Positions 1-64,000 of a stretch of 64,000 nt of DNA are shown in pieces; within the stretch, counting starts at the first letter, position 1; the number at the start of each line of letters is the position of its first letter. Under the pieces are notes generated by a model. It did no database searches. It was not told the origin of the DNA and worked only from the letters and a program-made list of their open reading frames with translations. This DNA is from an uncultured Bacteroidales bacterium. Lineage in GTDB: Bacteria; Bacteroidota; Bacteroidia; Bacteroidales; UBA932. Location: positions 79,879 to 143,878 of the forward strand of contig CAKUVD010000010.1 of NCBI GenBank assembly GCA_934695325.1. The letters run 5' to 3'. The translations under genes were made by a program, and so were the position numbers.

Positions 1-1004
1 ATCCATCCGCCATCAGTCCCGTCAAGCTTACTCGATCGGAATATATATCCTCCGAAAGATGAGAGCCTTGCATAATATCCATATTCTTCCCTGCTCTCTT
101 CGTAGATTCTTTCATACTCTTCAAATGAACTAGTCATCGGATAATGCGCCGAAATTCCTTTTTCCGGGACACCGAAAGAACATAGGACATTTCCGTTATA
201 ATCCATAACATAGACAGCAGGGTCTGCCGAAAAACTTACTGTCAATGTACTGTCAGACAAGAAGAAATCATAGTCAGCAAAAACTGGCATCGGCTTTCTT
301 CGGTAAACAGGAGGGTAATGTCCGAAAAGGCGTCTTGTTCCAGGAATATCTTCTGGCGTCAGGCTTATGAATATATATGAATCTCGCCAATATGCCCTGT
401 TGCCGTCAAAACCGTTATAGCGGATATGCTCTGTTGTGACCGGAATCACGACAGTTCCGTCATACGCGCACATCCGACGACAGACATAGTTATACTCGTA
501 CATCTCCGGCCGTTCCGGATCCGGATTATTATACAGAATACCCCAGTCCTTCTCGGTGAATGCCGAATCAAGAGACATAAACCACGGAGCATCTGTACCT
601 GAGAGTTTCTCAAATGACCTGCTGAACCTATACAGACAGCAATTGGAATCTTGTATGATACAGTCACCAGTCTCCGTGTCAAAAGCAGATGAATAGGCTG
701 AGGCAGTCATCTCATTCGGACCACGCCCTTGCCTTATATGACTACGGACAAAATTCCCGCACGTATCGTATTCACTGACCCCGACGACATATTTGTCCAC
801 AAAATATATTGCGGAATCCACCATATGCCAACGCCCTTCAAGAGAACTGAACCTGGCATCAAGCCTCAATGTATCAAAGTCCAGAGAAGAAACGGAAATC
901 TTTTCTCCGCCTCTTCTTATGATATTGTCGTAAGGAGACCTCACATTGATGCAAGACACCGCCGACGAAAGCAGTAAAATACTTGAAATAAGACTATTCC
1001 TCAT
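1..1004 (-). CDS. Six-bladed beta-propeller type lipoprotein (3' end outside window)
   Basis: The frame is open from an ATG at 1004 down to the window edge, about 334 codons, so the C-terminus is missing. The start gives a short lipoprotein signal peptide (LLLSSAVSC, Cys at residue 18), so the protein is probably an outer-membrane or periplasmic lipoprotein. A motif RQGRGPNE about 90 residues in resembles the G-R-G-P-G/N-E turn of the Bacteroidales six-bladed propeller lipoproteins (BF3164/TolB-like group), and repeated blade-like stretches such as SADPAVYVMDYNGNVL follow. The first 11 nt overlap the end of the upstream gene, which implies translational coupling. It belongs to the same minus-strand lipoprotein cluster up to 6717. 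Ligand unknown; the family assignment is by motif only. Confidence 0.75.
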   Translation of the reverse strand, partial: MRNSLISSILLLSSAVSCINVRSPYDNIIRRGGEKISVSSLDFDTLRLDARFSSLEGRWHMVDSAIYFVDKYVVGVSEYDTCGNFVRSHIRQGRGPNEMTASAYSSAFDTETGDCIIQDSNCCLYRFSRSFEKLSGTDAPWFMSLDSAFTEKDWGILYNNPDPERPEMYEYNYVCRRMCAYDGTVVIPVTTEHIRYNGFDGNRAYWRDSYIFISLTPEDIPGTRRLFGHYPPVYRRKPMPVFADYDFFLSDSTLTVSFSADPAVYVMDYNGNVLCSFGVPEKGISAHYPMTSSFEEYERIYEESREEYGYYARLSSFGGYIFRSSKLDGTDGGW

Positions 1005-2301
1005 TGTAACTTTTACCGAACAATTGTTTGAAGACATCCCTGTAGGCCAAATAATACGTTTTCATCCGAGCGACCTTTTCTTCCGATACATCTCCGCCAT
1101 AGTTGCTTCGGTTCGCCAGCATATTATCAAAATAGCGGGCCTGCCGCATCATAGTGGATTCACACAGATCCTCCCAATCCATCCCCATATCATTCAGCAG
1201 TCCAGGCAAATCCACATATTCCGACAATTTCTTTCGCCACCACCCGAAATCAGAAGAATCCCTCCAATAAATTCCAGAGGAAAGAATTCTTTTCAATGCT
1301 GAACAATCTTCTCTCGAGACATCTACAGGGGCACAAAAGTCCATCCTGACATCAGCCGACAATTTGTACTTGAACGGAGAGCGGAACGAATTGTTTTCCG
1401 CGGCATATATCAGGATATTGTCATCAGCAGCGGAGCCATCATTCTTCCATTCCAGATGCTGGATTATACGTTTAGTATATACCCTCTCTCCGACTCTGCC
1501 ATACGTGACAGAAAGGCTGTACGGCGTAACCATCCGGCTTTTTTCAGAAAAGTTCCTGACGTATTCTGAATACCTGTCCTCCATATCCAGAACCTCGATT
1601 CCGACGATATTGCAAGCTTCGTCAATGTAGATTCTCCCTTCAGGACAACTTATCCTGCTATCCTTCCAAGAAACGCCGTCCCTGGTATGAAACTTGACGA
1701 CACGTGAGCAAGCGATGTCTGAGGAATTTTCGTCATATTCATAATCGAACTGCTGGACTCGTTTAGGATTAAGTGGAGACCACAGTTCCAGCGATCGCTT
1801 TTTATTCAAGACAGACAAGTCGAAAGAATCATAATAGCTGATACTGAACTCATCTCTCTTGTTTCGCCCGCTGACGGAAAACAGCGGGTTCACTTCATTG
1901 CTCCACGGATACAGGGTTTCAGACACGAATGAGTCTGCAAAACCTATATTCTCAAGCCGATTCGGATCATCCCAGTAAAACTTCTCAGGTTTCTGCGTAA
2001 AGTCCGACGAGAGCAACGTCCCCACACCGGCCTGAATCTCACGATACCGACCATCGCTCGAGACTGTCCTGACGACCATTATCTCAGCAGCATAGTCACG
2101 CCAATAGTTTTCTGCAAACTTTTTCGCAGCCTTCTTGACCAATGCCCGAGGAGACAGTTCTGCAGTGATGACTGATTCACGAAGGCTGTCCTCCCCGCTA
2201 TCGGCAAGGAGGGCAGAATACGAGGCGTCTACATCTTCGGCATTGACAATGGCACCTATCACGACTAAAAAGTTCAATAACATCTCTAACCTCATAATCA
2301 T
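994..2301 (-). CDS. Exported protein of unknown function, possibly related to carboxypeptidase-regulatory-like proteins
   Basis: A 435-residue protein with a hydrophobic N-terminus (LEMLLNFLVVIGAIVNAE) that reads as a signal peptide. Residues ~50-75 (SPRALVKKAAKKFAENYW) resemble the helix that follows the CarboxypepD_reg domain in many exported Bacteroidota proteins, but the domain itself is absent. The rest is mixed beta-rich sequence without a motif I recognise. Start chosen at 2301; a second ATG two codons in is equally possible. It lies between the decayed signal-peptidase fragment and the propeller lipoprotein, overlapping the latter by 11 nt, so it is read in the same operon. No function can be given; a role in surface binding or processing of the cluster's peptide is only inferred from position. 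Confidence 0.7.
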   Translation of the reverse strand: MIMRLEMLLNFLVVIGAIVNAEDVDASYSALLADSGEDSLRESVITAELSPRALVKKAAKKFAENYWRDYAAEIMVVRTVSSDGRYREIQAGVGTLLSSDFTQKPEKFYWDDPNRLENIGFADSFVSETLYPWSNEVNPLFSVSGRNKRDEFSISYYDSFDLSVLNKKRSLELWSPLNPKRVQQFDYEYDENSSDIACSRVVKFHTRDGVSWKDSRISCPEGRIYIDEACNIVGIEVLDMEDRYSEYVRNFSEKSRMVTPYSLSVTYGRVGERVYTKRIIQHLEWKNDGSAADDNILIYAAENNSFRSPFKYKLSADVRMDFCAPVDVSREDCSALKRILSSGIYWRDSSDFGWWRKKLSEYVDLPGLLNDMGMDWEDLCESTMMRQARYFDNMLANRSNYGGDVSEEKVARMKTYYLAYRDVFKQLFGKSYNEE

Positions 2302-2316
2302 CTATGAAACAAAACT

Positions 2317-2454
2317 TCACACAACAGTTTGTACGCATACACCTTTTTTCGGTATACTTAATGGTCCAAAATCACGAATTGTCCAATGAGGTTCTTCCGA
2401 ACCAGGCATAGATATACACCCTAAGTCAATCTTATCAAAAATCGAATCGAGCAT
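2317..2454 (-). pseudogene. Fragment of an S26 (LepB-like) signal peptidase
   Basis: A 45-codon open frame starting at an ATG at 2454. Its centre reads PHWTIRDFGPLSIPKKG, which matches the N-F-G-P-(I/L/V)-x-I-P-K-K-G stretch typical of Bacteroidota type I signal peptidases (S26). The rest of the peptidase, including the catalytic Ser and Lys regions, is missing and the frame stops after VCVQTVV. It sits between a truncated propeller gene and the 994-2301 gene. The family match rests on one motif; I infer a deletion remnant, although a very short functional protein cannot be excluded. Confidence 0.45.
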
Positions 2455-2511
2455 TTCTAATTAGGATTTTCTGATATTTCAAGTTTCCTATATTGCCTCC
2501 AGTCTTTGGAT

Positions 2512-3006
2512 TTATATAATAACCACTGCTTCAGGCAGGATATAGACAGAATATACATTCTCAAGATCCTTTTTGCTCAAGAAGTCTCCATTCTTGTCAT
2601 ACTCCAGGATACGCTTTGACGCACCGTCACCGACATACATTCGCCCCGTGCTTCTGTCTTTTGCAAGACTTGTAGGCATAATATATTCACCTGGCCCTCT
2701 TCCGGCTCGTCCTATCCGTCCAAGCGCTCTCCCGTTTTCTGATGAAACAGAATAGATGGAACCGTCAAGATATAGGAACAACGTATCTCCCGACATATTG
2801 TCATATGAGACACTTGAAAAAACCGCAGAGTCGGGAGAGTTTAGTTCAACGATGGAAACCACATCTGCGATTTCATTAAGGGAAAGTTTCTTGGGAGAGC
2901 TTGACACTGCCTTCTCGACATCAATTCTGTATATTTGTCCACCATGCGTGGAGCAGGATGCAGCCAGAACTATGACGACGGCTAAACTCATGATAATTTT
3001 TCTCAT
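2512..3006 (-). pseudogene. Truncated six-bladed propeller lipoprotein
   Basis: Encodes 164 residues where complete relatives have roughly 350-400. The N-terminus is intact: a lipoprotein signal (VIVLAASCS, Cys at 18), then blade-like sequence with the hallmark RAGRGPGEYIMP at about 100 and a second blade around YVGDGASKRILEYDKNGDF. Translation stops abruptly after EAVVII. Another frame stays open for about 25 codons past the stop, suggesting decay rather than a natural end. The ATG is 2 nt after the stop of the remnant at 3009-3140. The lipoprotein could still be exported, but a half propeller is unlikely to fold; I treat it as a probable pseudogene. Confidence 0.6.
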
Positions 3007-3008
3007 AG

Positions 3009-3140
3009 TTAAAAAGGATTGACAGATTTACATTTCCCGTCTTTCAAGGTTATTCTATATGGATAGATTCCCTCTGTATATCCAAATGTATGAAATATAT
3101 TTGTACTGTCCAAATAAACATTATTCCGAAATTCTATACT
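3009..3140 (-). pseudogene. C-terminal remnant of an unidentified cluster gene
   Basis: A 43-codon open frame without an ATG, running from a stop at 3141-3143 to a TAA at 3009-3011. It overlaps the end of the 3121-4257 gene in another frame, and its TAA lies 2 nt before the ATG of the next gene, the normal spacing of this operon. The predicted tail (GIYPYRITLKDGKCKSVNPF) looks like genuine coding sequence, so I read it as the 3' end of a gene whose 5' part was deleted. Parent family not recognised. Confidence 0.35.
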
Positions 3141-4257
3141 TCAGAAATGTCACGTGATCTGCATCTGAAGTCACATCCCTCGTAGCGACAAAACCATCAT
3201 GTGTCGGGAATATACCGCGAACTTCTCCATTTACGAACCGCTCACTGCCGACAAGATTGAAATCCTCATCATATATGCAGACTTCCTTATCATACCCTGT
3301 CTGTTTTCTCTTATCAAGCGAATAGGTATAGCAGCGGCTGAACAAGCGACTCTTTGAATGATAGCATAGAGGGCCATAAAATGCGGTCTCGCGTCTCAAG
3401 GCCGAAAGATTCTCATAACTCGCCACCTCCTGTGCCGCAGGGGCAGGCATCTTCTCCGCATCTTCCGGAGAGATGTCCTTCTCCAGAACCATCTCGCCGG
3501 ATTTCAGATCATAGACATACACGGAGTGATCTGCCATATATGTGACATATAAGAATTTGCCCTTCACGAGATGATACGGAATCATCATATCGAAATAGTA
3601 CACTCCATCAGAATATCTCAGTGCACCCTCCAGAGCCGCGACCTCGCCGTCCCACATTCTCGTCTCAAGATTGTATATCCAATGGCGAGGACCATCCGAC
3701 TCCGGTCTCTCGATTGAATAACGCGTCCCGGGGCACATAACCAGACAAATCTTTCCGGCACCCATATAATCAGAATGACCCCCACCTCCTGTCAGTTCTG
3801 CGCCAAGCAGTTCAGGCGCCCACCTCTCACATATTCTTCCAGTTCCGTCGCTCAGAACTATCGCCCCTCCAGGAGCCGTGACCAGCAATATGCTGTCCCT
3901 CGACAACACCTGATAATCTATTATTTCTCGGGAGCGCAAGATATTCGGGTCATAGACAATGCTTTTAGTGTGAACGCCCGAATCAATGTCATAAACGGAC
4001 AATCTCAATGGATCCAGGGCGCTGAAGCAATAGAGTTCTGACCCAACAGTCTGAATTTGCGTATACACGTTATATTCCTTCTCCGGGACATCACAAACGA
4101 CAGAATCCGAAAGCACCAGCGAATACTCGCCTGTGCTGACATTCCGCTCCGGAATCAGATAATCCTCCATCGAAATCTTCTTATGTCCATCTCCGGAACA
4201 ACCTATGCTCATACAGGTCAGAAAACTAATGGCAACAGCAAATAATACTTTTTTCAT
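3121..4257 (-). CDS. DUF4221-like propeller lipoprotein
   Basis: A 378-residue protein with a lipoprotein signal (FLTCMSIGCSG, Cys at about 20). The body alternates short beta-strand motifs (LRLSVYDIDSG, HSVYVYDLKSGEMV, KEVCIYDEDFNLVG) expected of a six-bladed propeller, and its end (VTFLKYRIS) resembles that of the paralogue at 4792-5976 (IVFKKLKIEI). The two align in overall plan, including a conserved FYGP block (ETAFYGPLCYHSKS versus STPFYGPIMSHKKS). This fits the DUF4221 family of Bacteroidales lipoproteins, whose function is unknown. It is preceded by a 76-nt gap after the CxxC lipoprotein gene and probably co-transcribed with it. Confidence 0.75.
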   Translation of the reverse strand: MKKVLFAVAISFLTCMSIGCSGDGHKKISMEDYLIPERNVSTGEYSLVLSDSVVCDVPEKEYNVYTQIQTVGSELYCFSALDPLRLSVYDIDSGVHTKSIVYDPNILRSREIIDYQVLSRDSILLVTAPGGAIVLSDGTGRICERWAPELLGAELTGGGGHSDYMGAGKICLVMCPGTRYSIERPESDGPRHWIYNLETRMWDGEVAALEGALRYSDGVYYFDMMIPYHLVKGKFLYVTYMADHSVYVYDLKSGEMVLEKDISPEDAEKMPAPAAQEVASYENLSALRRETAFYGPLCYHSKSRLFSRCYTYSLDKRKQTGYDKEVCIYDEDFNLVGSERFVNGEVRGIFPTHDGFVATRDVTSDADHVTFLKYRISE

Positions 4258-4333
4258 AGAATTGACATCATTGTTTCTTCAAATATATATAACATACCGC
4301 AAATCACAAATAGAACGTTCATAATTTTTCTCG

Positions 4334-4795
4334 TCATAGGACTTCAAGCCAGCGTGGTTTACCTCTAAGATATCTCAATTCTAGATATATCGACGTTCCA
4401 TTACCAAAATACATTTTCAAAGGATGAGAAAACCCCGTACGATATTTGTAAATATGTTGTCGATTATCAAACAGGCAATTGAATTCCCGTTTTATTTTTG
4501 AGAGGCACTTTTTTATATCATCCTCAAAAAAAGCACTCTCAACCCCTACCAGAACTATGGTATAATTGTCCTTCATATCAATGGTTTCAATATATGATAA
4601 GCAATCACCTAAACAGCTTTTGCAGCCTTGTAAAGGGACTATAATGTAAGTCGATTCGGACGAAGAAACATCAATTCCAAACTCTACGTTGAAATAACGC
4701 TTCGCATTGTTATAGTACTCATCATTAATCTTCACACCTGAACAGGCCTGTAACAACAAAAACAGCAGGATTGCGATTTGATGATATTTCATCAT
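4334..4795 (-). CDS. CxxC lipoprotein, possible thiol-disulfide partner
   Basis: I start this gene at the ATG at 4795, which overlaps the stop of the upstream gene as ATGA; an earlier in-frame ATG at 4840 would bury the signal peptide. The 153-residue product has a lipoprotein signal (LLFLLLQACSG, Cys at 18). Residues ~50-65 read YIIVPLQGCKSC, a beta strand followed by a CxxC (Cys58, Cys61, plus Cys65), the layout of a degenerate thioredoxin/redoxin fold; VLVGVE near residue 80 would be the next strand. No cis-proline motif is obvious. Its neighbours include a secreted four-cysteine peptide, so a role in oxidising or reducing it is plausible but inferred. Confidence 0.65.
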   Translation of the reverse strand: MMKYHQIAILLFLLLQACSGVKINDEYYNNAKRYFNVEFGIDVSSSESTYIIVPLQGCKSCLGDCLSYIETIDMKDNYTIVLVGVESAFFEDDIKKCLSKIKREFNCLFDNRQHIYKYRTGFSHPLKMYFGNGTSIYLELRYLRGKPRWLEVL

Positions 4796-5976
4796 ATCTC
4801 TATTTTTAGTTTTTTGAATACAATAGAATCTCTTCCGCATAACCTGTTCGTCAATAAAATTCCATCACTTAATGCCCAATAACCATTAAAACAAACAGTC
4901 CCCTTCGGCAAGATAACTTCAGTTACGACACAAAAATTTTCATCAAAAACAATAACAGATACATCCCGATCAGCATCGGCACAAGGATTCCCCTCATCAT
5001 CAAACAATTCAGTTTCGTGATAAACAATTCTTGAATATGCCTTACTTTTCTTATGCGACATAATTGGCCCATAAAAGGGAGTGGATTGCCGGAAGTCCCA
5101 ACTCTTCTGACAAGAATCCCAAGCCACCATTTTCTTCGGTTTTGGAAACAACGTTTCTACACCGGTCTTTATCCTATATTGTCCTTTATAAGACAATGTC
5201 GTTTTGTCATATACTCCAACATTATGTTCCATTGGAAAGGAGACTATGACCAGACTATCCGACAAACAGACATACGGTTGTTCCAAATCATATGGGAATC
5301 CATACCCACGTTTCATAGAACCAAATTCTTCCTTATTACAAAAGAATGCATTCCATTTATCTGTCTTAAGAGAAAATACTCCTACTCTATTTAGTTTCCT
5401 CATTTTAGAATATAATCCGTAAGGATCAATTCCATCATATATAGTACCGTCATCTGACACAACAGGTTTAAATGCCGCCAAAAAGGAACACAGCATGAAA
5501 TCCTCATTACGGTATCTATGGCCTTTGAAATAATGTATGCTTGTATTCTTGCCGCACATTCTATTTGTTATATTTCCAGTGCTATCTAAAAGTACGAATC
5601 CTGTTGGATTATTTTGCCCAAGACAAATACTATCTTTTGATATCACAGACAACCCAGATGCACCCCCTTGGATTAGTGCTGAATCAATGAAGATCCGTGA
5701 TTCCAAATTCCTTTTACCGATATTAAGGATCTCTATAATATTTGGATGATCTATGCTAATACCATAGAATAATGAATCCGCATACAAAAATGTCGAATGA
5801 TAATAGTCCTGACCAATGCTATCTGTTTTGACGACAATATCGTCAGAAAATGTAAGCCCGGAATCCGTGATGCCGATAACAGCACCTGTACCAGAGTCTT
5901 CAAAAGCTCTGGTACAGGACATACCGATTACAAGGTTCAGCAAAGTTACAAATCCAAATTTTGTAATTTTACTCAT
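4792..5976 (-). CDS. DUF4221-like propeller lipoprotein (second copy)
   Basis: A 394-residue paralogue of the 3121-4257 product. The N-terminus MSKITKFGFVTLLNLVIGMSC is a lipoprotein signal with Cys at 21. Several propeller-like strands follow (ADSLFYGISIDHPNIIEI, FVLLDSTGNI, NVGVYDKTTLSYKGQYRI), then the shared FYGP block near 300. Its ATG is one base after the stop of the NVEALD-like peptide gene and its stop overlaps the start of the CxxC lipoprotein gene, so these three genes form a tightly coupled unit. Ligand unknown. Association of such propeller lipoproteins with NVEALD peptides is, as I recall, common in Bacteroidales, which supports the assignment. Confidence 0.75.
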   Translation of the reverse strand: MSKITKFGFVTLLNLVIGMSCTRAFEDSGTGAVIGITDSGLTFSDDIVVKTDSIGQDYYHSTFLYADSLFYGISIDHPNIIEILNIGKRNLESRIFIDSALIQGGASGLSVISKDSICLGQNNPTGFVLLDSTGNITNRMCGKNTSIHYFKGHRYRNEDFMLCSFLAAFKPVVSDDGTIYDGIDPYGLYSKMRKLNRVGVFSLKTDKWNAFFCNKEEFGSMKRGYGFPYDLEQPYVCLSDSLVIVSFPMEHNVGVYDKTTLSYKGQYRIKTGVETLFPKPKKMVAWDSCQKSWDFRQSTPFYGPIMSHKKSKAYSRIVYHETELFDDEGNPCADADRDVSVIVFDENFCVVTEVILPKGTVCFNGYWALSDGILLTNRLCGRDSIVFKKLKIEI

Positions 5977-5977
5977 A

Positions 5978-6238
5978 TTAGAGATTTATATCACCCATGC
6001 CAGGGAGTGTTGTTTCAGCACCATTACACAGAGAAGTTTTTGATGTTATATCTCCAACTCGGCAAGCCGAATGAAACATATTTTTCACACATACGCACCT
6101 TAATGGTGTATTTCCACCAGAATACTCTGCAACCCATTTGCCTGAGTCATACTGGGCTTTAGCCTCTCCTTGACCGATTATGATAGTCGCACCAACAACA
6201 GTCAGTATTGCGACACCAATAAAAACAATTTTTTTCAT
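5978..6238 (-). CDS. Small secreted four-cysteine peptide, NVEALD-like
   Basis: I place the start at the ATG at 6238 (MKKIVFIG); an ATG three codons earlier at 6247 is in frame. The 86-residue product has a signal peptide with a likely cleavage after AKA at about 28. The mature peptide, about 58 residues, has four cysteines (about 48, 50, 59 and 71) in a CxC-x8-C-x11-C arrangement. Size, lysine-rich start, the glutamate-alanine motif near the cleavage site and the neighbouring propeller lipoproteins match the NVEALD family of small exported Bacteroidales proteins, although the literal NVEALD motif is not present. It lies 52 nt after the DUF3244 gene and 1 nt before the DUF4221 gene. Probably the signal or effector of the locus; function unknown. 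Confidence 0.6.
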   Translation of the reverse strand: MKKIVFIGVAILTVVGATIIIGQGEAKAQYDSGKWVAEYSGGNTPLRCVCVKNMFHSACRVGDITSKTSLCNGAETTLPGMGDINL

Positions 6239-6290
6239 GGTACTCATTTTTTTATTGTTATTGAAACCACTCTTGGTTTATCAAAATTAT

Positions 6291-6717
6291 TTATTTAAGG
6301 AATACACCCTCGGCATATATATAATATGAGTCAATTACGACCCAGTATCTTCCGGACAGCTCCGGAAGAGATAGCCTGGCTACCGGAAAAAAGTCGGAAT
6401 TGTAAGATTCTTCGGTGACGACTTCGTTTCTGGAATCCAGTATATAGATATTAGTCTCGCCTGTATCATATAGGTACACCTCAAGAGTTCCGATCTGTGA
6501 ATCCACGTAGGCCGATACATCAGCACCGAACTGCCGGTCTTTCTTTGGTCTATTAATACGATCTTTGTTTAGAATGACCTCTTTCGTCCCTCCATCTTTA
6601 GGTGGCTCTCCGGCGGTACTTGTCGGTGGATTTACTGGCTCAGAAGCAGTCATTTCTGTAACACCTGCAATCAAAAGAAGACTTGCAGCAGCAAAAAAAT
6701 GAAATTAGTCTGTTCAT
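6291..6717 (-). CDS. DUF3244-like exported protein with a frameshift in an A7 run
   Basis: The ATG at 6717 opens MNRLISFF, but a homopolymer (A7 on the plus strand, 6693-6699) puts the frame out by one. If the run had six bases the reading would continue as FFAAASLLLIAG into the long downstream frame, giving a perfect signal peptide; as written, only an internal ATG at 6674 is available and the product would lack it. The mature part (TLEVYLYDTGETNIYILDS ... LSLPELSGRYWVVIDS) has the DUF3244 immunoglobulin-like pattern of small Bacteroidales periplasmic proteins. It is the first gene after the promoter at 6752-6783. The shift could be a sequencing error, a real loss, or a slippage switch. Confidence 0.6.
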
Positions 6718-6751
6718 AATATATGGTTTAAAGTTGTTTGTTTTCCGAAGG

Positions 6752-6783
6752 CAAAGTTACCTATGCAAAAGTTTTACAGCAAA
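6752..6783 (-). promoter_or_regulatory. Bacteroides-type promoter of the lipoprotein/peptide operon
   Basis: On the minus strand TTTG (6783-6780), a 20-nt spacer, then TAACTTTG (6759-6752), an exact fit to TTTG-N20-TAnnTTTG. Transcription would begin near 6745, leaving a ~28-nt leader before the ATG at 6717. The spacer contains the first AAAAGTTTTACA repeat, so the promoter is probably under the control of whatever binds it. Confidence 0.65.
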
Positions 6784-6884
6784 ATAAAAAGTTTTACAAG
6801 TCATCATCATAAGTGCATATTAATAAATATCTTATAAGCATCGAACTAAAATATTTTCAGAACCACCTCTTGAAAAGTTTTACA
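6767..6884. repeat. Three direct copies of AAAAGTTTTACA
   Basis: Identical 12-mers at 6767-6778, 6787-6798 and 6873-6884 in the divergent intergenic region. The first lies inside the promoter spacer, the second immediately upstream of its -33 box and 20 bp (about two helical turns) from the first, the third 86 bp further. Such spacing is typical of an operator. The adjacent HTH-bearing TPR regulator is the natural candidate to bind them; this is inference. Confidence 0.6.
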
Positions 6885-6928
6885 AACACGAAATAAGTAT
6901 GTTCTAATGGCAGAAAATGACAGAATGT

Positions 6929-6960
6929 CTTGCCGGACAAAAAGAGTTTATCTATTTTTG
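6929..6960 (+). promoter_or_regulatory. Putative promoter of the TPR regulator gene
   Basis: CTTG (6929-6932), 20 nt, then TATTTTTG (6953-6960), a good -7 box with a one-mismatch -33. The predicted start near 6967 gives a very short leader (~16 nt) to the ATG at 6983, consistent with a leaderless-like gene. Confidence 0.45.
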
Positions 6961-6982
6961 CCTACATCAATGAAAGATTTAT

Positions 6983-8638
6983 ATGCACCAACTATTCAAG
7001 TTCATAATTCCTCTGATGACAATGTTTCTCATCAGTTGTTCTGCAGACAAAACAAATGCAAGTCTTGATGACATTTCAAGTTTTTTAGACAATGAACCGG
7101 AAAGAGCAATAAACGAACTCCAAAGACTGCGTCACGAGATTAACTCCCCTGCGGAAAATGCAAAATATGCGTTGCTTATGTCTATGGCAATGGATCGCAG
7201 CGGAATAGACTACACCTCAGACTCATTGACTGCAGCAGCATTGGCGTATTATGAAAGATATGGTTCAGATGATGAAAAACTTAAGGCATACTACTTCCAC
7301 TCACAGGTATTCTACAATGCTGGTAATGATAGCCTTGCAATGAGATTTCTGGTCAAGGCAGAGCACTTGGCGCCTACAATCAAAGACCATATTTCTCTGG
7401 GCAGAGTTTATGCCGTTTGCTCAAACATCTACTATTCCATGATAGATTCCAAGAAAAGTCTTGAATACGCAAAGAAAGCGTTAGAACAGTATGAACTGGC
7501 AAAAGACAAAGCCAGAATCATTTCTGCGGAAATTCGCATGATAGACTGTTACTTGATAGCCGACAAACCTGACTCGGCAAAAATATATCTGGATAAAGTG
7601 CATGATAAAATAGAAGATCTGGATGAAAAGACAGAAGTTGACTTCTGTGAGAACAAACTCTTATATGACAGATACTATAGATTGGACTCCCTGTGTTCTG
7701 ATATAAACAAATATTTCAGGGCCTGTCCACACGACAGAATTGATTGGAAACTTGTTGCAAATTGCTACATTGCGATAGGCAAAGCCAATGAAGCAATTGT
7801 CGCGCTCAACAATTTTTCATGTCTCCATCCGGAATACAAAAACAACGTGTCATATTATAGCCTCAGAGCTGAAGCCTATGATTCATTAGGTGAATTCAGA
7901 CAAGCATATCTTTGCCACAAAAAATATAGCCATCTGTCAGATTCCATCAGTCTATCTATATACAGCCAGGATACCAAATATCTCAAGGAACGATATGACA
8001 GGGAAGTTTTTCTGCAGAACAAGAAGTTGCACTTTCTTCGCATAAGCCTATCTTTCAGCATAGGAGTCATCTTACTTATTTCCGGCATATTGTACTTTCA
8101 TAAAAAGGCCAAGTCATACAAACATGATAGCGAGGATATCTCAAGAAAGTATGAAATTCTCCTTTCCGAAAAGACTGAACTGGAGAACACCATTGCTGAC
8201 AATAATAACCGCAGTAGAATTGGTCAGAAAATAATAAAAGAACGGATAGGCATCCTGAATACAGTCATTTCAGGCTATCTTAATAACAACGGAAAAGACA
8301 TCGGAGTCAAAGCCACCAATGCCATAAACAAATTAACAAAAAGTAGAGAGGACTTTCAAGAATCCATAAGAGACAATTTCAATCTTCTGTACCCTGAATT
8401 CATAAGTCTCCTGCAACAGAAAGGCCTTAACGATGAAGAGATCACAATTTGTTGCCTATATTGCATCGGACTATCCGGGAAAGCTATAAAGTACTATACT
8501 GGAAATTCGCGCCACTATATAGAATGCCTGACCATCCGTGAGAAATTCGGCCTGAATGAGCACGACACCAACATCGGGCCATATCTGAGGAAGTTGCTCG
8601 CGGAACTGTACCCGAACACCATTGGACAAGTCTCTTAA
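6983..8638 (+). CDS. TPR-transmembrane regulator with C-terminal HTH
   Basis: A 551-residue protein. The N-terminus (MTMFLISCSA, Cys 19) reads as a lipoprotein-like signal; residues ~30-340 are helical repeats of TPR type (for example SLGRVYAVCSNIYYSMIDSK). One membrane span lies at ~352-372, followed by a coiled coil (~380-450). The last 70 residues (EEITICCLYCIGLSGKAIKY ... LRKLLAEL) match the helix-turn-helix-like end of Bacteroidota TPR regulators, with the conserved KEI/KAI, IREKFGL and DTNIGPYLRKLL blocks. The architecture implies sensing on the outside and DNA binding inside. It is divergent from the peptide/lipoprotein operon and probably controls it through the 12-mer repeats. The direct ligand may be the peptide; this is inference. 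Confidence 0.8.
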   Translation: MHQLFKFIIPLMTMFLISCSADKTNASLDDISSFLDNEPERAINELQRLRHEINSPAENAKYALLMSMAMDRSGIDYTSDSLTAAALAYYERYGSDDEKLKAYYFHSQVFYNAGNDSLAMRFLVKAEHLAPTIKDHISLGRVYAVCSNIYYSMIDSKKSLEYAKKALEQYELAKDKARIISAEIRMIDCYLIADKPDSAKIYLDKVHDKIEDLDEKTEVDFCENKLLYDRYYRLDSLCSDINKYFRACPHDRIDWKLVANCYIAIGKANEAIVALNNFSCLHPEYKNNVSYYSLRAEAYDSLGEFRQAYLCHKKYSHLSDSISLSIYSQDTKYLKERYDREVFLQNKKLHFLRISLSFSIGVILLISGILYFHKKAKSYKHDSEDISRKYEILLSEKTELENTIADNNNRSRIGQKIIKERIGILNTVISGYLNNNGKDIGVKATNAINKLTKSREDFQESIRDNFNLLYPEFISLLQQKGLNDEEITICCLYCIGLSGKAIKYYTGNSRHYIECLTIREKFGLNEHDTNIGPYLRKLLAELYPNTIGQVS

Positions 8639-8729
8639 AAAGTCACGGCCGAAACTTAATGCCAGCCGGAAAACACGAAACAATAGGAAATGCAATAGAG
8701 TCACAAGGTCTTCGCTGACTATCAATGAA

Positions 8730-8773
8730 TTATGGATTCCAAAATCCTAAAGTGCGGACTTTGGAATCCATAA
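8730..8773. repeat. Perfect 14-bp inverted repeat with 16-nt loop
   Basis: TTATGGATTCCAAA at 8730-8743 and its exact reverse complement at 8760-8773; an inner AAAGT/ACTTT pair can form a competing small hairpin. No T-run follows on either strand, so it is a poor intrinsic terminator. It sits between the 3' ends of two convergent genes (TPR regulator and pfp) and may still act as a transcription barrier or mRNA-end stabiliser. Confidence 0.55.
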
Positions 8774-8814
8774 GTTGCTGGTAATCAATGATGACGCAGT
8801 TGGCGCAAAAACAG

Positions 8815-8848
8815 AAATCGTGGGCAACCATCCGGCCGCCCACGATTT
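8815..8848 (-). terminator. Terminator of pfp
   Basis: An 11-bp perfect stem, AAATCGTGGGC paired with GCCCACGATTT, around a 12-nt loop, followed on the minus strand by CTGTTTTTG. It begins 24 nt after the pfp stop codon. Confidence 0.7.
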
Positions 8849-8872
8849 ATCATATAGTCCCATAAGGGAGAA

Positions 8873-10111
8873 TTACCACTCGAGAATCTTCTTGAAATCG
8901 TAGACAGAAGGGTCTGCGATACCGAGAGCCTTGACAGCCTCGTAATCCTCAGGAGTTACATAGTGTGCTATGTACTTATAGTAGTTCTGCGCTGTACCTG
9001 CATTGATATCCACGACTCTCGGAGGAATCTTTCCAGTCTCAGGATCCTGGAGATCAGCAAGATAGAGAGGTGAGACGTTGCCGTATGAATCTACATATAC
9101 CATGCAGCCGGTCTTGCCCTCGCTGAACAGCTGATATACGCCCATTGCGAGCTCGGTGCAGTATGTGAGGTCATAAGCGACAGGGTCCTGGCAGCGGACG
9201 TCGTAGCCGATTTCCACCGGACGGCTCTTCACCTTGAGGCCAACCTTCTTGAACTCCTTCTCGAGAAGTTCGTTGAAGAGGACAGCCTTGGAGATCTTTC
9301 CGAGCTCCGGATGGCCATGCTCATCATATGTGAAGTGAACACCTGCCTCTGCGGCTTCCTTCGCGACTTCCTCATTGTGGAACAGACCCTCTGCAGCCAC
9401 TACCGTACCGTAGTTTACGCCCATGATCTTTCTCTTGAGGATGGCTGAAATGGAAAGACGGATGATCTTGTCGAGAGTCATCTGAGTCTTGTTGAACATC
9501 TCAGGGATGATGGTCATAGGGCAATGCGTAGCCTCACCGATACCGAGCGCGAGGCTGCCGCAGGTACGGCCCATAGCCGAGATCACCAGCCAGTTGCCGG
9601 AAGTGCGGGCATCCTCATAGATAGTCCTGGCGATATGTGCGCCTTCATTCTTCGCTGAATTGTATCCGAATGTCGGAGTGTTCGCAGGAAGAGGAAGGTC
9701 ATTGTCAATGGTCTTAGGGCAATGGATATTCGCAATAGGATAGTTCTTGGCTGCGAGGAACTTGGAGATCCTGTTGGCTGTAGAGGCTGTATCGTCACCG
9801 CCGATGGTCACGAGAAGCTTGATGTTGTTATCCTTGAAGAGCTCGAGATTGAAATTCTTCTCGAAATCCTCGTCTGTCGGCTTGAAACGGCTCATTTCGA
9901 GGTAAGAACCGCCACGGTTGAAGTAACGGTCAGCCTTGAAGAAGTCGAGTTCCTCTGTACGGGCGTTCTTGCTGAAAAGTCCTGAATATCCGCCGTGGAG
10001 TCCGATTACCCTGTATCCCTTAGAAAGGAATGTCTTTGCCACACTCATTGATACTGAGTTCATTCCCGGGGCTGGACCGCCACCGCACAAGATGATGATT
10101 GCGTCTTTCAT
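8873..10111 (-). CDS. pfp: Diphosphate--fructose-6-phosphate 1-phosphotransferase
   Basis: A 412-residue phosphofructokinase. The glycine-rich phosphate loop (CGGGPAPGMN) is at 9-18, the GGDDT motif at 104-108 carries the aspartate that distinguishes PPi-dependent enzymes from ATP-dependent GGDGT ones, and PKTIDND at 132-138 holds the catalytic aspartates. MGRTCGSLALGIGEAT binds fructose 6-phosphate. It phosphorylates fructose 6-phosphate reversibly with pyrophosphate in glycolysis, the usual Bacteroidales arrangement. It is a single-gene transcript: the promoter -7 box lies at 10157-10164 and a terminator follows. ATP use cannot be excluded from sequence alone, but GGDD makes it unlikely. 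Confidence 0.9.
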   Translation of the reverse strand: MKDAIIILCGGGPAPGMNSVSMSVAKTFLSKGYRVIGLHGGYSGLFSKNARTEELDFFKADRYFNRGGSYLEMSRFKPTDEDFEKNFNLELFKDNNIKLLVTIGGDDTASTANRISKFLAAKNYPIANIHCPKTIDNDLPLPANTPTFGYNSAKNEGAHIARTIYEDARTSGNWLVISAMGRTCGSLALGIGEATHCPMTIIPEMFNKTQMTLDKIIRLSISAILKRKIMGVNYGTVVAAEGLFHNEEVAKEAAEAGVHFTYDEHGHPELGKISKAVLFNELLEKEFKKVGLKVKSRPVEIGYDVRCQDPVAYDLTYCTELAMGVYQLFSEGKTGCMVYVDSYGNVSPLYLADLQDPETGKIPPRVVDINAGTAQNYYKYIAHYVTPEDYEAVKALGIADPSVYDFKKILEW

Positions 10112-10156
10112 AATTCTTGACTAAAAGTTATAATGATGTAATATCTTTCCGGGCTG

Positions 10157-10206
10157 CAAAATTATCACTTTTCGTCCGATTTTCCACAAAAAAATGGTTA
10201 AATTTG
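10157..10206. promoter_or_regulatory. Divergent pfp/ligA promoter region
   Basis: Two -7 boxes point outwards: TAATTTTG on the minus strand (10164-10157) for pfp, with TTTG-like sequence about 22 nt upstream, and TAAATTTG on the plus strand (10199-10206) for ligA, for which I see no convincing -33. Leaders would be about 40 nt (pfp) and 77 nt (ligA). Confidence 0.45.
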
Positions 10207-10289
10207 TAAGTTTAGAGGTCAATCCGCCGCGATAGCCTCGTAAATCCAAGCCGAGCCCGAAAGGCCTGGCATTTTATAAACCGAAGAAT

Positions 10290-12395
10290 ATGGATCGCCA
10301 ACAGGCAGAAAACAGAATAAAGGAACTCAGGAAGATACTCTGGGATAACAGCAGGAAGTACTACGTGGACAACGCTCCTGAAATCAGCGACTACGAGTAT
10401 GACCACCTAATGTACGAGCTGGCAGACCTTGAGAGGCAGTATCCTGACCTCGTCACTCCGGACTCCCCTACCCGCAAGGTGGGAAGCGACCTGGAGAACT
10501 CGGACGAGACGGGCAGGACGCTGGTCACTGCCAAGAAGGAGTTCGCGCAGTATCCGCACAAGTATCCGATGCTGTCACTCGGCAACACATACAATATCGG
10601 AGAGATAGAGGATTTCGTGGCCAGGGCGTCCAAGGCCATCAGCAAGCCGTTCACATATTCCTGTGAACTGAAATTTGACGGCACTGCCATCTGCCTGACC
10701 TACAGGGACGGCAAACTTTTCAGGGCATTGACCCGCGGAGACGGCATAATCGGTGATGACGTGACCGACAATGTCCGCCATATCAGCAATATACCTGCCA
10801 CCCTCAAGGGCTCGGGATATCCGGAGGAGTTCGAGATAAGAGGCGAGATACTGATGCCGTACAAGGCATTCGACGCGTTGAACGAGGAGAGACTCAGGAA
10901 CGAAGACCAGCCGTTCGCCAATCCGAGGAACGCGGCTTCCGGCTCTCTCAAGTTGCTTGACCAGGAGGAAGTAGGACGCAGAGGGCTCTGGTGCACATTG
11001 TATCATATTCCGAGCCCTGACGTGACATTCGCCACACACGATGAGGCCCTGAATGCCGCGGCATCTTGGGGACTCCCTGTATCTGACAAGCGCAGGATCT
11101 GCCACAATATCGAAGAAATCGAGAATTACATAAACTACTGGGACAAGGAGCGCAAGTTCCTCCCGTATGCGACAGACGGCATTGTCATAAAAATCAATGA
11201 ACTGGAATATCAGACCGAACTCGGCTATACGGCGAAGTTCCCGCGATGGGCTGTAGCGTACAAGTTCAAGGCAGAACAGGCATTGACACAGATTAGGTCC
11301 ATCGACTATCAGATGGGACGCACCGGGGCGGTGACTCCGGTAGCGAATCTGGATCCGGTGCAGCTCTCAGGTACGGTGGTCAAGCGGGCGACTCTGAACA
11401 ATGCAGATATGATGGCGCAGATGGACATCCGCATTGGCGATTTCGTCTATGTTGAGAAGGGCGGCGAGATCATACCTAAGATCACGGGCGTGGAACTCTC
11501 CAGAAGAGGGCCTGATGTACGCAAGCCGGAATTTCCGACTGTCTGCCCTGACTGCGGCACGCCGCTGGTCCGTGAAGATGACGAGGCGAAATGGTTCTGC
11601 CCGAATGTAGACGGATGCCCGACCCAGATAAAGGGACGCCTGGTGCACTTCCTCAGCAGGAAAGCGATGAACGTCATCGCCGGCGACGCAACCGTGGACC
11701 AGCTTTTCGCACTGGATCTTGTCAGGACACCGGCCGACTTCTATGATCTTCGCAAGTCGGATCTGCTCCGTATGGAAGGATGGAAGGACCGGTCTGCGCA
11801 GAGATTCCTTGACAGCTTGAAGAATAGCCTCAAAGTGCCATTCGACCGTGTGCTTTTCGCATTGGGAATCAGATATGTGGGTGAATCCACGGCGAAAGAG
11901 ATAGCCACGCACTTCGGAGACATTGATTCCATAGCAGGGGCCTCGCTGGAGCAGTTGCTGGAGGTTCCGGACGTAGGTGACGTAATCGCAAGAAGCGTCT
12001 ATGATTTCTTCAGAGATGAAAGGCATTTACTGGAAATACAGCGTCTCAAGGCGGACGGTCTGAAAATGTCCATGGAGGCTCCGGCGGAGAATCTCTCGGC
12101 GGCCCTGGCAGGCAAGACAATAGTGATATCCGGCAACTTCAGCATATCCAGAGACGAGATGAAGCGGCTGATAGAACTTCACGGAGGAAAGAACAGCGGC
12201 TCCATAAGCGGCAAGACATCATTCATACTTGCAGGGAGCAAGCCGGGGCCGGAGAAAATGAAAAAGGCGGAGCAGCTCGGAATTCCCGTAATCAGTGAGG
12301 AAGAGTTCAGGGCAATGCTGCCGGACGGGGCGCTGGCGAAGGCTCCGGCTGCGGATGAGGAACCGATGACAGACTTGTTCGGAGGTGCCGTGTAA
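10290..12395 (+). CDS. ligA: NAD-dependent DNA ligase
   Basis: A 701-residue protein of full family length. The adenylation domain carries the catalytic KFDG (Lys128), preceded by the Ia domain (DYEYDHLMYEL, 34-44) that binds NMN. An OB fold follows, then a four-cysteine zinc finger (CPDCG ... FCPNVDGCP), helix-hairpin-helix repeats (VPDVGDVIARSV) and a C-terminal BRCT domain (~605-690, GKTIVISGNF). It seals nicks during replication and repair using NAD. First gene of a six-gene plus-strand run to ispG; yihY starts 12 nt downstream. All catalytic motifs are present. Confidence 0.97.
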   Translation: MDRQQAENRIKELRKILWDNSRKYYVDNAPEISDYEYDHLMYELADLERQYPDLVTPDSPTRKVGSDLENSDETGRTLVTAKKEFAQYPHKYPMLSLGNTYNIGEIEDFVARASKAISKPFTYSCELKFDGTAICLTYRDGKLFRALTRGDGIIGDDVTDNVRHISNIPATLKGSGYPEEFEIRGEILMPYKAFDALNEERLRNEDQPFANPRNAASGSLKLLDQEEVGRRGLWCTLYHIPSPDVTFATHDEALNAAASWGLPVSDKRRICHNIEEIENYINYWDKERKFLPYATDGIVIKINELEYQTELGYTAKFPRWAVAYKFKAEQALTQIRSIDYQMGRTGAVTPVANLDPVQLSGTVVKRATLNNADMMAQMDIRIGDFVYVEKGGEIIPKITGVELSRRGPDVRKPEFPTVCPDCGTPLVREDDEAKWFCPNVDGCPTQIKGRLVHFLSRKAMNVIAGDATVDQLFALDLVRTPADFYDLRKSDLLRMEGWKDRSAQRFLDSLKNSLKVPFDRVLFALGIRYVGESTAKEIATHFGDIDSIAGASLEQLLEVPDVGDVIARSVYDFFRDERHLLEIQRLKADGLKMSMEAPAENLSAALAGKTIVISGNFSISRDEMKRLIELHGGKNSGSISGKTSFILAGSKPGPEKMKKAEQLGIPVISEEEFRAMLPDGALAKAPAADEEPMTDLFGGAV

Positions 12396-12406
12396 AGACG
12401 AATATA

Positions 12407-13333
12407 ATGGGAATCAATACTAAGATACGTAAATTCAAGACATATCTGTCAGACGATATCTGGACTGTGAACTATGAGAATCTCTCGAGGATGCGCGCGC
12501 ATCTCGTAAAAGATTTGAGAGTGCTTGTCATCACAGCCAAGACATTCTCGGCCCAGAAAATCGGATTCCAGGCTGTCGCGCTCAGTTTCTTCTGCACGAT
12601 GGCCGCTGTGCCGTTCATCGCCATAGCCTTCGCCATAACAGGAGGCCTCGGACTTGAGGATGCGCTCAAGCAGGTGCTGTCCGCCAACATCTCGAACCAG
12701 CAGGCGGTGGACACCTTGTTCGGTTTCGCCGAGAATATCATAAACACGGCACAGTCCAGTCCTGTAGGCCTGGTGAGTGCGATTCTCTTCGCCTGGCTCG
12801 TCGTGTGGATGATGATGTGCGTGGAATCCGTGTTCAACAACGTATGGCGTGTGAACAAATCCCGCAACATACTGAAGCGCTTCTCATTCTACACTCTGAT
12901 AATAGTGCTCTCCCCTTTCGTGATGCTGCTGTTTTTCTCCGGATCCATCATATATTCCAACGTGCTGAACATCTTGCTCCCGAACGGAGTGGCATTCTCT
13001 GAAAGCATAAGGACATTCCTCGGCTGGATAATATTCGGAGCGGTCTCAGTCCTCACATTCTCCGCGATGTACAAGTTCATCCCGAACCACGTAGTCGAAT
13101 ACAGGCACGCATTCAAGGCGGCCCTGCTTTCCGGCCCGGTGTTCACCATAATGCAATATCTTTTCCTGGAGACGCAGATATTCGTGTCCAGGCTCAACAC
13201 AATATACGGCGCCGTAGCCGCCATACCGCTTTTTATGTTCTGGCTGAACTTCGGCTGGTTCATCATTCTGATAGGTGCTGAACTTTCCTATGCGTTCCAG
13301 AATGTGGACAACTATAATCTTGAGATGAAATGA
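12407..13333 (+). CDS. YihY/BrkB-family inner-membrane protein
   Basis: A 308-residue membrane protein with about six hydrophobic spans, starting with AVALSFFCTMAAVPFIAIAF, the characteristic first segment of the YihY/virulence factor BrkB family (often mislabelled ribonuclease BN). A conserved PNHVVEYRHAFKAALLSG and the final GAVAAIPLFMFWLNFGWFIILIGAELSYAFQN block also match. Transport function is suspected for the family but not established. It overlaps the next gene by 4 nt (ATGA) and follows ligA closely, so it is co-transcribed. Confidence 0.9.
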   Translation: MGINTKIRKFKTYLSDDIWTVNYENLSRMRAHLVKDLRVLVITAKTFSAQKIGFQAVALSFFCTMAAVPFIAIAFAITGGLGLEDALKQVLSANISNQQAVDTLFGFAENIINTAQSSPVGLVSAILFAWLVVWMMMCVESVFNNVWRVNKSRNILKRFSFYTLIIVLSPFVMLLFFSGSIIYSNVLNILLPNGVAFSESIRTFLGWIIFGAVSVLTFSAMYKFIPNHVVEYRHAFKAALLSGPVFTIMQYLFLETQIFVSRLNTIYGAVAAIPLFMFWLNFGWFIILIGAELSYAFQNVDNYNLEMK

Positions 13334-15513
13334 GCTTTTCAGAATTCACACAGAAGGACTATGAAGTCATAGCCAGGAACTATGCCGACCTCAAGGAGGC
13401 CGCCAGGAAGCGGTGCGCCGGCGAGCAGGAACTTGCGGTGGTACAGAAAGCCTTCGATTTCGCCAATGAAGCGCACAAGAACGTCAGACGGCGTTCAGGA
13501 GAACCATATATACTTCACCCTATCGCTGTCGCGAAAATCGTCGTCAATGACATCGGGCTGGGCTACAAGTCCATCGCGGCTGCACTGCTGCACGACGTGG
13601 TCGAAGACACGGATTATACCGTGGATGACATCCGCAATCTCTTCGGCGACAAGATCGCATCCCTTGTGGATGGACTCACGAAGATAAAGAACGTCCTCGA
13701 CAACCAGGACAAGAAGAACAAAAACGGCTATACCGAAAGCCTCCAGGCAGAGAATTTCAAGCGCATCCTCCTCACTCTCAATGATGATGTGCGTGTCGTG
13801 CTGATAAAGCTCGCCGACCGTCTCCACAACTGCAGGACCATCGAGTTTATGCCGGAATACAAGAGAGACAAGATCCTGAGCGAAACGATGTTCATCTTCA
13901 TCCCTCTGGCGCACAGGCTCGGCCTCTACGAAGTGAAGTCGGAAATGGAGAACATCTGGCTGCGCTACAAGGAGCCTGACGCATACAATGACATCAGTGC
14001 GAAGATAAACAGGGATATGTCCGACAAGGAGAAGAGCATTGACGAATTCATCAAGCCTATCAGAGAGGCCCTCGAGAACGCCGGGTTCGATTTCGAGATA
14101 AAGAAGCGTGTCAAGACTCCTTATTCCATCTGGCATAAGATGGTCACCAAGCAGATAACGTTCGAGCAGGTGTATGACCTATATGCTGTGAGGATAATCT
14201 TCAATCCATCCTCGGTGAACACTCAGGAGACCGAGCGCGACCAATGCTACCACGTATTCTCCATCATAACAGGCATATACAGATACAAGGCCGACCGTGT
14301 CAGAGACTGGGTGAAACACCCTAAGAGCAACGGTTACGAAGCGCTTCACTGCACTCTGATGAGCCAGACAGGCATCTGGATAGAGGTTCAGATACGCACA
14401 CGCAGGATGGACGACATCGCAGAGAAGGGAATCGCGGCGCACTGGGCGTACAAGCAGGACGGCTACATCAGCGAGAATGACAATGAGATGGACAAATGGC
14501 TGTCCAAAGTCAAGGAGATACTTGTCAATCCCGATGTCAATGCACTGGAACTTCTCGACATCATACATAACGACCTCACCACCTCCACGATCCTGGTGTT
14601 CACGCCGAAGGGCGAGCAGAAATCCATACAGAAAGGGGCTACCGCCCTGGATTTCGCATATATGATACATTCTGAGATAGGTTGCAAGGCGATTGCCGCC
14701 AAAGTCAATATGAAACTGGTCCCGCTTTCCTATGTCCTCAAGACAGGCGACCAGGTCGAGATCATCTCTGCCGAAGACGAGCATCCTAAGACAGAATGGC
14801 TGGACTTCCTGCAGACACGACACGCCAGGAACCTGGTGATGGACTGGTTCCGTCCGCAGAGGGCCGAGTACATCGAAGCCGGCAGAAAGGCATTGACGGA
14901 AAAGTTCAAGTCTCTCGGACTGAAATTCGACGACAGCTCCGCAAGGAGGATCGCGGCTTCGCTGGAGCTGAACAATTCGGATGAGCTCCTGTTCCGCTAC
15001 GGAGTAGGCTATCTCAAGTTCGACACTATCGCAGGCAAGATATCCGGCAGGGCCAAGAAGTCCGACGGCTTCACCATAAACGACCCTTCAAGCGGGCAGA
15101 AATATGTCATAGCGCCGTGCTGCAACCCGATTCCAGGAGACCCCGTCATAGGGTTCCTCTCGCCGGACGGCACGATTGTGGTACACAAGAAGAGCTGCAG
15201 CATCGCCGAGAACCTGGCGACAAAGCACGGCGACCTCATCGTGAAGACCAAATGGGAATCCGCCGAAGACAAGTCATTCCCTGTACGCATATCGCTCAAA
15301 GGGATTGACAGGATAGGACTGCTGAACGACATCACGGGCTATATCTCCGTGGTGATGGGCGTGAATATGCGTAAACTGGACCTGAATACGGAAAGCGGCA
15401 TTTTCGAAGGCACCATAGATATGTATGTGCACGACAAGGACGTCCTGGAGACAATGATCACGAAGTTGCGCAGTATCAAGGGAATACAGAGCGTGATGCG
15501 CGCCGAGTTATAA
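13330..15513 (+). CDS. RelA/SpoT-type (p)ppGpp synthetase/hydrolase
   Basis: A 727-residue long RSH protein. The N-terminal HD hydrolase domain is intact (His63 in ILHPI, HD at 88-89, ED at 92-93). The synthetase domain keeps YDLYAVRIIF, KSNGYEALH and EVQIRT, so both activities are predicted. A TGS domain follows (~415-475; ILVFTPKGEQKSIQKGATALDFAY), then a helical/zinc-finger region (IAPCCNPIPGDPVIGF) and a C-terminal ACT domain (~655-727). It makes and degrades (p)ppGpp in the stringent response. Start overlaps yihY by 4 nt. Whether a second RSH exists elsewhere cannot be seen, so I do not choose between the symbols relA, spoT and rel. Confidence 0.95.
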   Translation: MSFSEFTQKDYEVIARNYADLKEAARKRCAGEQELAVVQKAFDFANEAHKNVRRRSGEPYILHPIAVAKIVVNDIGLGYKSIAAALLHDVVEDTDYTVDDIRNLFGDKIASLVDGLTKIKNVLDNQDKKNKNGYTESLQAENFKRILLTLNDDVRVVLIKLADRLHNCRTIEFMPEYKRDKILSETMFIFIPLAHRLGLYEVKSEMENIWLRYKEPDAYNDISAKINRDMSDKEKSIDEFIKPIREALENAGFDFEIKKRVKTPYSIWHKMVTKQITFEQVYDLYAVRIIFNPSSVNTQETERDQCYHVFSIITGIYRYKADRVRDWVKHPKSNGYEALHCTLMSQTGIWIEVQIRTRRMDDIAEKGIAAHWAYKQDGYISENDNEMDKWLSKVKEILVNPDVNALELLDIIHNDLTTSTILVFTPKGEQKSIQKGATALDFAYMIHSEIGCKAIAAKVNMKLVPLSYVLKTGDQVEIISAEDEHPKTEWLDFLQTRHARNLVMDWFRPQRAEYIEAGRKALTEKFKSLGLKFDDSSARRIAASLELNNSDELLFRYGVGYLKFDTIAGKISGRAKKSDGFTINDPSSGQKYVIAPCCNPIPGDPVIGFLSPDGTIVVHKKSCSIAENLATKHGDLIVKTKWESAEDKSFPVRISLKGIDRIGLLNDITGYISVVMGVNMRKLDLNTESGIFEGTIDMYVHDKDVLETMITKLRSIKGIQSVMRAEL

Positions 15514-17321
15514 TGATGAATATGAAAAGATATATAGAAAGACTGATTCCGGCGATACCGGTGGCGACAGTGCTTGGGGCAATGCTGTTCTCCCATTCCT
15601 GCGCCAACACGACCACACCGCCGAGCGGAGGCGACAAGGACACCATACCTCCGGTGATCACCAACATCTATCCGCTGCCTGGCACTGTCAATGTCCCTGT
15701 GCACAATACGCAGATCGCTATAACTTTCAATGAATATGTGACGGTAAAGGACCCGAAAGGCATATTCCTTTCGCCGCCTCTGGAGAAGTCACCTAAATAC
15801 AAGATCCGCGGAAAGTCCATCATCGTATATTTCGAGTCAGACCTGGAGCCGAATACGACATACACGCTGGACCTCACGAATGCCATAGCGGACAACAACG
15901 AGGGGAATATGTACCCTGGATACACGCTTATGTTCTCCACTGGCCCACAGATAGACTCGATGGCGATCACTGGCGTAGTGCGCGACTGCAACACGCTTCA
16001 GCCTATGAAAGGCGTGACAGTTATGCTGTATAAGGATCTCGCAGACTCAGCCATATTCAAACATCGCCCGGATGCGGCGGTGAAGACGGACGACTGGGGA
16101 TTCTTTGCGCTCAGGAACATAGCGGACACAACATACAGGCTATATGCCGTGAAAGATGAGAGCTCCAACAACATCTACGACCCGGACAATGATCTCATCG
16201 CATTCTGTGACAGCATAATACGTCCTACAATCGTAGCGTCAGACGATCTTCCGGAGCTGAAGAAATATGATATGAAAGACACCCTTCACTGTATGGACAG
16301 GAAGGCGGAATATGAGATGGTGATGTTCCGCGAGAAGCCGAGCAAGCAGATGATAGTGAACAGAGAGCGCACACAACTCCGCTCAGCATACGTGACATTT
16401 ATGGCTCCGGGAGCGCTCATTGACTCGATGTGGGTGCGCGGAATCCCGGCGGACCGGCTGATCACCCAGTTCAACATCCAGCACGACAGCCTGGAGTTCT
16501 GGATCAATGACCGGAAACGTATGCCCGACACTCTCAATGTCTTCATTGACTATATGAAGACCGACACTCTCGGGAAACTGGCCCCGTTCACAGAGCACCT
16601 GAAGCTCACGATGGAGAAGACAGGAGGCAAGTCCAAGAGCTCCAGGAGGGACATTAAACACGAAGACACGACCTGTGTGATGACAGTGACGGCAGAGCCG
16701 GAGAACATCGAGCAGAGCGGCTTCGGCATAGAGTTCAAATATCCGATAATAAACGAGAACTTCGATTCATTGACATTGACCTCTGTCAATCCGCGCCAGC
16801 AGGAGTCCAAGATGAAATTCTCCATAGAGCGAGATACGCTGAACCTGAGGAAGTACGTGCTCCGGCCGGAAGGGAAGCTGATGACTGGATATGAGTACAA
16901 ACTGAAGATTCCTGCCCGCAGGTTCAGGGACATCAACGGGTTCTATAACGACAGCTCCGACGTGAAGGTGTCCCTGCCGAAAGATGACAAGCTCAGTTCA
17001 CTGACGCTGGATCTCACTGGAGTGCATAACAAATACATCGTGGAACTCCTGAACGAGAAACGTGACAAGGTGCTCCGCACTTATATCATCGAGAACGACT
17101 CAGCCCTGCTCTTCCCCTATCTGAAGGCGGGCAAGTACTCAATCCGAATCACGGAGGACGTGAACAAGAACGGAATCGTGGACACGGGAAGCCTGCTTGA
17201 GCACAGACAGCCGGAGAAGGTTATGTTCTACAAGCTCCGTGACGGTTCTTATGTCCTCACAGTCAAGGAATCCACCGAGATGGAGCAGAAGATAGATATT
17301 TCCAAGATGTTCGCGAAATGA
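15513..17321 (+). CDS. Lipoprotein with bacterial Ig-like (SbsA-type) domain
   Basis: A 602-residue protein with signal LGAMLFSHSCANT (lipid Cys at about 30), followed by a linker typical of Bacteroidota surface lipoproteins (TPPSGGDKDTIPPVI). Residues ~45-145 form the Big_5/SbsA Ig-like domain (ITFNEYVTVKDP ... NTTYTLDLTNAIAD). A carboxypeptidase-regulatory-like strand set follows (ITGVVRDCNTLQPMKGVTVM), then a long domain with no recognisable enzyme motif. The family is widespread in Bacteroidota as an uncharacterised envelope protein. ATG overlaps the preceding TAA by one base; a second ATG one codon in would be equally good. Ends overlapping the PorT-like gene by 4 nt. Confidence 0.85.
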   Translation: MMNMKRYIERLIPAIPVATVLGAMLFSHSCANTTTPPSGGDKDTIPPVITNIYPLPGTVNVPVHNTQIAITFNEYVTVKDPKGIFLSPPLEKSPKYKIRGKSIIVYFESDLEPNTTYTLDLTNAIADNNEGNMYPGYTLMFSTGPQIDSMAITGVVRDCNTLQPMKGVTVMLYKDLADSAIFKHRPDAAVKTDDWGFFALRNIADTTYRLYAVKDESSNNIYDPDNDLIAFCDSIIRPTIVASDDLPELKKYDMKDTLHCMDRKAEYEMVMFREKPSKQMIVNRERTQLRSAYVTFMAPGALIDSMWVRGIPADRLITQFNIQHDSLEFWINDRKRMPDTLNVFIDYMKTDTLGKLAPFTEHLKLTMEKTGGKSKSSRRDIKHEDTTCVMTVTAEPENIEQSGFGIEFKYPIINENFDSLTLTSVNPRQQESKMKFSIERDTLNLRKYVLRPEGKLMTGYEYKLKIPARRFRDINGFYNDSSDVKVSLPKDDKLSSLTLDLTGVHNKYIVELLNEKRDKVLRTYIIENDSALLFPYLKAGKYSIRITEDVNKNGIVDTGSLLEHRQPEKVMFYKLRDGSYVLTVKESTEMEQKIDISKMFAK

Positions 17322-18241
17322 GAATACATACAGCACTATTTATCTTGTCGGCGCTGATGCCGATGACAGCCTTCGGTCAGACACCGGGAGACACAGTCAC
17401 GACGACATCGGCCGATACTATGAAGATGGCCGGACTCGTCCTGCCGTCAAAGGATACTGTCGCGGCGGAGCCTGCCCTGGAATACTCTGACATCTATCTG
17501 GATACGGTGAAGCTGAAACGTAAGTTCACCATAAACGACTACTCGATGATAGGCGTCCAGTACGGCGTCTCGCTCAGCCAGATGATGTTCAATCCTTCCA
17601 AGAAGCAGGGGATGCAGTTCAACCCGGTCAATGTGGGAGTCGTGTTCACCAAATACGGAAAGATGTTCGGATATATGCCATATTTCGGCTTCCAGACAGG
17701 ATTCTTCTACGGAAAGGAAGGATATCAGTTCAAGATTGACAAGGAAACCGGCGACTATTCCGAGAATGTGGACGGTGCGACTTCCGCGACATACGAGTAT
17801 GCGGAACTTCCGCTGCTCGCACATATGCATATGGATGTCTGGCATCTGAAGTTCTTCGTCAATGCAGGTCTTTTCGGAGCTTACCGGCTGAGCGTCGAGC
17901 GCGAAGGAAACATCGCAGACAACTTCAGGACATCGTTCTATGACTATGATAAGAGGTTCGAGTACGGAATCAAGGCCGGAATCGGCTTCGGTTTCTTCTT
18001 CGACCCGATAGAGATACATTTCCAAGGAATGTACAGGTACTCCCTGGGAAGCCTGTACAAACCTGACTATAACAGCGAATATTATTACAGGTTCGCATAT
18101 CCCTCTGACATAATCATCTCGGCAGGGATACACATCCAGCTGACGAAACGGACAGGAAAGACCAAGTCACAGTTGAGAAAAGAGGCAAAACAGCTTATAT
18201 ATGAGACAGGAAGTGAAAACATTGACAGCGAAGGTCGGTAA
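17318..18241 (+). CDS. PorT-like outer-membrane beta-barrel protein
   Basis: A 307-residue protein with a signal peptide ending TAFGQ. The body consists of alternating strands with aromatic girdles (MFGYMPYFGFQTGFFYG, FFVNAGLFGAYRL, IHFQGMYRYSLGSLY) and ends in a barrel-like GIHIQL, as in PorT/outer-membrane beta-barrel family proteins. These occur in all Bacteroidota; some members serve the type IX secretion system, but no further T9SS genes are in the window, so the role stays open. It overlaps the upstream gene by 4 nt and ispG by 41 nt. Confidence 0.8.
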   Translation: MRIHTALFILSALMPMTAFGQTPGDTVTTTSADTMKMAGLVLPSKDTVAAEPALEYSDIYLDTVKLKRKFTINDYSMIGVQYGVSLSQMMFNPSKKQGMQFNPVNVGVVFTKYGKMFGYMPYFGFQTGFFYGKEGYQFKIDKETGDYSENVDGATSATYEYAELPLLAHMHMDVWHLKFFVNAGLFGAYRLSVEREGNIADNFRTSFYDYDKRFEYGIKAGIGFGFFFDPIEIHFQGMYRYSLGSLYKPDYNSEYYYRFAYPSDIIISAGIHIQLTKRTGKTKSQLRKEAKQLIYETGSENIDSEGR

Positions 18242-19550
18242 CGTCCCCATCGGATCCGGGCATCCACTGGCTGTCCAGACGATGTGCAATACACATACCT
18301 TTGATGAGGATGCGACCGTGGCGCAATGCGTCATGATGAATGATGCCGACGTGGACATAATAAGGATAACAGTGCCAGGCCTGCAGGACGTCCCGCACAT
18401 TAAGGCCATACGCACACGTCTCAGGTCAATGGGAATTGACACCCCGATCGTCGCCGACATCCATTTCTCGTCGGAGACGGCCATCGCAGTGGCACCGTTC
18501 GTAGAGAAAGTACGCATAAATCCCGGAAATTTCAGCAAGGATTTCGATGAGGCCTCCAGGCAGTTCGCACGCTTGGTGAAAGTCTGCTCCGAGAATGGCA
18601 CAGCCATAAGGATCGGGCTGAACCACGGCTCTCTCGGAGACAGGATAACAAATCTCTACGGCAATACTCCACAGGCTATGGCCGAGGCCGCTATGGAGTG
18701 GCTCAGACTATGCGCCAAGAATGATTTCTATAACGTCGTAGTCTCACTGAAATCCAGTAACACTTATGTTATGGTAGAGGCTTATCGTCTGCTGGTCAAG
18801 GCGATGCAGAAAGAAGGCAAGGTCTTTCCTCTGCACGTGGGAGTGACCGAGGCAGGCAACGGGGATTCAGGCCGAATCAAGTCTTGCGTCGGGATCTCAT
18901 CTCTTCTCTCTGAAGGGATAGGCAACACCATACGTGTTTCACTGACAGAGGATCCTGTCAATGAGATTCCTGTCGGCCGTTACCTGGAGATGAGATATGA
19001 CGGAAAGCTTACATCCACGATGACATCCGTCAAGGTAGAAGGTAAAAAAGCCGAGGCAGTCTATGACTCCCCTTCCCGCGAGCGCCTGCTGCTGGATTTC
19101 GCCTGCGACTTCGGCAAGCGCCTCCTGGACAAGGAATTGGACGAGGTTCATATCTCAGGTACATACTTGGATGAGGACGGAAAGCAAGTCTCTATCGAAG
19201 ACTCAGGACTGGGCAGATATCTGGAAGACGAACTGCTTCAGGCTGCACGCAGACGTTTCTATAAACCGGAATACATAGCCTGCCCTGGATGCGGAAGGAC
19301 AATGTACAACCTTCAGGATACATTCGAACAGGTGAAGGCCCGCACGGCGCATCTGAAGAATGTCGTAATCGCAGTTATGGGGTGTATCGTGAACGGCCCT
19401 GGCGAGATGGCCGATGCAGACTGGGGATATGTTGGCGAAGGCAACGGCAAAGTGTCGATCTACCATAAGAAAGAACCCGTGATGAGGCACGTCCCTGAAT
19501 CCGAAGCCGTAGACAAACTTGTGGCTCTGATAGAGGCAGACAAACAATAG
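18201..19550 (+). CDS. ispG: 4-hydroxy-3-methylbut-2-en-1-yl diphosphate synthase
   Basis: A 449-residue IspG/GcpE enzyme of the MEP isoprenoid pathway; it reduces methylerythritol cyclodiphosphate with a 4Fe-4S cluster. The TIM-barrel part keeps ADIHFS, EKVRINPGN and GLNHGSLGDR; the cluster ligands appear as CPGCGRT and MGCIVNGPGEMADADWGYVG near the C-terminus. The start is fixed by the conserved opening (VKTLTAKVGNVPIGSGHPLAVQTM), so the 41-nt overlap with the preceding gene looks real. Length is intermediate: E. coli-type enzymes have about 370 residues, many Bacteroidota enzymes about 600 with an extra middle domain, which here is short or missing. Confidence 0.93.
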   Translation: MRQEVKTLTAKVGNVPIGSGHPLAVQTMCNTHTFDEDATVAQCVMMNDADVDIIRITVPGLQDVPHIKAIRTRLRSMGIDTPIVADIHFSSETAIAVAPFVEKVRINPGNFSKDFDEASRQFARLVKVCSENGTAIRIGLNHGSLGDRITNLYGNTPQAMAEAAMEWLRLCAKNDFYNVVVSLKSSNTYVMVEAYRLLVKAMQKEGKVFPLHVGVTEAGNGDSGRIKSCVGISSLLSEGIGNTIRVSLTEDPVNEIPVGRYLEMRYDGKLTSTMTSVKVEGKKAEAVYDSPSRERLLLDFACDFGKRLLDKELDEVHISGTYLDEDGKQVSIEDSGLGRYLEDELLQAARRRFYKPEYIACPGCGRTMYNLQDTFEQVKARTAHLKNVVIAVMGCIVNGPGEMADADWGYVGEGNGKVSIYHKKEPVMRHVPESEAVDKLVALIEADKQ

Positions 19551-19638
19551 TCTTTTCCATAATGTTCTGCGTCTAGACTGACGTCCACGTCCCTTCAGGG
19601 TACTTATTCTCCCTTAGGGAATTCTGTGGAACCCCAAA

Positions 19639-19681
19639 CAATAAAGAGGCTGGAAAGTCATAACTTCCAGCCTCTTTATTG
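19639..19681. terminator. Bidirectional terminator between ispG and the CNNM gene
   Basis: A 17-bp perfect stem (CAATAAAGAGGCTGGAA and its complement) with a 9-nt loop between two convergent genes. A/T-rich ends (AATAAAG ... CTTTATT) give a U-rich tail in both directions. The right arm contains the end of the minus-strand gene's stop region. Confidence 0.75.
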
Positions 19682-21004
19682 TTATTCAGCGGCAGAGTCG
19701 CCAGAATCGGCATCAGAGGGGACAACGTCTGATATTTTCTTGACAATGAGCTTGTCAATGCGGGCGCCATCCATATCGGCGACCTCAAACTCAAAACCAT
19801 TCCAGGTTATCTTTTCTCCAGACTTCGGCACGTGCTGCAATTTGTCCAGCATCAGCCCTCCCACTGTGGAGAAATCATAATCTTCCATCGTGTCATCGAG
19901 GCCGAAATGAGACAAGAAATCGTAGATGGAGCACTGACCGTCCACAAACCATCCGTCATTGCCCTTTCTGGCGATGATATCAGGTTCTGTCATATGATCC
20001 TGAGAGTTCATATTTCCCACAAGTCCGTCGAATATATCCTTCAGAGATATGACCCCAGCCAGACCTCCGAACTCGTCACAGACCAGAGCGCGATTTATAT
20101 GGTTTTCCTTCATATAAGCCAGAACGGCATATACGCTCATATTCTCGTGGACATAATGCGCCTCGCGCATCATCTTGCGAAGGTCGATTTTTCCCTTCTC
20201 CCGCATCGTCCTGACATAATCCTTTATTGAAAGTACGCCGACGACGTGGTCAAGATCCCCATCCACCACAGGGTACTGCTCGAATATCGTACTTTCGATA
20301 GTCTTCGTAATCTCTTCGTCTGACATCTCCAGGTCAAGCCATACGATGTCATCACGCAGTGTCATTATAGTACTGACGCTCAAGTCGCCGAGAGTGAATA
20401 CACGCTCGACTATGTCCTGCTCCATCGGAGAGACCTCACCTTCATCTTTGCCTTCCTCGATTATGGACTTTATCTCATCTTCCGTGATCTTGTTCTCGTG
20501 CTCCTTGATTCCCAACACCTTGACACAGAGAGCGGTGCTCTTTGCCAAAGCCCATATCACAGGTGAAGTTATCCACGCCACGAACCGCATCACGCCGGAA
20601 ATACCCTTCGCCACTTTTTCAGGATTGGCCATAGCTATACGCTTCGGAACGAGCTCGCCGAGCAGGATGGACAGGAACATCACGATGAACACGATAATGG
20701 CCTTCGCCGTGAACTCTGACGTACCGGCGGCCATTCCCAAATTCTCAAACACCTTGGCAAAATTATGCGCCAGACTCTCTCCCGAGAAGATACCGGTCAG
20801 GATGCCGACAAGTGTCACCCCCATTTGAACAGTGGAAAGGAATCTGTCTGCATCGGCAGTAAGTTTCAGTGCGGACTTGGCTCCCTTGTCCCCTTTCTGC
20901 GCATCCAGTGTCAATTTGGATTTTCTCGCTGAGATGCAGGCAATTTCCGCCATCGAGAAAATGCCGTTCACAACGATGAGGATAAGTATTATGAATGCTT
21001 CCAT
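19682..21004 (-). CDS. CNNM/CorC-type transporter-like protein (hemolysin family)
   Basis: A 440-residue protein with the CNNM transmembrane domain (DUF21) in the first ~190 residues (several spans, beginning EAFIILILIVVNGIFSMAEIA), then a CBS pair (~210-330; TLRDDIVWLDLEMSDEEITK, MSVYAVLAYMKENHINRALV) and a CorC/HlyC C-terminal domain (~350-425). Family members are linked to Mg2+/Co2+ export or tolerance and are often annotated hemolysin. The gene ends the rsfS-ftsH-cdsA-psd series, starting 6 nt after the psd stop. Confidence 0.88.
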   Translation of the reverse strand: MEAFIILILIVVNGIFSMAEIACISARKSKLTLDAQKGDKGAKSALKLTADADRFLSTVQMGVTLVGILTGIFSGESLAHNFAKVFENLGMAAGTSEFTAKAIIVFIVMFLSILLGELVPKRIAMANPEKVAKGISGVMRFVAWITSPVIWALAKSTALCVKVLGIKEHENKITEDEIKSIIEEGKDEGEVSPMEQDIVERVFTLGDLSVSTIMTLRDDIVWLDLEMSDEEITKTIESTIFEQYPVVDGDLDHVVGVLSIKDYVRTMREKGKIDLRKMMREAHYVHENMSVYAVLAYMKENHINRALVCDEFGGLAGVISLKDIFDGLVGNMNSQDHMTEPDIIARKGNDGWFVDGQCSIYDFLSHFGLDDTMEDYDFSTVGGLMLDKLQHVPKSGEKITWNGFEFEVADMDGARIDKLIVKKISDVVPSDADSGDSAAE

Positions 21005-21010
21005 TGGTTT

Positions 21011-21670
21011 CTATTTGAGTTCGGCGATGACTGTTTCGGCAGCCTTGGTCTCATCTCCGACCTTAACCTTGATGTCCGCGTCCAAAGGAAGGAATATATC
21101 CAGACGAGAGCCGAACTTTATGATGCCACATTGCATTCCCCTCTTCTCGCAGGAACCGACCTTGGAATAACTCACGATACGTCTTGCGAACGTTCCGGCA
21201 ATCTGCTTGAAGAAAATCTCGCCGAATCCTGTGTCTATGCCTGTGGATGCGTGCTCGTTCTCCTCGGCCGCCTTGGGCAGGAATGCGAGAAGATATTTTC
21301 CGGGATGATATTTATAGTACGTCACCGTACCGTCGGCAGGCCAGAAATTCGCGTGCACATTAAAGAAATTCATATAGACGGAAACCTGGATGCAATCCCT
21401 CCGGAGATGCTCTCTTTCAAACACTTTCTGGACAATGACGACGCGCCCGTCCGCACCGGAAGTGATGATTCTGCCGTTTCCAGGCTCTGGAGTGCGCCTG
21501 ACCGGCACCCTATGGAACCACGTCACGAACAGCGAGTAGATAAGAAAAATCACCGATATTGCATATACTGCCGCCTTGACTTTTATAAGACGCCAGCACA
21601 ACAAGACAATGGCTGCGCTTATAAGCCACGCAAGGGCGATCGTACCGTATGAGTTTTTATCTATTTTCAT
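21011..21670 (-). CDS. psd: Phosphatidylserine decarboxylase
   Basis: A 219-residue short-form (PSD-A) proenzyme. Two N-terminal membrane spans (LAWLISAAIVLLCWRLI) are followed by the catalytic domain; FFNVHANFWPADG corresponds to the conserved histidine region, and the self-cleavage site is FGSR (Gly187-Ser188), where the serine becomes the pyruvoyl group. It converts phosphatidylserine to phosphatidylethanolamine at the inner membrane. Its neighbour cdsA supplies CDP-diacylglycerol for the same pathway, 88 nt upstream; pssA is not in the window. Confidence 0.92.
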   Translation of the reverse strand: MKIDKNSYGTIALAWLISAAIVLLCWRLIKVKAAVYAISVIFLIYSLFVTWFHRVPVRRTPEPGNGRIITSGADGRVVIVQKVFEREHLRRDCIQVSVYMNFFNVHANFWPADGTVTYYKYHPGKYLLAFLPKAAEENEHASTGIDTGFGEIFFKQIAGTFARRIVSYSKVGSCEKRGMQCGIIKFGSRLDIFLPLDADIKVKVGDETKAAETVIAELK

Positions 21671-21758
21671 ATAATTCAGGTCTTCGAATCAGTTTCAATC
21701 CTCAAATATATGAATAAAATCGCATAATCTAAAATCTTCGTCTCTGGATTCAGAGTAT

Positions 21759-22586
21759 TTAGATGATATTCATAAGAAGAAGGAACAATGCCCCGACAGG
21801 CATAGCCATCAATGTGCTGTCGAAACGGTCGAGCATCCCGCCGTGTCCCGGGATGATGGTACCGGAATCCTTGATGTTATAATGTCTCTTCCACTGTGAC
21901 TCGAAAAGGTCTCCGTATACTCCGGCGACATCCATTATCACCGCGAGCAGGACAGTCTGAATAAATGTGATGTCCAGATCCATTATATATTTCATCACCA
22001 CCGCCGAAAGCACGGCACAGAACATTCCGCCCCAGAAACCAGCCCAGGTCTTCTTAGGGGAAATCGCAGGAAACAGTTTCTTGCCAAACTTCTTGCCGAC
22101 TGTAGAACCGAATACGTACCCTCCGATGTCAGAGCTCCAGATTATTATGAAGAAACACAGAAGTATGATGCCGTTGAACTCATTGTCGAAGAAGACAATC
22201 AAGTTGGACAGTGACAGCGGCACGGCTATATACAGAAACCCGGTATATATGTCCGAGAATTTGCCGAACTCCGTCTTGTCCTTCACATACAGGGAGTTGA
22301 TCATCACGATCATTATCGGAAGTATGGCTATCGAAATGTATTTGGTCTCGATGCCATATGCACAGACACAGAATATCAGCATAAACAATGTGAGGCCGGA
22401 CAGAATCGCCAGAAGCCTGGAGAACCTGTATCGGTCGCACATCGTCATCGTGTAGAACTCGTGCATCATCACTGCCATAATGAACATCACGAGCGCCGCG
22501 AAAAGAAACTTGTCTATCAGTAGCCCGGCCAGCATCACAGCGATGAAGCCGGCTCCCGAAATAGTTCTCAAAACAGTATTGTTCAT
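21759..22586 (-). CDS. cdsA: Phosphatidate cytidylyltransferase
   Basis: A 275-residue integral membrane protein with about eight spans. The C-terminal CdsA signature is complete (DVAGVYGDLFESQWKR, then KDSGTIIPGHGGMLDRFDS), preceded by PKKTWAGFWGG. It forms CDP-diacylglycerol from CTP and phosphatidic acid, the branch point for phospholipid synthesis. It follows ftsH by 30 nt in the same direction and precedes psd, giving a membrane-lipid and membrane-quality operon. Confidence 0.95.
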   Translation of the reverse strand: MNNTVLRTISGAGFIAVMLAGLLIDKFLFAALVMFIMAVMMHEFYTMTMCDRYRFSRLLAILSGLTLFMLIFCVCAYGIETKYISIAILPIMIVMINSLYVKDKTEFGKFSDIYTGFLYIAVPLSLSNLIVFFDNEFNGIILLCFFIIIWSSDIGGYVFGSTVGKKFGKKLFPAISPKKTWAGFWGGMFCAVLSAVVMKYIMDLDITFIQTVLLAVIMDVAGVYGDLFESQWKRHYNIKDSGTIIPGHGGMLDRFDSTLMAMPVGALFLLLMNII

Positions 22587-22616
22587 TGTTCAGGTTTTTA
22601 GTACAATCCGACTGGC

Positions 22617-24644
22617 CTATACCTCGTATGCCTCGACAGAGCCATCTTCGGTTACGGACTCCCCGGATGTCTTTCCTTCGGAGACGGCGTCAGCAGTATC
22701 CTCCGGAGTGAGGTCATCGGATTCAGGTTTCACTTTAGGACCGAGGATCTTCTCCACGTCATCAGCGAATATCACCTCTTTCTCAAGCAGCAGCGCCGCC
22801 ATCTTGAGGAAACCTTCCTTGTGGTCGGTGAGAATCTTCAAAGTCCTGTCGTGTATCATAGAGACAAGCTTCTTCACTTCCTCGTCCATAATTTCCGCTG
22901 TCTTCTCACTATAAGGCTTCGTGAGGTCATAACCTCTGGAGCCAGTGGAATCATAGAAAGACACGGCGCCTACAGTATCGCTCATTCCATAATACTTGAC
23001 CATTCCGTAAGCCATCTGCGTAAGACGCTCCAGGTCATTCTGCGCACCCGTAGACGGCTCCCCGTTCACGATTTCCTCCGCCACTCGCCCACCGATGAGT
23101 GAGCACATCTCATCCACCATCTGGGACTTGGTCCAAAGTTTCCTCTCCTCAGGCAGATACCAAGCCGCACCGAGAGCCTGCCCGCGAGGGATCAATGTCA
23201 CCTTGAAAAGAGGATTCGCATAAGGAAGAAGCCAACTTACTGTAGCGTGACCGGCCTCGTGATGTGCTATCGACTTTTTCTCTGCAGGAGTGATTATGGC
23301 GGACTTGCGCTCAAGTCCACCGATGATTCTGTCCACGGCATCGAGGAAGTCCTGCTTTTCCACTTCTGCTTTATTGCGTCTCGCAGCCGTAAGTGCCGCT
23401 TCGTTGCAGACATTCGCTATGTCAGCGCCCGAGAATCCTGGAGTATGCTTAGCCATAAAGTCCACATCGAAATCCTTGGCCACCTTCAGTCCCTTTATAT
23501 GCACCTTGAATATCTCCTCCCTCTCCTTAAGGTCCGGAAGATCCACGTGAATCTGACGGTCAAAACGTCCAGCACGCATAAGAGCCTTGTCAAGAATGTC
23601 GGCACGGTTAGTAGCGGCAAGGACAATGACACCGGAATTCGTGTCGAATCCGTCCATCTCAGTAAGAAGCTGGTTCAAGGTGTTTTCACGCTCGTCATTG
23701 GAAGAGAATCCGGCATTCTTGCCCCTGGCCCTTCCGACGGCGTCGATCTCGTCAATGAACACTATGCACGGAGCCTTTTCCTTGGCCTGGCGGAACAAAT
23801 CACGCACACGCGACGCACCGACTCCCACGAACATCTCCACGAAGTCTGAACCAGAGATGGAGAAGAACGGAACATTAGCCTCTCCGGCGACAGCTTTGGC
23901 CAGAAGTGTCTTGCCGGTTCCCGGAGGCCCGACGAGGAGCGCTCCCTTCGGAATCTTGGCGCCAAGTGACGTATATTTCTTAGGATTCTTCAGAAAATCA
24001 ACGATTTCCATCACCTCATCCTTGGCACCGTAGAGTCCTGCCACATCCTTGAACGTGACCTTGACCTTGTCCTTGTCCGCGAGCTTTCCGCTGGCCTTGC
24101 CGACATTGAAAATGCCTCCTTGGCCTCCCGGCCCGCCTCCATTCATATTCCGGTTGAACCCTCGGAACATAAACACCCACATAAGGATGAGCAGGACAGG
24201 GAACAAGAACCAATCCATCATATGGCCGATGAGATTGTCATCATTGTCCATTATGACCTTGAAATGCCTGTCTGCAGGAAGATTCGCATTCAGAGCACCG
24301 AATTCCGTCTCCGGGTCGAACTTGCTCGACACATAGAACCAGAAATGAGGAGACGATGCCGGAACCTTGCCTCCGAACCTCTCGCCATATTTCGCAAGCC
24401 TGTCGGGGCGTATGGTGACATCTCCCTTGTAATCATTCCTCACGAACACGATGTCCTTCACATCCCCGGCCTCTATCATTTCCTTCACATCCGCCCACTC
24501 GGCTTTCTGCGGCTTGCTTCCGCCGCCGGAGAAGAACATCCAGATGATACCAGAGATGATGAGGATATATAACCAGGACAATCCTATATTCACCCGGATT
24601 ATCCTGTTCTGCGGCTTCTTGCCGCCATTAGACTGTCTTGCCAT
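22617..24644 (-). CDS. ftsH: ATP-dependent zinc metalloprotease FtsH
   Basis: A 675-residue protein. Two membrane spans (~21-38 and ~145-161) flank a periplasmic domain; then the AAA module with Walker A GPPGTGKT (239-246), Walker B VFIDEID (295-301) and the second region of homology ending MRAGRFDR (~356-363). The peptidase M41 zinc site HEAGH is at 462-466. It degrades misfolded membrane proteins and regulators. The C-terminal ~30 residues are acidic and low complexity. The gene lies 37 nt after rsfS and before cdsA. Confidence 0.97.
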
Positions 24645-24681
24645 TTATGATAATCACAAAATGTCACATATTCGCCGGATA

Positions 24682-25137
24682 TCAGTCCTCGACATCCGAC
24701 AGTTTCTTCACACGTCTGGCCGATGCACGTACCTTCGATGCTGCCTTAGGCTTGACCCTCTTCGAGGCGTCTTCCGGCTGAGGCATAGGCTCATCAGTGT
24801 ATTCCTTGCGCTCGGCATCAGCCCAGAGATCCTCAAGGCGATAGAAGTCCCTGTACTGTGTCAGGAACACGTGAACGACGACATCTCCATAATCGAGGAT
24901 AATCCAGAAGTCATTTTCCAACCCCTGCATACGGAGGACTTTCCTTCCGCATCTTTCCTCCATCCTCACGATGATATTGTCGGCAATGGCGGCCACCGCA
25001 GTCGTAGAATCAGCATTGCATACGACAAAGTAATCAGATATGGCCGTGCCTATCGGGCTGAGGTCCAGAGACACCACATTCTGTCCCTTCTTCTCAAGCA
25101 TAGCGTCTGTTATGACCTTCAGAACATTATTTTCCAT
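24682..25137 (-). CDS. rsfS: Ribosomal silencing factor RsfS
   Basis: I start at the ATG at 25137, giving 151 residues; the longer upstream frame would run through the birA promoter and start. The RsfS/DUF143 domain is clear (NVVSLDLSPIGTAISDYFVVCNADSTT, then LDYGDVVVHVFLTQYRDFY). It binds ribosomal protein uL14 and blocks subunit joining when nutrients are poor. The C-terminal ~40 residues are a basic tail (KPKAASKVRASARRVKK) beyond the usual domain. First gene of the ftsH operon, divergent from birA with 52 bp between. Confidence 0.92.
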   Translation of the reverse strand: MENNVLKVITDAMLEKKGQNVVSLDLSPIGTAISDYFVVCNADSTTAVAAIADNIIVRMEERCGRKVLRMQGLENDFWIILDYGDVVVHVFLTQYRDFYRLEDLWADAERKEYTDEPMPQPEDASKRVKPKAASKVRASARRVKKLSDVED

Positions 25138-25152
25138 TTTACGCAGTTTAAT

Positions 25153-25160
25153 TAAATTTG
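25153..25160 (+). promoter_or_regulatory. -7 box for birA
   Basis: TAAATTTG, a full match to TAnnTTTG, 30 nt before the chosen birA ATG at 25190, so the transcript would start near 25167. No clear -33 element is seen. Confidence 0.4.
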
Positions 25161-25189
25161 CATACAAAGATAAAACAAAAATCAGTCCA

Positions 25190-25948
25190 ATGAAAGCGCA
25201 ATTGCCCATAACGTGGTACGAGACCATAGATTCCACCAATTCAGAGGCCCGGAGACATATCGGGGACGGTGACAAAATGTCAGTATTCGCCGCAGAATAC
25301 CAGACCGCCGGACGCGGACAGCGCGGGAACAAGTGGGCCAGCACCCGAGGGCAGAATCTTATGTTCTCCATACTCGCGGACTTCACAGCGGAAGGAATGC
25401 CCGAAGTCAATGCCGGCGAACAGTTCCTGCTCAGCATCATTTCCGCGCTTGCTGTTTCGGACCTGCTTGAATGCTATGGCATACGGAACAGGATCAAATG
25501 GCCGAATGACATATATATAGGAGACCGAAAAATATGCGGGATGCTCCTCGAGAACAGCTTGACGGGAAACACGATCGGCTCATCGATAATAGGCATAGGG
25601 CTGAACGTAAACCAGACGGAGTTTCCACCGGAACTGATGAATCCGACATCAATGACCAGGGTTACAGGCCATACATATACGCCAGAGGATGTCCTGACGA
25701 GATTGCTTGATTGCTTCTTGAACAGATTCCGCGGACTCTCGGACAGAAACGGACGCAAGTCCCTGAAAAAGGAATACACGGACAGGCTTTATCGGCTTCT
25801 CTCTCCTGAAAGATATCACGACTGCATCACCGGCAATGATTTCCGAGGCAGAATAAAAGGCATCTCCGATGCAGGATTGCTCCTTATGGAAATGCCTGAT
25901 GATTCTTTACGCAAATATGCGTTCAAGGAAGTAAGCTATATCATCTGA
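25190..25948 (+). CDS. birA: Biotin--[acetyl-CoA-carboxylase] ligase
   Basis: 252 residues from the ATG at 25190; the upstream in-frame extension overlaps the -7 box and rsfS and is not used. It contains only the catalytic domain: TIDSTNSEA near the start, the biotinoyl-AMP loop GRGQRGNKW at ~45-53, and KWPNDIYIGDRKICGMLLE for biotin binding, plus a C-terminal SH3-like end. There is no DNA-binding winged helix, so it should not act as a repressor. It attaches biotin to carboxylase subunits. Its 3' end overlaps the convergent rpe gene by 8 bp. Confidence 0.92.
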   Translation: MKAQLPITWYETIDSTNSEARRHIGDGDKMSVFAAEYQTAGRGQRGNKWASTRGQNLMFSILADFTAEGMPEVNAGEQFLLSIISALAVSDLLECYGIRNRIKWPNDIYIGDRKICGMLLENSLTGNTIGSSIIGIGLNVNQTEFPPELMNPTSMTRVTGHTYTPEDVLTRLLDCFLNRFRGLSDRNGRKSLKKEYTDRLYRLLSPERYHDCITGNDFRGRIKGISDAGLLLMEMPDDSLRKYAFKEVSYII

Positions 25949-26597
25949 TCTTCATTGACCTTATCGCCTCACGCGGATCGGAAGCCTTGAACACCGAACT
26001 CCCGGCCACCAGAATGTCAGCACCTGCTTCAGCGAGAGCCGTGGAATTGGCCGGAGACACTCCCCCGTCCACCTCTATCAGGCAGTCTGCGCCTGTCCGC
26101 TCAATCTCCGCCCTGACCGCACGGATTCTGCCATAGGTATCCTCAATGAATTTCTGCCCGCCGAACCCGGCGAAGACAGACATCACCAGGATATAGTCAG
26201 CGGCATTGACATAAGGTAACATTTTTTCCACCGGCATATCAGGATTCATCGCTATCCCGGCCTTCACACCGTATGAGCGAATCTGCTCCAGCAAGACTGC
26301 CGGATCGGAGCCCTCCTGCATTGCTGCCTCCAGGTGGAAACTCATATATGAGACACCGGTCTTGGCGAAACGCTCGAAGTACTTTTCTGGATGCACTATC
26401 ATAAGGTGTACATCCATAGGTTTCTCCGCCTTTCTTGCAATAGCCTCCACCACAGGGAACCCATACGAAATGTTCGGAACCAGGACTCCGTCCATAACGT
26501 CAAGATGAAAAATGTCCGCATTATCATTCACCATCTCCACATCCTTCTCCAGATGCAGGAAGTCTGCGGACAGCATAGATGGGGCTATCTGTATCAT
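25941..26597 (-). CDS. rpe: Ribulose-phosphate 3-epimerase
   Basis: A 218-residue TIM-barrel enzyme of the pentose phosphate pathway, interconverting ribulose 5-phosphate and xylulose 5-phosphate. Motifs: SMLSADF, the metal-binding FHLDVMDG, VHLMI, and EVDGGVSPAN for the phosphate loop. The loop usually reading VNPGFGGQ is here VFAGFGGQ, replacing the Asn-Pro; the remaining ligands are present. It overlaps pepD by 4 nt (ATGA) and is co-transcribed with pepD and dnaA. Confidence 0.93.
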   Translation of the reverse strand: MIQIAPSMLSADFLHLEKDVEMVNDNADIFHLDVMDGVLVPNISYGFPVVEAIARKAEKPMDVHLMIVHPEKYFERFAKTGVSYMSFHLEAAMQEGSDPAVLLEQIRSYGVKAGIAMNPDMPVEKMLPYVNAADYILVMSVFAGFGGQKFIEDTYGRIRAVRAEIERTGADCLIEVDGGVSPANSTALAEAGADILVAGSSVFKASDPREAIRSMKIR

Positions 26598-28021
26598 TTG
26601 AAATTAGTTACGACATCCACGAGAAACTTGGTGAACTTTTCGTTCGACTCCAGGTCAAGCCTTTCCCCTGGTGCGTGCACACCCCTCAAGGTAGGGCCGA
26701 ATGAGACCATATCCAGATAAGGGAACTTCTCAAGGAAAAGCCCGCACTCTAGTCCGGCGTGTATAGCCTTAACCTCAGGCTCCGTACCGAAAAGTCTCCT
26801 ATAGGACTCCACACACTCCTTCAGAATCGGAGAATCCATATTAGGTGTCCATCCTGGATAAGGATCTGAATGCGAGACCTCTGCGCCTGCGAGCAAGAAT
26901 GCGGCCTCGACCTTGTCTGCGATAAATTTTTTCTCGGACTCGGTAGAACTGCGCTGGCTTGTCAGCACCTTTATCTTGCCAGGCTCATCCATCTTCACTG
27001 CCGCAAGGTTAGTGGATGTCTCCACAAGTCCAGGAATATCCTGGCTCATCGCCAATACTCCGTGATTAACTGCGACGAGCGCGAGGATAAGATGCCTCGT
27101 GCAGTTTTCATCTATCGGATTGGCTGCATTTTCACACGGCATTGCCTCGAACTTGACGTCCGGGTCCGTATTGTGGAATTCTTTTCTGACATCGGAGGCA
27201 AAGGCATTGAAACGAGCTATGAAATCAGTCTGCGCATCTTTCCTGACATATACTACCGCCTCGGAGTCACGTGCGATGGCATTGCGCTTGTTGCCGCCCT
27301 TCAGGCTCACGAGAGCATAATTGCCAAGTTCACGGTACAGGAAACGTGCGAGGACCTGAACTGCATTGGCCCTTTCCTTATTTATATCATCACCGCTGTG
27401 ACCTCCAACAGCATTGAACACTTTCAGTACGACCGCAGACGAATCAGCATCCGGCTCACGAGTCTCGTAAGAGAATACAGCAGTCGTGTCAATGCCGCCG
27501 GCGCATCCGACAAACAGCTGCCCCTCGTCCTCTGAATCGAGGTTCAGGAGCGTATGCGACTCTATGAAACCTGGCTGCATAGCCATAGCACCGTCCATAC
27601 CCGTCTCTTCTGAAATGGTGAAAAGGCCCTCCACCTGTCCGGTAGGAAGATCACTGGCCAGAATAGCCAAGGTCGCAGCCACGCCTATGCCGTCATCCGC
27701 TCCCAGAGTGGTGTCTTTCGCCACCATCCAGCCGTTCTCGATGACGTAGTCTATAGGATCCTTCGTGAAATCGTGCTCACATCCCGGATTCTTCTCGCAG
27801 ACCATATCCTGATGGCTCTGCAACGCTATCGACGGGATATTCTCTTTCCCTGCGGAAGCTTTCTTCACTATGACGACATTGCCGATGGCATCAGTCCTGC
27901 ATTCGAGACCGTGCTCTTTGGCGAAATTCTTGAGATAAGCGGTCATCTGCTCCTCGTGACCGGACTCCCGCGGGACACGAGTGATCTCACGGAAGATTTC
28001 GAGTACTGTTTCAGAGTTCAT
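26594..28021 (-). CDS. pepD: Aminoacyl-histidine dipeptidase (M20 family)
   Basis: A 475-residue cytosolic metallopeptidase. Zinc ligands appear in the order of the M20C/PepD group: SHQDMVCEKNPG, TTLGADDGIGVA, ISEETGMDGA, LDSEDEGQLFVGCAGG and the C-terminal AIHAGLECG. It cleaves Xaa-His and other dipeptides. It follows dnaA by 16 nt and overlaps rpe by 4 nt. No signal peptide. Confidence 0.93.
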   Translation of the reverse strand: MNSETVLEIFREITRVPRESGHEEQMTAYLKNFAKEHGLECRTDAIGNVVIVKKASAGKENIPSIALQSHQDMVCEKNPGCEHDFTKDPIDYVIENGWMVAKDTTLGADDGIGVAATLAILASDLPTGQVEGLFTISEETGMDGAMAMQPGFIESHTLLNLDSEDEGQLFVGCAGGIDTTAVFSYETREPDADSSAVVLKVFNAVGGHSGDDINKERANAVQVLARFLYRELGNYALVSLKGGNKRNAIARDSEAVVYVRKDAQTDFIARFNAFASDVRKEFHNTDPDVKFEAMPCENAANPIDENCTRHLILALVAVNHGVLAMSQDIPGLVETSTNLAAVKMDEPGKIKVLTSQRSSTESEKKFIADKVEAAFLLAGAEVSHSDPYPGWTPNMDSPILKECVESYRRLFGTEPEVKAIHAGLECGLFLEKFPYLDMVSFGPTLRGVHAPGERLDLESNEKFTKFLVDVVTNFK

Positions 28022-28037
28022 AATTACCTGTATTTTA

Positions 28038-29456
28038 TCACATTACAGGCGCAAGCATTTTTTCGATGTCGGTGACGTACTGTTTGAACACTTTGTCAGT
28101 GGACATAAGATCAGAAACCGTATTGCAAGCGTGCAGCACTGTAGCGTGGTCTTTCCCTCCAAGTTCCGAGCCAATCGTGGAAAGCGAGCATCCGACAAGC
28201 GTGCGGCTCATATACATCGCGATCTGACGCGCCTGTACGATCTGCCTCTTCCTGGTCTTGGAGATAAGTATCTCCTTCGGTATGTTGAAATACTCGCATA
28301 CCGTCTTCTGCACCTTGCCGATGGTGACTTCGTTCTTGTCCTCTCCCACAATCTTGCCTGTGATCCTCTCGGCAAGTTCCACAGTCATTTCCTTATGGAT
28401 GAGTGTGGCGTGTGCGATCAGAGAGATGAGCGCACCTTCAAGTTCCCTGAAATTGGACTTGATCCTGGTGGCCAGATATACAAGCACCTCCTCGCTGACA
28501 GTGACGCCTTCCCTGAAGCTTCTTGCCTTCAGCATCTCAAGCCTCGTGGCATATGAAGGACGCTGGAGTTCGACCGAAAGGCCCCATTTCAGCCTGGAGA
28601 GAAGTCTCTCCTCGAAGTTCTGCAGATCAGCCGGAGCACGGTCTGAAGTGAATATCAACTGCTTTCCGTTTTCGTGCAGATGATTGAAGACATTGAACAG
28701 GGCATTCTGGGAACCACGTCCCATAAGATCCTGAATATCATCAACGATGAGCACATCTATCTTCATATAGAAAGCCAGAAAATCAGTGAGATTGTTCTTC
28801 ACGTTCGTGGCATCCATATACTGGGTCTTGAATTCGTTCCCCGTCACATAGAGCACGACCTGGTCTGGATACTTCTCCTTTATCGCGATACCTATAGCCT
28901 GGGAGAGATGTGTCTTGCCCAGTCCCGGGCCTCCGAAAAGGAACAGAGGATTGAACGGAGTGTTGCCAGGCGCTGACGAGATGCTCTCACCGGCGGTGAT
29001 ACCCATCTTGTTGCATTCTCCGGTCACAAGGTTTCCGAAGCAATATATCGGGTTCAGACGAGGATTCACCTGAATCTTGCGGAGTCCCGGAAATACGAAA
29101 GGACCAGGATTGACTCCGGCCGGATAGGCATTGACAGAGATAGGCTTGTTCACGGGAGCGCTGATGGTGGACGCCGGGAAAGTCATCGGAGGCTGTACCC
29201 GCACGGGAGACACCGTATACAGCAGCTTGGCTTCAGGGCCGATCACCCTCTTCAGTGTCTTCTTAAGGACATCAAGATATTTCTCCTCGATATATTTCCT
29301 ATAGAAGTCGGAAGGCACCTCGATAGTAATCGTCGATCCCTGCAACGAAACAGGCTTGAGAGGCTTGAACCACTGATTAAAGCACTTCTCCCCTATCACA
29401 TTCACAATGATTCCCAAACACTTGTTCCAAACTTCTATATGTCTTATGTCACCCAT
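28038..29456 (-). CDS. dnaA: Chromosomal replication initiator DnaA
   Basis: A 472-residue initiator. Domain I (VWNKCLGIIVNVIGEKCFNQWFKPL) and a proline-rich linker precede the AAA domain with Walker A GGPGLGKTH, Walker B VDDIQD and the sensor motifs. Domain IV carries the DnaA-box helix GGKDHATVLHACN near residue 450. It opens oriC with ATP. No dnaN, rpmH or recognisable oriC lies next to it, which is usual in Bacteroidota. Upstream are a TATTTTTG -7 box and a dyad; downstream come pepD and rpe. Confidence 0.97.
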   Translation of the reverse strand: MGDIRHIEVWNKCLGIIVNVIGEKCFNQWFKPLKPVSLQGSTITIEVPSDFYRKYIEEKYLDVLKKTLKRVIGPEAKLLYTVSPVRVQPPMTFPASTISAPVNKPISVNAYPAGVNPGPFVFPGLRKIQVNPRLNPIYCFGNLVTGECNKMGITAGESISSAPGNTPFNPLFLFGGPGLGKTHLSQAIGIAIKEKYPDQVVLYVTGNEFKTQYMDATNVKNNLTDFLAFYMKIDVLIVDDIQDLMGRGSQNALFNVFNHLHENGKQLIFTSDRAPADLQNFEERLLSRLKWGLSVELQRPSYATRLEMLKARSFREGVTVSEEVLVYLATRIKSNFRELEGALISLIAHATLIHKEMTVELAERITGKIVGEDKNEVTIGKVQKTVCEYFNIPKEILISKTRKRQIVQARQIAMYMSRTLVGCSLSTIGSELGGKDHATVLHACNTVSDLMSTDKVFKQYVTDIEKMLAPVM

Positions 29457-29503
29457 TTTGATTATTCACCTTGCCACGGAAGTCGTTCCGTATGATAGTT
29501 AGC

Positions 29504-29546
29504 CAAAAATAGCATCAGAAAAGGAGGCATTCCTTCCTCTGATGCT
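29504..29546 (-). promoter_or_regulatory. dnaA promoter -7 box with overlapping dyad
   Basis: TATTTTTG on the minus strand (29511-29504) gives a leader of ~40 nt before the dnaA ATG. Immediately upstream is a dyad: AGCATCAGA (29511-29519) and its exact complement (29538-29546), spanning the -7 edge and the spacer. No TTTG -33 is present. The dyad could be an operator; as an RNA hairpin it would be upstream of the start site and so not transcribed from this promoter. Confidence 0.4.
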
Positions 29547-29740
29547 TTGCAAATTTAGGTGAAAAAAAACTTATAAAAAATTTACGACGCTATTGCATTT
29601 TTAATTTATTTTACTCAAAACGATTCGAAAACTACGGCTTAGTTTATAATTACATAAACTACTATTAATCAATATATTATATCTACAACATTGCTTCCAG
29701 GCATACTCCGAAGCCACATTCTTTTTAGAATTATTAAAAA
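29547..29740. other. Intergenic AT-rich stretch between dnaA and mlaD
   Basis: Part of a 348-bp gene-free gap. It is strongly AT-rich with several A/T homopolymers. I find no gene, no DnaA-box cluster (TTATCCACA-like) and no RNA gene in it, so it is not supported as an origin. Confidence 0.4.
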
Positions 29741-29788
29741 TAAAAATTCGCATTGGCAAAGCGTTTCAGATGCTCTGTTCCAATGCGA
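29741..29788 (-). terminator. Terminator of mlaD
   Basis: TCGCATTGG (29748-29756) pairs with CCAATGCGA (29780-29788) around a 23-nt loop that contains a small CAGA/TCTG hairpin. On the minus strand the stem is followed by ATTTTTATTTTT. It lies 17 nt after the mlaD stop. Confidence 0.65.
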
Positions 29789-29804
29789 TATGAATCATCC
29801 GCCG

Positions 29805-30716
29805 TTAAAGCAACTTGATGCGGATATATTTCTTAGGATTCTCCTCTATCTTCTTCACAAGGCTGTCGATATCTTTCAGAACGGAGTCCAGCGAGTCATA
29901 GACTGCCCCGTCTTTAGTCAGTTTTCCGACTGTTCCGTCAGGATTGTTCAAGTTATCAACAAGAGTTTTCAACGCCTTTGCCAACCCTTCGATGTCAGCG
30001 CGACCGAGTCCGTCCGCCGCGGACTGAACGCCTGTCATAGCGGAATCCGCCTTGTCCATAACCGAAGTCAGCCTGTCCGACACCGCCTTCAGGTTCGCCA
30101 CCATAGTCTCGATGTCGTCGGACTGCCCGGCAAGAGCGCCTGTGACCTTCCTTGCATTGTCCAAGGTCTCCTCGAGGTTATCAAGCGATGCAGCCACAGT
30201 GTTCGCATCAATGCCTCCGAGCACTCTGTCAATGGATCCGCTGGCCGCACTGAGACTGTCTAGCGCCGCGGATGCCTTCACGATGAGGGGACCGATGAGG
30301 TTCGTCAGGGAACTCACCATATCAGGAGCGTAGGAAGCCTCCAGGTCATCACCGTTCTTCGCCATCGTTTCCGATGAGCCGAGATCAAGCCGTATTCCCT
30401 TCCCGCCCATAAGGTCTACGCTATAGATGGTCATCTTCGTATCCACAGGGATAGCGAACTTCTTTATGATGGAGCAGGTGACATCAAACATTCCGGTTGC
30501 CGTATTATACCTGACCTCCGTGACGCTTCCCGCCTTGTATCCCTTTATATATACAGGGTCTGACGGTACAAGTCCCTCCACATTCTGATAATGCGAGCAT
30601 ATATCCATCTCTTTTCCGAAAATGTCCTCTCCCCTGAGGTAGTTGAACACGCAGAATGACGCGATCAATACCGATACCACGAAAATGCCGATACGTGTTT
30701 CTCTGCTGATTTTCAT
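29805..30716 (-). CDS. MlaD/MCE-family substrate-binding protein
   Basis: A 303-residue protein with one N-terminal membrane anchor (RIGIFVVSVLIASFCVFNYL) and an MCE domain (~40-115: YQNVEGLVPSDPVYIKGYKAGSVTEV, then MGGKGIRLDLG). The rest is a long helical region rich in A, S, D and L (SAASGSIDRVLGGIDAN ...), like the needle-forming helices of MCE proteins. It is the periplasmic lipid-binding part of a Mla-type ABC transporter; the ATPase and permease genes are not adjacent. Read with the upstream amidase gene (13-nt gap). Confidence 0.88.
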   Translation of the reverse strand: MKISRETRIGIFVVSVLIASFCVFNYLRGEDIFGKEMDICSHYQNVEGLVPSDPVYIKGYKAGSVTEVRYNTATGMFDVTCSIIKKFAIPVDTKMTIYSVDLMGGKGIRLDLGSSETMAKNGDDLEASYAPDMVSSLTNLIGPLIVKASAALDSLSAASGSIDRVLGGIDANTVAASLDNLEETLDNARKVTGALAGQSDDIETMVANLKAVSDRLTSVMDKADSAMTGVQSAADGLGRADIEGLAKALKTLVDNLNNPDGTVGKLTKDGAVYDSLDSVLKDIDSLVKKIEENPKKYIRIKLL

Positions 30717-30729
30717 ATCTGAAGACTGT

Positions 30730-31866
30730 TTATTTAAGCACTGTTACATCGCCCCCTTCCACGGACACCATAAATGAACCCGGAAAGGATTTCCTTATCT
30801 TGTCGAACGAGGCCCTTGCGCCTGCCAGGGAATCCGACACTCCTATTATATATTTATATATCGTCCCCGATTTCACGGCAATGACATCATATCCTTTGAA
30901 AAACGGGTCTCCGCTCTTCATCTGTTTCGCCGAAGCCAAGACCTGAGTCCCATAACGTTTCCCACCTGCGGAGACTTCAGCATTGTCCTTCACAGTCTGC
31001 CGGACGGCGGAAGCAGCGGGTTTGGAGGAATCCGCATTGACACTGGAGTCATACCTCCGCTTGAATGTCCCGAATGCGACGAATATGTCCTGCGCAATCT
31101 TCTCGCGGCCGCTTTCCGAGCGCAGCGCCTCAAGGTCAGTGGCGTTGGACATAAACCCGACCTCTATCAGCGCTGCAGGCATCGCAGTCTTCCACAGCAC
31201 GAAGAACGGATCCTGCCAGATGCCGCGGCTGTTCCGCATTGGCCCTGCCGACATAGCGTCCGCAACATCCTGGGCGAACATAAGGCTCTGCTCCAGATGT
31301 GCGTTCTGCATCAGGTTGAAGAAGATGAAAGACTCCGGGTCGCTCGGATCGAAGCCTTGATACTTAGTCGAATAATCATCCTCCAGCATTATGACCGAGT
31401 TCTCGCGCTTGCACACATCCATATTATATGCGAACAAGTCCCGGTCTTTCCGGGAGGACTGGCCCAGCACGTGGATGGAGTAACCGTTGGCCGCTGACGA
31501 TGAGGCCGTATTCACGTGGATGGATATGAAGAGATCCGCATTGGCCTTGTTGGCCACGTCAGCCCGGCCGCCCAGAGTTATGAAATTATCAGTGGAGCGC
31601 GTCATCACGACCTTGACCCCTGGATATGACGCCCGAATCTTGTCCGCCAGACGCGTGGCAATGTCGAGCACGATACGGCTCTCGTAGGTTTTCTTGTCCT
31701 TGCTGACGCACCCAGGATCAGTCCCTCCGTGCCCCGGGTCAATGCAGACAGTACGTAGCCCAAGACGTCCGTCTGACGCCGCTGAGCCGCTGAGCGAGTG
31801 CGCAAAGACCATAGTCAATGCAGCGACGGCGGCCAGCAACCGGATATGAGTTTGCGTATTTTTCAA
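30730..31866 (-). CDS. N-acetylmuramoyl-L-alanine amidase (Amidase_3) with SPOR-like end
   Basis: The amidase domain has all zinc and catalytic motifs: CIDPGHGGTDPGC, ESRIVLDIA, FISIHVNTA and ALIEVGFMSN. The last ~75 residues resemble a SPOR peptidoglycan-binding domain (YGTQVLASAKQMKSGDPFFK ... KSFPGSFMVSVEGG). It cleaves the peptide from muramic acid in the periplasm, typically at septa. I choose a TTG start at 31866, giving a clean signal peptide; the ATG at 31920 would extend through a likely -7 box (31897-31890) and the lptD promoter. This start is inferred. Confidence 0.85.
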   Translation of the reverse strand: MKNTQTHIRLLAAVAALTMVFAHSLSGSAASDGRLGLRTVCIDPGHGGTDPGCVSKDKKTYESRIVLDIATRLADKIRASYPGVKVVMTRSTDNFITLGGRADVANKANADLFISIHVNTASSSAANGYSIHVLGQSSRKDRDLFAYNMDVCKRENSVIMLEDDYSTKYQGFDPSDPESFIFFNLMQNAHLEQSLMFAQDVADAMSAGPMRNSRGIWQDPFFVLWKTAMPAALIEVGFMSNATDLEALRSESGREKIAQDIFVAFGTFKRRYDSSVNADSSKPAASAVRQTVKDNAEVSAGGKRYGTQVLASAKQMKSGDPFFKGYDVIAVKSGTIYKYIIGVSDSLAGARASFDKIRKSFPGSFMVSVEGGDVTVLK

Positions 31867-31882
31867 AATGGTCTTATATTTG
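31851..31882 (+). promoter_or_regulatory. lptD promoter
   Basis: TTTG (31851-31854), 20 nt, TATATTTG (31875-31882): a perfect Bacteroides-type promoter, start near 31889. The first in-frame ATG of the lptD frame (31868) falls between the two boxes, so it cannot be the translation start. A minus-strand TATTTTTG (31897-31890) overlaps and probably serves the amidase gene. Confidence 0.7.
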
Positions 31883-31927
31883 TATTCTGCAAAAATAAGA
31901 AATTTTGCGATAAAACTCATTCAGAAA

Positions 31928-34711
31928 TTGATACGTTCTGACAAAAGGCGAAATTATATAAAAGGGAAAGTCCTGCTTGGAGCGGGGCTTCTTCTTCTGT
32001 TCATATCCATAGCGCTTCCTGTGACGTCCCAGGACGGAAAGAAGCAGCGACGTCCCCCGAAACAGACATTCAGCCAGGCCGTAGCGTATAACAAGGACAG
32101 CGTACCTCCTATGACCGACTCGCTGAAGGCTGTGCTCGACTCCATTCACAAGGCCGACTCCCTGTTCAAGATAGACTCGGCGGCCCTGCAGAAGAAGAGC
32201 TCGCTCGACCGGCCGGCTTTCTCTACGGCGAAAGACTCTGTCGTGGAAGTGTTTACCGACGGGCAGAGAAAGATGTACTACTATGGTGACGTTACGGTGA
32301 AATACGGCAATATGGAGCTTACCGCCGACTATATGGAGTACGATATGAAGACCGGGACGGTATATGCTAGAGGCACGCTGGACACACTTACCGGCGAGGT
32401 CAAAGGGCAGCCGGTGATGAAAGAAGGCGGATCGACCTATTCAATGGAGGAGGTCAGATATAACTTCAACTCCCGCAAGGCCCGTATCACCAATATGATA
32501 ACTCAGCAGGAGGACGGTCTTCTCCATGGGAAGAACATCAAGATGCTTCCAGACAGGTCAATAAACATAACGAAAGGGCAATACACTGTCTGCGACCTGG
32601 AGCATCCGCATTATTACCTGCATCTCACGGCGGCGAAGGTAATCACCCAGCCGTCTCAGAAAACAGTGTTCGGGCCTGCATACCCGGTAATTGAAGACGT
32701 TCCCATCCCATTCGGGCTTCCGTTCGGCTTCATACCGAAACGTCCGGACAGGGCGACAGGACTGCTGATGCCGACTTTCGGTGAGGAGAACTCACGAGGA
32801 TTCTACCTCAGGGATTTGGGAATGTATTTCGTGTTCGGGGATTACCTGGATCTGTCCGTGACTGGCGACATTTATACGCTGGGATCGTGGGCGCTGGACG
32901 TAAACTCCAGGTACAAGGTAAATTACAAGTGCAACGGAACGTTCGCGATGAACATATCCAACGACCAGACGGGAGAGCGCGGAAGCACTGATTTCTTCCA
33001 GACCAGGAACTTCGGTCTCAAGTGGTCCCATACACAGGACTCCAAGGCTCATCCTGGAACGACATTCAGCGCTTCAGTGAACTTTTCCAGCCCTTCCAAC
33101 AGCAGATATAACTCCACTTCCGTATCGGAGGCTCTGCAGAACCAGGCTTCATCTTCCATTTCATACTCGAAGAACTGGAACGGAAAGTTCAACCTGTCGA
33201 TAAACGCATTGCACAACCAGAACTCCAGGGACAGTTCATACTCATTCACACTGCCTAACCTCACATTCTCAGTGACAAGGTTCTACCCATTCAAGAGAAA
33301 GAACCGTGTAGGCAAGGAAAAATTCTATGAGAAATTCTCCCTCGGGTATAACACCACCCTCCAGAACAAGATAAACTTCAAGTCCTCCGAGTTTATGAAA
33401 GACGGATTCCTGGACAAGTTCCAGAACGGAATGACTCATAACTTCCAGATAGGACTGCCTAACTTCACTCTGGCGAAATACCTTAACTTCACGCCGAGCG
33501 TAAGCTATGGGCAGAACTGGTTCTTCCGCAAGACTGAATATGAGTTCAATCCGGAGACGAACAAGGTGGAGTCACACGATGGAGGGCAGTTCAGCGCATT
33601 CGGAATATCTCAGACATATTCAGGGAGCATCTCTATGAGCACCCGTCTCTATGGTATGTTCAACTTCGGAAAGGCGCACAAGATACAGGCCATACGCCAC
33701 GTGGTATCTCCGTCGATGTCATTCTCCTTCAGCCCTGAAAAGGGAACCTATGCAAACGGATACAGGACAATGTTCTACAAGGATACGCTGGGCGTGGAGA
33801 AGTCCTACGACTACAACATCTACAGCGGACAGCTCTACTCCCCTCCTGGAAAGGGCAAGTCAGCCACGATGAGCCTCTCCATAGGCAACAATCTGGAAGC
33901 GAAGGTGCGTGATATGCGAGACACCACCGGCACCGGCATAAAGAAGGTGAAGCTGATAGACCAGCTGAATCTCAGCACAGGATATAATTTTCTTGCGGAT
34001 TCATTGAAACTGAACAACATAGGCATCACTATGTCCACTTCCGTATTCGAGAAGGTAGGCATCAGTGCGAACGCTAACTTCGACCCTTACGCCATCGACG
34101 AGAGAGGACGCAAGATAAACAAGTTCAATGTCCAGACGGAAGGATGGCGGAAACCGCTGAGGCTGACGAATGCCAGTGCATCATTGTCCTATTCGCTCTC
34201 AGGCAAGGGGGCGATCAACGGCAACGACGGCTCCAAGACTTCCGGCAATGACGGAGGGAATTCGTCCGAGAATGCGGCGAACTATTACAGGAGAATATAT
34301 TATCATCCCATCACCGGAGAATATATCCCTGGGGGATGGCTTTATTACACAAATCCGAACGTTCCGTGGTCAGTGAACATAAACTACTCATTATCGTACA
34401 GCAAGTCATACCAGTACACTAACGGGCAGCTCATCACCAACAACCGCTATACGCAGACGCTCGGCCTGTCAGGGAACATAAAGCTCACGCCGAAGATGTC
34501 ACTGAACGCGACCACTGGTTTCGACCTTATGGCGATGAAGATGACCACGACACAGATAAGCGCGACATACGACCTGCATTGTTTCAACATATCGGTCTCC
34601 TGGGTGCCGACCGGAACCTGGCAGTCGTGGAGCTTTAGGATAGCGGCAAATGCGGCTGCATTGTCAGATTTGCTGAAATTCAAGAAGAGCACAAGCTACT
34701 GGGACAGGTAG
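31928..34711 (+). CDS. lptD: LPS-assembly outer-membrane protein LptD
   Basis: About 927 residues if started at TTG 31928, which lies downstream of the promoter and gives a signal peptide (VLLGAGLLLLFISIALPVTSQ); the ATG at 31868 lies within the promoter. An OstA-like beta-taco follows (~100-250, MYYYGDVTVKYGNMELTADYMEYD, then ARGTLD ... GQPVMKEG), then an LptD barrel with many alternating aromatic strands and the conserved PVIEDVPIPFGLPFGFIPKR plug-lid region. It inserts lipopolysaccharide into the outer leaflet with LptE. A glycine/asparagine-rich insert (NGNDGSKTSGNDGGNS) is a loop. Divergent from the amidase/mlaD pair. Confidence 0.92.
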   Translation: MIRSDKRRNYIKGKVLLGAGLLLLFISIALPVTSQDGKKQRRPPKQTFSQAVAYNKDSVPPMTDSLKAVLDSIHKADSLFKIDSAALQKKSSLDRPAFSTAKDSVVEVFTDGQRKMYYYGDVTVKYGNMELTADYMEYDMKTGTVYARGTLDTLTGEVKGQPVMKEGGSTYSMEEVRYNFNSRKARITNMITQQEDGLLHGKNIKMLPDRSINITKGQYTVCDLEHPHYYLHLTAAKVITQPSQKTVFGPAYPVIEDVPIPFGLPFGFIPKRPDRATGLLMPTFGEENSRGFYLRDLGMYFVFGDYLDLSVTGDIYTLGSWALDVNSRYKVNYKCNGTFAMNISNDQTGERGSTDFFQTRNFGLKWSHTQDSKAHPGTTFSASVNFSSPSNSRYNSTSVSEALQNQASSSISYSKNWNGKFNLSINALHNQNSRDSSYSFTLPNLTFSVTRFYPFKRKNRVGKEKFYEKFSLGYNTTLQNKINFKSSEFMKDGFLDKFQNGMTHNFQIGLPNFTLAKYLNFTPSVSYGQNWFFRKTEYEFNPETNKVESHDGGQFSAFGISQTYSGSISMSTRLYGMFNFGKAHKIQAIRHVVSPSMSFSFSPEKGTYANGYRTMFYKDTLGVEKSYDYNIYSGQLYSPPGKGKSATMSLSIGNNLEAKVRDMRDTTGTGIKKVKLIDQLNLSTGYNFLADSLKLNNIGITMSTSVFEKVGISANANFDPYAIDERGRKINKFNVQTEGWRKPLRLTNASASLSYSLSGKGAINGNDGSKTSGNDGGNSSENAANYYRRIYYHPITGEYIPGGWLYYTNPNVPWSVNINYSLSYSKSYQYTNGQLITNNRYTQTLGLSGNIKLTPKMSLNATTGFDLMAMKMTTTQISATYDLHCFNISVSWVPTGTWQSWSFRIAANAAALSDLLKFKKSTSYWDR

Positions 34712-34714
34712 ATA

Positions 34715-34745
34715 TTTGTTTTTCTGATATTTCTGTGTATATTTG
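34715..34745 (+). promoter_or_regulatory. rho promoter
   Basis: TTTG (34715-34718), 19 nt, TATATTTG (34738-34745), exact match to the Bacteroides consensus. The transcript would start near 34752, leaving a ~104-nt leader before rho, long enough for autoregulation as is common for rho genes. Confidence 0.65.
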
Positions 34746-34855
34746 CATAATAAACACGTCTAAAAATCCGGTTCTGAACTCATTCAGCCACCGGCTATAA
34801 TCAAAAAAAGAGTATCATCGTACTGAATAAGTACACAAATTTAGACAATACATAT

Positions 34856-36772
34856 ATGACACACACTCTAGATGAGTTGCAGTCAATGCCGGAAGAGCAG
34901 ATAAGGACTCTCGGCGAAGAACTCAAGATCAGGAAAGCAAAAGATAAGGACTTGTCTACACTCCGATTTGACATCCTCGACGAGGAGGCTAAAATCGCAT
35001 CCAAGATTCCGGATCCGGAGCCTCAGCAGAAACGTAAGAGAGGCCGCCCGCGCAAGACAGAGCAAGTTGGAGCTGCTCCGACACAGGAGAAGGCGGAACA
35101 GCCAAAGCCGGCGGCGGAGGACAAGCCGACACAGAAAAGAGGAAGGACTCCTAAGCCTAAGACCGCAGAGCAGCCGGTACAGACAGAAAACGCAGCGGAA
35201 ACCCAGCAGCAGCCGCAGGCACCCAAGAAGCGCGGCAGAAAGCCTAAGAGCCAGCAGCCTGCGGAACAGGTGACAGCACCACAGCCGACGGTTCAGCCAT
35301 CAGCTCAGGTTCCGGCTCCGCAGCAGCCGAATGAGCAGAAGCCAGCAGCGAGAGAAATCCCTGTACAGCAGACCGCTCCAGCTCCTCAGGCGAGGACGCA
35401 GCAGCCTCAGCAGCCAAAGGAGGAAATCGTCTATACTGACAGGCACAAGATCGTCCTGCCTCCGCTTCCTCCTAAAAAGAAGAAGTTCAACCCTAACAAC
35501 CCTCAGAACGGACAGAACCAGGGTGGACAGAGCGTGCAGCAGAACCAGCCTCAGAGCAACGCTCCTCAGCAGGAAAGCAGGCAGGATCAGAGGCCGGCAC
35601 AGCGCCAGAAATTCGAGTTTGAGGGAACGGTGCGCGCCACGGGCGTCCTGGAGATAATGCCTGACGGATATGGATTCCTCAGATCTTCGGATTATAACTA
35701 TCTGAACTCTCCTGACGACATATATGTATCCCAGAGTCAGATAAAGAACAATGCCCTGAAGAACGGCGACACAGTCACTGGCGAAATCCGTCCTCCAAAA
35801 GAAGGAGATAAGTATTTCCCTCTCGTGAAGATCGATTTCATCAACGGGCGCACTCCGGAATTCATCAGGGACAGGGTTCCTTTCGATTTCCTGACGCCGC
35901 TGTTCCCGGACGAGAAATTCAACCTCCTCGGTCACGGTCACGAGCACGATCTTTCTTGCAGGATAGTGGATATGTTCACACCTATCGGAAAAGGCCAGCG
36001 AGGACTTATCGTGGCACAGCCTAAGACCGGTAAGACAGTTCTCCTCAAGTCCATCGCCAACGCCATCGCGGACAATCATCCAGAGGTCTACGAAATCGTA
36101 CTCCTTATCGATGAGCGCCCTGAGGAGGTGACAGATATGAGCAGAAGCGTAAAGGCGGAAGTGGTGGCATCTACTTTCGATGAGCCGGCGGAAAGGCACG
36201 TCAAGGTAGCCAATATGGTTCTCGAAAAAGCTCGCAGACTCGTAGAGTGCGGCCACGATGTCGTCATTCTCCTGGACTCGATCACTCGCCTTGCCCGTGC
36301 GTATAATACAGTACAGCCGGCGTCAGGAAAAGTCCTCACCGGAGGTGTTGACGCCAACGCTCTCCAGAAGCCTAAGCGTTTCTTCGGAGCCGCGCGTAAC
36401 ATCGAGGGCGGCGGTTCACTTACCATTCTCGCCACGGCATTGACCGATACCGGCTCGAAGATGGACGACGTCATTTTCGAGGAGTTCAAGGGAACCGGCA
36501 ATATGGAACTTCAGCTCGACAGGACTCTCGCCAACAGGCGTATCTTCCCAGCCGTCAATGTCATCCTATCCAGCACGCGCCGCGACGACCTTCTCTACTC
36601 GCCTGACCAGGCACAGAGAATCTGGATTCTCCGCAAGCTACTGGCCGAGATGAATCCTACGGAGGCGATGAACTTTATGATTCAGATTATGGATCAGTAC
36701 CAGACCAATGAGGAGCTTCTGGACAATATGAACAAGGTCTCGCCGAAAGACGCCAAGAGTTACGACTATTAG
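34856..36772 (+). CDS. rho: Transcription termination factor Rho
   Basis: A 638-residue Rho, about 220 longer than E. coli Rho. Between the N-terminal helix bundle (1-45) and the RNA-binding cold-shock-like domain (~255-340, [20 protein letters not shown]) lies a ~190-residue disordered insert rich in Q, P, A and K (runs such as [19 protein letters not shown]). The ATPase core has Walker A QPKTGKT, Walker [11 protein letters not shown], the Q-loop and DIFVSQ-like primary RNA site. It terminates transcription. A disordered insert of this kind has been linked to phase separation of Rho in Bacteroides thetaiotaomicron. Monocistronic: own promoter and terminator. Confidence 0.97.
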
Positions 36773-36790
36773 TCCAATATCATAATAAGA

Positions 36791-36827
36791 AAACCTCAGA
36801 GTTCAGTTAAACTCTGAGGTTTTTTTA
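36791..36827 (+). terminator. Terminator of rho
   Basis: AAACCTCAGAGTT and its exact complement form a 13-bp stem with a 6-nt loop, followed by TTTTTTT; it begins 18 nt after the rho stop codon. A textbook intrinsic terminator. Confidence 0.85.
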
Positions 36828-36910
36828 TGCCATCTTGGAAGAGCGAGTGACAGGCTCTGCCTGACGGGACGAGGCCACAGGCCGAGCCTTTCCGGAAACA
36901 CCGCCACGGA

Positions 36911-39900
36911 TCAATACTCGTCCCAGGACTTGATCTGAATATCATCCATCGACATAGAGCAGAACGCCCTGATGAACGCCGTGGCGAGACGCGCATTCGT
37001 GAAGAGCGGAATGTTGCAGTCTATGGCATTGCGCCTGATATGATATCCATTGTAAAGCTCCTCCTCGCTGAAATTCTTAGGGATATTTATGACCATATCC
37101 ACTTTCTTGTCGTGAATCAGGTCAAGAGCCGACGGGAAGAGAGACTTCATTGACGGGTTCTCGGCTTCAGTCGGCCATAGGACACGCTGGCACGGGATGC
37201 TGTTCTCTATGAAATACTTATACGTGCCGCCGGTAGCGAACAGCTCATATCCGCTGTCAGCCAGAAGACGACAGGCGGTAAGCATATCGGCCTTCTGCAG
37301 AGGATCTCCGGTAGAAAGCAATATGCGCTTCGCCGGAATCGTATTCCCGACAGAAAGGATGGACTTCAGCAACGCCTCATCAAGATTGTCCCCGATACAT
37401 CCTACCTCACCTGTGGACGACATATCCACGCCGAGCATCGGATCAGCCTCCTCAAGTCTCGCGAAAGAGAACTGCGAAGACTTCACGCCCACATAGTCAA
37501 GGTCGAACGCACTCTTCTGCGGAGCGGCGGGATGCTTGCCCAACATCACTTTGGTAGCGAGTTCTATAAAATTGATCTTAAGCACCTTGGATACAAACGG
37601 GAAACTTCTTGACGCACGGAGGTTGCACTCTATGACCTTGATCTTGTTCTCCTTGGCGAGGAACTGGATATTGAACGGACCAGAGATGCTGAGCGCTCCG
37701 GCAATCTTTCTCGCGATCTTCTTTATCCTGCGGACCGTCTCGACATAAAGTTTCTGCGGAGGGAACTGTATGGTGGCGTCACCGGAATGCACGCCGGCAT
37801 ACTCGATATGCTCAGAGATAGCATACGCCAGAATCTCGCCCCCGTCAGCGACTGCATCGAACTCGATTTCCTTGCAGCGATCCATAAACTTGCTTATGAC
37901 CACCGGATGTTCCTGCGACACCTCCGACGCAAGTGAAAGGAAATGTCTGAGCTGCTCTTCATCGTAGCAGACGTTCATCGCAGCACCGGAGAGCACGTAC
38001 GAAGGACGTACCAGCACAGGGAAACCGACCTCCGAGATGAACTTGTCCACATCATCCATAGTAGTAAGCTCGCTCCACTCAGGCTGATCCACGCCGAGCG
38101 CGTCCACGATGCTCGAGAACTTATTCCTGTCCTCTGCCTTGTCAATGTCCTTCGCCCTGGTTCCGAGGATAGGGACGCCATTCTTGTCAAGCCTGAGAGC
38201 CAAGTTGTTAGGAATCTGGCCGCCGACAGACACCACGACACCGTGAGGCGTCTCGAGTTCGATGATGTCCATCACCCTCTCGAATGTCAGCTCATCGAAA
38301 TAGAGCCTGTCGCACATATCATAGTCCGTGGAGACAGTCTCCGGATTATAGTTTATCAGCACTCCCCTATAGCCTTCCCTGCGTATGGTCTCGATACAGT
38401 TCACGGAGCACCAGTCGAATTCCACGGAACTTCCGATGCGGTATGCTCCGGAACCGAGGACGACGACAGACCGGCCGTCATTCTCGAACTTGATGTCGTT
38501 GAACTTGCCGTTATATGTAAGATAGAGGTAGTTCGTGGCTGCCGGGAACTCCGCTGCAAGCGTATCTATCTGCTTGACTACCGGGACGATGCCGTTCACT
38601 TTCCTATATGTTCGGACGGCATCCTGACTAGCCTTTGGATCCCCATTGTCCTTGAACACAGCCCTCTGGATCTGGAAATCAGAGAATCCCTGACATTTGG
38701 CCTGTCGGAGAAGATCCAGCGGCATTGTCTCGAGGTCATTGTAAGTGTTCATCTCGTTGTATGTGGAGACGATGTTCTCGAGCTTGTCCAGGAACCACTT
38801 GTCGATTTTCGTGAGCTGATGAATCTGATCTACAGTATAGCCGGCACGCATCGCCTTGGAGATGACGAATATACGCCTGTCGGTAGGTTCCTTCAAGGCC
38901 TCATCCACATTGTCCACCTTCAGTTCCTTGTTGCCGACAAATCCGTGCGCTCCCTGCCCGATCATACGGAGGCCTTTCTGGATAGCCTCCTCGAACGATC
39001 GTCCGATTGCCATTACTTCGCCGACACTCTTCATACTTGAGCCGATCTTTCTGGACACTCCGTGGAACTTGGAGAGGTCCCAGCGAGGGATCTTGCAGAC
39101 GATGTAGTCGAGAGCAGGCTCGAAGAATGCAGGAGTGGTCTTGGTGACAGAGTTCTTCAAGTCGAAGAGACCATATCCAAGACCGAGCTTCGCAGCGACG
39201 AAAGCCAGAGGATAGCCGGTGGCCTTAGATGCCAGCGCAGAAGACCTGGATAGACGGGCATTGACCTCTATCACTCTGTAGTCCATAGCATTAGGGTCAT
39301 AAGCATACTGCACGTTGCACTCGCCCACGATTCCTATGTGACGAACGATCCTGATGGACAGTTCGCGGAGGAAATAGTAGTCCTTGTTAGAAAGAGTCTG
39401 CGACGGAGCTACTACAATGCTCTCCCCGGTATGGATTCCGAGAGGGTCGAAGTTCTCCATATTGCAGACTGTGATGCAGTTGTCGTATTTGTCCCTTACG
39501 ACCTCATACTCGATTTCCTTCCAGCCCTTGAGAGATTTCTCCACGAGAACCTGAGGAGAGAACGAGAACGCCTTGGCGCAGAGCTCCTCCAGTTCCTCGT
39601 CATTGTCGCAGAAACCCGAGCCGAGACCGCCGAGGGCATAAGCCGCCCTGACAATGAGAGGGTATCCGAGCTCGGCAGCAGCCTTCTTCGCCTCCTCGAT
39701 GTTTTCGGCCGGATGGGACTTGATGGTCTTGACATTGATCTCGTCAAGCTTGTTAACGAACAGCTCCCTGTCCTCCGTATCCATAATGGCCTGCACAGGA
39801 GTACCGAGCACCTGTACGTCATATTTTTCCAGGATATGCTTCTCGTAAAGTTCAACGCCGCAGTTCAATGCAGTCTGACCGCCGAATGAGAGCAAAATGC

Positions 39901-40150
39901 CCTGGGGCCTCTCCTTCGCTATCACCTTCTCCACGAAGAACGGTGTGACCGGCAGGAAGTATATCTTGTCTGCGACCCCCTCCGACGTCTGCACCGTAGC
40001 GATGTTTGGGTTTATGAGGACTGTCTCTATGCCCTCTTCGCGCAGAGCCTTGAGTGCCTGTGAGCCGGAATAATCGAATTCTCCTGCCTGTCCGATCTTC
40101 AATGCGCCGGAACCGAGGATAAGGACTTTTCTTATATTAGGATTTTTCAT
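36911..40150 (-). CDS. carB: Carbamoyl-phosphate synthase large subunit
   Basis: A 1079-residue protein of full length, built from two ATP-grasp halves: first half with VLILGSGALKIGQAGEFDYSG at the start and PLIVRAAYALGGLGSGF; second half (from ~550) with VVVLGSGAYRIGSSVEFDW and PVLVRPSYVLSGAAMNV. The C-terminal ~140 residues are the MGS-like allosteric domain (ADSGYELFATGGTYKYF). It makes carbamoyl phosphate from ammonia (via CarA), bicarbonate and two ATP for pyrimidine and arginine synthesis. It lies 11 nt after carA and is expressed from the attenuated carA leader. Confidence 0.97.
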   Translation of the reverse strand: MKNPNIRKVLILGSGALKIGQAGEFDYSGSQALKALREEGIETVLINPNIATVQTSEGVADKIYFLPVTPFFVEKVIAKERPQGILLSFGGQTALNCGVELYEKHILEKYDVQVLGTPVQAIMDTEDRELFVNKLDEINVKTIKSHPAENIEEAKKAAAELGYPLIVRAAYALGGLGSGFCDNDEELEELCAKAFSFSPQVLVEKSLKGWKEIEYEVVRDKYDNCITVCNMENFDPLGIHTGESIVVAPSQTLSNKDYYFLRELSIRIVRHIGIVGECNVQYAYDPNAMDYRVIEVNARLSRSSALASKATGYPLAFVAAKLGLGYGLFDLKNSVTKTTPAFFEPALDYIVCKIPRWDLSKFHGVSRKIGSSMKSVGEVMAIGRSFEEAIQKGLRMIGQGAHGFVGNKELKVDNVDEALKEPTDRRIFVISKAMRAGYTVDQIHQLTKIDKWFLDKLENIVSTYNEMNTYNDLETMPLDLLRQAKCQGFSDFQIQRAVFKDNGDPKASQDAVRTYRKVNGIVPVVKQIDTLAAEFPAATNYLYLTYNGKFNDIKFENDGRSVVVLGSGAYRIGSSVEFDWCSVNCIETIRREGYRGVLINYNPETVSTDYDMCDRLYFDELTFERVMDIIELETPHGVVVSVGGQIPNNLALRLDKNGVPILGTRAKDIDKAEDRNKFSSIVDALGVDQPEWSELTTMDDVDKFISEVGFPVLVRPSYVLSGAAMNVCYDEEQLRHFLSLASEVSQEHPVVISKFMDRCKEIEFDAVADGGEILAYAISEHIEYAGVHSGDATIQFPPQKLYVETVRRIKKIARKIAGALSISGPFNIQFLAKENKIKVIECNLRASRSFPFVSKVLKINFIELATKVMLGKHPAAPQKSAFDLDYVGVKSSQFSFARLEEADPMLGVDMSSTGEVGCIGDNLDEALLKSILSVGNTIPAKRILLSTGDPLQKADMLTACRLLADSGYELFATGGTYKYFIENSIPCQRVLWPTEAENPSMKSLFPSALDLIHDKKVDMVINIPKNFSEEELYNGYHIRRNAIDCNIPLFTNARLATAFIRAFCSMSMDDIQIKSWDEY

Positions 40151-40161
40151 TTCTTTGACTC

Positions 40162-41241
40162 TTACTTGATTTTGCTGATGAACTCGTCGAACAGGAACTC
40201 CGTGTCTGTTGGGCCGCTGGACGCCTCAGGATGGAACTGCACAGAGCAGAATGGCTTGGTCTTGTGGCGGATGCCCTCATTCGTCCCGTCATTCATATTT
40301 ATGAACCACGGTTCCCAGTCGCTGCCGAGCGCAGTAGGATCCACAGCATATCCGTGATTCTGAGACGTGATATAGCACCTGTTGGTGCCTACCATACGGA
40401 CAGGCTGGTTATGGCTTCTGTGACCATACTTCAGCTTGTATGTAGTGGCGCCGGCAGCCCTGGCCATCAGCTGATTTCCCATACAGATACCGAAGATAGG
40501 CTTGTCCTGCAGCATAGCCTTGCGCAAGTTCTCCACCGTCTTGGTGCAGAACTCAGGGTTTCCAGGCCCGTTGGATATGAACAGTCCGTCATAGTCCAGA
40601 GACAGGAAATCATAATCCCACGGCACGCGGATAAGCTCCACGCCCCTGTCCACGAAACACCTGAGGATATTGTGCTTCACGCCACAGTCCACCAGGACGA
40701 CCTTCTTGTCGCCGGAACCGTAGCGGATTACTTCCTTGCAGCTCACGATATCTATCTGATTGTCAGCATTCGGGTCGTGAACCTCTTCCTCAGCCGTCTC
40801 GCCCTCCGGGATGATCTGCCCCAGCATCGAGCCGTTGTCTCTCAGGAGCTTGGTGACCTCCCTGGTGTCAATCCCATAGATTCCAGGTATCTTCTGTTCC
40901 TTCATCCACTCGTCAAGGCTCTTGACAGCATCCCAGTGGCTGTATTTGAATGAATACTCGGATATCACCAGGCCGCGCACCCAAATCTTCTCCGACTCGA
41001 AGTTCTTGGAAATTCCGTTAAGGTCAACGCCCTCGTCTGGAACGCCGTAATTTCCGATAAGCGGATATGTTACACAAAGGATCTGCCCGGAATAAGAAGG
41101 GTCAGTCAGGCTTTCCGGATACCCGACCATCGCCGTGGAGAACACGACTTCCCCGTCGCAAGGCTTGTCATATCCGAATGACCAGCCTGTCAGTTCCATT
41201 CCGTTCTGGAGGCGGAGTGTTGCGCGAAGTCTCTTTTCCAT
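40162..41241 (-). CDS. carA: Carbamoyl-phosphate synthase small subunit
   Basis: A 359-residue glutamine amidotransferase. The N-terminal CPSase_sm_chain domain (LRLQNGMELTGWSFG ... TAMVGYPESLTDPSYSGQI) precedes a class I GATase with the nucleophile in FGICMGNQL and the His-Glu pair in VQFHPEASSGPTD. It releases ammonia from glutamine and channels it to CarB. Its ATG at 41241 lies 30 nt after the U-run of a strong terminator, so synthesis depends on readthrough of a leader. Confidence 0.97.
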   Translation of the reverse strand: MEKRLRATLRLQNGMELTGWSFGYDKPCDGEVVFSTAMVGYPESLTDPSYSGQILCVTYPLIGNYGVPDEGVDLNGISKNFESEKIWVRGLVISEYSFKYSHWDAVKSLDEWMKEQKIPGIYGIDTREVTKLLRDNGSMLGQIIPEGETAEEEVHDPNADNQIDIVSCKEVIRYGSGDKKVVLVDCGVKHNILRCFVDRGVELIRVPWDYDFLSLDYDGLFISNGPGNPEFCTKTVENLRKAMLQDKPIFGICMGNQLMARAAGATTYKLKYGHRSHNQPVRMVGTNRCYITSQNHGYAVDPTALGSDWEPWFINMNDGTNEGIRHKTKPFCSVQFHPEASSGPTDTEFLFDEFISKIK

Positions 41242-41270
41242 TTCTGTTTTTTGTCTGTCTGTTATATTTC

Positions 41271-41301
41271 AAAAAAAAGACCATCCCATTCGGGAACGGT
41301 C
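41271..41301 (-). terminator. Attenuator-type terminator in the carAB leader
   Basis: On the minus strand a ~9-bp stem (GACCGTTCC pairing with GGATGGTC, allowing G-U pairs and a 5-nt loop) is followed directly by eight U residues. It starts 6 nt after the leader-peptide stop and ends 29 nt before the carA ATG, so it lies inside the transcript from the promoter at 41443. That position, upstream of the structural genes, marks an attenuator rather than an end-of-operon terminator. Confidence 0.75.
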
Positions 41302-41307
41302 ATTCTC

Positions 41308-41388
41308 TCAATCAATGCAAATAAGACAAACGGAGGAACACTGGCCCGACTCGAACCGTAAAATACCGATGATGTTCCTTTTTTCCAT
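41308..41388 (-). CDS. Predicted carAB leader peptide
   Basis: A 26-codon open frame (MEKRNIIGILRFESGQCSSV plus six residues, stop TGA). It begins ~18 nt after the predicted transcript start and ends 6 nt before the terminator stem, so a ribosome at the stop codon would cover the 5' arm. It contains no run of a regulatory amino acid; coupling to RNA polymerase position, as for E. coli pyrBI, is the closest known scheme. The GGAAC near its start can pair either with TGTTCC in the leader or with GTTCC of the terminator arm. Translation is not proven. Confidence 0.5.
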   Translation of the reverse strand: MEKRNIIGILRFESGQCSSVCLICID

Positions 41389-41412
41389 TGTCTGAATTAT
41401 CATTTCAGATTG

Positions 41413-41443
41413 CGAATTTAAGATTTTTTTTCGCTATTACAAA
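41413..41443 (-). promoter_or_regulatory. Promoter of the carAB leader
   Basis: TTTG (41443-41440), 19 nt including an A8 run, then TAAATTCG (41420-41413), one mismatch from TAnnTTTG. Transcription would start near 41406, 165 nt before carA. Confidence 0.55.
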
Positions 41444-41504
41444 ACCATATCCCGCCAACGACGGAGATTGTTTCGTTTCAATGCTGATTTAAACGTCTTA
41501 ATGT

Positions 41505-41535
41505 ATTGTCGAATCTGTCGAAAGACTTATTTTTG
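41505..41535 (+). promoter_or_regulatory. Promoter of the SotB-like exporter gene
   Basis: ATTG (41505-41508), 19 nt, TATTTTTG (41528-41535). The transcript would begin near 41542, which leaves a ~185-nt leader. Apart from this promoter and the carAB promoter, the 41389-41726 gap holds an AT-rich leader whose frame is open without an ATG for 38 codons upstream of the exporter; I see nothing else in it. Confidence 0.5.
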
Positions 41536-41726
41536 CGCCGATTTAGAAGCTGCTTGGATTTTATTCAACAGAAATTTTATGATGGATTTTAGAGGAGTGT
41601 TTTTCTGAAATTTTGAAAAAGACAGCAGGAGCCTTTCTGACTGAAAAATTTCGGGAAAACTATACCGGAAAGACGCATAAAAGAATTTTTCGACATAAAT
41701 TTAAACAGATTCTTAGAAGTTTTGAA

Positions 41727-42914
41727 ATGATTAACAGACAAGAAAAAGCCAAAGGGGCGTTTTTCAGATGGCTTCCTGTAATAAGCCTTACTTTTTCCAC
41801 ATTCATATTCAACACGTCGGAGTTCATCCCGATAGGCCTGCTCACCGACATTGCTGACGATTTCTCCATAACGGAATCCAGGGCTGGGCTCCTCATAACA
41901 GTTTACGCCTGGGTGGTGGCCGTAGCCTCCCTCCCGCTTATGCTGATGTTCTCCAAGACGGAGAACAAGAAACTACTGCTTTCAGTAGTGGTCCTGTTCA
42001 CGGCAAGCCACATCCTCTCGGGATTCTCTTCAGGATATTATATGCTTATGCTGTCCAGGACCGGCGTCGCATGCGCACATTCGATTTTCTGGTCCATTGT
42101 GACGCCGCTTGCAGTAAGAGTGGCCCCGGAGGGACATCGCTCGACAGCATTGGGGCTCATCGTGACCGGCTCGTCAGTGGCTATGATCGTGGGACTTCCT
42201 CTAGGACGAGCGATAGGGCTTCTCATCGGCTGGAGAGCGACCTTCCTGCTGATAGCCGCAGTGGCAGCGATAATATTCGTAATCCTCTCTGTCACACTTC
42301 CGAAGACTCCGAGCGACAATGACATATCTCTCAAGTCACTGCCCGGCCTGATAAAGACGCCGGCGCTCTTGAGCATATATATTCTGACGGTTATAGCCAT
42401 TACCGGCCACTATACGGCCTACAGTTATATAGAGCCGTTCCTCGGTCAGGTGGCAGGTCTGTCGGATACATTGATCACGCTCGTGCTTTCGGCATTCGGT
42501 GTCGTGGGAATCATCGGCAGCTGGTTTTTCTCCAGATACTATGACAGGCATTGCGGAGCGTTCATCAGATTCGCCGTACTGGGCCTGTGCGCATTCATAC
42601 TTATGCTAAGTCCAGCGGCTTTCAGCACGGTCAGCATTGTCCTTCTCTGCCTGCTGTGGGGACTGGCCATCAACAGTTACAACCTCGCATTCCAGTCCGA
42701 GATAATCCAGGCGGCTCCGCACGGGACAGCGATCGCAATGTCCATCTACTCAGGGATATATAACATAGGAATAGGAGCAGGCGCCCTCGTCGGAGGAACC
42801 GTCTGCTCCCATATCGGAATCGGTTTCGTCGGCTACGTCGGAGGCGCGATCCTCGTCATAGCCTCTGCCTGGTGTCTGTTCAAATTCCTGCCGCTCGTGT
42901 ACGGAAGACACTGA
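41727..42914 (+). CDS. MFS sugar-efflux transporter, SotB-like
   Basis: I start at the ATG at 41727 (MINRQEKAKG), 395 residues; the in-frame TTG at 41613 would add a charged tail before the first span. Twelve membrane spans are expected. The sequence follows E. coli SotB closely: FNTSEFIPIGLLTDIA, TVYAWVVAVASLPLMLM, the motif-A-like RSTALGLIVTGSSVAMIVGLPLGR and HYTAYSYIEPF. It probably exports sugars or glycosides from the cytoplasm. It converges on the phosphoesterase gene with 27 bp between. Confidence 0.87.
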   Translation: MINRQEKAKGAFFRWLPVISLTFSTFIFNTSEFIPIGLLTDIADDFSITESRAGLLITVYAWVVAVASLPLMLMFSKTENKKLLLSVVVLFTASHILSGFSSGYYMLMLSRTGVACAHSIFWSIVTPLAVRVAPEGHRSTALGLIVTGSSVAMIVGLPLGRAIGLLIGWRATFLLIAAVAAIIFVILSVTLPKTPSDNDISLKSLPGLIKTPALLSIYILTVIAITGHYTAYSYIEPFLGQVAGLSDTLITLVLSAFGVVGIIGSWFFSRYYDRHCGAFIRFAVLGLCAFILMLSPAAFSTVSIVLLCLLWGLAINSYNLAFQSEIIQAAPHGTAIAMSIYSGIYNIGIGAGALVGGTVCSHIGIGFVGYVGGAILVIASAWCLFKFLPLVYGRH

Positions 42915-42941
42915 AACGCACTTCCAGACGTCGTCAGAACA

Positions 42942-44372
42942 TCATTCGACAGGAATGTCATAGACATTGCCGAAGCGGTCAGTGGCGCGGACGGACAGAC
43001 TGGCGTCTGGAGTGGATGGAACAGCCTTGAAGAGATGCCTGGTCCGTGTCGGCGAAATCCAGTCGTACTTTATCTTGGTCTTGTCTTGGCAGAGGATATA
43101 CGCCTGAGGATCAAAGCCGGTGAATTTCTCCATCTCCCCCATAACCACTCCGTTCTCGAGCCACTCGACCTTCCAGCCGTCATCATAATTCCAGACATTG
43201 GCAACGAGAGACTCTGGGAAGTCCGGAGATTTTCCGGGGGAATAGGCGCGTCCCTGGTATGAGACAGGATGGCCGGCTGACTTATACAGCCATTTCATTT
43301 CCGTGCCGTCCACGTCGTACACGCCATATCCTACCGGAGTGCCGTCCAGACAGATGTCCAGACACCACCAGGTACCGCACACGGCCGCCGTGTTATGCTC
43401 CATAAGCCGGTCATTGTAACAGACATTGAGATTATAGTGCATATGTCCGGTGAACAGGTGCGTGTCGAACTTGCTGAACATCGCGAGGAAGGCGGATGCG
43501 TTCACGGTCTGGTCCGCGACATTGTCATAATCGTAGGCGAAAGGCTGCTGCTCCGCCACCGGGCGCATCGGCATATGAGCCGAGACAATCACCAGGGAGC
43601 CTTCAGGCACATACGCCAAGTCCTGCTCCAGCCAGCGGAATGTCTGTTCGGTCACATACCCTATGTAGAAATAGTCCCTGCCGATATAGAAATTGTTGTT
43701 TATGACGATGTAATGGGCCTTTCCTCTGTTGAACGAGTAGCAGCTTGGGCCGAAATAGTTCTCGAATGTGCGGTACGACGTCTCGAAAGAACGTCCCCAA
43801 TAATCCATATCGTGGTTTCCTATGACACGGTAGACAGGCATATCAAGCATAGACGCTGTCTTTATGTATCCCGGGAACAGGGACGGAGTGTCCCCTACTA
43901 TGTCCCCGCAGTCGATGCCGAACACATCATTGTCGTTCGCCGCCTTATAGGCGTTGATGTCTGCAAGCACGGCGGCATAGCCTTCGAGCTGCGCCGGATC
44001 TGTCATCTGCACGTCCGCCTGCACGAACACCGTGTGCCTGCTGTCGTCACGAGGATTGCGCACAAGGTCGAAATCATAAGACGAGACCTTCGGGTCAATA
44101 GGCTTATAGAATACTGGCAACGTGCCTTCCTCAACAGGAGGGAGATACCCGGACGGTGTGGACACATATATGAAACGCCCGTCCCTGGAGGCTTCCAAGG
44201 AATACCGCCCGTTCCTGTCAGTCACGGTACAGGAATAACCATCGGACACCACCACGCCCGGAAGGCCCTTGCCCTCCGCCTTGACGGTTCCGCGCACCGT
44301 TGGGAAAGAATTGCCGGCGCTCATCGACACGGACAGAATGCCGGCAGCCATCATCAATATCTTTTTCATCAC
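42942..44372 (-). CDS. Secreted calcineurin-like phosphoesterase
   Basis: A 476-residue protein with a signal peptide (MMAAGILSVSMSAGNS). It has an N-terminal MetallophosN beta domain (TVKAEGKGLPGVVVSDG), a metallophosphatase core with GIDCGDIVGD, VIGNHDMDYWG, VSAHMPMRP and FTGHMHYN, and a C-terminal MetallophosC domain (~330-476). The first metal-binding element reads QADVQM where D-x-H is usual. Substrate unknown: a phospho-sugar or phosphodiester in the periplasm is likely given the adjacent hexosaminidase, whose stop codon is 6 nt upstream. Confidence 0.85.
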   Translation of the reverse strand: MMKKILMMAAGILSVSMSAGNSFPTVRGTVKAEGKGLPGVVVSDGYSCTVTDRNGRYSLEASRDGRFIYVSTPSGYLPPVEEGTLPVFYKPIDPKVSSYDFDLVRNPRDDSRHTVFVQADVQMTDPAQLEGYAAVLADINAYKAANDNDVFGIDCGDIVGDTPSLFPGYIKTASMLDMPVYRVIGNHDMDYWGRSFETSYRTFENYFGPSCYSFNRGKAHYIVINNNFYIGRDYFYIGYVTEQTFRWLEQDLAYVPEGSLVIVSAHMPMRPVAEQQPFAYDYDNVADQTVNASAFLAMFSKFDTHLFTGHMHYNLNVCYNDRLMEHNTAAVCGTWWCLDICLDGTPVGYGVYDVDGTEMKWLYKSAGHPVSYQGRAYSPGKSPDFPESLVANVWNYDDGWKVEWLENGVVMGEMEKFTGFDPQAYILCQDKTKIKYDWISPTRTRHLFKAVPSTPDASLSVRATDRFGNVYDIPVE

Positions 44373-44378
44373 AACCTC

Positions 44379-46685
44379 CTATCTTACGATTATCTCATCC
44401 ACAAAGAGCCAGGCCTTTCCGCCTGCCAGCCAGTTCCACGAAGGTATCTCCCTTTCCGGAAGGAGATGCACCTTCACGTATCTAGCCTTCACCGGCTCGA
44501 ATGTCAGTATATGCGACGTCGTCTCTTTGGTCTCTCTCTCAAGACGGGGGTACTCTTCTTCTGCGATCTCGCGGAAAGATCCTCCGTCATCAGATACAGA
44601 TATAGTCATCTTTCTTGCATCAAAGATGCCGTCGGCAGTGCAGATGCAGACCCCCGCCCCGGCAGACGAGAACTCTGTCCCCTCGCCCAGATCCACGACC
44701 GCGGTCATAGGGGTGAAATTGCCGAAGCCGAGCCAACGGCCGGACGAGAACCTGGTGTCACCGCGCAAGCCGTCCACGAGCACGGACGCACCGCCGAACT
44801 TGTATGAGTCAGCCGGATCCTTCTCCAGGGTCACAGGCCTTGCCGTAGCCTTATTGAAACTTATCTTCTCGGCGTACACCTCGCCAGGCTCTCCCTTACG
44901 GAACGCTACAGCCTGGAAATCAGCATCCTGACGCAGTTCAAGCGGCTTCTCATAAAGAGGCGAATCTCCTGTCGGGACAGTTCCGTCCAGTGTATAGCGA
45001 ATATCCGGGCTACCCATAGTCACCAGCTTCACTTTCACGGAAGACGATGACATATCCGGCTCGACTTCTCCGGTAATCTCGAGCACATGCTTGGCATAGT
45101 CATATCCTGCATTGTCATAGACAGTCATAAGAGGTCCGAGCGCCTGGAGGAACTTGTCGTAGTCCTTGGCCGAAGGGTTCCGCCACTGGTTCTCGGCAAG
45201 CGCCGCCCAGCGCGGAAGCACCATATACTGGACCTGCGCAAAATTGTCGATATACTCGGTCCAGAGATTCGCCTGCGCCCCGAGAATGTGACGTGCCTCT
45301 TCCTGTGTCAATGCTGACGGCACAGGGCTGTACATATAGACTCTCTCCACAGGGATGTATCCGCCGATGGCAAGAGGTTCCCTCGCCACGTCGCGCCCCT
45401 GGTAGAAGTCGAAATAAAGGTAGGAGTTCGGAGTCATTATGACATCGTGGCCACTCTTGGCAGCCTCAATTCCGCCGGTCTCGCCACGCCAGGACATTAT
45501 CGTCGCGCCCGGAGCGGCATCGCCTTCCAGAATCTCGTCCCAGCCGATGACCTTGCGGCCGCGCGCATTCAGGAAGTCGGCCACGTGTCTCATCACATAG
45601 CTCTGGAGTTTCTGCTCCTTCGTGTGCCTCCCGTCATCCTTCAGGCCCAGTCTCGCTATGAGAGCCTGGCATTTAGGGCATTTTCCCCACCTCACCTTAG
45701 GACATTCGTCACCGCCTATATGGATGTACTCCGACGGGAACATATCCAGCACCTCAGCGAAAACATTGTCCAGGAATTCATAGACTTTCGGGTTTCCGGC
45801 GCACAGCACGTCCTCTGACACACCCCAGATGGTCCACACGTCATACGGACCGCCGGTACAGCCGAGCTCCGGATATGAAGCCAGGGCCGCCTGCATATGA
45901 CCGGGGAGATCCACCTCAGGAATGACATCTATATGTCTTTCTGACGCATATCTCACAATGTCACGAATCTCATCCTGCGTATAATATCCTCCGTACGGCT
46001 TGCCGTCGAATTTTCTCGGGATGTCATTGAGATGTCCGACGATGGTTTCCTTCCGCATTGACCCGACCTCCGTGAGACGAGGGTACTTCTTTATTTCCAT
46101 CCTCCACCCCTGGTCCTCAGTGATATGCCAATGCAGCTTGTTCATATTGTGCAGCGCCATCATATCTATATATGTCTTCACTTCATCCACGCTGAAGAAA
46201 TGGCGACAGACATCCAGATGAGCCCCGCGATAGGAAAACTCCGGGCGGTCCGTTATCTCTGCAGCAGGCAGTTCGGGCGCCGATGCCAGACATTTGCGCA
46301 AGGTCTGTATCCCATAGAAGACTCCCGCGGGCGAGCCTCCAGTTATGGAGACTCCCCTGCCTCGTATCTTCAGGACATACGCCTCATTCTCCATAGACGG
46401 ATCAATGGCTAGGCTTATATCGCCCCTCGAAGCAGCACCGAAGGATTTCCCTATATCCAGTCCCGTCTCTTCCTTTATGTAACCTGTCAGGAAACCGGCC
46501 TCGTTAAGGAGAGACGAGTCTGCGAAGCAAACCGCCGTGCTGCCGGTCAATGAGAAATTCCCTCCGCATTCAGCCTTGACGCTGAGCGGTGAAGGGACTA
46601 TCAGATAAGGCTGCCGCGCCTCCTTTTCGCAGGCCGCCACGGCAACTGCGGCCAATGCTGTCGCTATTAGTTTTATATGTTTCAT
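44379..46685 (-). CDS. Beta-N-acetylhexosaminidase (GH20) lipoprotein
   Basis: I start at the ATG at 46685 (MKHIKLIATALAAVAVAACE), giving a lipoprotein signal with Cys near 19, and 768 residues. The domain order is GH20b (~30-150), the GH20 barrel (~150-500) with the catalytic pair in HIGGDECPK (substrate-assisted Asp-Glu), WHITEDQGW, and a C-terminal chitobiase-like and F5/8-type (discoidin) binding domain (~630-768). It removes terminal GlcNAc or GalNAc from glycans, for example host mucins, outside the cell or in the periplasm. Likely co-transcribed with the phosphoesterase and controlled by the divergent ROK gene. Confidence 0.93.
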   Translation of the reverse strand: MKHIKLIATALAAVAVAACEKEARQPYLIVPSPLSVKAECGGNFSLTGSTAVCFADSSLLNEAGFLTGYIKEETGLDIGKSFGAASRGDISLAIDPSMENEAYVLKIRGRGVSITGGSPAGVFYGIQTLRKCLASAPELPAAEITDRPEFSYRGAHLDVCRHFFSVDEVKTYIDMMALHNMNKLHWHITEDQGWRMEIKKYPRLTEVGSMRKETIVGHLNDIPRKFDGKPYGGYYTQDEIRDIVRYASERHIDVIPEVDLPGHMQAALASYPELGCTGGPYDVWTIWGVSEDVLCAGNPKVYEFLDNVFAEVLDMFPSEYIHIGGDECPKVRWGKCPKCQALIARLGLKDDGRHTKEQKLQSYVMRHVADFLNARGRKVIGWDEILEGDAAPGATIMSWRGETGGIEAAKSGHDVIMTPNSYLYFDFYQGRDVAREPLAIGGYIPVERVYMYSPVPSALTQEEARHILGAQANLWTEYIDNFAQVQYMVLPRWAALAENQWRNPSAKDYDKFLQALGPLMTVYDNAGYDYAKHVLEITGEVEPDMSSSSVKVKLVTMGSPDIRYTLDGTVPTGDSPLYEKPLELRQDADFQAVAFRKGEPGEVYAEKISFNKATARPVTLEKDPADSYKFGGASVLVDGLRGDTRFSSGRWLGFGNFTPMTAVVDLGEGTEFSSAGAGVCICTADGIFDARKMTISVSDDGGSFREIAEEEYPRLERETKETTSHILTFEPVKARYVKVHLLPEREIPSWNWLAGGKAWLFVDEIIVR

Positions 46686-46781
46686 TATAAATATGATGTT
46701 TTCATAATTTTCAACTGACAATATTAGCACTTTTTCTTCAATTTTCTTAACTATCGCGCCCTATTTCTTAAAAATTTTGCA

Positions 46782-46789
46782 TAAATTTG
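46782..46789 (+). promoter_or_regulatory. -7 box for the ROK gene
   Basis: TAAATTTG, full match, 41 nt before the ROK ATG. A near-match TAATATTG on the opposite strand at about 46720 could serve the hexosaminidase gene. No symmetrical operator is evident in the 144-bp divergent gap. Confidence 0.35.
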
Positions 46790-46829
46790 AAGTGTAAAAG
46801 TGAAATAACATATAAAATATAATAATGAA

Positions 46830-48032
46830 ATGGCAGAAGGTTTTCTGAACAGCGTGAATGAAAAGAACGCCGCACTCAAACAGAAAATACTGAGACTTTG
46901 CGTAAAGGACGGAGACTACAGCATCTCCGACTTCAGCCGGGAACTGGACTGCAGCATACCGACCATAACGAAGATCATAAGCGAATTGATCGATGCCGGG
47001 TATCTGAAGGATCTCGGCAAGGTCGGGATATCCAGCGGACGGCGCCCGAGCATTTATGGACTGAACCCCGATGCCGGCTACATTGTCGGTGTGGACATCC
47101 GCAGACATCACGTCAGCATCGCCGTGACGGACTTCAAGGGGCAGATGATAGACTATCAGTCCGACCTGGCGTTCGCCCTGGCGAGCACCGCCGAGTCATT
47201 CACGGATCTCTGCACATTCATTCTCTCCCACATAGGGAAGCTAGGCATCGGAAAGGAGCAGGTGCTGACTTACGGAATAAACCTGACTGGCCGTGTGAAT
47301 CACAACACAGGCTACAGCTATTCGTATTTCATCGGTGAGGACAAGCCGATAGCGGCCACTATGGAGAACATTCTCGGGGCGCCGGTTTTCGTAGAAAACG
47401 ACTCCAGGGCTATGTGTTTCGGCGAGTACCGCGCCGGTGTCGCCAACAATGAGAACAATATGCTTTTCATCAATGTCAGCTGGGGCTTGGGAATGGGTAT
47501 GGTGCTGGACGGAAAACTTTTCTACGGAAAGTCCGGGTTCTCCGGAGAGATCGGGCACACGCCGATGCTGAACAATGATATCATTTGCCAATGCGGTAAG
47601 GTCGGCTGTCTGGAGACCGGGGCGTCCGGCTCGGCTCTGCACAGGGAGTTCCTGCAGAAACTGGACGAGGGAAAGGCATCCATATTGTCCGACAAATACA
47701 AGCGAGGAGAGGAAATCACCCTGGATGACATCACCGACGCTCTCGGAGAAGAAGATATGCTGGCTATAGAGTGCGTGGAGCACGTGGGAAATGTCCTGGG
47801 AAAGGCATTGGCCGGAATGATCAACATATTCAACCCGGAACTCGTGGTCATAGGCGGGCGGCTGAATGTGACCGGCGACTACCTTCTTCTTCCCATAAAG
47901 AGCGCCATCAACAAGCATTCGCTGAATATGGTGAGCAAGGACACCCGCGTGGAGATGTCAAGGCTTGGAAAGAAGGCCGGCCCGATAGGAGCCTGTATGC
48001 TCTCACGCAGCCGCCTCCTGGGGCTGATGTAA
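46830..48032 (+). CDS. ROK-family transcriptional regulator (NagC-like)
   Basis: A 400-residue protein with an N-terminal winged helix (~15-70, LDCSIPTITKIISELIDAGYL) and a ROK sugar-kinase-like domain. The kinase fold has VGVDIRRHHVSIAVTD, the ROK zinc motif CQCGKVGCLE near 255 and the second glycine motif VIGGR. NagC and XylR-type ROK regulators bind N-acetylhexosamines or xylose; the divergent GH20 gene makes an N-acetylhexosamine signal likely. Another ATG at 46824 is out of frame. The gene ends 18 nt from the convergent recombinase. Confidence 0.87.
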   Translation: MAEGFLNSVNEKNAALKQKILRLCVKDGDYSISDFSRELDCSIPTITKIISELIDAGYLKDLGKVGISSGRRPSIYGLNPDAGYIVGVDIRRHHVSIAVTDFKGQMIDYQSDLAFALASTAESFTDLCTFILSHIGKLGIGKEQVLTYGINLTGRVNHNTGYSYSYFIGEDKPIAATMENILGAPVFVENDSRAMCFGEYRAGVANNENNMLFINVSWGLGMGMVLDGKLFYGKSGFSGEIGHTPMLNNDIICQCGKVGCLETGASGSALHREFLQKLDEGKASILSDKYKRGEEITLDDITDALGEEDMLAIECVEHVGNVLGKALAGMINIFNPELVVIGGRLNVTGDYLLLPIKSAINKHSLNMVSKDTRVEMSRLGKKAGPIGACMLSRSRLLGLM

Positions 48033-48050
48033 CCGGATGCGTATATGCGG

Positions 48051-49532
48051 TCAGAGATGACGTCCGCACAATTCCCGTGCAATTTTTCGGACGAGAAGCC
48101 CTAGACAGTTTCTCAGGCTGTTCATCGCGCCTCGCCTTATGAGCGTCAAATCCGGAGCCACTCGGTAGTCTTTCTGTCCGAACGCCGCATTCATCAGCGC
48201 GAATCTGTCTTCCAGTTCGAGGCTTGTGTAACGATGCACCGCGTCGCTGCCTTCTGCGTGCAGCCCTGCCGCATAAGCATTGACCTGGACCTTGTTCATA
48301 ATGTCCACGTGTGTCTTGCGCGCAAGGCGACTGCCGGCAAGTTCGTGCAGAGGGAAGTATTCATTGTCCCCCTTCGTCTCGTCAAACTTAGCCACCAGAC
48401 GGTCTATACCGCACAATTTCAGCAACTTGCGCAAGTCTTTATTATATGCTGACACAGGATATCCCGCCCGTCTGTCATTGAAACTGAATTTTGTCCTCAT
48501 CACGATGTCATAAGCCTGCCGTACCAGAGGAGTCCTGACTTCTGTCACGCTCTCCATTGACTTCAATGTCTTGCGCGGAATGTAATGGATGTATGGTATC
48601 CCTTCCGGAGACACGGAAACCCGGCTCATCGAAAATCTCAAGAAGTCTCCGATTCGCGCACCTGTGCAGCAGTTCAGGACGAATATGTCTCTAGCCGTCT
48701 GCAATTCACGCGGTACTTCGGCATTGAGCACCCGGAGGAGTTCCGCCTTGCGCAAGAAAAATGGCTCGTCGTACTTCTGCCTCATTATCGCCCTGTACCG
48801 CTCCGGTGAGATTCTGCGGAACGGAGACTTGAAATTCTCATCCGTACGCTCCAGTTCATTGAAAAAAGCCTTGAGGCCTTTCATCTCGTGCACTACCGTA
48901 TTCCCGGAGAGACGACGGGACGGATATCGGTTCCGGCTCTGTCTTACGTATAGTTCAGGATACAGCGATACATATCTGTATTCATCCGCAATGAATGCGC
49001 GGTACTCCATAAGCATCTTCATATCGAATTGGCCAGTGGACATACCCGTGAGACCCTTTATGTGAAGAAAGCGCTCCAGCCTCCGGAGAGTGGCGCTATA
49101 ATGCGCATAACGTCTCTCGCCGATGATGCCGTCACGGTGAGAGTCATCCATATAAGCGCTGAAGCGCCGGACAAGACTTTCCTCATCACCGCCATAGGAC
49201 GTCTCCTCGGACAGGCCTTCAGGGTTCAGTATTCTGTTCACCTCGTCCTGAAGACGACGGCTTCTCATATCCAAGCCTGCCGAGCTCATATTTTTTACGG
49301 CGCTCTTGATGGCCTCAATGTACTTCCCTATTTCGGCCGCCAATTCAGCATTGTATTCCTCGGTGTCCGGACGGACTGTTCCGTCAATCCTGAAAGGTCT
49401 CAGCTGCTCGTTAGGGATTCTCCGCCCTGTAGAATAATACATTGTCAAGGCTCGTCCGCCTGAGACTCGGAAACGCAGATTTGTGGTTCCACACGCCGAT
49501 GTGGTCCGGCAATAAAGTGTGATGCGATACAT
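48051..49532 (-). CDS. Tyrosine recombinase with atypical catalytic boxes
   Basis: I start at the ATG at 49532 (MYRITLYCRTTSAC), matching the usual N-terminal strand of Bacteroidota phage-integrase-like proteins, 493 residues. Box I arginine is present (NCCTGARIGDF). Box II reads SRLARKTH, with Arg where the H-x-x-R histidine normally stands. The nucleophile tyrosine is probably in VHRYTSLE; the box III H/W is not clear. SAM-like domain at ~150-280 (GERRYAHYSATLRRLERFL). Such recombinases in Bacteroidales invert DNA or integrate elements. It lies next to the capsule region, which suggests promoter inversion or an integrated element, but I found no inverted repeats. Confidence 0.8.
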   Translation of the reverse strand: MYRITLYCRTTSACGTTNLRFRVSGGRALTMYYSTGRRIPNEQLRPFRIDGTVRPDTEEYNAELAAEIGKYIEAIKSAVKNMSSAGLDMRSRRLQDEVNRILNPEGLSEETSYGGDEESLVRRFSAYMDDSHRDGIIGERRYAHYSATLRRLERFLHIKGLTGMSTGQFDMKMLMEYRAFIADEYRYVSLYPELYVRQSRNRYPSRRLSGNTVVHEMKGLKAFFNELERTDENFKSPFRRISPERYRAIMRQKYDEPFFLRKAELLRVLNAEVPRELQTARDIFVLNCCTGARIGDFLRFSMSRVSVSPEGIPYIHYIPRKTLKSMESVTEVRTPLVRQAYDIVMRTKFSFNDRRAGYPVSAYNKDLRKLLKLCGIDRLVAKFDETKGDNEYFPLHELAGSRLARKTHVDIMNKVQVNAYAAGLHAEGSDAVHRYTSLELEDRFALMNAAFGQKDYRVAPDLTLIRRGAMNSLRNCLGLLVRKIARELCGRHL

Positions 49533-49574
49533 ATTCCAAATAGTTTCAAAACAAGCTCTAAGATACGGTTTCAC

Positions 49575-49793
49575 AGCTATTCAAAAACACAGCATACGCC
49601 TTTCCTCATACTTTCTCGCCTGACGACGCCCCACGACACCACCAGGCAGATTCCGAATCCCCCCCGGCCCGGAGCGGCGCGCAGAGGCGCAAAGGGCTGC
49701 CCGGCAGGGGCTTGCGTCGCGGCGTCCCCGCGGTCGCACAACGCCGGGGCGGGTTCCGCTGACATTAGAGAACAACGTAAACAGAGAAAATAT
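49575..49793. other. GC-rich intergenic patch
   Basis: The stretch ~49620-49760 is visibly GC-rich (runs such as CGGCCCGGAGCGGCGCGC and a C7 tract), unlike both the recombinase gene and the AT-rich cassette downstream. I see no gene, promoter or long inverted repeat. It continues into the GC-rich 49794-50103 gene stub, so both likely come from the same foreign source. Confidence 0.5.
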
Positions 49794-50103
49794 ATGAGCA
49801 TTTTTGCAGGAAAGACATTGATGATCACCGGCGGCACCGGCAGCTTCGGCAACGCCGTGCTGAGGCGCTTCCTCAGGACCGACATCGCGGAGATCAGGAT
49901 CTTCTCGCGCGACGAGAAGAAGCAGGACGATATGCGCCACGAGTACCAGGCGAAGTTCCCCGACGTGGCGGACAAGATAAAGTTCCACATCGGCGACGTG
50001 AGGAACCTGGAGAGCGTCCGCTCGGCGATGCCGGGCACTGACTACATCTTCCACGCCGCCGCCCTCAAGCAGGTCCCGAGCTGCGAGTTCTTCCGATGGA
50101 GGC
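49794..50103 (+). pseudogene. 5' stub of UDP-GlcNAc 4,6-dehydratase-like gene (FnlA/CapE type)
   Basis: The ATG at 49794 opens about 100 codons of clear Rossmann-fold dehydratase: ITGGTGSFGNAVLRRFL, then IFSRDEKKQDDMRHEYQ and HAAALKQVPSCEFF. Full-length members have about 350-400 residues. Just after CEFF one base is missing (an additional C would restore PMEA), and the homology ends about nine bases later. The stub is much more GC-rich than its neighbours and its 3' part is absent from the window. It would have made the 4-keto sugar precursor of UDP-FucNAc/QuiNAc-type sugars for capsule. Confidence 0.7.
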
Positions 50104-50565
50104 CTTTTGCCAGGCTGCAATAGTTTGAGCATCAATCAAATAAACCCGTTATTTTCCGCATTCGCTCAACCGAAGCCAAAATCATCACGATAATGGGCAG
50201 CATCGGACACTTCTGCAACGCCACATCAGCTCATATCAAAGAACAATCCGTTGTGCGTAAAACATCCTCCGTTGTACAAGTTTTCAGCCCATTGCGCCTC
50301 AAAACTCCTGCAAGATACTCATATTTTCCGACTAATAAAAGAAGTGTTCTGCCTAACCCGTGAAATTTTCCAAGAAATCGAACGAAGACGAACATAAGTG
50401 TCCTCTCTGGCAATGACGCTTTTCATCGCTGAAAAACTATACTATTCAACCTTCAGAGAGCCCTTCATTTGACATCAAGACTCAATAATCTGTCATAATG
50501 TCGAAATTGATAAACTTGTCAAAAGCCCATACTAATCGTAAAATAAATCTAAACATTCATCTCCT
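50104..50565. other. Unannotated stretch before the membrane/caspase pair
   Basis: 462 bases without a convincing gene. Composition changes to AT-rich here, so the GC-rich stub ends at a junction near 50104. A short minus-strand frame at 50231-50413 has no recognisable content. A TTGACA (50469-50474) and CATAAT (50494-50499) with 19-nt spacing, and a TAAACTTG at 50511-50518, are the only promoter-like elements ahead of the downstream pair. Confidence 0.4.
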
Positions 50566-51363
50566 ATGTGTCGAACTAAACGGCGAAGAACTATTACGGA
50601 CTCTAACAGAAAGACATACCAAAAGTTCTTTGGAGTAGAAGATAGTGAACAATACCTCATCTATTATCAGATGGATGAGAAAAATGATACGGGATATATT
50701 GTATTCATAGATAATGAAGATGATCTTGATTACATAGATAAACGAGATAAATCAGACTGGTCTCCTGCTGACGTGCAGACATTTCATCGTAGTCTCGGTA
50801 AACTTCAGCAGGCAGAGGCAACGCCTATTTTAAATCTTTCCCATAAACACATCCTTGCTTTCAAGCAGATTTTAGGACGAGGATATCTACAGATATTGGA
50901 AAAGGACTTCTCAGATGTTGATTCTGTAATTAAAGATGCACTTAAATATTTGAAACAGAGAAATATTGAAGCTGCAAGGGAAATGATTCTTTGTGTTGCA
51001 GGTATACTCTCCCTTATCGTGGCTATACTTGGTTTATCCTTATATTTTATTGGTAATCGAAACTTGTGGTTTTACGGAATATTATTTGGCATACTTGGCG
51101 CATTTGTATCTATTTGGACACGCTATGGGAAAGAGGAAATGACAGGTCTTGCTTCTAAATCCTTACATTTCATGGAAGCAATTTCAAGATTGTTTATAGG
51201 AGCAATCGCGTCTGTAGTAACCATGTTTGCCATACGAAGCGGTTTCATGCTCGCAATAGGAGAGTCTGATAGTTTGTTTTTTCTCTATTGCATATTTGGC
51301 TTCGCAGCTGGCTTCAGCGAAAGATTACTTCCATCACTTATTGAACGTATAATTGAAAAATAA
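50566..51363 (+). CDS. Four-TM membrane protein coupled to a caspase-like protease
   Basis: A 265-residue protein: residues 1-140 are soluble, acidic and mixed in fold, and four hydrophobic segments follow at about 141-163, 167-185, 207-229 and 236-252. The end reads GFAAGFSERLLPSLIERI; a GFSER-type motif recurs, as I recall, in a loosely defined family of bacterial four-TM proteins, but I cannot name it. No gasdermin, SLATT or toxin motif is evident. The following caspase-like gene starts one base after its TAA, so the pair is translated together. I infer the membrane protein is the effector, acting or being cut at the membrane. AT-rich, clearly unlike flanking genes. Confidence 0.7.
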   Translation: MCRTKRRRTITDSNRKTYQKFFGVEDSEQYLIYYQMDEKNDTGYIVFIDNEDDLDYIDKRDKSDWSPADVQTFHRSLGKLQQAEATPILNLSHKHILAFKQILGRGYLQILEKDFSDVDSVIKDALKYLKQRNIEAAREMILCVAGILSLIVAILGLSLYFIGNRNLWFYGILFGILGAFVSIWTRYGKEEMTGLASKSLHFMEAISRLFIGAIASVVTMFAIRSGFMLAIGESDSLFFLYCIFGFAAGFSERLLPSLIERIIEK

Positions 51364-51364
51364 T

Positions 51365-52096
51365 ATGAGACGTAAAGCATTACTTATAGCCAATCTGGAT
51401 GCCGTTGGCTCACAAAATGACATAAATAATTGGAAGAAATTTCTTCTAAGTGGTCGAGGTGGAGCTTGGAGAGAAAATGAAATAATGGTATTAACTAATC
51501 CTTCAAAAAACAGCTTAAATACCGTTCTTTGTTGTATAAAAAACAGTGGCTATGATTTTATAATTGTTGTATATGCTGGGCATGGTGGTTGGAAACGATC
51601 AACAATTTTAGAAATCAACCCAGATTGCGAAACGATAGGCGAAAGAGACCTAAAAGGATTGTCGTCTAGAGAAATCTTAATTCTTGATTGTTGTCGCGCC
51701 ACGAGTACAGAAACGTACATTCTTGATGAATTGCAATTGAAACTATTTTCTGATAGTATTCGTTCTGATATTCGTATCAGATATGATGCCAGAATATTGC
51801 AAGCAATTGAACAGCAGGTTACGTTATATGCGTGTGGCATAGGAGAATGTGCTTATTGTTCTAATAACGGAGGTTATTACACGAAAAACTTATTAACTCA
51901 AAGCGCCATAATCCCCCCTCATAATGAGTTCAAGACAATCAATCAAGCTCATACTGCTGCTGCGATAGCAACCACATTGGAAGTTTGGGAAAAAGAGAAG
52001 AAAAATCAACATCCAAATATATCTGTGGCAAGATGCCTTTCATCCCAGCAGCTAATTATTAGTATAGATACATCAAAGTACGGCATTGCTGAATGA
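51365..52096 (+). CDS. Caspase-like (peptidase C14-type) protein
   Basis: I start at the ATG at 51365, one base after the upstream stop; a TTG at 51353 is less likely. The 243-residue protein is a single caspase domain. The catalytic pair is visible: VVYAGHGGW (His73) and LILDCCRA (Cys110, D-C-C-R as in metacaspases). Before these is RRKALLIANLDAVG (the p20-like first strand) and later TLYACGIGECAY. No sensor, TPR or other domain is fused, so the membrane protein or a host factor must supply recognition. Caspase-like proteases act in several bacterial abortive-infection systems (for example with gasdermins). A defence role is inferred. Confidence 0.8.
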   Translation: MRRKALLIANLDAVGSQNDINNWKKFLLSGRGGAWRENEIMVLTNPSKNSLNTVLCCIKNSGYDFIIVVYAGHGGWKRSTILEINPDCETIGERDLKGLSSREILILDCCRATSTETYILDELQLKLFSDSIRSDIRIRYDARILQAIEQQVTLYACGIGECAYCSNNGGYYTKNLLTQSAIIPPHNEFKTINQAHTAAAIATTLEVWEKEKKNQHPNISVARCLSSQQLIISIDTSKYGIAE

Positions 52097-52183
52097 CGTA
52101 GGGAAATAATCGTATAGAGAACCAACTACTAACCGATAAGAACAATTTACTCGATAACGATACCCAATTAACTCAAACAAACC

Positions 52184-53563
52184 ATGCACCAATTCAAAGA
52201 CATTCAAATAGCCGTGGCCGGCACCGGATACGTAGGCCTCAGCATCTCGACACTCCTCTCACAGCATCACAAGGTGACAGCTGTGGACATAATCCCCGAG
52301 AAAGTCGAGAAAATCAACAACCGTATCAGTCCCATTCAGGACGAATATATTGAGAAATACTTCCGAGGCGAATTTGGGGACTACGAGAAGACCGGTGGCC
52401 CGAGCAAGTTGAACCTTACCGCCACTCTTGACGGTGCAGCAGCCTACAAGGACGCCGACTTCGTGGTGATAGCCGCCCCGACCAACTACGATCCCGAAAA
52501 GAACTACTTCGACACCCACTGCATAGAGGATGTCATAGACCTTGTTCTCAGCGTCAACCCGGACGCCGTGATGGTCATCAAGTCAACCATCCCTGTCGGC
52601 TACACCCGCAGCCTCTACGTCAAGTATGCCCTGAAGTTCCTCACTGATCCGGCACTCCAAGGCAAGAAGTTCAACCTGCTTTTCTCCCCGGAATTCCTCC
52701 GCGAGAGCAAGGCTCTCTACGACAACCTCTATCCGTCAAGGATCATTGTCGGCTATCCCGATATCCTCCCCTCCGACCAAAACAAGAAGTGGGACGAGGA
52801 GAACGCCGCCATCAACGCCATAGGCAATCCAGAGGCCAAGGAATATGCAAGGACGTTCGCCGGACTTCTTCAGGAGGGCGCGACCAAGGAGAACATCGAC
52901 ACGCTCTTCATGGGCATGAAAGAGGCGGAGGCGGTAAAACTCTTCGCCAACACCTACCTCGCCCTGCGTGTTAGCTACTTCAATGAACTGGACACATACG
53001 CTGAAATCAAAGGTCTTGACACGCAGGCCATCATCAAAGGCGTTGGGCTTGACCCGCGAATCGGCACTCACTACAACAACCCATCCTTCGGCTACGGCGG
53101 CTACTGTCTCCCGAAGGACACCAAGCAGCTCCTGGCAAACTACAAGGATGTTCCAGAAAACCTGATTCAGGCGATCGTCGAATCGAACAGCACGAGGAAA
53201 GACTTCATCGCCGACGCCGTGCTTCACAAGGCAGGCTACTACAGCAGCAACGGCCAGTGGGACAGCTCTAAAGAGCACACATGCGTGATAGGCGTATATC
53301 GCTTGACAATGAAGTCCAACTCCGACAACTTCCGACAGAGCTCGATTCAGGGCGTGATGAAGCGCATCAAGGCCAAGGGTGCGGAGATCATAATCTACGA
53401 ACCGACACTTGAGGACGGCACGACATTCTTCGGCTCCACAGTCGTAAATAACATTGACGAATTCAAGTCCAGGAGTCACGCCATCATTGCAAACCGCTAT
53501 GACTCATGCCTTGATGATGTGAAGGACAAGGTATATACTAGAGATATTTTCAGGAGAGACTAG
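52184..53563 (+). CDS. UDP-glucose/nucleotide-sugar 6-dehydrogenase
   Basis: A 459-residue dehydrogenase. The Rossmann loop [10 protein letters not shown] is at 11-20, then VIAAPTNYD, the catalytic-lysine region [12 protein letters not shown], and the nucleophile cysteine in [14 protein letters not shown]. The C-terminal domain is the UDP-binding part. It oxidises UDP-glucose to UDP-glucuronate (or a similar sugar) for capsule. The gene starts 87 nt after the caspase-like gene and is followed by an epimerase 2 nt later. GC-richer than the preceding pair, closer to the chromosome average. Confidence 0.9.
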
Positions 53564-53565
53564 CG

Positions 53566-54642
53566 ATGGTAGAATATAATATATCACTTGATGGCAAGAC
53601 AGTTCTCGTGACTGGGGCTGCCGGTTTTATTGGCTGCAATCTCGTAAAGAGGCTGCTCAAAGAATTTAAAACCATCAAGGTCATCGGAGTAGATTCCATC
53701 ACTGATTACTACGATGTCAATATCAAATACGGGCGTCTGAAGGAAATCGAAAACCTCGGCAAAGACTGGACTTTCGTCAAAGCAAACATTGCCGATAAAG
53801 CCGCTGTCAATGAACTTTTTGAAAAGTATCACTTCTCCGTGGTTGTCAATCTTGCAGCTCAGGCCGGAGTTCGATACAGTATCACAAATCCTGATGCCTA
53901 CATCGAGAGCAACCTTATAGGATTCTATAACATCCTTGAAGCTTGCCGCCATCACGAAGTCGAGCACCTTGTATATGCCTCATCTTCAAGTGTCTATGGC
54001 TCGAACAAGAAAGTTCCATACTCAACAGATGACAAGGTGGATAATCCTGTGAGCCTCTATGCCGCCACGAAGAAAAATAACGAACTGATGGCACATGCCT
54101 ACAGCAAGTTGTACAATATCCCATCTACAGGTCTACGCTTCTTCACGGTTTACGGCCCAGCAGGACGACCTGATATGGCCTACTTCGGTTTCACGAATAA
54201 GCTGGTCAAAGGCGAAAAGATAAAGATCTTCAACTATGGTAACTGCAAGCGTGATTTCACCTATGTGGACGACATCGTTGAAGGGGTTGTCCGTGTGATG
54301 CAGCACGCTCCTGAAAAGAAGACAGGAGAAGACGGGCTTCCTATCCCACCATATAAGGTCTACAACATAGGCAACAACCATCCTGAAAACCTGCTTGAAT
54401 TCGTCAATATCCTTCAGGAAGAACTTGTCAGAGCTGGGATCCTTCCTCAAGACTATGATTTCAATGCCCACAAGGAACTCGTCCCGATGCAGCCAGGCGA
54501 TGTTCCTGTTACTTATGCTGACACCACACCATTGGAGCAGGATTTTGGGTTTAGGCCGAATACTGATTTGAGGCATGGACTGAGGGCTTTTTCAGAATGG
54601 TATTGCAAGTATTATCAGATGAGAGAAGATAATAACCATTGA
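53566..54642 (+). CDS. NAD-dependent sugar epimerase, probably UDP-glucuronate 4-epimerase
   Basis: A 358-residue short-chain dehydrogenase. NAD loop TGAAGFIGCNL at 17-27, catalytic serine region SSSSVYGSNKKVPYS, YAATKKNNE with the Y-x3-K pair, and RFFTVYGPAGRPDMA. This last block and the pairing with the UDP-glucose dehydrogenase match UDP-glucuronate 4-epimerases that supply galacturonate. Start 2 nt after the preceding stop. A UDP-glucose 4-epimerase is the main alternative. Confidence 0.85.
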   Translation: MVEYNISLDGKTVLVTGAAGFIGCNLVKRLLKEFKTIKVIGVDSITDYYDVNIKYGRLKEIENLGKDWTFVKANIADKAAVNELFEKYHFSVVVNLAAQAGVRYSITNPDAYIESNLIGFYNILEACRHHEVEHLVYASSSSVYGSNKKVPYSTDDKVDNPVSLYAATKKNNELMAHAYSKLYNIPSTGLRFFTVYGPAGRPDMAYFGFTNKLVKGEKIKIFNYGNCKRDFTYVDDIVEGVVRVMQHAPEKKTGEDGLPIPPYKVYNIGNNHPENLLEFVNILQEELVRAGILPQDYDFNAHKELVPMQPGDVPVTYADTTPLEQDFGFRPNTDLRHGLRAFSEWYCKYYQMREDNNH

Positions 54643-54709
54643 GCCGCTCTCGATAGATTTATAGAATCATAACAAATAGCATGAACTAACATAAAATTGA
54701 TGATAGTCA

Positions 54710-55774
54710 ATGAAAATAGGATTAATAACATTTCATGACACGACAAATTTTGGTTCCCTGCTTCAAACATATGGATTATATAAGAAAGTAGTGGAATTAG
54801 GCTTTGATATTGATGTTATAAACTATCAATGTAAGAGCATTGTACGGAGAGAAATACCACAACCTTTTAAATTGTTCCAAAGTCCGAAAAAAATCATCAA
54901 GGATTTGCTGATTGGTTCTGTAAATCGCCGAAAACATAGAGCATTATTGAGATTTCTACAGGATAACATGACTTTGAGTCCAATTTGTAACTTGGACACC
55001 GTAAGTAATATCTCGTCCAATTACGACAAACTGATTATAGGAAGTGATATTGTCTGGGGCATGGATATAACAGAAGGAGACTTGACATACTTTCTTAATT
55101 TTGAAACCAACAGATATAAAAAAAACGCTTTTTCCTCATCAATCGGCAATCCTTGGAGTGAACAAGATAAAATGAAGATAAAGCCCTTATTAAAGGATTT
55201 TAACTATATCGCTGTTAGGGAGGATGAATCGGCAGATTGGGTCGAAGAACTAACTGGTAAACGCCCTGAAGTTGTTTGTGATCCTACAATGTTAATCAAT
55301 AGTGATGAATGGCTTAAATTTACATATCAAAGAGAAGATAAAAAAAACTATGTTTTAGTTTATTTTGATAACAATAATGGCGATTGTCTGTCATCTGCCA
55401 TCAGTTTTGCTAAAGCTCATAATCTGAAAGTTAAATACATAAACTATGGCTTACCTAAAAGAGGCGTCCAGAATATAATGCCGACTTCACTAGAAGATTT
55501 TCTATCTTTAATTAATGATGCCGCTGAAGTCATTACTGCTTCTTATCATGGGATGTTGTTTTCTATCTATTTCAACAAGCAATTCATTTACTATAATCGT
55601 GCACATAAATCTCGGATGAATACTCTTGCTCGAAGGATGAATGTCCAAGATTGCGATGGAGAAGGAAAAGATATCCTTCAAATTCCTGAAATTAATTATT
55701 CGTTGGTAAATAAATCCGTGGAAGCATACAGGTCGTATTCTGTTAAATGTTTAAAAGATTTGCTTCAGTTATGA
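54710..55774 (+). CDS. Polysaccharide pyruvyl transferase family protein
   Basis: A 354-residue protein with the PF04230 opening (KIGLITFHDTTNFGSLLQTYG) and later blocks DKLIIGSDIVWG and AAEVITASYHGMLFSIYF. It is predicted to add pyruvate ketal groups to capsule sugars from phosphoenolpyruvate. From here onward the locus is AT-rich. Its stop overlaps the next start by 4 nt (ATGA), and a Fe-S protein next door is a frequent partner of this family in capsule loci. Confidence 0.88.
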   Translation: MKIGLITFHDTTNFGSLLQTYGLYKKVVELGFDIDVINYQCKSIVRREIPQPFKLFQSPKKIIKDLLIGSVNRRKHRALLRFLQDNMTLSPICNLDTVSNISSNYDKLIIGSDIVWGMDITEGDLTYFLNFETNRYKKNAFSSSIGNPWSEQDKMKIKPLLKDFNYIAVREDESADWVEELTGKRPEVVCDPTMLINSDEWLKFTYQREDKKNYVLVYFDNNNGDCLSSAISFAKAHNLKVKYINYGLPKRGVQNIMPTSLEDFLSLINDAAEVITASYHGMLFSIYFNKQFIYYNRAHKSRMNTLARRMNVQDCDGEGKDILQIPEINYSLVNKSVEAYRSYSVKCLKDLLQL

Positions 55775-56979
55775 TTGAAATATGCAAATACGATGAATGT
55801 ACTGGTTGCTCTGTTTGCCGTGATGTGTGTCCTAGACATTGTATTACAATGATAGCCGATGAAATGGATGCTTGCCACCCATTTGTCAATAATGATATAT
55901 GTATTGATTGTAACCTTTGTCGTAAATCTTGTCCGAACAATAGAAAACTTGAATATAATTATCCACAAAAAGTCTGGGCAGCATGGAGCAATGATCCCAA
56001 AGTCCGATTAACCTCAGCTTCTGGTGGTATTGCCTGTGAACTATATAAGTACTGGCTTCGCATTGGCGGTGTGGCTGCTGGAGTAGTGTATGAACGTCAC
56101 GAGGGATGCCATTTCGTCTTGATCGAAGACGAGAATCTACTTAAAGATGTGCAAAACTCGAAATATACATTTAGCGACACCGCTGGTATTTATAAGGCTG
56201 TAAGGGAAAAATTACAGTCTGATGTTCCGGTTCTTTTCGTTGGTGTGCCTTGTCAGGTTGCAGGTCTATATGGTTTCTTGAAGAGAACCTATTCAAATTT
56301 GACAACTATCGATATTATCTGTCATGGAATGCCTCCATCCGCATATCTTGAACAGCATATATCAAGAATAGAAAAGAGGCGAAAAGAGCATGCAGATAAA
56401 CTGTTCTTCCGCGATCCAAAGTACTATACATATACATTTACATTTACATTATATAATGTCGCCTCTAAATTATTCTATAAAAGGAAGGTGTTAGGCACTG
56501 ATAATTATCAGTTAGGGTATCATCGAGCTTTAATTTATCGCAAGAATTGTTATCAATGTCATTATGCACGTAATGAAAGAATAAGCGATTTGACTTTGGG
56601 GGATTTTTCCGGTTTGGGAAAACTTGCACCTTTTGAAGGGGATATACATAATGTTAGTTGCGTTTTGCAGAATACAGACAAAGGCGCGTCTTTACTATCG
56701 GAACTCGGTAATAAAATATACAAAGAAGAACGTCCGATAGATGAAGCGTTAAAATACGAAACCCAACTGCATAGTCCTTCTGTCAAGCATCCGTCTCGAA
56801 AAGTTTTCGAGACGGAATACAAGAGAAATAAAGACTTTGAAAGAGCCGCAGGTGCTTCATTGAAGCAAGATAAAAGGAGTGCATTAATTACTAAACTTAC
56901 GATAGGAATGAAGAAAGCCGTTCGTATAGTTTTGCCAGAGATGCTAATACTACAATTTAGAAGATTATTAGCAAGATAG
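55771..56979 (+). CDS. F420 hydrogenase/dehydrogenase beta-subunit-like Fe-S protein
   Basis: I start at ATG 55771 (MIEICKYDEC), an ATGA overlap; an ATG at 55747 is in frame but overlaps more. Two 4Fe-4S ferredoxin clusters are visible at the N-terminus (CTGCSVCRDVCP and CIDCNLCRKSCP), followed by the FrhB N- and C-terminal domains (SASGGIACELYKYW; CYQCHYARNERISDLTLGDFSG). In capsule loci this protein accompanies pyruvyl transferases, presumably reducing or oxidising a sugar; its electron donor is not known. Confidence 0.87.
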   Translation: MIEICKYDECTGCSVCRDVCPRHCITMIADEMDACHPFVNNDICIDCNLCRKSCPNNRKLEYNYPQKVWAAWSNDPKVRLTSASGGIACELYKYWLRIGGVAAGVVYERHEGCHFVLIEDENLLKDVQNSKYTFSDTAGIYKAVREKLQSDVPVLFVGVPCQVAGLYGFLKRTYSNLTTIDIICHGMPPSAYLEQHISRIEKRRKEHADKLFFRDPKYYTYTFTFTLYNVASKLFYKRKVLGTDNYQLGYHRALIYRKNCYQCHYARNERISDLTLGDFSGLGKLAPFEGDIHNVSCVLQNTDKGASLLSELGNKIYKEERPIDEALKYETQLHSPSVKHPSRKVFETEYKRNKDFERAAGASLKQDKRSALITKLTIGMKKAVRIVLPEMLILQFRRLLAR

Positions 56980-56987
56980 AATACGAT

Positions 56988-58538
56988 ATGGTAGTCAATC
57001 AAAATTCGAGATTAGTAAAGAATACTATATTTCTCTCTGTCAGAATGATATTTGTGATGTTTGTGTCACTATATACATCACGAGTCTTTCTTCATGCATT
57101 GGGTGTCGAGGATTTTGGAATCAATAATGTGGTCTGTGGCTTTGTTTCGATGTTTAGTTTTCTGAACACTTCATTAGCTAATGGCATTCAACGGTTCTAT
57201 AACTCAGAAATGAGCGCATCTGGTGATGATGGTGTGAATGCGGTTTACAACACATCCTTATTTATCCAAGGGTGTATAGCAATCATTATTATAATCCTTC
57301 TAGAAACTGTAGGTTTATGGTACATAAATAATAAGATGGTTATACCTATCGACCGTATGAACACAGCCATATGGATATACCAATTCAGTGTAATATCATC
57401 GGTGATAGTCATCATGCAGACTCCTTTTTCCGCCGTCGTTATGGCTTATGAAAAAATGAATTACTATGCTGTTGTTGGCATAGTGGATGTCTTATTGAAG
57501 TTGACGCTAGCCTTGACAATTCCTTATGTAAAAGGAGATCATCTATTATTCTATGGGGCTATTATGTTATGCATATCCATCATATCGTTAATCATGTATG
57601 TTGGATATGCAAAATTTAAATTCAAGCCTATAGTCATTAATTTCAGAATCCAGAGTGGTCTTCTTAAGAGAATGATTGCCTTTTCCGGATGGAATTTCTT
57701 TGGGACATTTGCCTGTATGGCGCGTGAACAAGGACTGAATATGGTGCTTAATTTATTTTTTGGTCCAGTTGTGAATGCCGCGCGAGGAATAGCATATCAA
57801 GTCTCATCTGCATTGCAGGGTTTTGTCTCAAATGTTAGTGTGGCAGCCAAACCACAGATGGTATCTTCTTATGCAGAAGGAAATAAAGAGCGTACCCTTG
57901 GCTTAATGTATAGCATGAGTAAGTTGAGTTTTTTCATCCTCTACATTATGGCCATACCCGTATGTCTTGAGATAGACTATATCTTACGAATATGGTTAGG
58001 AGATGTTGTTCCTGAGCATACGGCTAACTTTGTGGTATTGGTTATACTTGCAAATTTTATGAATAACCTTAATGCTCCTTTGTCAAACGTCGTCTATGCA
58101 ACTGGAGAGATGCGAAACTATGAAGTCACATTCGGGATTTTAAATATTATGATAATACCTGTCGCATATATAGCCTTAAGAATAGGATGCCCTCCAGAAG
58201 CTGCTTTTGTCTCTTATTTTGCAATGGCAATTCTTGTGCAGGTTGCAAGTTTATTAGTTCTCCGAACGATTACGAGTATATCTTTAAAGAATTATTTTTT
58301 TAAGTTATGTTGTCCGCTTGTGGTCTTTTCAGTTGTTGCTTTGCCTTTGCCTTATCTCACATATTTATTATTGCCTTCTGGATTTTTCAGATTGACGTCC
58401 GTTACTGTCATGACCATCATAGTTTCTTCTGTCCTGTTTTATTGGATAGGATTGAATCTAAAGGAAAAAGAAATTGTAGTAAATTATATTCATAAGATTA
58501 GCGAACATGGCGTTAAGAAATATTTTAAAATCCGATAA
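56988..58538 (+). CDS. Wzx-type polysaccharide flippase
   Basis: A 516-residue membrane protein with about twelve to fourteen spans and the MATE/polysaccharide exporter plan (LVKNTIFLSVRMIFVMFVSLYTSRVFLHALG at the start). RSFFHALGVEDFGINNVV-like turn and the central FGTFACMAREQGLNMVLN loop are typical of Wzx/RfbX proteins. It flips undecaprenyl-linked repeat units across the inner membrane. It overlaps the polymerase gene by 32 nt. Confidence 0.88.
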   Translation: MVVNQNSRLVKNTIFLSVRMIFVMFVSLYTSRVFLHALGVEDFGINNVVCGFVSMFSFLNTSLANGIQRFYNSEMSASGDDGVNAVYNTSLFIQGCIAIIIIILLETVGLWYINNKMVIPIDRMNTAIWIYQFSVISSVIVIMQTPFSAVVMAYEKMNYYAVVGIVDVLLKLTLALTIPYVKGDHLLFYGAIMLCISIISLIMYVGYAKFKFKPIVINFRIQSGLLKRMIAFSGWNFFGTFACMAREQGLNMVLNLFFGPVVNAARGIAYQVSSALQGFVSNVSVAAKPQMVSSYAEGNKERTLGLMYSMSKLSFFILYIMAIPVCLEIDYILRIWLGDVVPEHTANFVVLVILANFMNNLNAPLSNVVYATGEMRNYEVTFGILNIMIIPVAYIALRIGCPPEAAFVSYFAMAILVQVASLLVLRTITSISLKNYFFKLCCPLVVFSVVALPLPYLTYLLLPSGFFRLTSVTVMTIIVSSVLFYWIGLNLKEKEIVVNYIHKISEHGVKKYFKIR

Positions 58539-59799
58539 GTTGCTATTGGTGACTTACATAATACTTATTGCTCTACTATTGTTCGCTAGAGATGTGTTAA
58601 GTGTCAGCGTAGGTAAAAATGTGTTCATAGTGCTCGTGATTGTATTCTCATTTATGATGAAATACGAAAATCTGTTATCATTGATACTTTTTACGCTGCC
58701 GTTAATGTGGGGATTACCCGGAAACTATTTTTTGCCTATATGGTGTTTATTAGTGTCGTACCATCAGATTCAGCATAAGTCTTTTCGTGTTTCCACATTA
58801 TATTTTTGGCTCCTTATTGTAATTTGGGAGATTACTATCTCCGGTTTTTATCCTTTTCAATCGTCTGTTATAAGCTATTTGGGATATTTCTCCGCATTGT
58901 TTTTAACATTTTTTCTAATTGCGGAGAATAGAAATATCGATTACAAGACACCGATATTGTGCTTTTGTATAGGATGCTGTGTTTTGCTTGGAGTTATTCT
59001 TATAATGTATTTAAATAATCCTGCAACGATGTATACGGACGGTGATGTCCGTATGGGGGGTGATATGTATATTGAACAATCAGGAATGACACTAAAGACA
59101 AATGCCAATAATATTGGATATATATCAGCCGCATCGCTTGCTTGCACATTCGCGATGTTTTATTATAGAAAAATAAAGCTCTTTATGTTCTTTGCTTTAG
59201 CAGGAGTGTCTTTTGTATGTGGAATATTCAGTGTTTCCAGAACGTGGGCATTATCATTGGTCCTTCTGCTTATGATATATTTTATATTCCAAAAAAAGAA
59301 TAAGAAGAGCGGATATATAATGCTGTGTGTGGTTGTGCTATTGGGGATTTACTATTTTTCCAAAAATCCCGTTATGCTAGATGCGTTTATATCAAGATTT
59401 ACGGGAGATAACATTGAAACTGGAGGTGAACGTACAGTATTGTTCTCACTATATAATCAATTCTTGTCTGACCATCCAATTAATCTTGTTTTTGGTACAA
59501 GTGCTCAACTATATAAAGAAGTAACTGGTATTTATCATTCTACTCATAATAGTTTGCAACAGATTTGGATGAGCTATGGAATTATAGGTTTCATATTAAT
59601 ATTAACGTGTTATTTAATCTCGTTGAAGAAGAATTGGGCCAAGAATGAATATATGGCTTGCATGCCAATGTTAATTATTGTGTTCTTTCTACAGACCATC
59701 CAGATATTGAATCCTTATAATGGTTTGTATCCTGTAATAACTGCTTTCTTTATAATGAAGATGGTTAAACAAGATCAAGTTTTAGTTGGAGCAAGATGA
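58507..59799 (+). CDS. O-antigen/capsule polymerase (Wzy-like)
   Basis: A 430-residue protein with ten to eleven predicted spans and a large periplasmic loop. The HN motif of Wzy polymerases appears as STHNSLQQIWMSYG near 350. It joins repeat units in the periplasm. Sequence is otherwise very divergent, as usual for Wzy. It overlaps wzx by 32 nt and the next gene by 4 nt. Confidence 0.82.
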   Translation: MALRNILKSDKLLLVTYIILIALLLFARDVLSVSVGKNVFIVLVIVFSFMMKYENLLSLILFTLPLMWGLPGNYFLPIWCLLVSYHQIQHKSFRVSTLYFWLLIVIWEITISGFYPFQSSVISYLGYFSALFLTFFLIAENRNIDYKTPILCFCIGCCVLLGVILIMYLNNPATMYTDGDVRMGGDMYIEQSGMTLKTNANNIGYISAASLACTFAMFYYRKIKLFMFFALAGVSFVCGIFSVSRTWALSLVLLLMIYFIFQKKNKKSGYIMLCVVVLLGIYYFSKNPVMLDAFISRFTGDNIETGGERTVLFSLYNQFLSDHPINLVFGTSAQLYKEVTGIYHSTHNSLQQIWMSYGIIGFILILTCYLISLKKNWAKNEYMACMPMLIIVFFLQTIQILNPYNGLYPVITAFFIMKMVKQDQVLVGAR

Positions 59800-60884
59800 G
59801 AATATTGTTTTATATCCACGGGATAACTGGCGGTGGTGGCGAGCATGTGTTGGCTACATTGGCTAATGAGTTTGTTAGGCAAGGTGAGGACGTTAGCATA
59901 GCAACTGACATCAATTCTCCTTTTGCCTATTCAATAGATGACGGTATTCACCTATATGATTTGTACAAAGGAACAAGCCATTTTAGCCATTGGACCTCAA
60001 GAATACGGAATTCTTTTTTATTGCGAAGAAATGTTCGCAGTATTGCTAAGGCTGACCGTCCGGATGTGATAGTCGCTTTCATGTCATCAATGGGTTGTAC
60101 TGTGATAATGTCAACACTCGGCTTGGGGATTCCTGTGGTTGTCTCTGAACACACTAATGTATCAAGAAAATTAGGTGAGGCATTAGACATAAAAAGAAAT
60201 ATCTTATATCCTTTGGCGACGTGTATCACAGTGCTTACTCATTATGATAGAAGTATATGGGTGAAAAAGTATCGCAATGTAGTTTATATGCCAAATCCGG
60301 TTTCTCTGAAAGAAGCGAATCCTAATATTAAAAAAGAGAAAACAGTCATAGCTGCCGGTAGAGTGAACCAATGGGAGATAAAAGGTTTTGATAATCTTAT
60401 AAGATGTTGGGCGAATATATGTCATGTCTATCCCGATTGGACTCTGAAAATAGCGGGGGATGCAGATAGTAAGTCCAAAGAGTATCTAAATGGACTTGCC
60501 CATGAACTTGGCTGCTGTAACTATGAGTTCCTTGGCTTTAGGAAAGATATTCATGAATTAATGTCTAGGTCAGAGGTGTTCTGTTTATCTTCACGTATAG
60601 AAGGATTACCAATGGTGCTTATTGAGGCTATGAGTGCAGGATGTTGTTGTGTTAGTTTTGATGTCATGACTGGCCCTAGAGAAATTATACAAGATGGCAA
60701 AAGCGGTCTCATCGCGAAAAATCAGAATAATGATGACTTGGTATTGTGTCTAAAAAAAGTGATTGGTAATGAAGAACTTCGTCGTAGATTAGCGGAAAAT
60801 GCGCCTCTGTCAATAAAAAAATACTCGACTGAGAGGGTTGTGAATCGTTGGTATATATTATTCAATAAAATATTAAAAAGATGA
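59796..60884 (+). CDS. GT4-family glycosyltransferase
   Basis: A 362-residue GT-B enzyme. The N-terminal domain begins with ILFYIHGITGGGGEHVLATLA, and the C-terminal domain has the GT4 E-x7-E signature in EGLPMVLIEAMSAG near 270, with TGPREIIQDGKSGLI as the nucleotide-binding tail. It transfers a sugar from a nucleotide donor to the growing lipid-linked repeat; specificity unknown. Starts with a 4-nt overlap to the polymerase. Confidence 0.9.
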   Translation: MRILFYIHGITGGGGEHVLATLANEFVRQGEDVSIATDINSPFAYSIDDGIHLYDLYKGTSHFSHWTSRIRNSFLLRRNVRSIAKADRPDVIVAFMSSMGCTVIMSTLGLGIPVVVSEHTNVSRKLGEALDIKRNILYPLATCITVLTHYDRSIWVKKYRNVVYMPNPVSLKEANPNIKKEKTVIAAGRVNQWEIKGFDNLIRCWANICHVYPDWTLKIAGDADSKSKEYLNGLAHELGCCNYEFLGFRKDIHELMSRSEVFCLSSRIEGLPMVLIEAMSAGCCCVSFDVMTGPREIIQDGKSGLIAKNQNNDDLVLCLKKVIGNEELRRRLAENAPLSIKKYSTERVVNRWYILFNKILKR

Positions 60885-61747
60885 AGTTATTTGATCTTAT
60901 ACGAAGATATAAATGGGATTTGGGAATAGCTCTGGAAATAGAAGGTCATAGCTATGATGCTCCAAAATGGAATTTTCACATAGTGCGTGCTCCAAAGAAT
61001 AAATGGTATGCTGATCCGTTTATTTTAGACGTTACGGCAGAGGAAATTATTGTGTTGGTCGAAGAGTTTACTTACAGCGTAAATAAAGGACGACTTGCAA
61101 AGCTTGTTATTGATAAAAACTCTTACAAGGTGAGGAGTGAAAAGATAATATTAGAATTGACGACACATCTTTCTTTTCCGGCGATATTACGTATAGGTGG
61201 GAAAATATATATATATCCTGAGAATTCCGCTTCTGGGAGAAGTATTATCTACAGCTATAATCCGGATAATGATGCTATTTCGATATTAAATACTCTTTGT
61301 CATTTACCGTTAACAGATGCAGTCATTACTGAAATTGATGGACATAACTATATGTTCTCGACTAAAATACCAATACAGAATGGTCATGAATTAACTGTAT
61401 ACGAAGCAAATGAAAAGACTGACGATTACAAGGCCGTACAGACAATAACTTTACCAGATAACACTGCCAGGAGTGCAGGAGATTTCTTTATGGATGGTAA
61501 TAGGATTATACGTCCAGCCCAAAACTGTAATGGTGGGTATGGCGTAGGCATAGTGTTTCAGGAAGTATTCCAAGAAGATAACGGCCAATTTGTTCTCAAA
61601 GAGATGTATCGAAAATTCCCTCCAGATGATTATATAGGAATGCACACATATAATCAATATAAAGGATATACTATTGTAGATCTTCATATAAGACGTTATC
61701 CATTCTTACATAAAGTGCTTCAAAAAATCAGACATTCAATAAAATAA
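60881..61747 (+). CDS. Beta-propeller-like glycosyl accessory protein
   Basis: A 288-residue cytosolic protein with WNFHIVRAPKNKWYADPFILD and later SFPAILRIGGKIYIYPE, TDAVITEIDGHNYMF and RSAGDFFMDGNRIIRPAQN. This pattern matches the glucosamine-inositolphosphorylceramide-transferase-like (five-bladed) domain found in many capsule clusters, often as a fused or separate partner of glycosyltransferases or formyl transferases. Catalytic residues are not defined. Start overlaps the GT4 gene by 4 nt (ATGA). Confidence 0.65.
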   Translation: MKLFDLIRRYKWDLGIALEIEGHSYDAPKWNFHIVRAPKNKWYADPFILDVTAEEIIVLVEEFTYSVNKGRLAKLVIDKNSYKVRSEKIILELTTHLSFPAILRIGGKIYIYPENSASGRSIIYSYNPDNDAISILNTLCHLPLTDAVITEIDGHNYMFSTKIPIQNGHELTVYEANEKTDDYKAVQTITLPDNTARSAGDFFMDGNRIIRPAQNCNGGYGVGIVFQEVFQEDNGQFVLKEMYRKFPPDDYIGMHTYNQYKGYTIVDLHIRRYPFLHKVLQKIRHSIK

Positions 61748-61752
61748 TTATT

Positions 61753-62277
61753 ATGTTAAATCCATTAAGACGGCTCATTGATTTTTACTGGAGATTTATG
61801 GTGTCACCGGAAAGATATCTACGACATATAGGAGTCAGCATTGGTGAGAACTGTTTTATATCTACTCGCGAAATATCAAGTGAACCATATCTGGTGACTA
61901 TCGGTAATAATGTCCAGATAACGCGCGGTGTTTCAATACATTGCCATGGGGGGGGGAATGCCATAAGGAAATATTATCCAGATTTCGATGTCTTTGGAAA
62001 GGTGGTTATTGAAGACTGGGCGTATATCGGCGCTTTTTCGCAGATTATGCCTGGCGTGACCATTGGAGAAGGAGCAATCGTTGCGGCTGGCAGTATCGTC
62101 ACAAAGTCGGTAGCTCCACATACAGTTGTTGGCGGTAATCCCGCAAGAATAATAGGAACTACACAAGAATACATTCAACGCAATCTAAAATATAACTTAC
62201 ATAGCAAAGGAATGTCGAAAGAAGAAAAGCAAAAGTTCTTGATGTCGCTTCCCGATGATAGATTTATAAAAAAGTGA
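61753..62277 (+). CDS. Hexapeptide acetyltransferase with G9 tract
   Basis: A 174-residue left-handed beta-helix acyltransferase: hexapeptide turns start at ISTREISSEPYLVTIGNNVQI and continue through VVIEDWAYIGAFSQIMPGVTIGEGAIVAAGSIV, ending GGNPARIIG. The catalytic histidine is in IHCHGGGNAIRKY. Just there is a run of nine G residues (61948-61956; codons GGG GGG GGG). It acetylates a capsule sugar, using acetyl-CoA. A run of nine can change length by slippage and would shift the frame in the middle of the enzyme, so expression is probably phase-variable. Five-nt gap from the preceding gene. Confidence 0.88.
   Translation: MLNPLRRLIDFYWRFMVSPERYLRHIGVSIGENCFISTREISSEPYLVTIGNNVQITRGVSIHCHGGGNAIRKYYPDFDVFGKVVIEDWAYIGAFSQIMPGVTIGEGAIVAAGSIVTKSVAPHTVVGGNPARIIGTTQEYIQRNLKYNLHSKGMSKEEKQKFLMSLPDDRFIKK
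61948..61956 (+). repeat. G9 homopolymer inside an acetyltransferase gene
   Basis: Nine consecutive G in an AT-rich gene, reading CAT GGG GGG GGG AAT. In this window the only comparable coding run is the A7 in the DUF3244 gene. Length is now in frame, so this copy is ON. Confidence 0.85.
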
Positions 62278-62281
62278 AAAT

Positions 62282-62347
62282 ATGGAGAAACATTTATACC
62301 TCAATTCCGCAGACATCCCAAAGTTTTTAGTAAACATTAAAAAATAA
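62282..62347 (+). pseudogene. First codons of a capsule gene interrupted by an insertion sequence
   Basis: An ATG 5 nt after the acetyltransferase stop begins a frame (MEKHLYLNSADIPKFLVN) that stops after 21 codons inside the IS end. This spacing equals that between other genes in the operon, so it is the start of the next gene. The continuation past the other IS end (63620 on) does not resume in any frame without stops. Confidence 0.45.
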
Positions 62348-63620
62348 CTTGGTAAAAATTAAGACCTTTTGACGAGGTAATTCCACTTTGACAATACTGT
62401 TTGGAAAACGACACTTTTCTTAAGAGTGCCATCATAGGATTCGTCAATCAATCTTTGTATATCATAAGTTTTGTCATTGATGTCAACATACACTGTAAGT
62501 CCTTTAGATGTCGTGGTTTCGGCAGCCTGTCTGGCTGCATCCTCGAGTGATAGGAGCGGAGCTCCTCTCCAGCTTCGGGTTATCTGCGAGAACAGTCTAT
62601 GCTCTATGGGATTGTGTTTTGAACAATATAGAGGGTAATGCATAACAAGAAGATTCATATCAAGTTTGGAAGCAAGATCCATAATGTCCTGCTTGACAAT
62701 GCGATGGGAGCTGGAGTTGGAACCTCCGCCATCGCACAGAACGACTATGGTATTTGCGTCAGGATACTGTGCCCGCAGGTGCCGGTTCCATACCCTTTCT
62801 ATATTGTCGCAGACAAATTTGGAGGTGTCGTGACTCGTGCCTATCGTCATATAGCCCACATTCTTTGTCACATCGTAGATTCCGTGAGGGACAATCTGAC
62901 CATCGGAGAATGTCCCGAAATCGTGGTCAAAAGATTTCGGCTGACCAAGCGCCAAGACTTTTCCGTCCCTTTTGAAGTTCCCGATGAGTTCCTTTTTCTT
63001 CGTGTCAATGCTGATTATGGGAAGGCCTATCGCAGATGCCTTTTCCCTGACGTCTGCAATATTCAGAAACTGAGCGTCCCTGTCCTTGACATCCTTCATG
63101 GGAAGATCTTTTTTGAAAGACCGATGTCTGTATCCCATCCGCTTAAGCATTTGTCTGACAAGATATTCGGACACATTGCATCCCTCCTTGGACATCTCAC
63201 GAGTAATCATAGGCACGCTCAAGGATATCCAGACGACATCTCTGTCTTGAGGAAGACCGGCAGTGTGAGGTTCAATGACCAATTTGAGTGTTTCAAACCA
63301 TTCAGGATGCTTGTTCAGTTCCTGCTTTCGTCCTCCGCCAGGTCGACGGATGCTTCCTGGTTCAGGAGCATAACCGGAATTGATTTCATCAATGGAACTG
63401 TAAACTGTGTTTTTGCTCACGCCGAAAAATTGACTAACTTTGTCCACGCCGCGTTTACCCAAGGCGAGAGCCTCAGTTCCGAGATATTGTCTCTTCTGGT
63501 ATTCGTTGAGCGTAGACATAAACAACTTCTTTTGGGTTGTAAGCACTTCTGGAGGAGTTTTCGTAATCATTTAAAATACCTTAGGAAAGTATTTAAAGTT
63601 ACTAAATTTTCTCCAGTTTT
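62345..63620 (-). mobile_element. ISAzo13-family insertion sequence
   Basis: A transposase gene with imperfect terminal inverted repeats: AACTTGGTAAAAATTAAG (62346-62363) and, at the other end, the complement of AAACTGGAGAAAATTTAG (63602-63619), 13 of 18 identical. Exact outer borders and target duplication are not clear. It truncates a capsule gene. Confidence 0.75.
62359..63570 (-). CDS. ISAzo13-like transposase
   Basis: A 403-residue transposase with an N-terminal helix-turn-helix (GVDKVSQFFGVSKNTVYSSI), a basic GGGRKQ linker and a DDE domain of the Rhodopirellula/ISAzo13 type. The acidic triad is visible: IISIDTKKKE, VVLCDGGGSN and NPIEHRLF. The stop codon overlaps the left terminal repeat. 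The frame is intact, so the element may be active. A later ATG (18th codon) could be the start. Confidence 0.9.
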   Translation of the reverse strand: MITKTPPEVLTTQKKLFMSTLNEYQKRQYLGTEALALGKRGVDKVSQFFGVSKNTVYSSIDEINSGYAPEPGSIRRPGGGRKQELNKHPEWFETLKLVIEPHTAGLPQDRDVVWISLSVPMITREMSKEGCNVSEYLVRQMLKRMGYRHRSFKKDLPMKDVKDRDAQFLNIADVREKASAIGLPIISIDTKKKELIGNFKRDGKVLALGQPKSFDHDFGTFSDGQIVPHGIYDVTKNVGYMTIGTSHDTSKFVCDNIERVWNRHLRAQYPDANTIVVLCDGGGSNSSSHRIVKQDIMDLASKLDMNLLVMHYPLYCSKHNPIEHRLFSQITRSWRGAPLLSLEDAARQAAETTTSKGLTVYVDINDKTYDIQRLIDESYDGTLKKSVVFQTVLSKWNYLVKRS

Positions 63621-64000
63621 ATAACTTTATTTATTTGATAGTCAATTATGTAGCTATAATTTTTTGCTTTTTTTTGAGGTGCGAATTCTTTCCAATTGTA
63701 CGAACTTCCAATGGGTAGAATGCAGGCCCAAAAAAGTTCAAGTTATTTTTTAACGCTTACTTAGCTATTTGAGTTGAGCTGGGCATATTTTTATGCTGGC
63801 GAGCGATGGCTCGGCAAAAGTCCTAATCCTCAAGCTGTATTTTTTGTTTTGACTCCCAGCTTTTCTCTGCGATTTTCACCCTGTGGGCATGTGTCTCTTA
63901 CGCTTTTGAAGAGAAGCGCTATCTAAGGAGACATCTTGGTTGACACTGTGTTGTTAGAGTTCCAGATAAACTTGTTGTCGCGTATATAGGTTCAAGATAT
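63621..64000. other. Non-coding end of window beyond the IS
   Basis: No gene is supported. The only structure seen is a distant AGCTGGG / CCCAGCT pair (63777-63783 and 63855-63861) and a G/C-rich imperfect hairpin around 63797-63816. The capsule operon does not continue visibly into it. Confidence 0.35.

Follow-up and report, generated by a model that had tools for sequence, protein, structure and literature searches.

Described systems related to the T-C pair

Among described systems, the EACC1-caspase system (System 4 of Kaur et al. 2020, PMC7159879) comes closest. In it, a membrane-protein gene is followed by a caspase gene, and the membrane component is proposed to sense while the caspase is activated and acts. 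EACC1 carries one transmembrane (TM) helix, its caspases carry varied C-terminal effector domains and the system is reported mainly from actinobacteria. The gene pair analysed here, T-C, lies in a window of 64,000 nucleotides (the whole stretch of DNA that was analysed) from an uncultured Bacteroidales bacterium (Table 1). It shows the same layout, with a 5' gene for a small membrane protein (T) and a 3' gene of the caspase superfamily (C). However, T has four predicted TM helices instead of one, C is a bare protease domain of 243 aa without fused effector domain, its score against the EACC1-associated caspase subfamily (NF047832) is 25 bits for a cut-off of 140, and the pairs are found in Bacteroidota and Bacillota. 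T-C is not a member of the EACC1-caspase system; by analogy, it may work in a similar way.

In bacterial gasdermin systems, a protease gene adjoins the gene for a membrane-acting protein, as in T-C. Unlike gasdermin, T is a multi-TM protein without gasdermin match in Pfam up to E 10, as the first-pass annotation of this DNA had stated, and its partner is a caspase. EACC1 is not matched by T in Pfam at this threshold either. YLATT (PF20303, YEATS-like-associating three TM) is part of predicted immune systems and, like T, is a small multi-TM domain. In eight genomes carrying T or T-like genes, PF20303 does not match at T, its cut-off is passed in none (0/8), and its five weak hits are located away from T. 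AbiL (AbiLi-AbiLii) and PDC-M41 (PADLOC names) are neighbours of T-C in two loci (L009 and L007), but their proteins differ. No PADLOC model matches T or C (0 families each), in agreement with the earlier proposal of a pair undescribed among defence systems, and no description of it was found in the literature searched, a search that left out preprints and most subscription papers. Since the same pairing occurs in distant bacteria among capsule or antivirus genes, T-C probably represents a bacterial device, so far undescribed, with self-destruction or defence as its candidate function.

Table 1 Features of the window at and around the T-C pair
Feature	Coordinates	Strand	Basis and remarks
Truncated capsule-type gene (stub), junction of the T-C segment	49794..50123	+	Polysacc_synt_2, profile positions 1-97 of 293
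Stretch from stub to T	50124..50565	.	Without caspase remnant or Bacteroidota-type promoter match
T, 265-aa membrane protein	50566..51363	+	ORF call, AlphaFold model, hydropathy, alignment
C, 243-aa stand-alone caspase-family protease, His73/Cys110 dyad	51365..52096	+	Profile, alignment, fold; ATG at 51365, stop at 52096
Polysaccharide genes, same direction as T-C	52184..62277	+	Pfam

The two proteins

A single base separates the T stop from the C start, and the two reading frames are those of the first-pass annotation. T has the predicted architecture given there, a soluble N-terminal half followed by a second half composed mostly of TM helices. The AlphaFold model (mean pLDDT 85.1) includes a small beta region (residues 28-58), two soluble helices (67-84 and 93-111) and further helices at 118-161, 167-186, 198-224 and 236-250, with four predicted TM segments and hydropathy maxima near 142-156, 174-176, 209-223 and 235-246. 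The GFSER motif is present (residues 249-253), and 12 further residues follow it. Conservation is strongest in the TM2-TM3 loop and the GFSER end. In the window protein and its close relatives, the N-terminus forms a disordered, basic tail.

C matches Peptidase_C14 (35.1 bits, cut-off 21.4, E=1.5e-8) and a caspase fold is predicted, which bears out its description as a caspase-like protease. The dyad is intact and the residues are as described (His73 in AGHGG, Cys110 in DCCR); the catalytic His and Cys are invariant across the 56-row alignment. Proteolytic activity of C is predicted. At E<=0.001, T has matches in 73 protein clusters and C in 56, the window's own counted in both cases; these numbers and the conserved alignments rule out chance ORFs.

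A conserved but patchy two-gene unit

We compared 14 T loci, namely the window, one locus of genome G448 (L066) and 12 loci obtained by scanning species genomes (L001-L012). In eight of them (window, L001-L005, L007 and L009), a caspase gene lies next to T. The remaining six (L006, L008, L010, L011, L012 and L066) carry no adjoining caspase of this profile; for G448 the caspase search was limited to the 13-kb stretch around T. T is flanked by a caspase on both sides in L001-L003, and two caspases lie behind T in L004. The second caspase of L001 (10806-11507, behind T) lacks both the catalytic His and Cys and is a probable pseudo-caspase. When the 12 genomes of L001-L012 were searched entirely with the caspase profile, 11 hits were obtained in seven genomes, all 11 beside T, and none apart from T at E<=0.001. 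In the protein database, six T/C cluster pairs have equally long longest contigs, which suggests, without being proof, that the members of each pair stem from the same contig. Distances between T proteins and between C proteins are correlated over 11 pairs (r=0.86, permutation p=0.0001), but only weakly over the five closest pairs (r=0.30). Two T proteins are 97% identical while their caspases are 68% identical which, together with the latter correlation, indicates that the caspase changes faster or gets swapped. T and C as a conserved, tightly spaced two-gene unit are supported by these data.

The unit is accessory and patchy. In the order of L003, seven of 393 genomes match the T profile (one close match, the seed, five remote T-like proteins and one false match), and in the family of L004 three of 301, two of which were previously in the set. 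The seed genome alone matches in three genera (90, 91 and 61 genomes). A broad T profile matches two of 291 genomes in the class of L007 (the seed and one weak, frame-broken match) and seven of 249 in the phylum of L008, seed counted. With the caspase profile, one of 200 genomes (the seed) and two of 297 (the seed and one weak match) are found; in this separate search of 297 genomes, the weak hit (G829, E 6.8e-4) lies within a 473-aa frame. T has no match in the viral contigs, phage records or plasmids searched, nor has C in the viral contigs or phage records. A caspase about 31% identical to C is carried by Leptospira plasmids (5 records).

The polysaccharide setting

In the window, T-C lies between a stub that is truncated, as previously annotated, and genes for a UDP-sugar dehydrogenase, an epimerase, a pyruvyl transferase, an FrhB-like protein, a flippase-like protein (outside the Pfam scan), Wzy_C, a glycosyltransferase and a hexapeptide transferase. 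The pair had been regarded as an AT-rich insert. This is correct relative to the stub and the downstream sugar dehydrogenase (GC 0.368 for T and 0.367 for C vs 0.603 and 0.528). However, the capsule genes at 54710-62277 are as AT-rich as the pair (0.362), so base composition does not separate T-C from the capsule operon.

Contrary to the view of the first-pass annotation that the pair is a stranger to polysaccharide loci, Pfam identifies polysaccharide genes adjoining or near T in 5/6 Bacteroidota loci, a count that is not blind because the neighbours scanned were picked after reading the loci. Besides the window, these neighbours are Polysacc_synt_C (L002), a glycosyltransferase, EpsG and Bac_transf (L003), a flippase and an acyltransferase (L004), and a glycosyltransferase and PIG-L (L066). 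L001 is the one locus outside polysaccharide genes. A first control (5/6 loci vs 2/35) was discarded as circular, its queries being drawn from these same loci. With 27 E. coli K-12 polysaccharide proteins as queries independent of the loci, matches are obtained in 3/6 Bacteroidota T loci vs 1/35 control stretches at E 1e-5 (p=0.007) and vs 2/35 at E 1e-3 (p=0.017); the test is insensitive, as it misses L002 and L004 and detects only the epimerase in the window. Control stretches were taken from G001-G004 and G448 by contig number, hence not at random; of 40 requested, 37 were obtained, and the 35 that reach 13 kb were used, which are slightly longer than the tested stretches. The capsule setting of T recurs, and may correspond either to functional linkage or to hitch-hiking in a recombination hot spot. 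At 6298-7946 of L066, a tandem pair of T genes lies inside the polysaccharide cluster, without adjoining caspase of this profile.

T-C might accordingly serve the capsule itself, as a membrane-bound protease controlling polysaccharide assembly or switching with no role in defence. In addition to the Bacteroidota counts and the E. coli query test, this possibility draws on the similarity of the gene preceding T in L004 to the capsule antiterminator UpxY (E=4.5e-15, although its 56 bits fall short of the cut-off of 100), and on a NeuB gene about 4.3 kb from the caspase-less T of L011. However, the Bacillota pairs L005, L007 and L009 show no polysaccharide match in the tested flanks (0/3) and two of them adjoin defence genes, L001 lies elsewhere, and hitch-hiking is enough to explain the setting because capsule loci are exchanged by recombination. 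We consider a pure capsule function unlikely.

Defence genes and remote relatives of T

Co-occurrence outside capsule loci, as anticipated by the first-pass annotation, is observed in Bacillota, where known defence genes adjoin T-C in two of the three pairs (PADLOC scan of Bacillota, Leptospira and remote neighbours). In L009 (Enterocloster), T (from 9965) and C come directly after AbiLi (E=3e-91) and AbiLii (E=6e-21, ends 9960). Upstream of the L007 pair lie a type I methyltransferase/specificity fusion (E=5.7e-97) and PDC-M41A (1.9e-70). L005 has weak defence-like neighbours only. On the two Leptospira plasmids inspected, L039 and L040 (3544-7075), the C-related caspase is placed between a short hypothetical gene, with one hydrophobic stretch by eye in L040, and a downstream ResIII helicase gene; L039 also carries a Shedu gene at a distance of about 4 kb.

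Remote T-like proteins have mainly the TM region and a GFSE(R/K/N) motif in common with T. One follows a gene in which eCIS-core (E=6.3e-31) is fused to a caspase (E=8e-13; L063, 3468-6314); the same fusion gene is cut short in L026. Others lie beside AbiLi/PDC-M38A-like and PDC-M38B-like genes (L024 and L061), a patatin (L064), alpha/beta hydrolases (L056 and L060) or DUF5675 (L028). Among T genes without caspase, an amidase_2 gene is found one gene off in L006 and on the opposite strand in L012, and a weak GH19 match (22.5 bits, cut-off 25.5) farther upstream in L008. Many of these enzyme neighbours may be due to chance. If they are not, T would be a membrane component that stays constant while the enzyme varies. 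At 4430-7120 of L061, the T-like gene forms a single run with the AbiLi/PDC-M38A-like ATPase and PDC-M38B-like genes, possibly a further defence operon.

These relatives bear on the two-gene toxin/protease originally suggested, of which the conserved two-gene unit stands. Its other part, in which the caspase would act as a trigger by cutting T, and cut T would open the membrane as gasdermins do, though with an unrelated pore, is consistent with the adjacency of the two genes, the TM-rich second half of T and its disordered, basic N-terminal tail. However, the six T loci without adjacent caspase and the remote T-like proteins beside non-proteases argue against it, as does a conservation that peaks at the presumably cytoplasmic loop and GFSER end and not at a cuttable-looking loop. 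A general membrane partner fits the varied enzyme neighbours better than a dedicated caspase-cut toxin, which appears quite improbable. A role of T as partner of, or immunity protein against, secreted or injected hydrolytic effectors, C being one of them, would agree with the eCIS-core/caspase fusion, patatin, DUF5675, amidase_2 and weak GH19 neighbours, several of which may be chance, but is very unlikely given that C consists of the protease domain alone and that the scan of window genes at 50.5-62.3 kb plus flanks recognises no injection-system gene.

A proposed sensor and executioner

We propose that T is a sensor or anchor and C an executioner, forming one accessory membrane-protease module, a reading to which we give about an even chance. 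T would reside in the inner membrane, and the soluble half, the conserved TM2-TM3 loop and the GFSER end would all face the cytoplasm. It would hold the caspase at the membrane and respond to an envelope insult or a phage product. Once activated, the caspase would cleave proteins of the cell, perhaps C-terminal to basic residues in the manner of metacaspases, and the cell would be stopped or killed. The two caspases per T seen in several Bacteroidota, once with a dead copy, would permit pseudo-protease control. The module would be carried as cargo by capsule operons in Bacteroidota and by defence islands in Bacillota.

This sensor and executioner scheme is supported by the caspase adjacency (8/14), the position of all caspase hits beside T (11/11), the invariant dyad, the caspase fold, and the AbiLi-AbiLii genes (L009) and methyltransferase fusion with PDC-M41A (L007) ahead of T-C. 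The T-like proteins beside other enzymes suggest that T is the constant part, and the EACC1-caspase layout, for which membrane sensing and caspase activation are proposed, is counted in favour. Against it are the T loci without caspase (6/14), the polysaccharide setting (5/6 Bacteroidota loci), the weak correlation among close pairs (r=0.30), and the lack of T or C in the viral contigs and phage records and of T in the plasmids searched.

If the scheme is true, a caspase-based module with an unnamed membrane partner joins the bacterial roots of programmed cell death, and such a module is tied to the capsule, which is the receptor for many gut phages. The dead caspase of L001 would be a bacterial parallel to pseudo-caspase control. 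In a wider and more speculative form, which we regard as unlikely, capsule operons of gut Bacteroidota would incorporate a caspase execution module. Each capsule type would then have an envelope sensor and a suicide protease of its own, sometimes together with a dead-caspase brake, and T would be the first to be described among a large family of membrane adaptors with GFSER, which would couple various hydrolytic effectors to the inner membrane in different phyla. The pair is small, bicistronic and readily testable in laboratory strains.

Immediate surroundings of the pair

A lost upstream caspase was considered for the window and rejected, as tblastn with 10 locus caspases returns C and nothing elsewhere below E 0.2. 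The 64-kb window contains no tRNA gene, and inspection by eye gives no convincing repeats flanking the pair. Around the pair, six sigma-70 promoter-like sites are found vs 7.5 expected, and no terminator vs 1.1 expected. The Bacteroidota-type promoter consensus occurs seven times in the window vs 1.1 expected, with none between 34.8 and 63.4 kb. An integrase-like gene (Phage_int_SAM_5, E=7.6e-6) is located ahead of the capsule stub (48051-49574, - strand), and an ISAzo13-type transposase gene (DDE_Tnp_ISAZ013, E=6.9e-88) directly behind the capsule operon (62359-63570, - strand).
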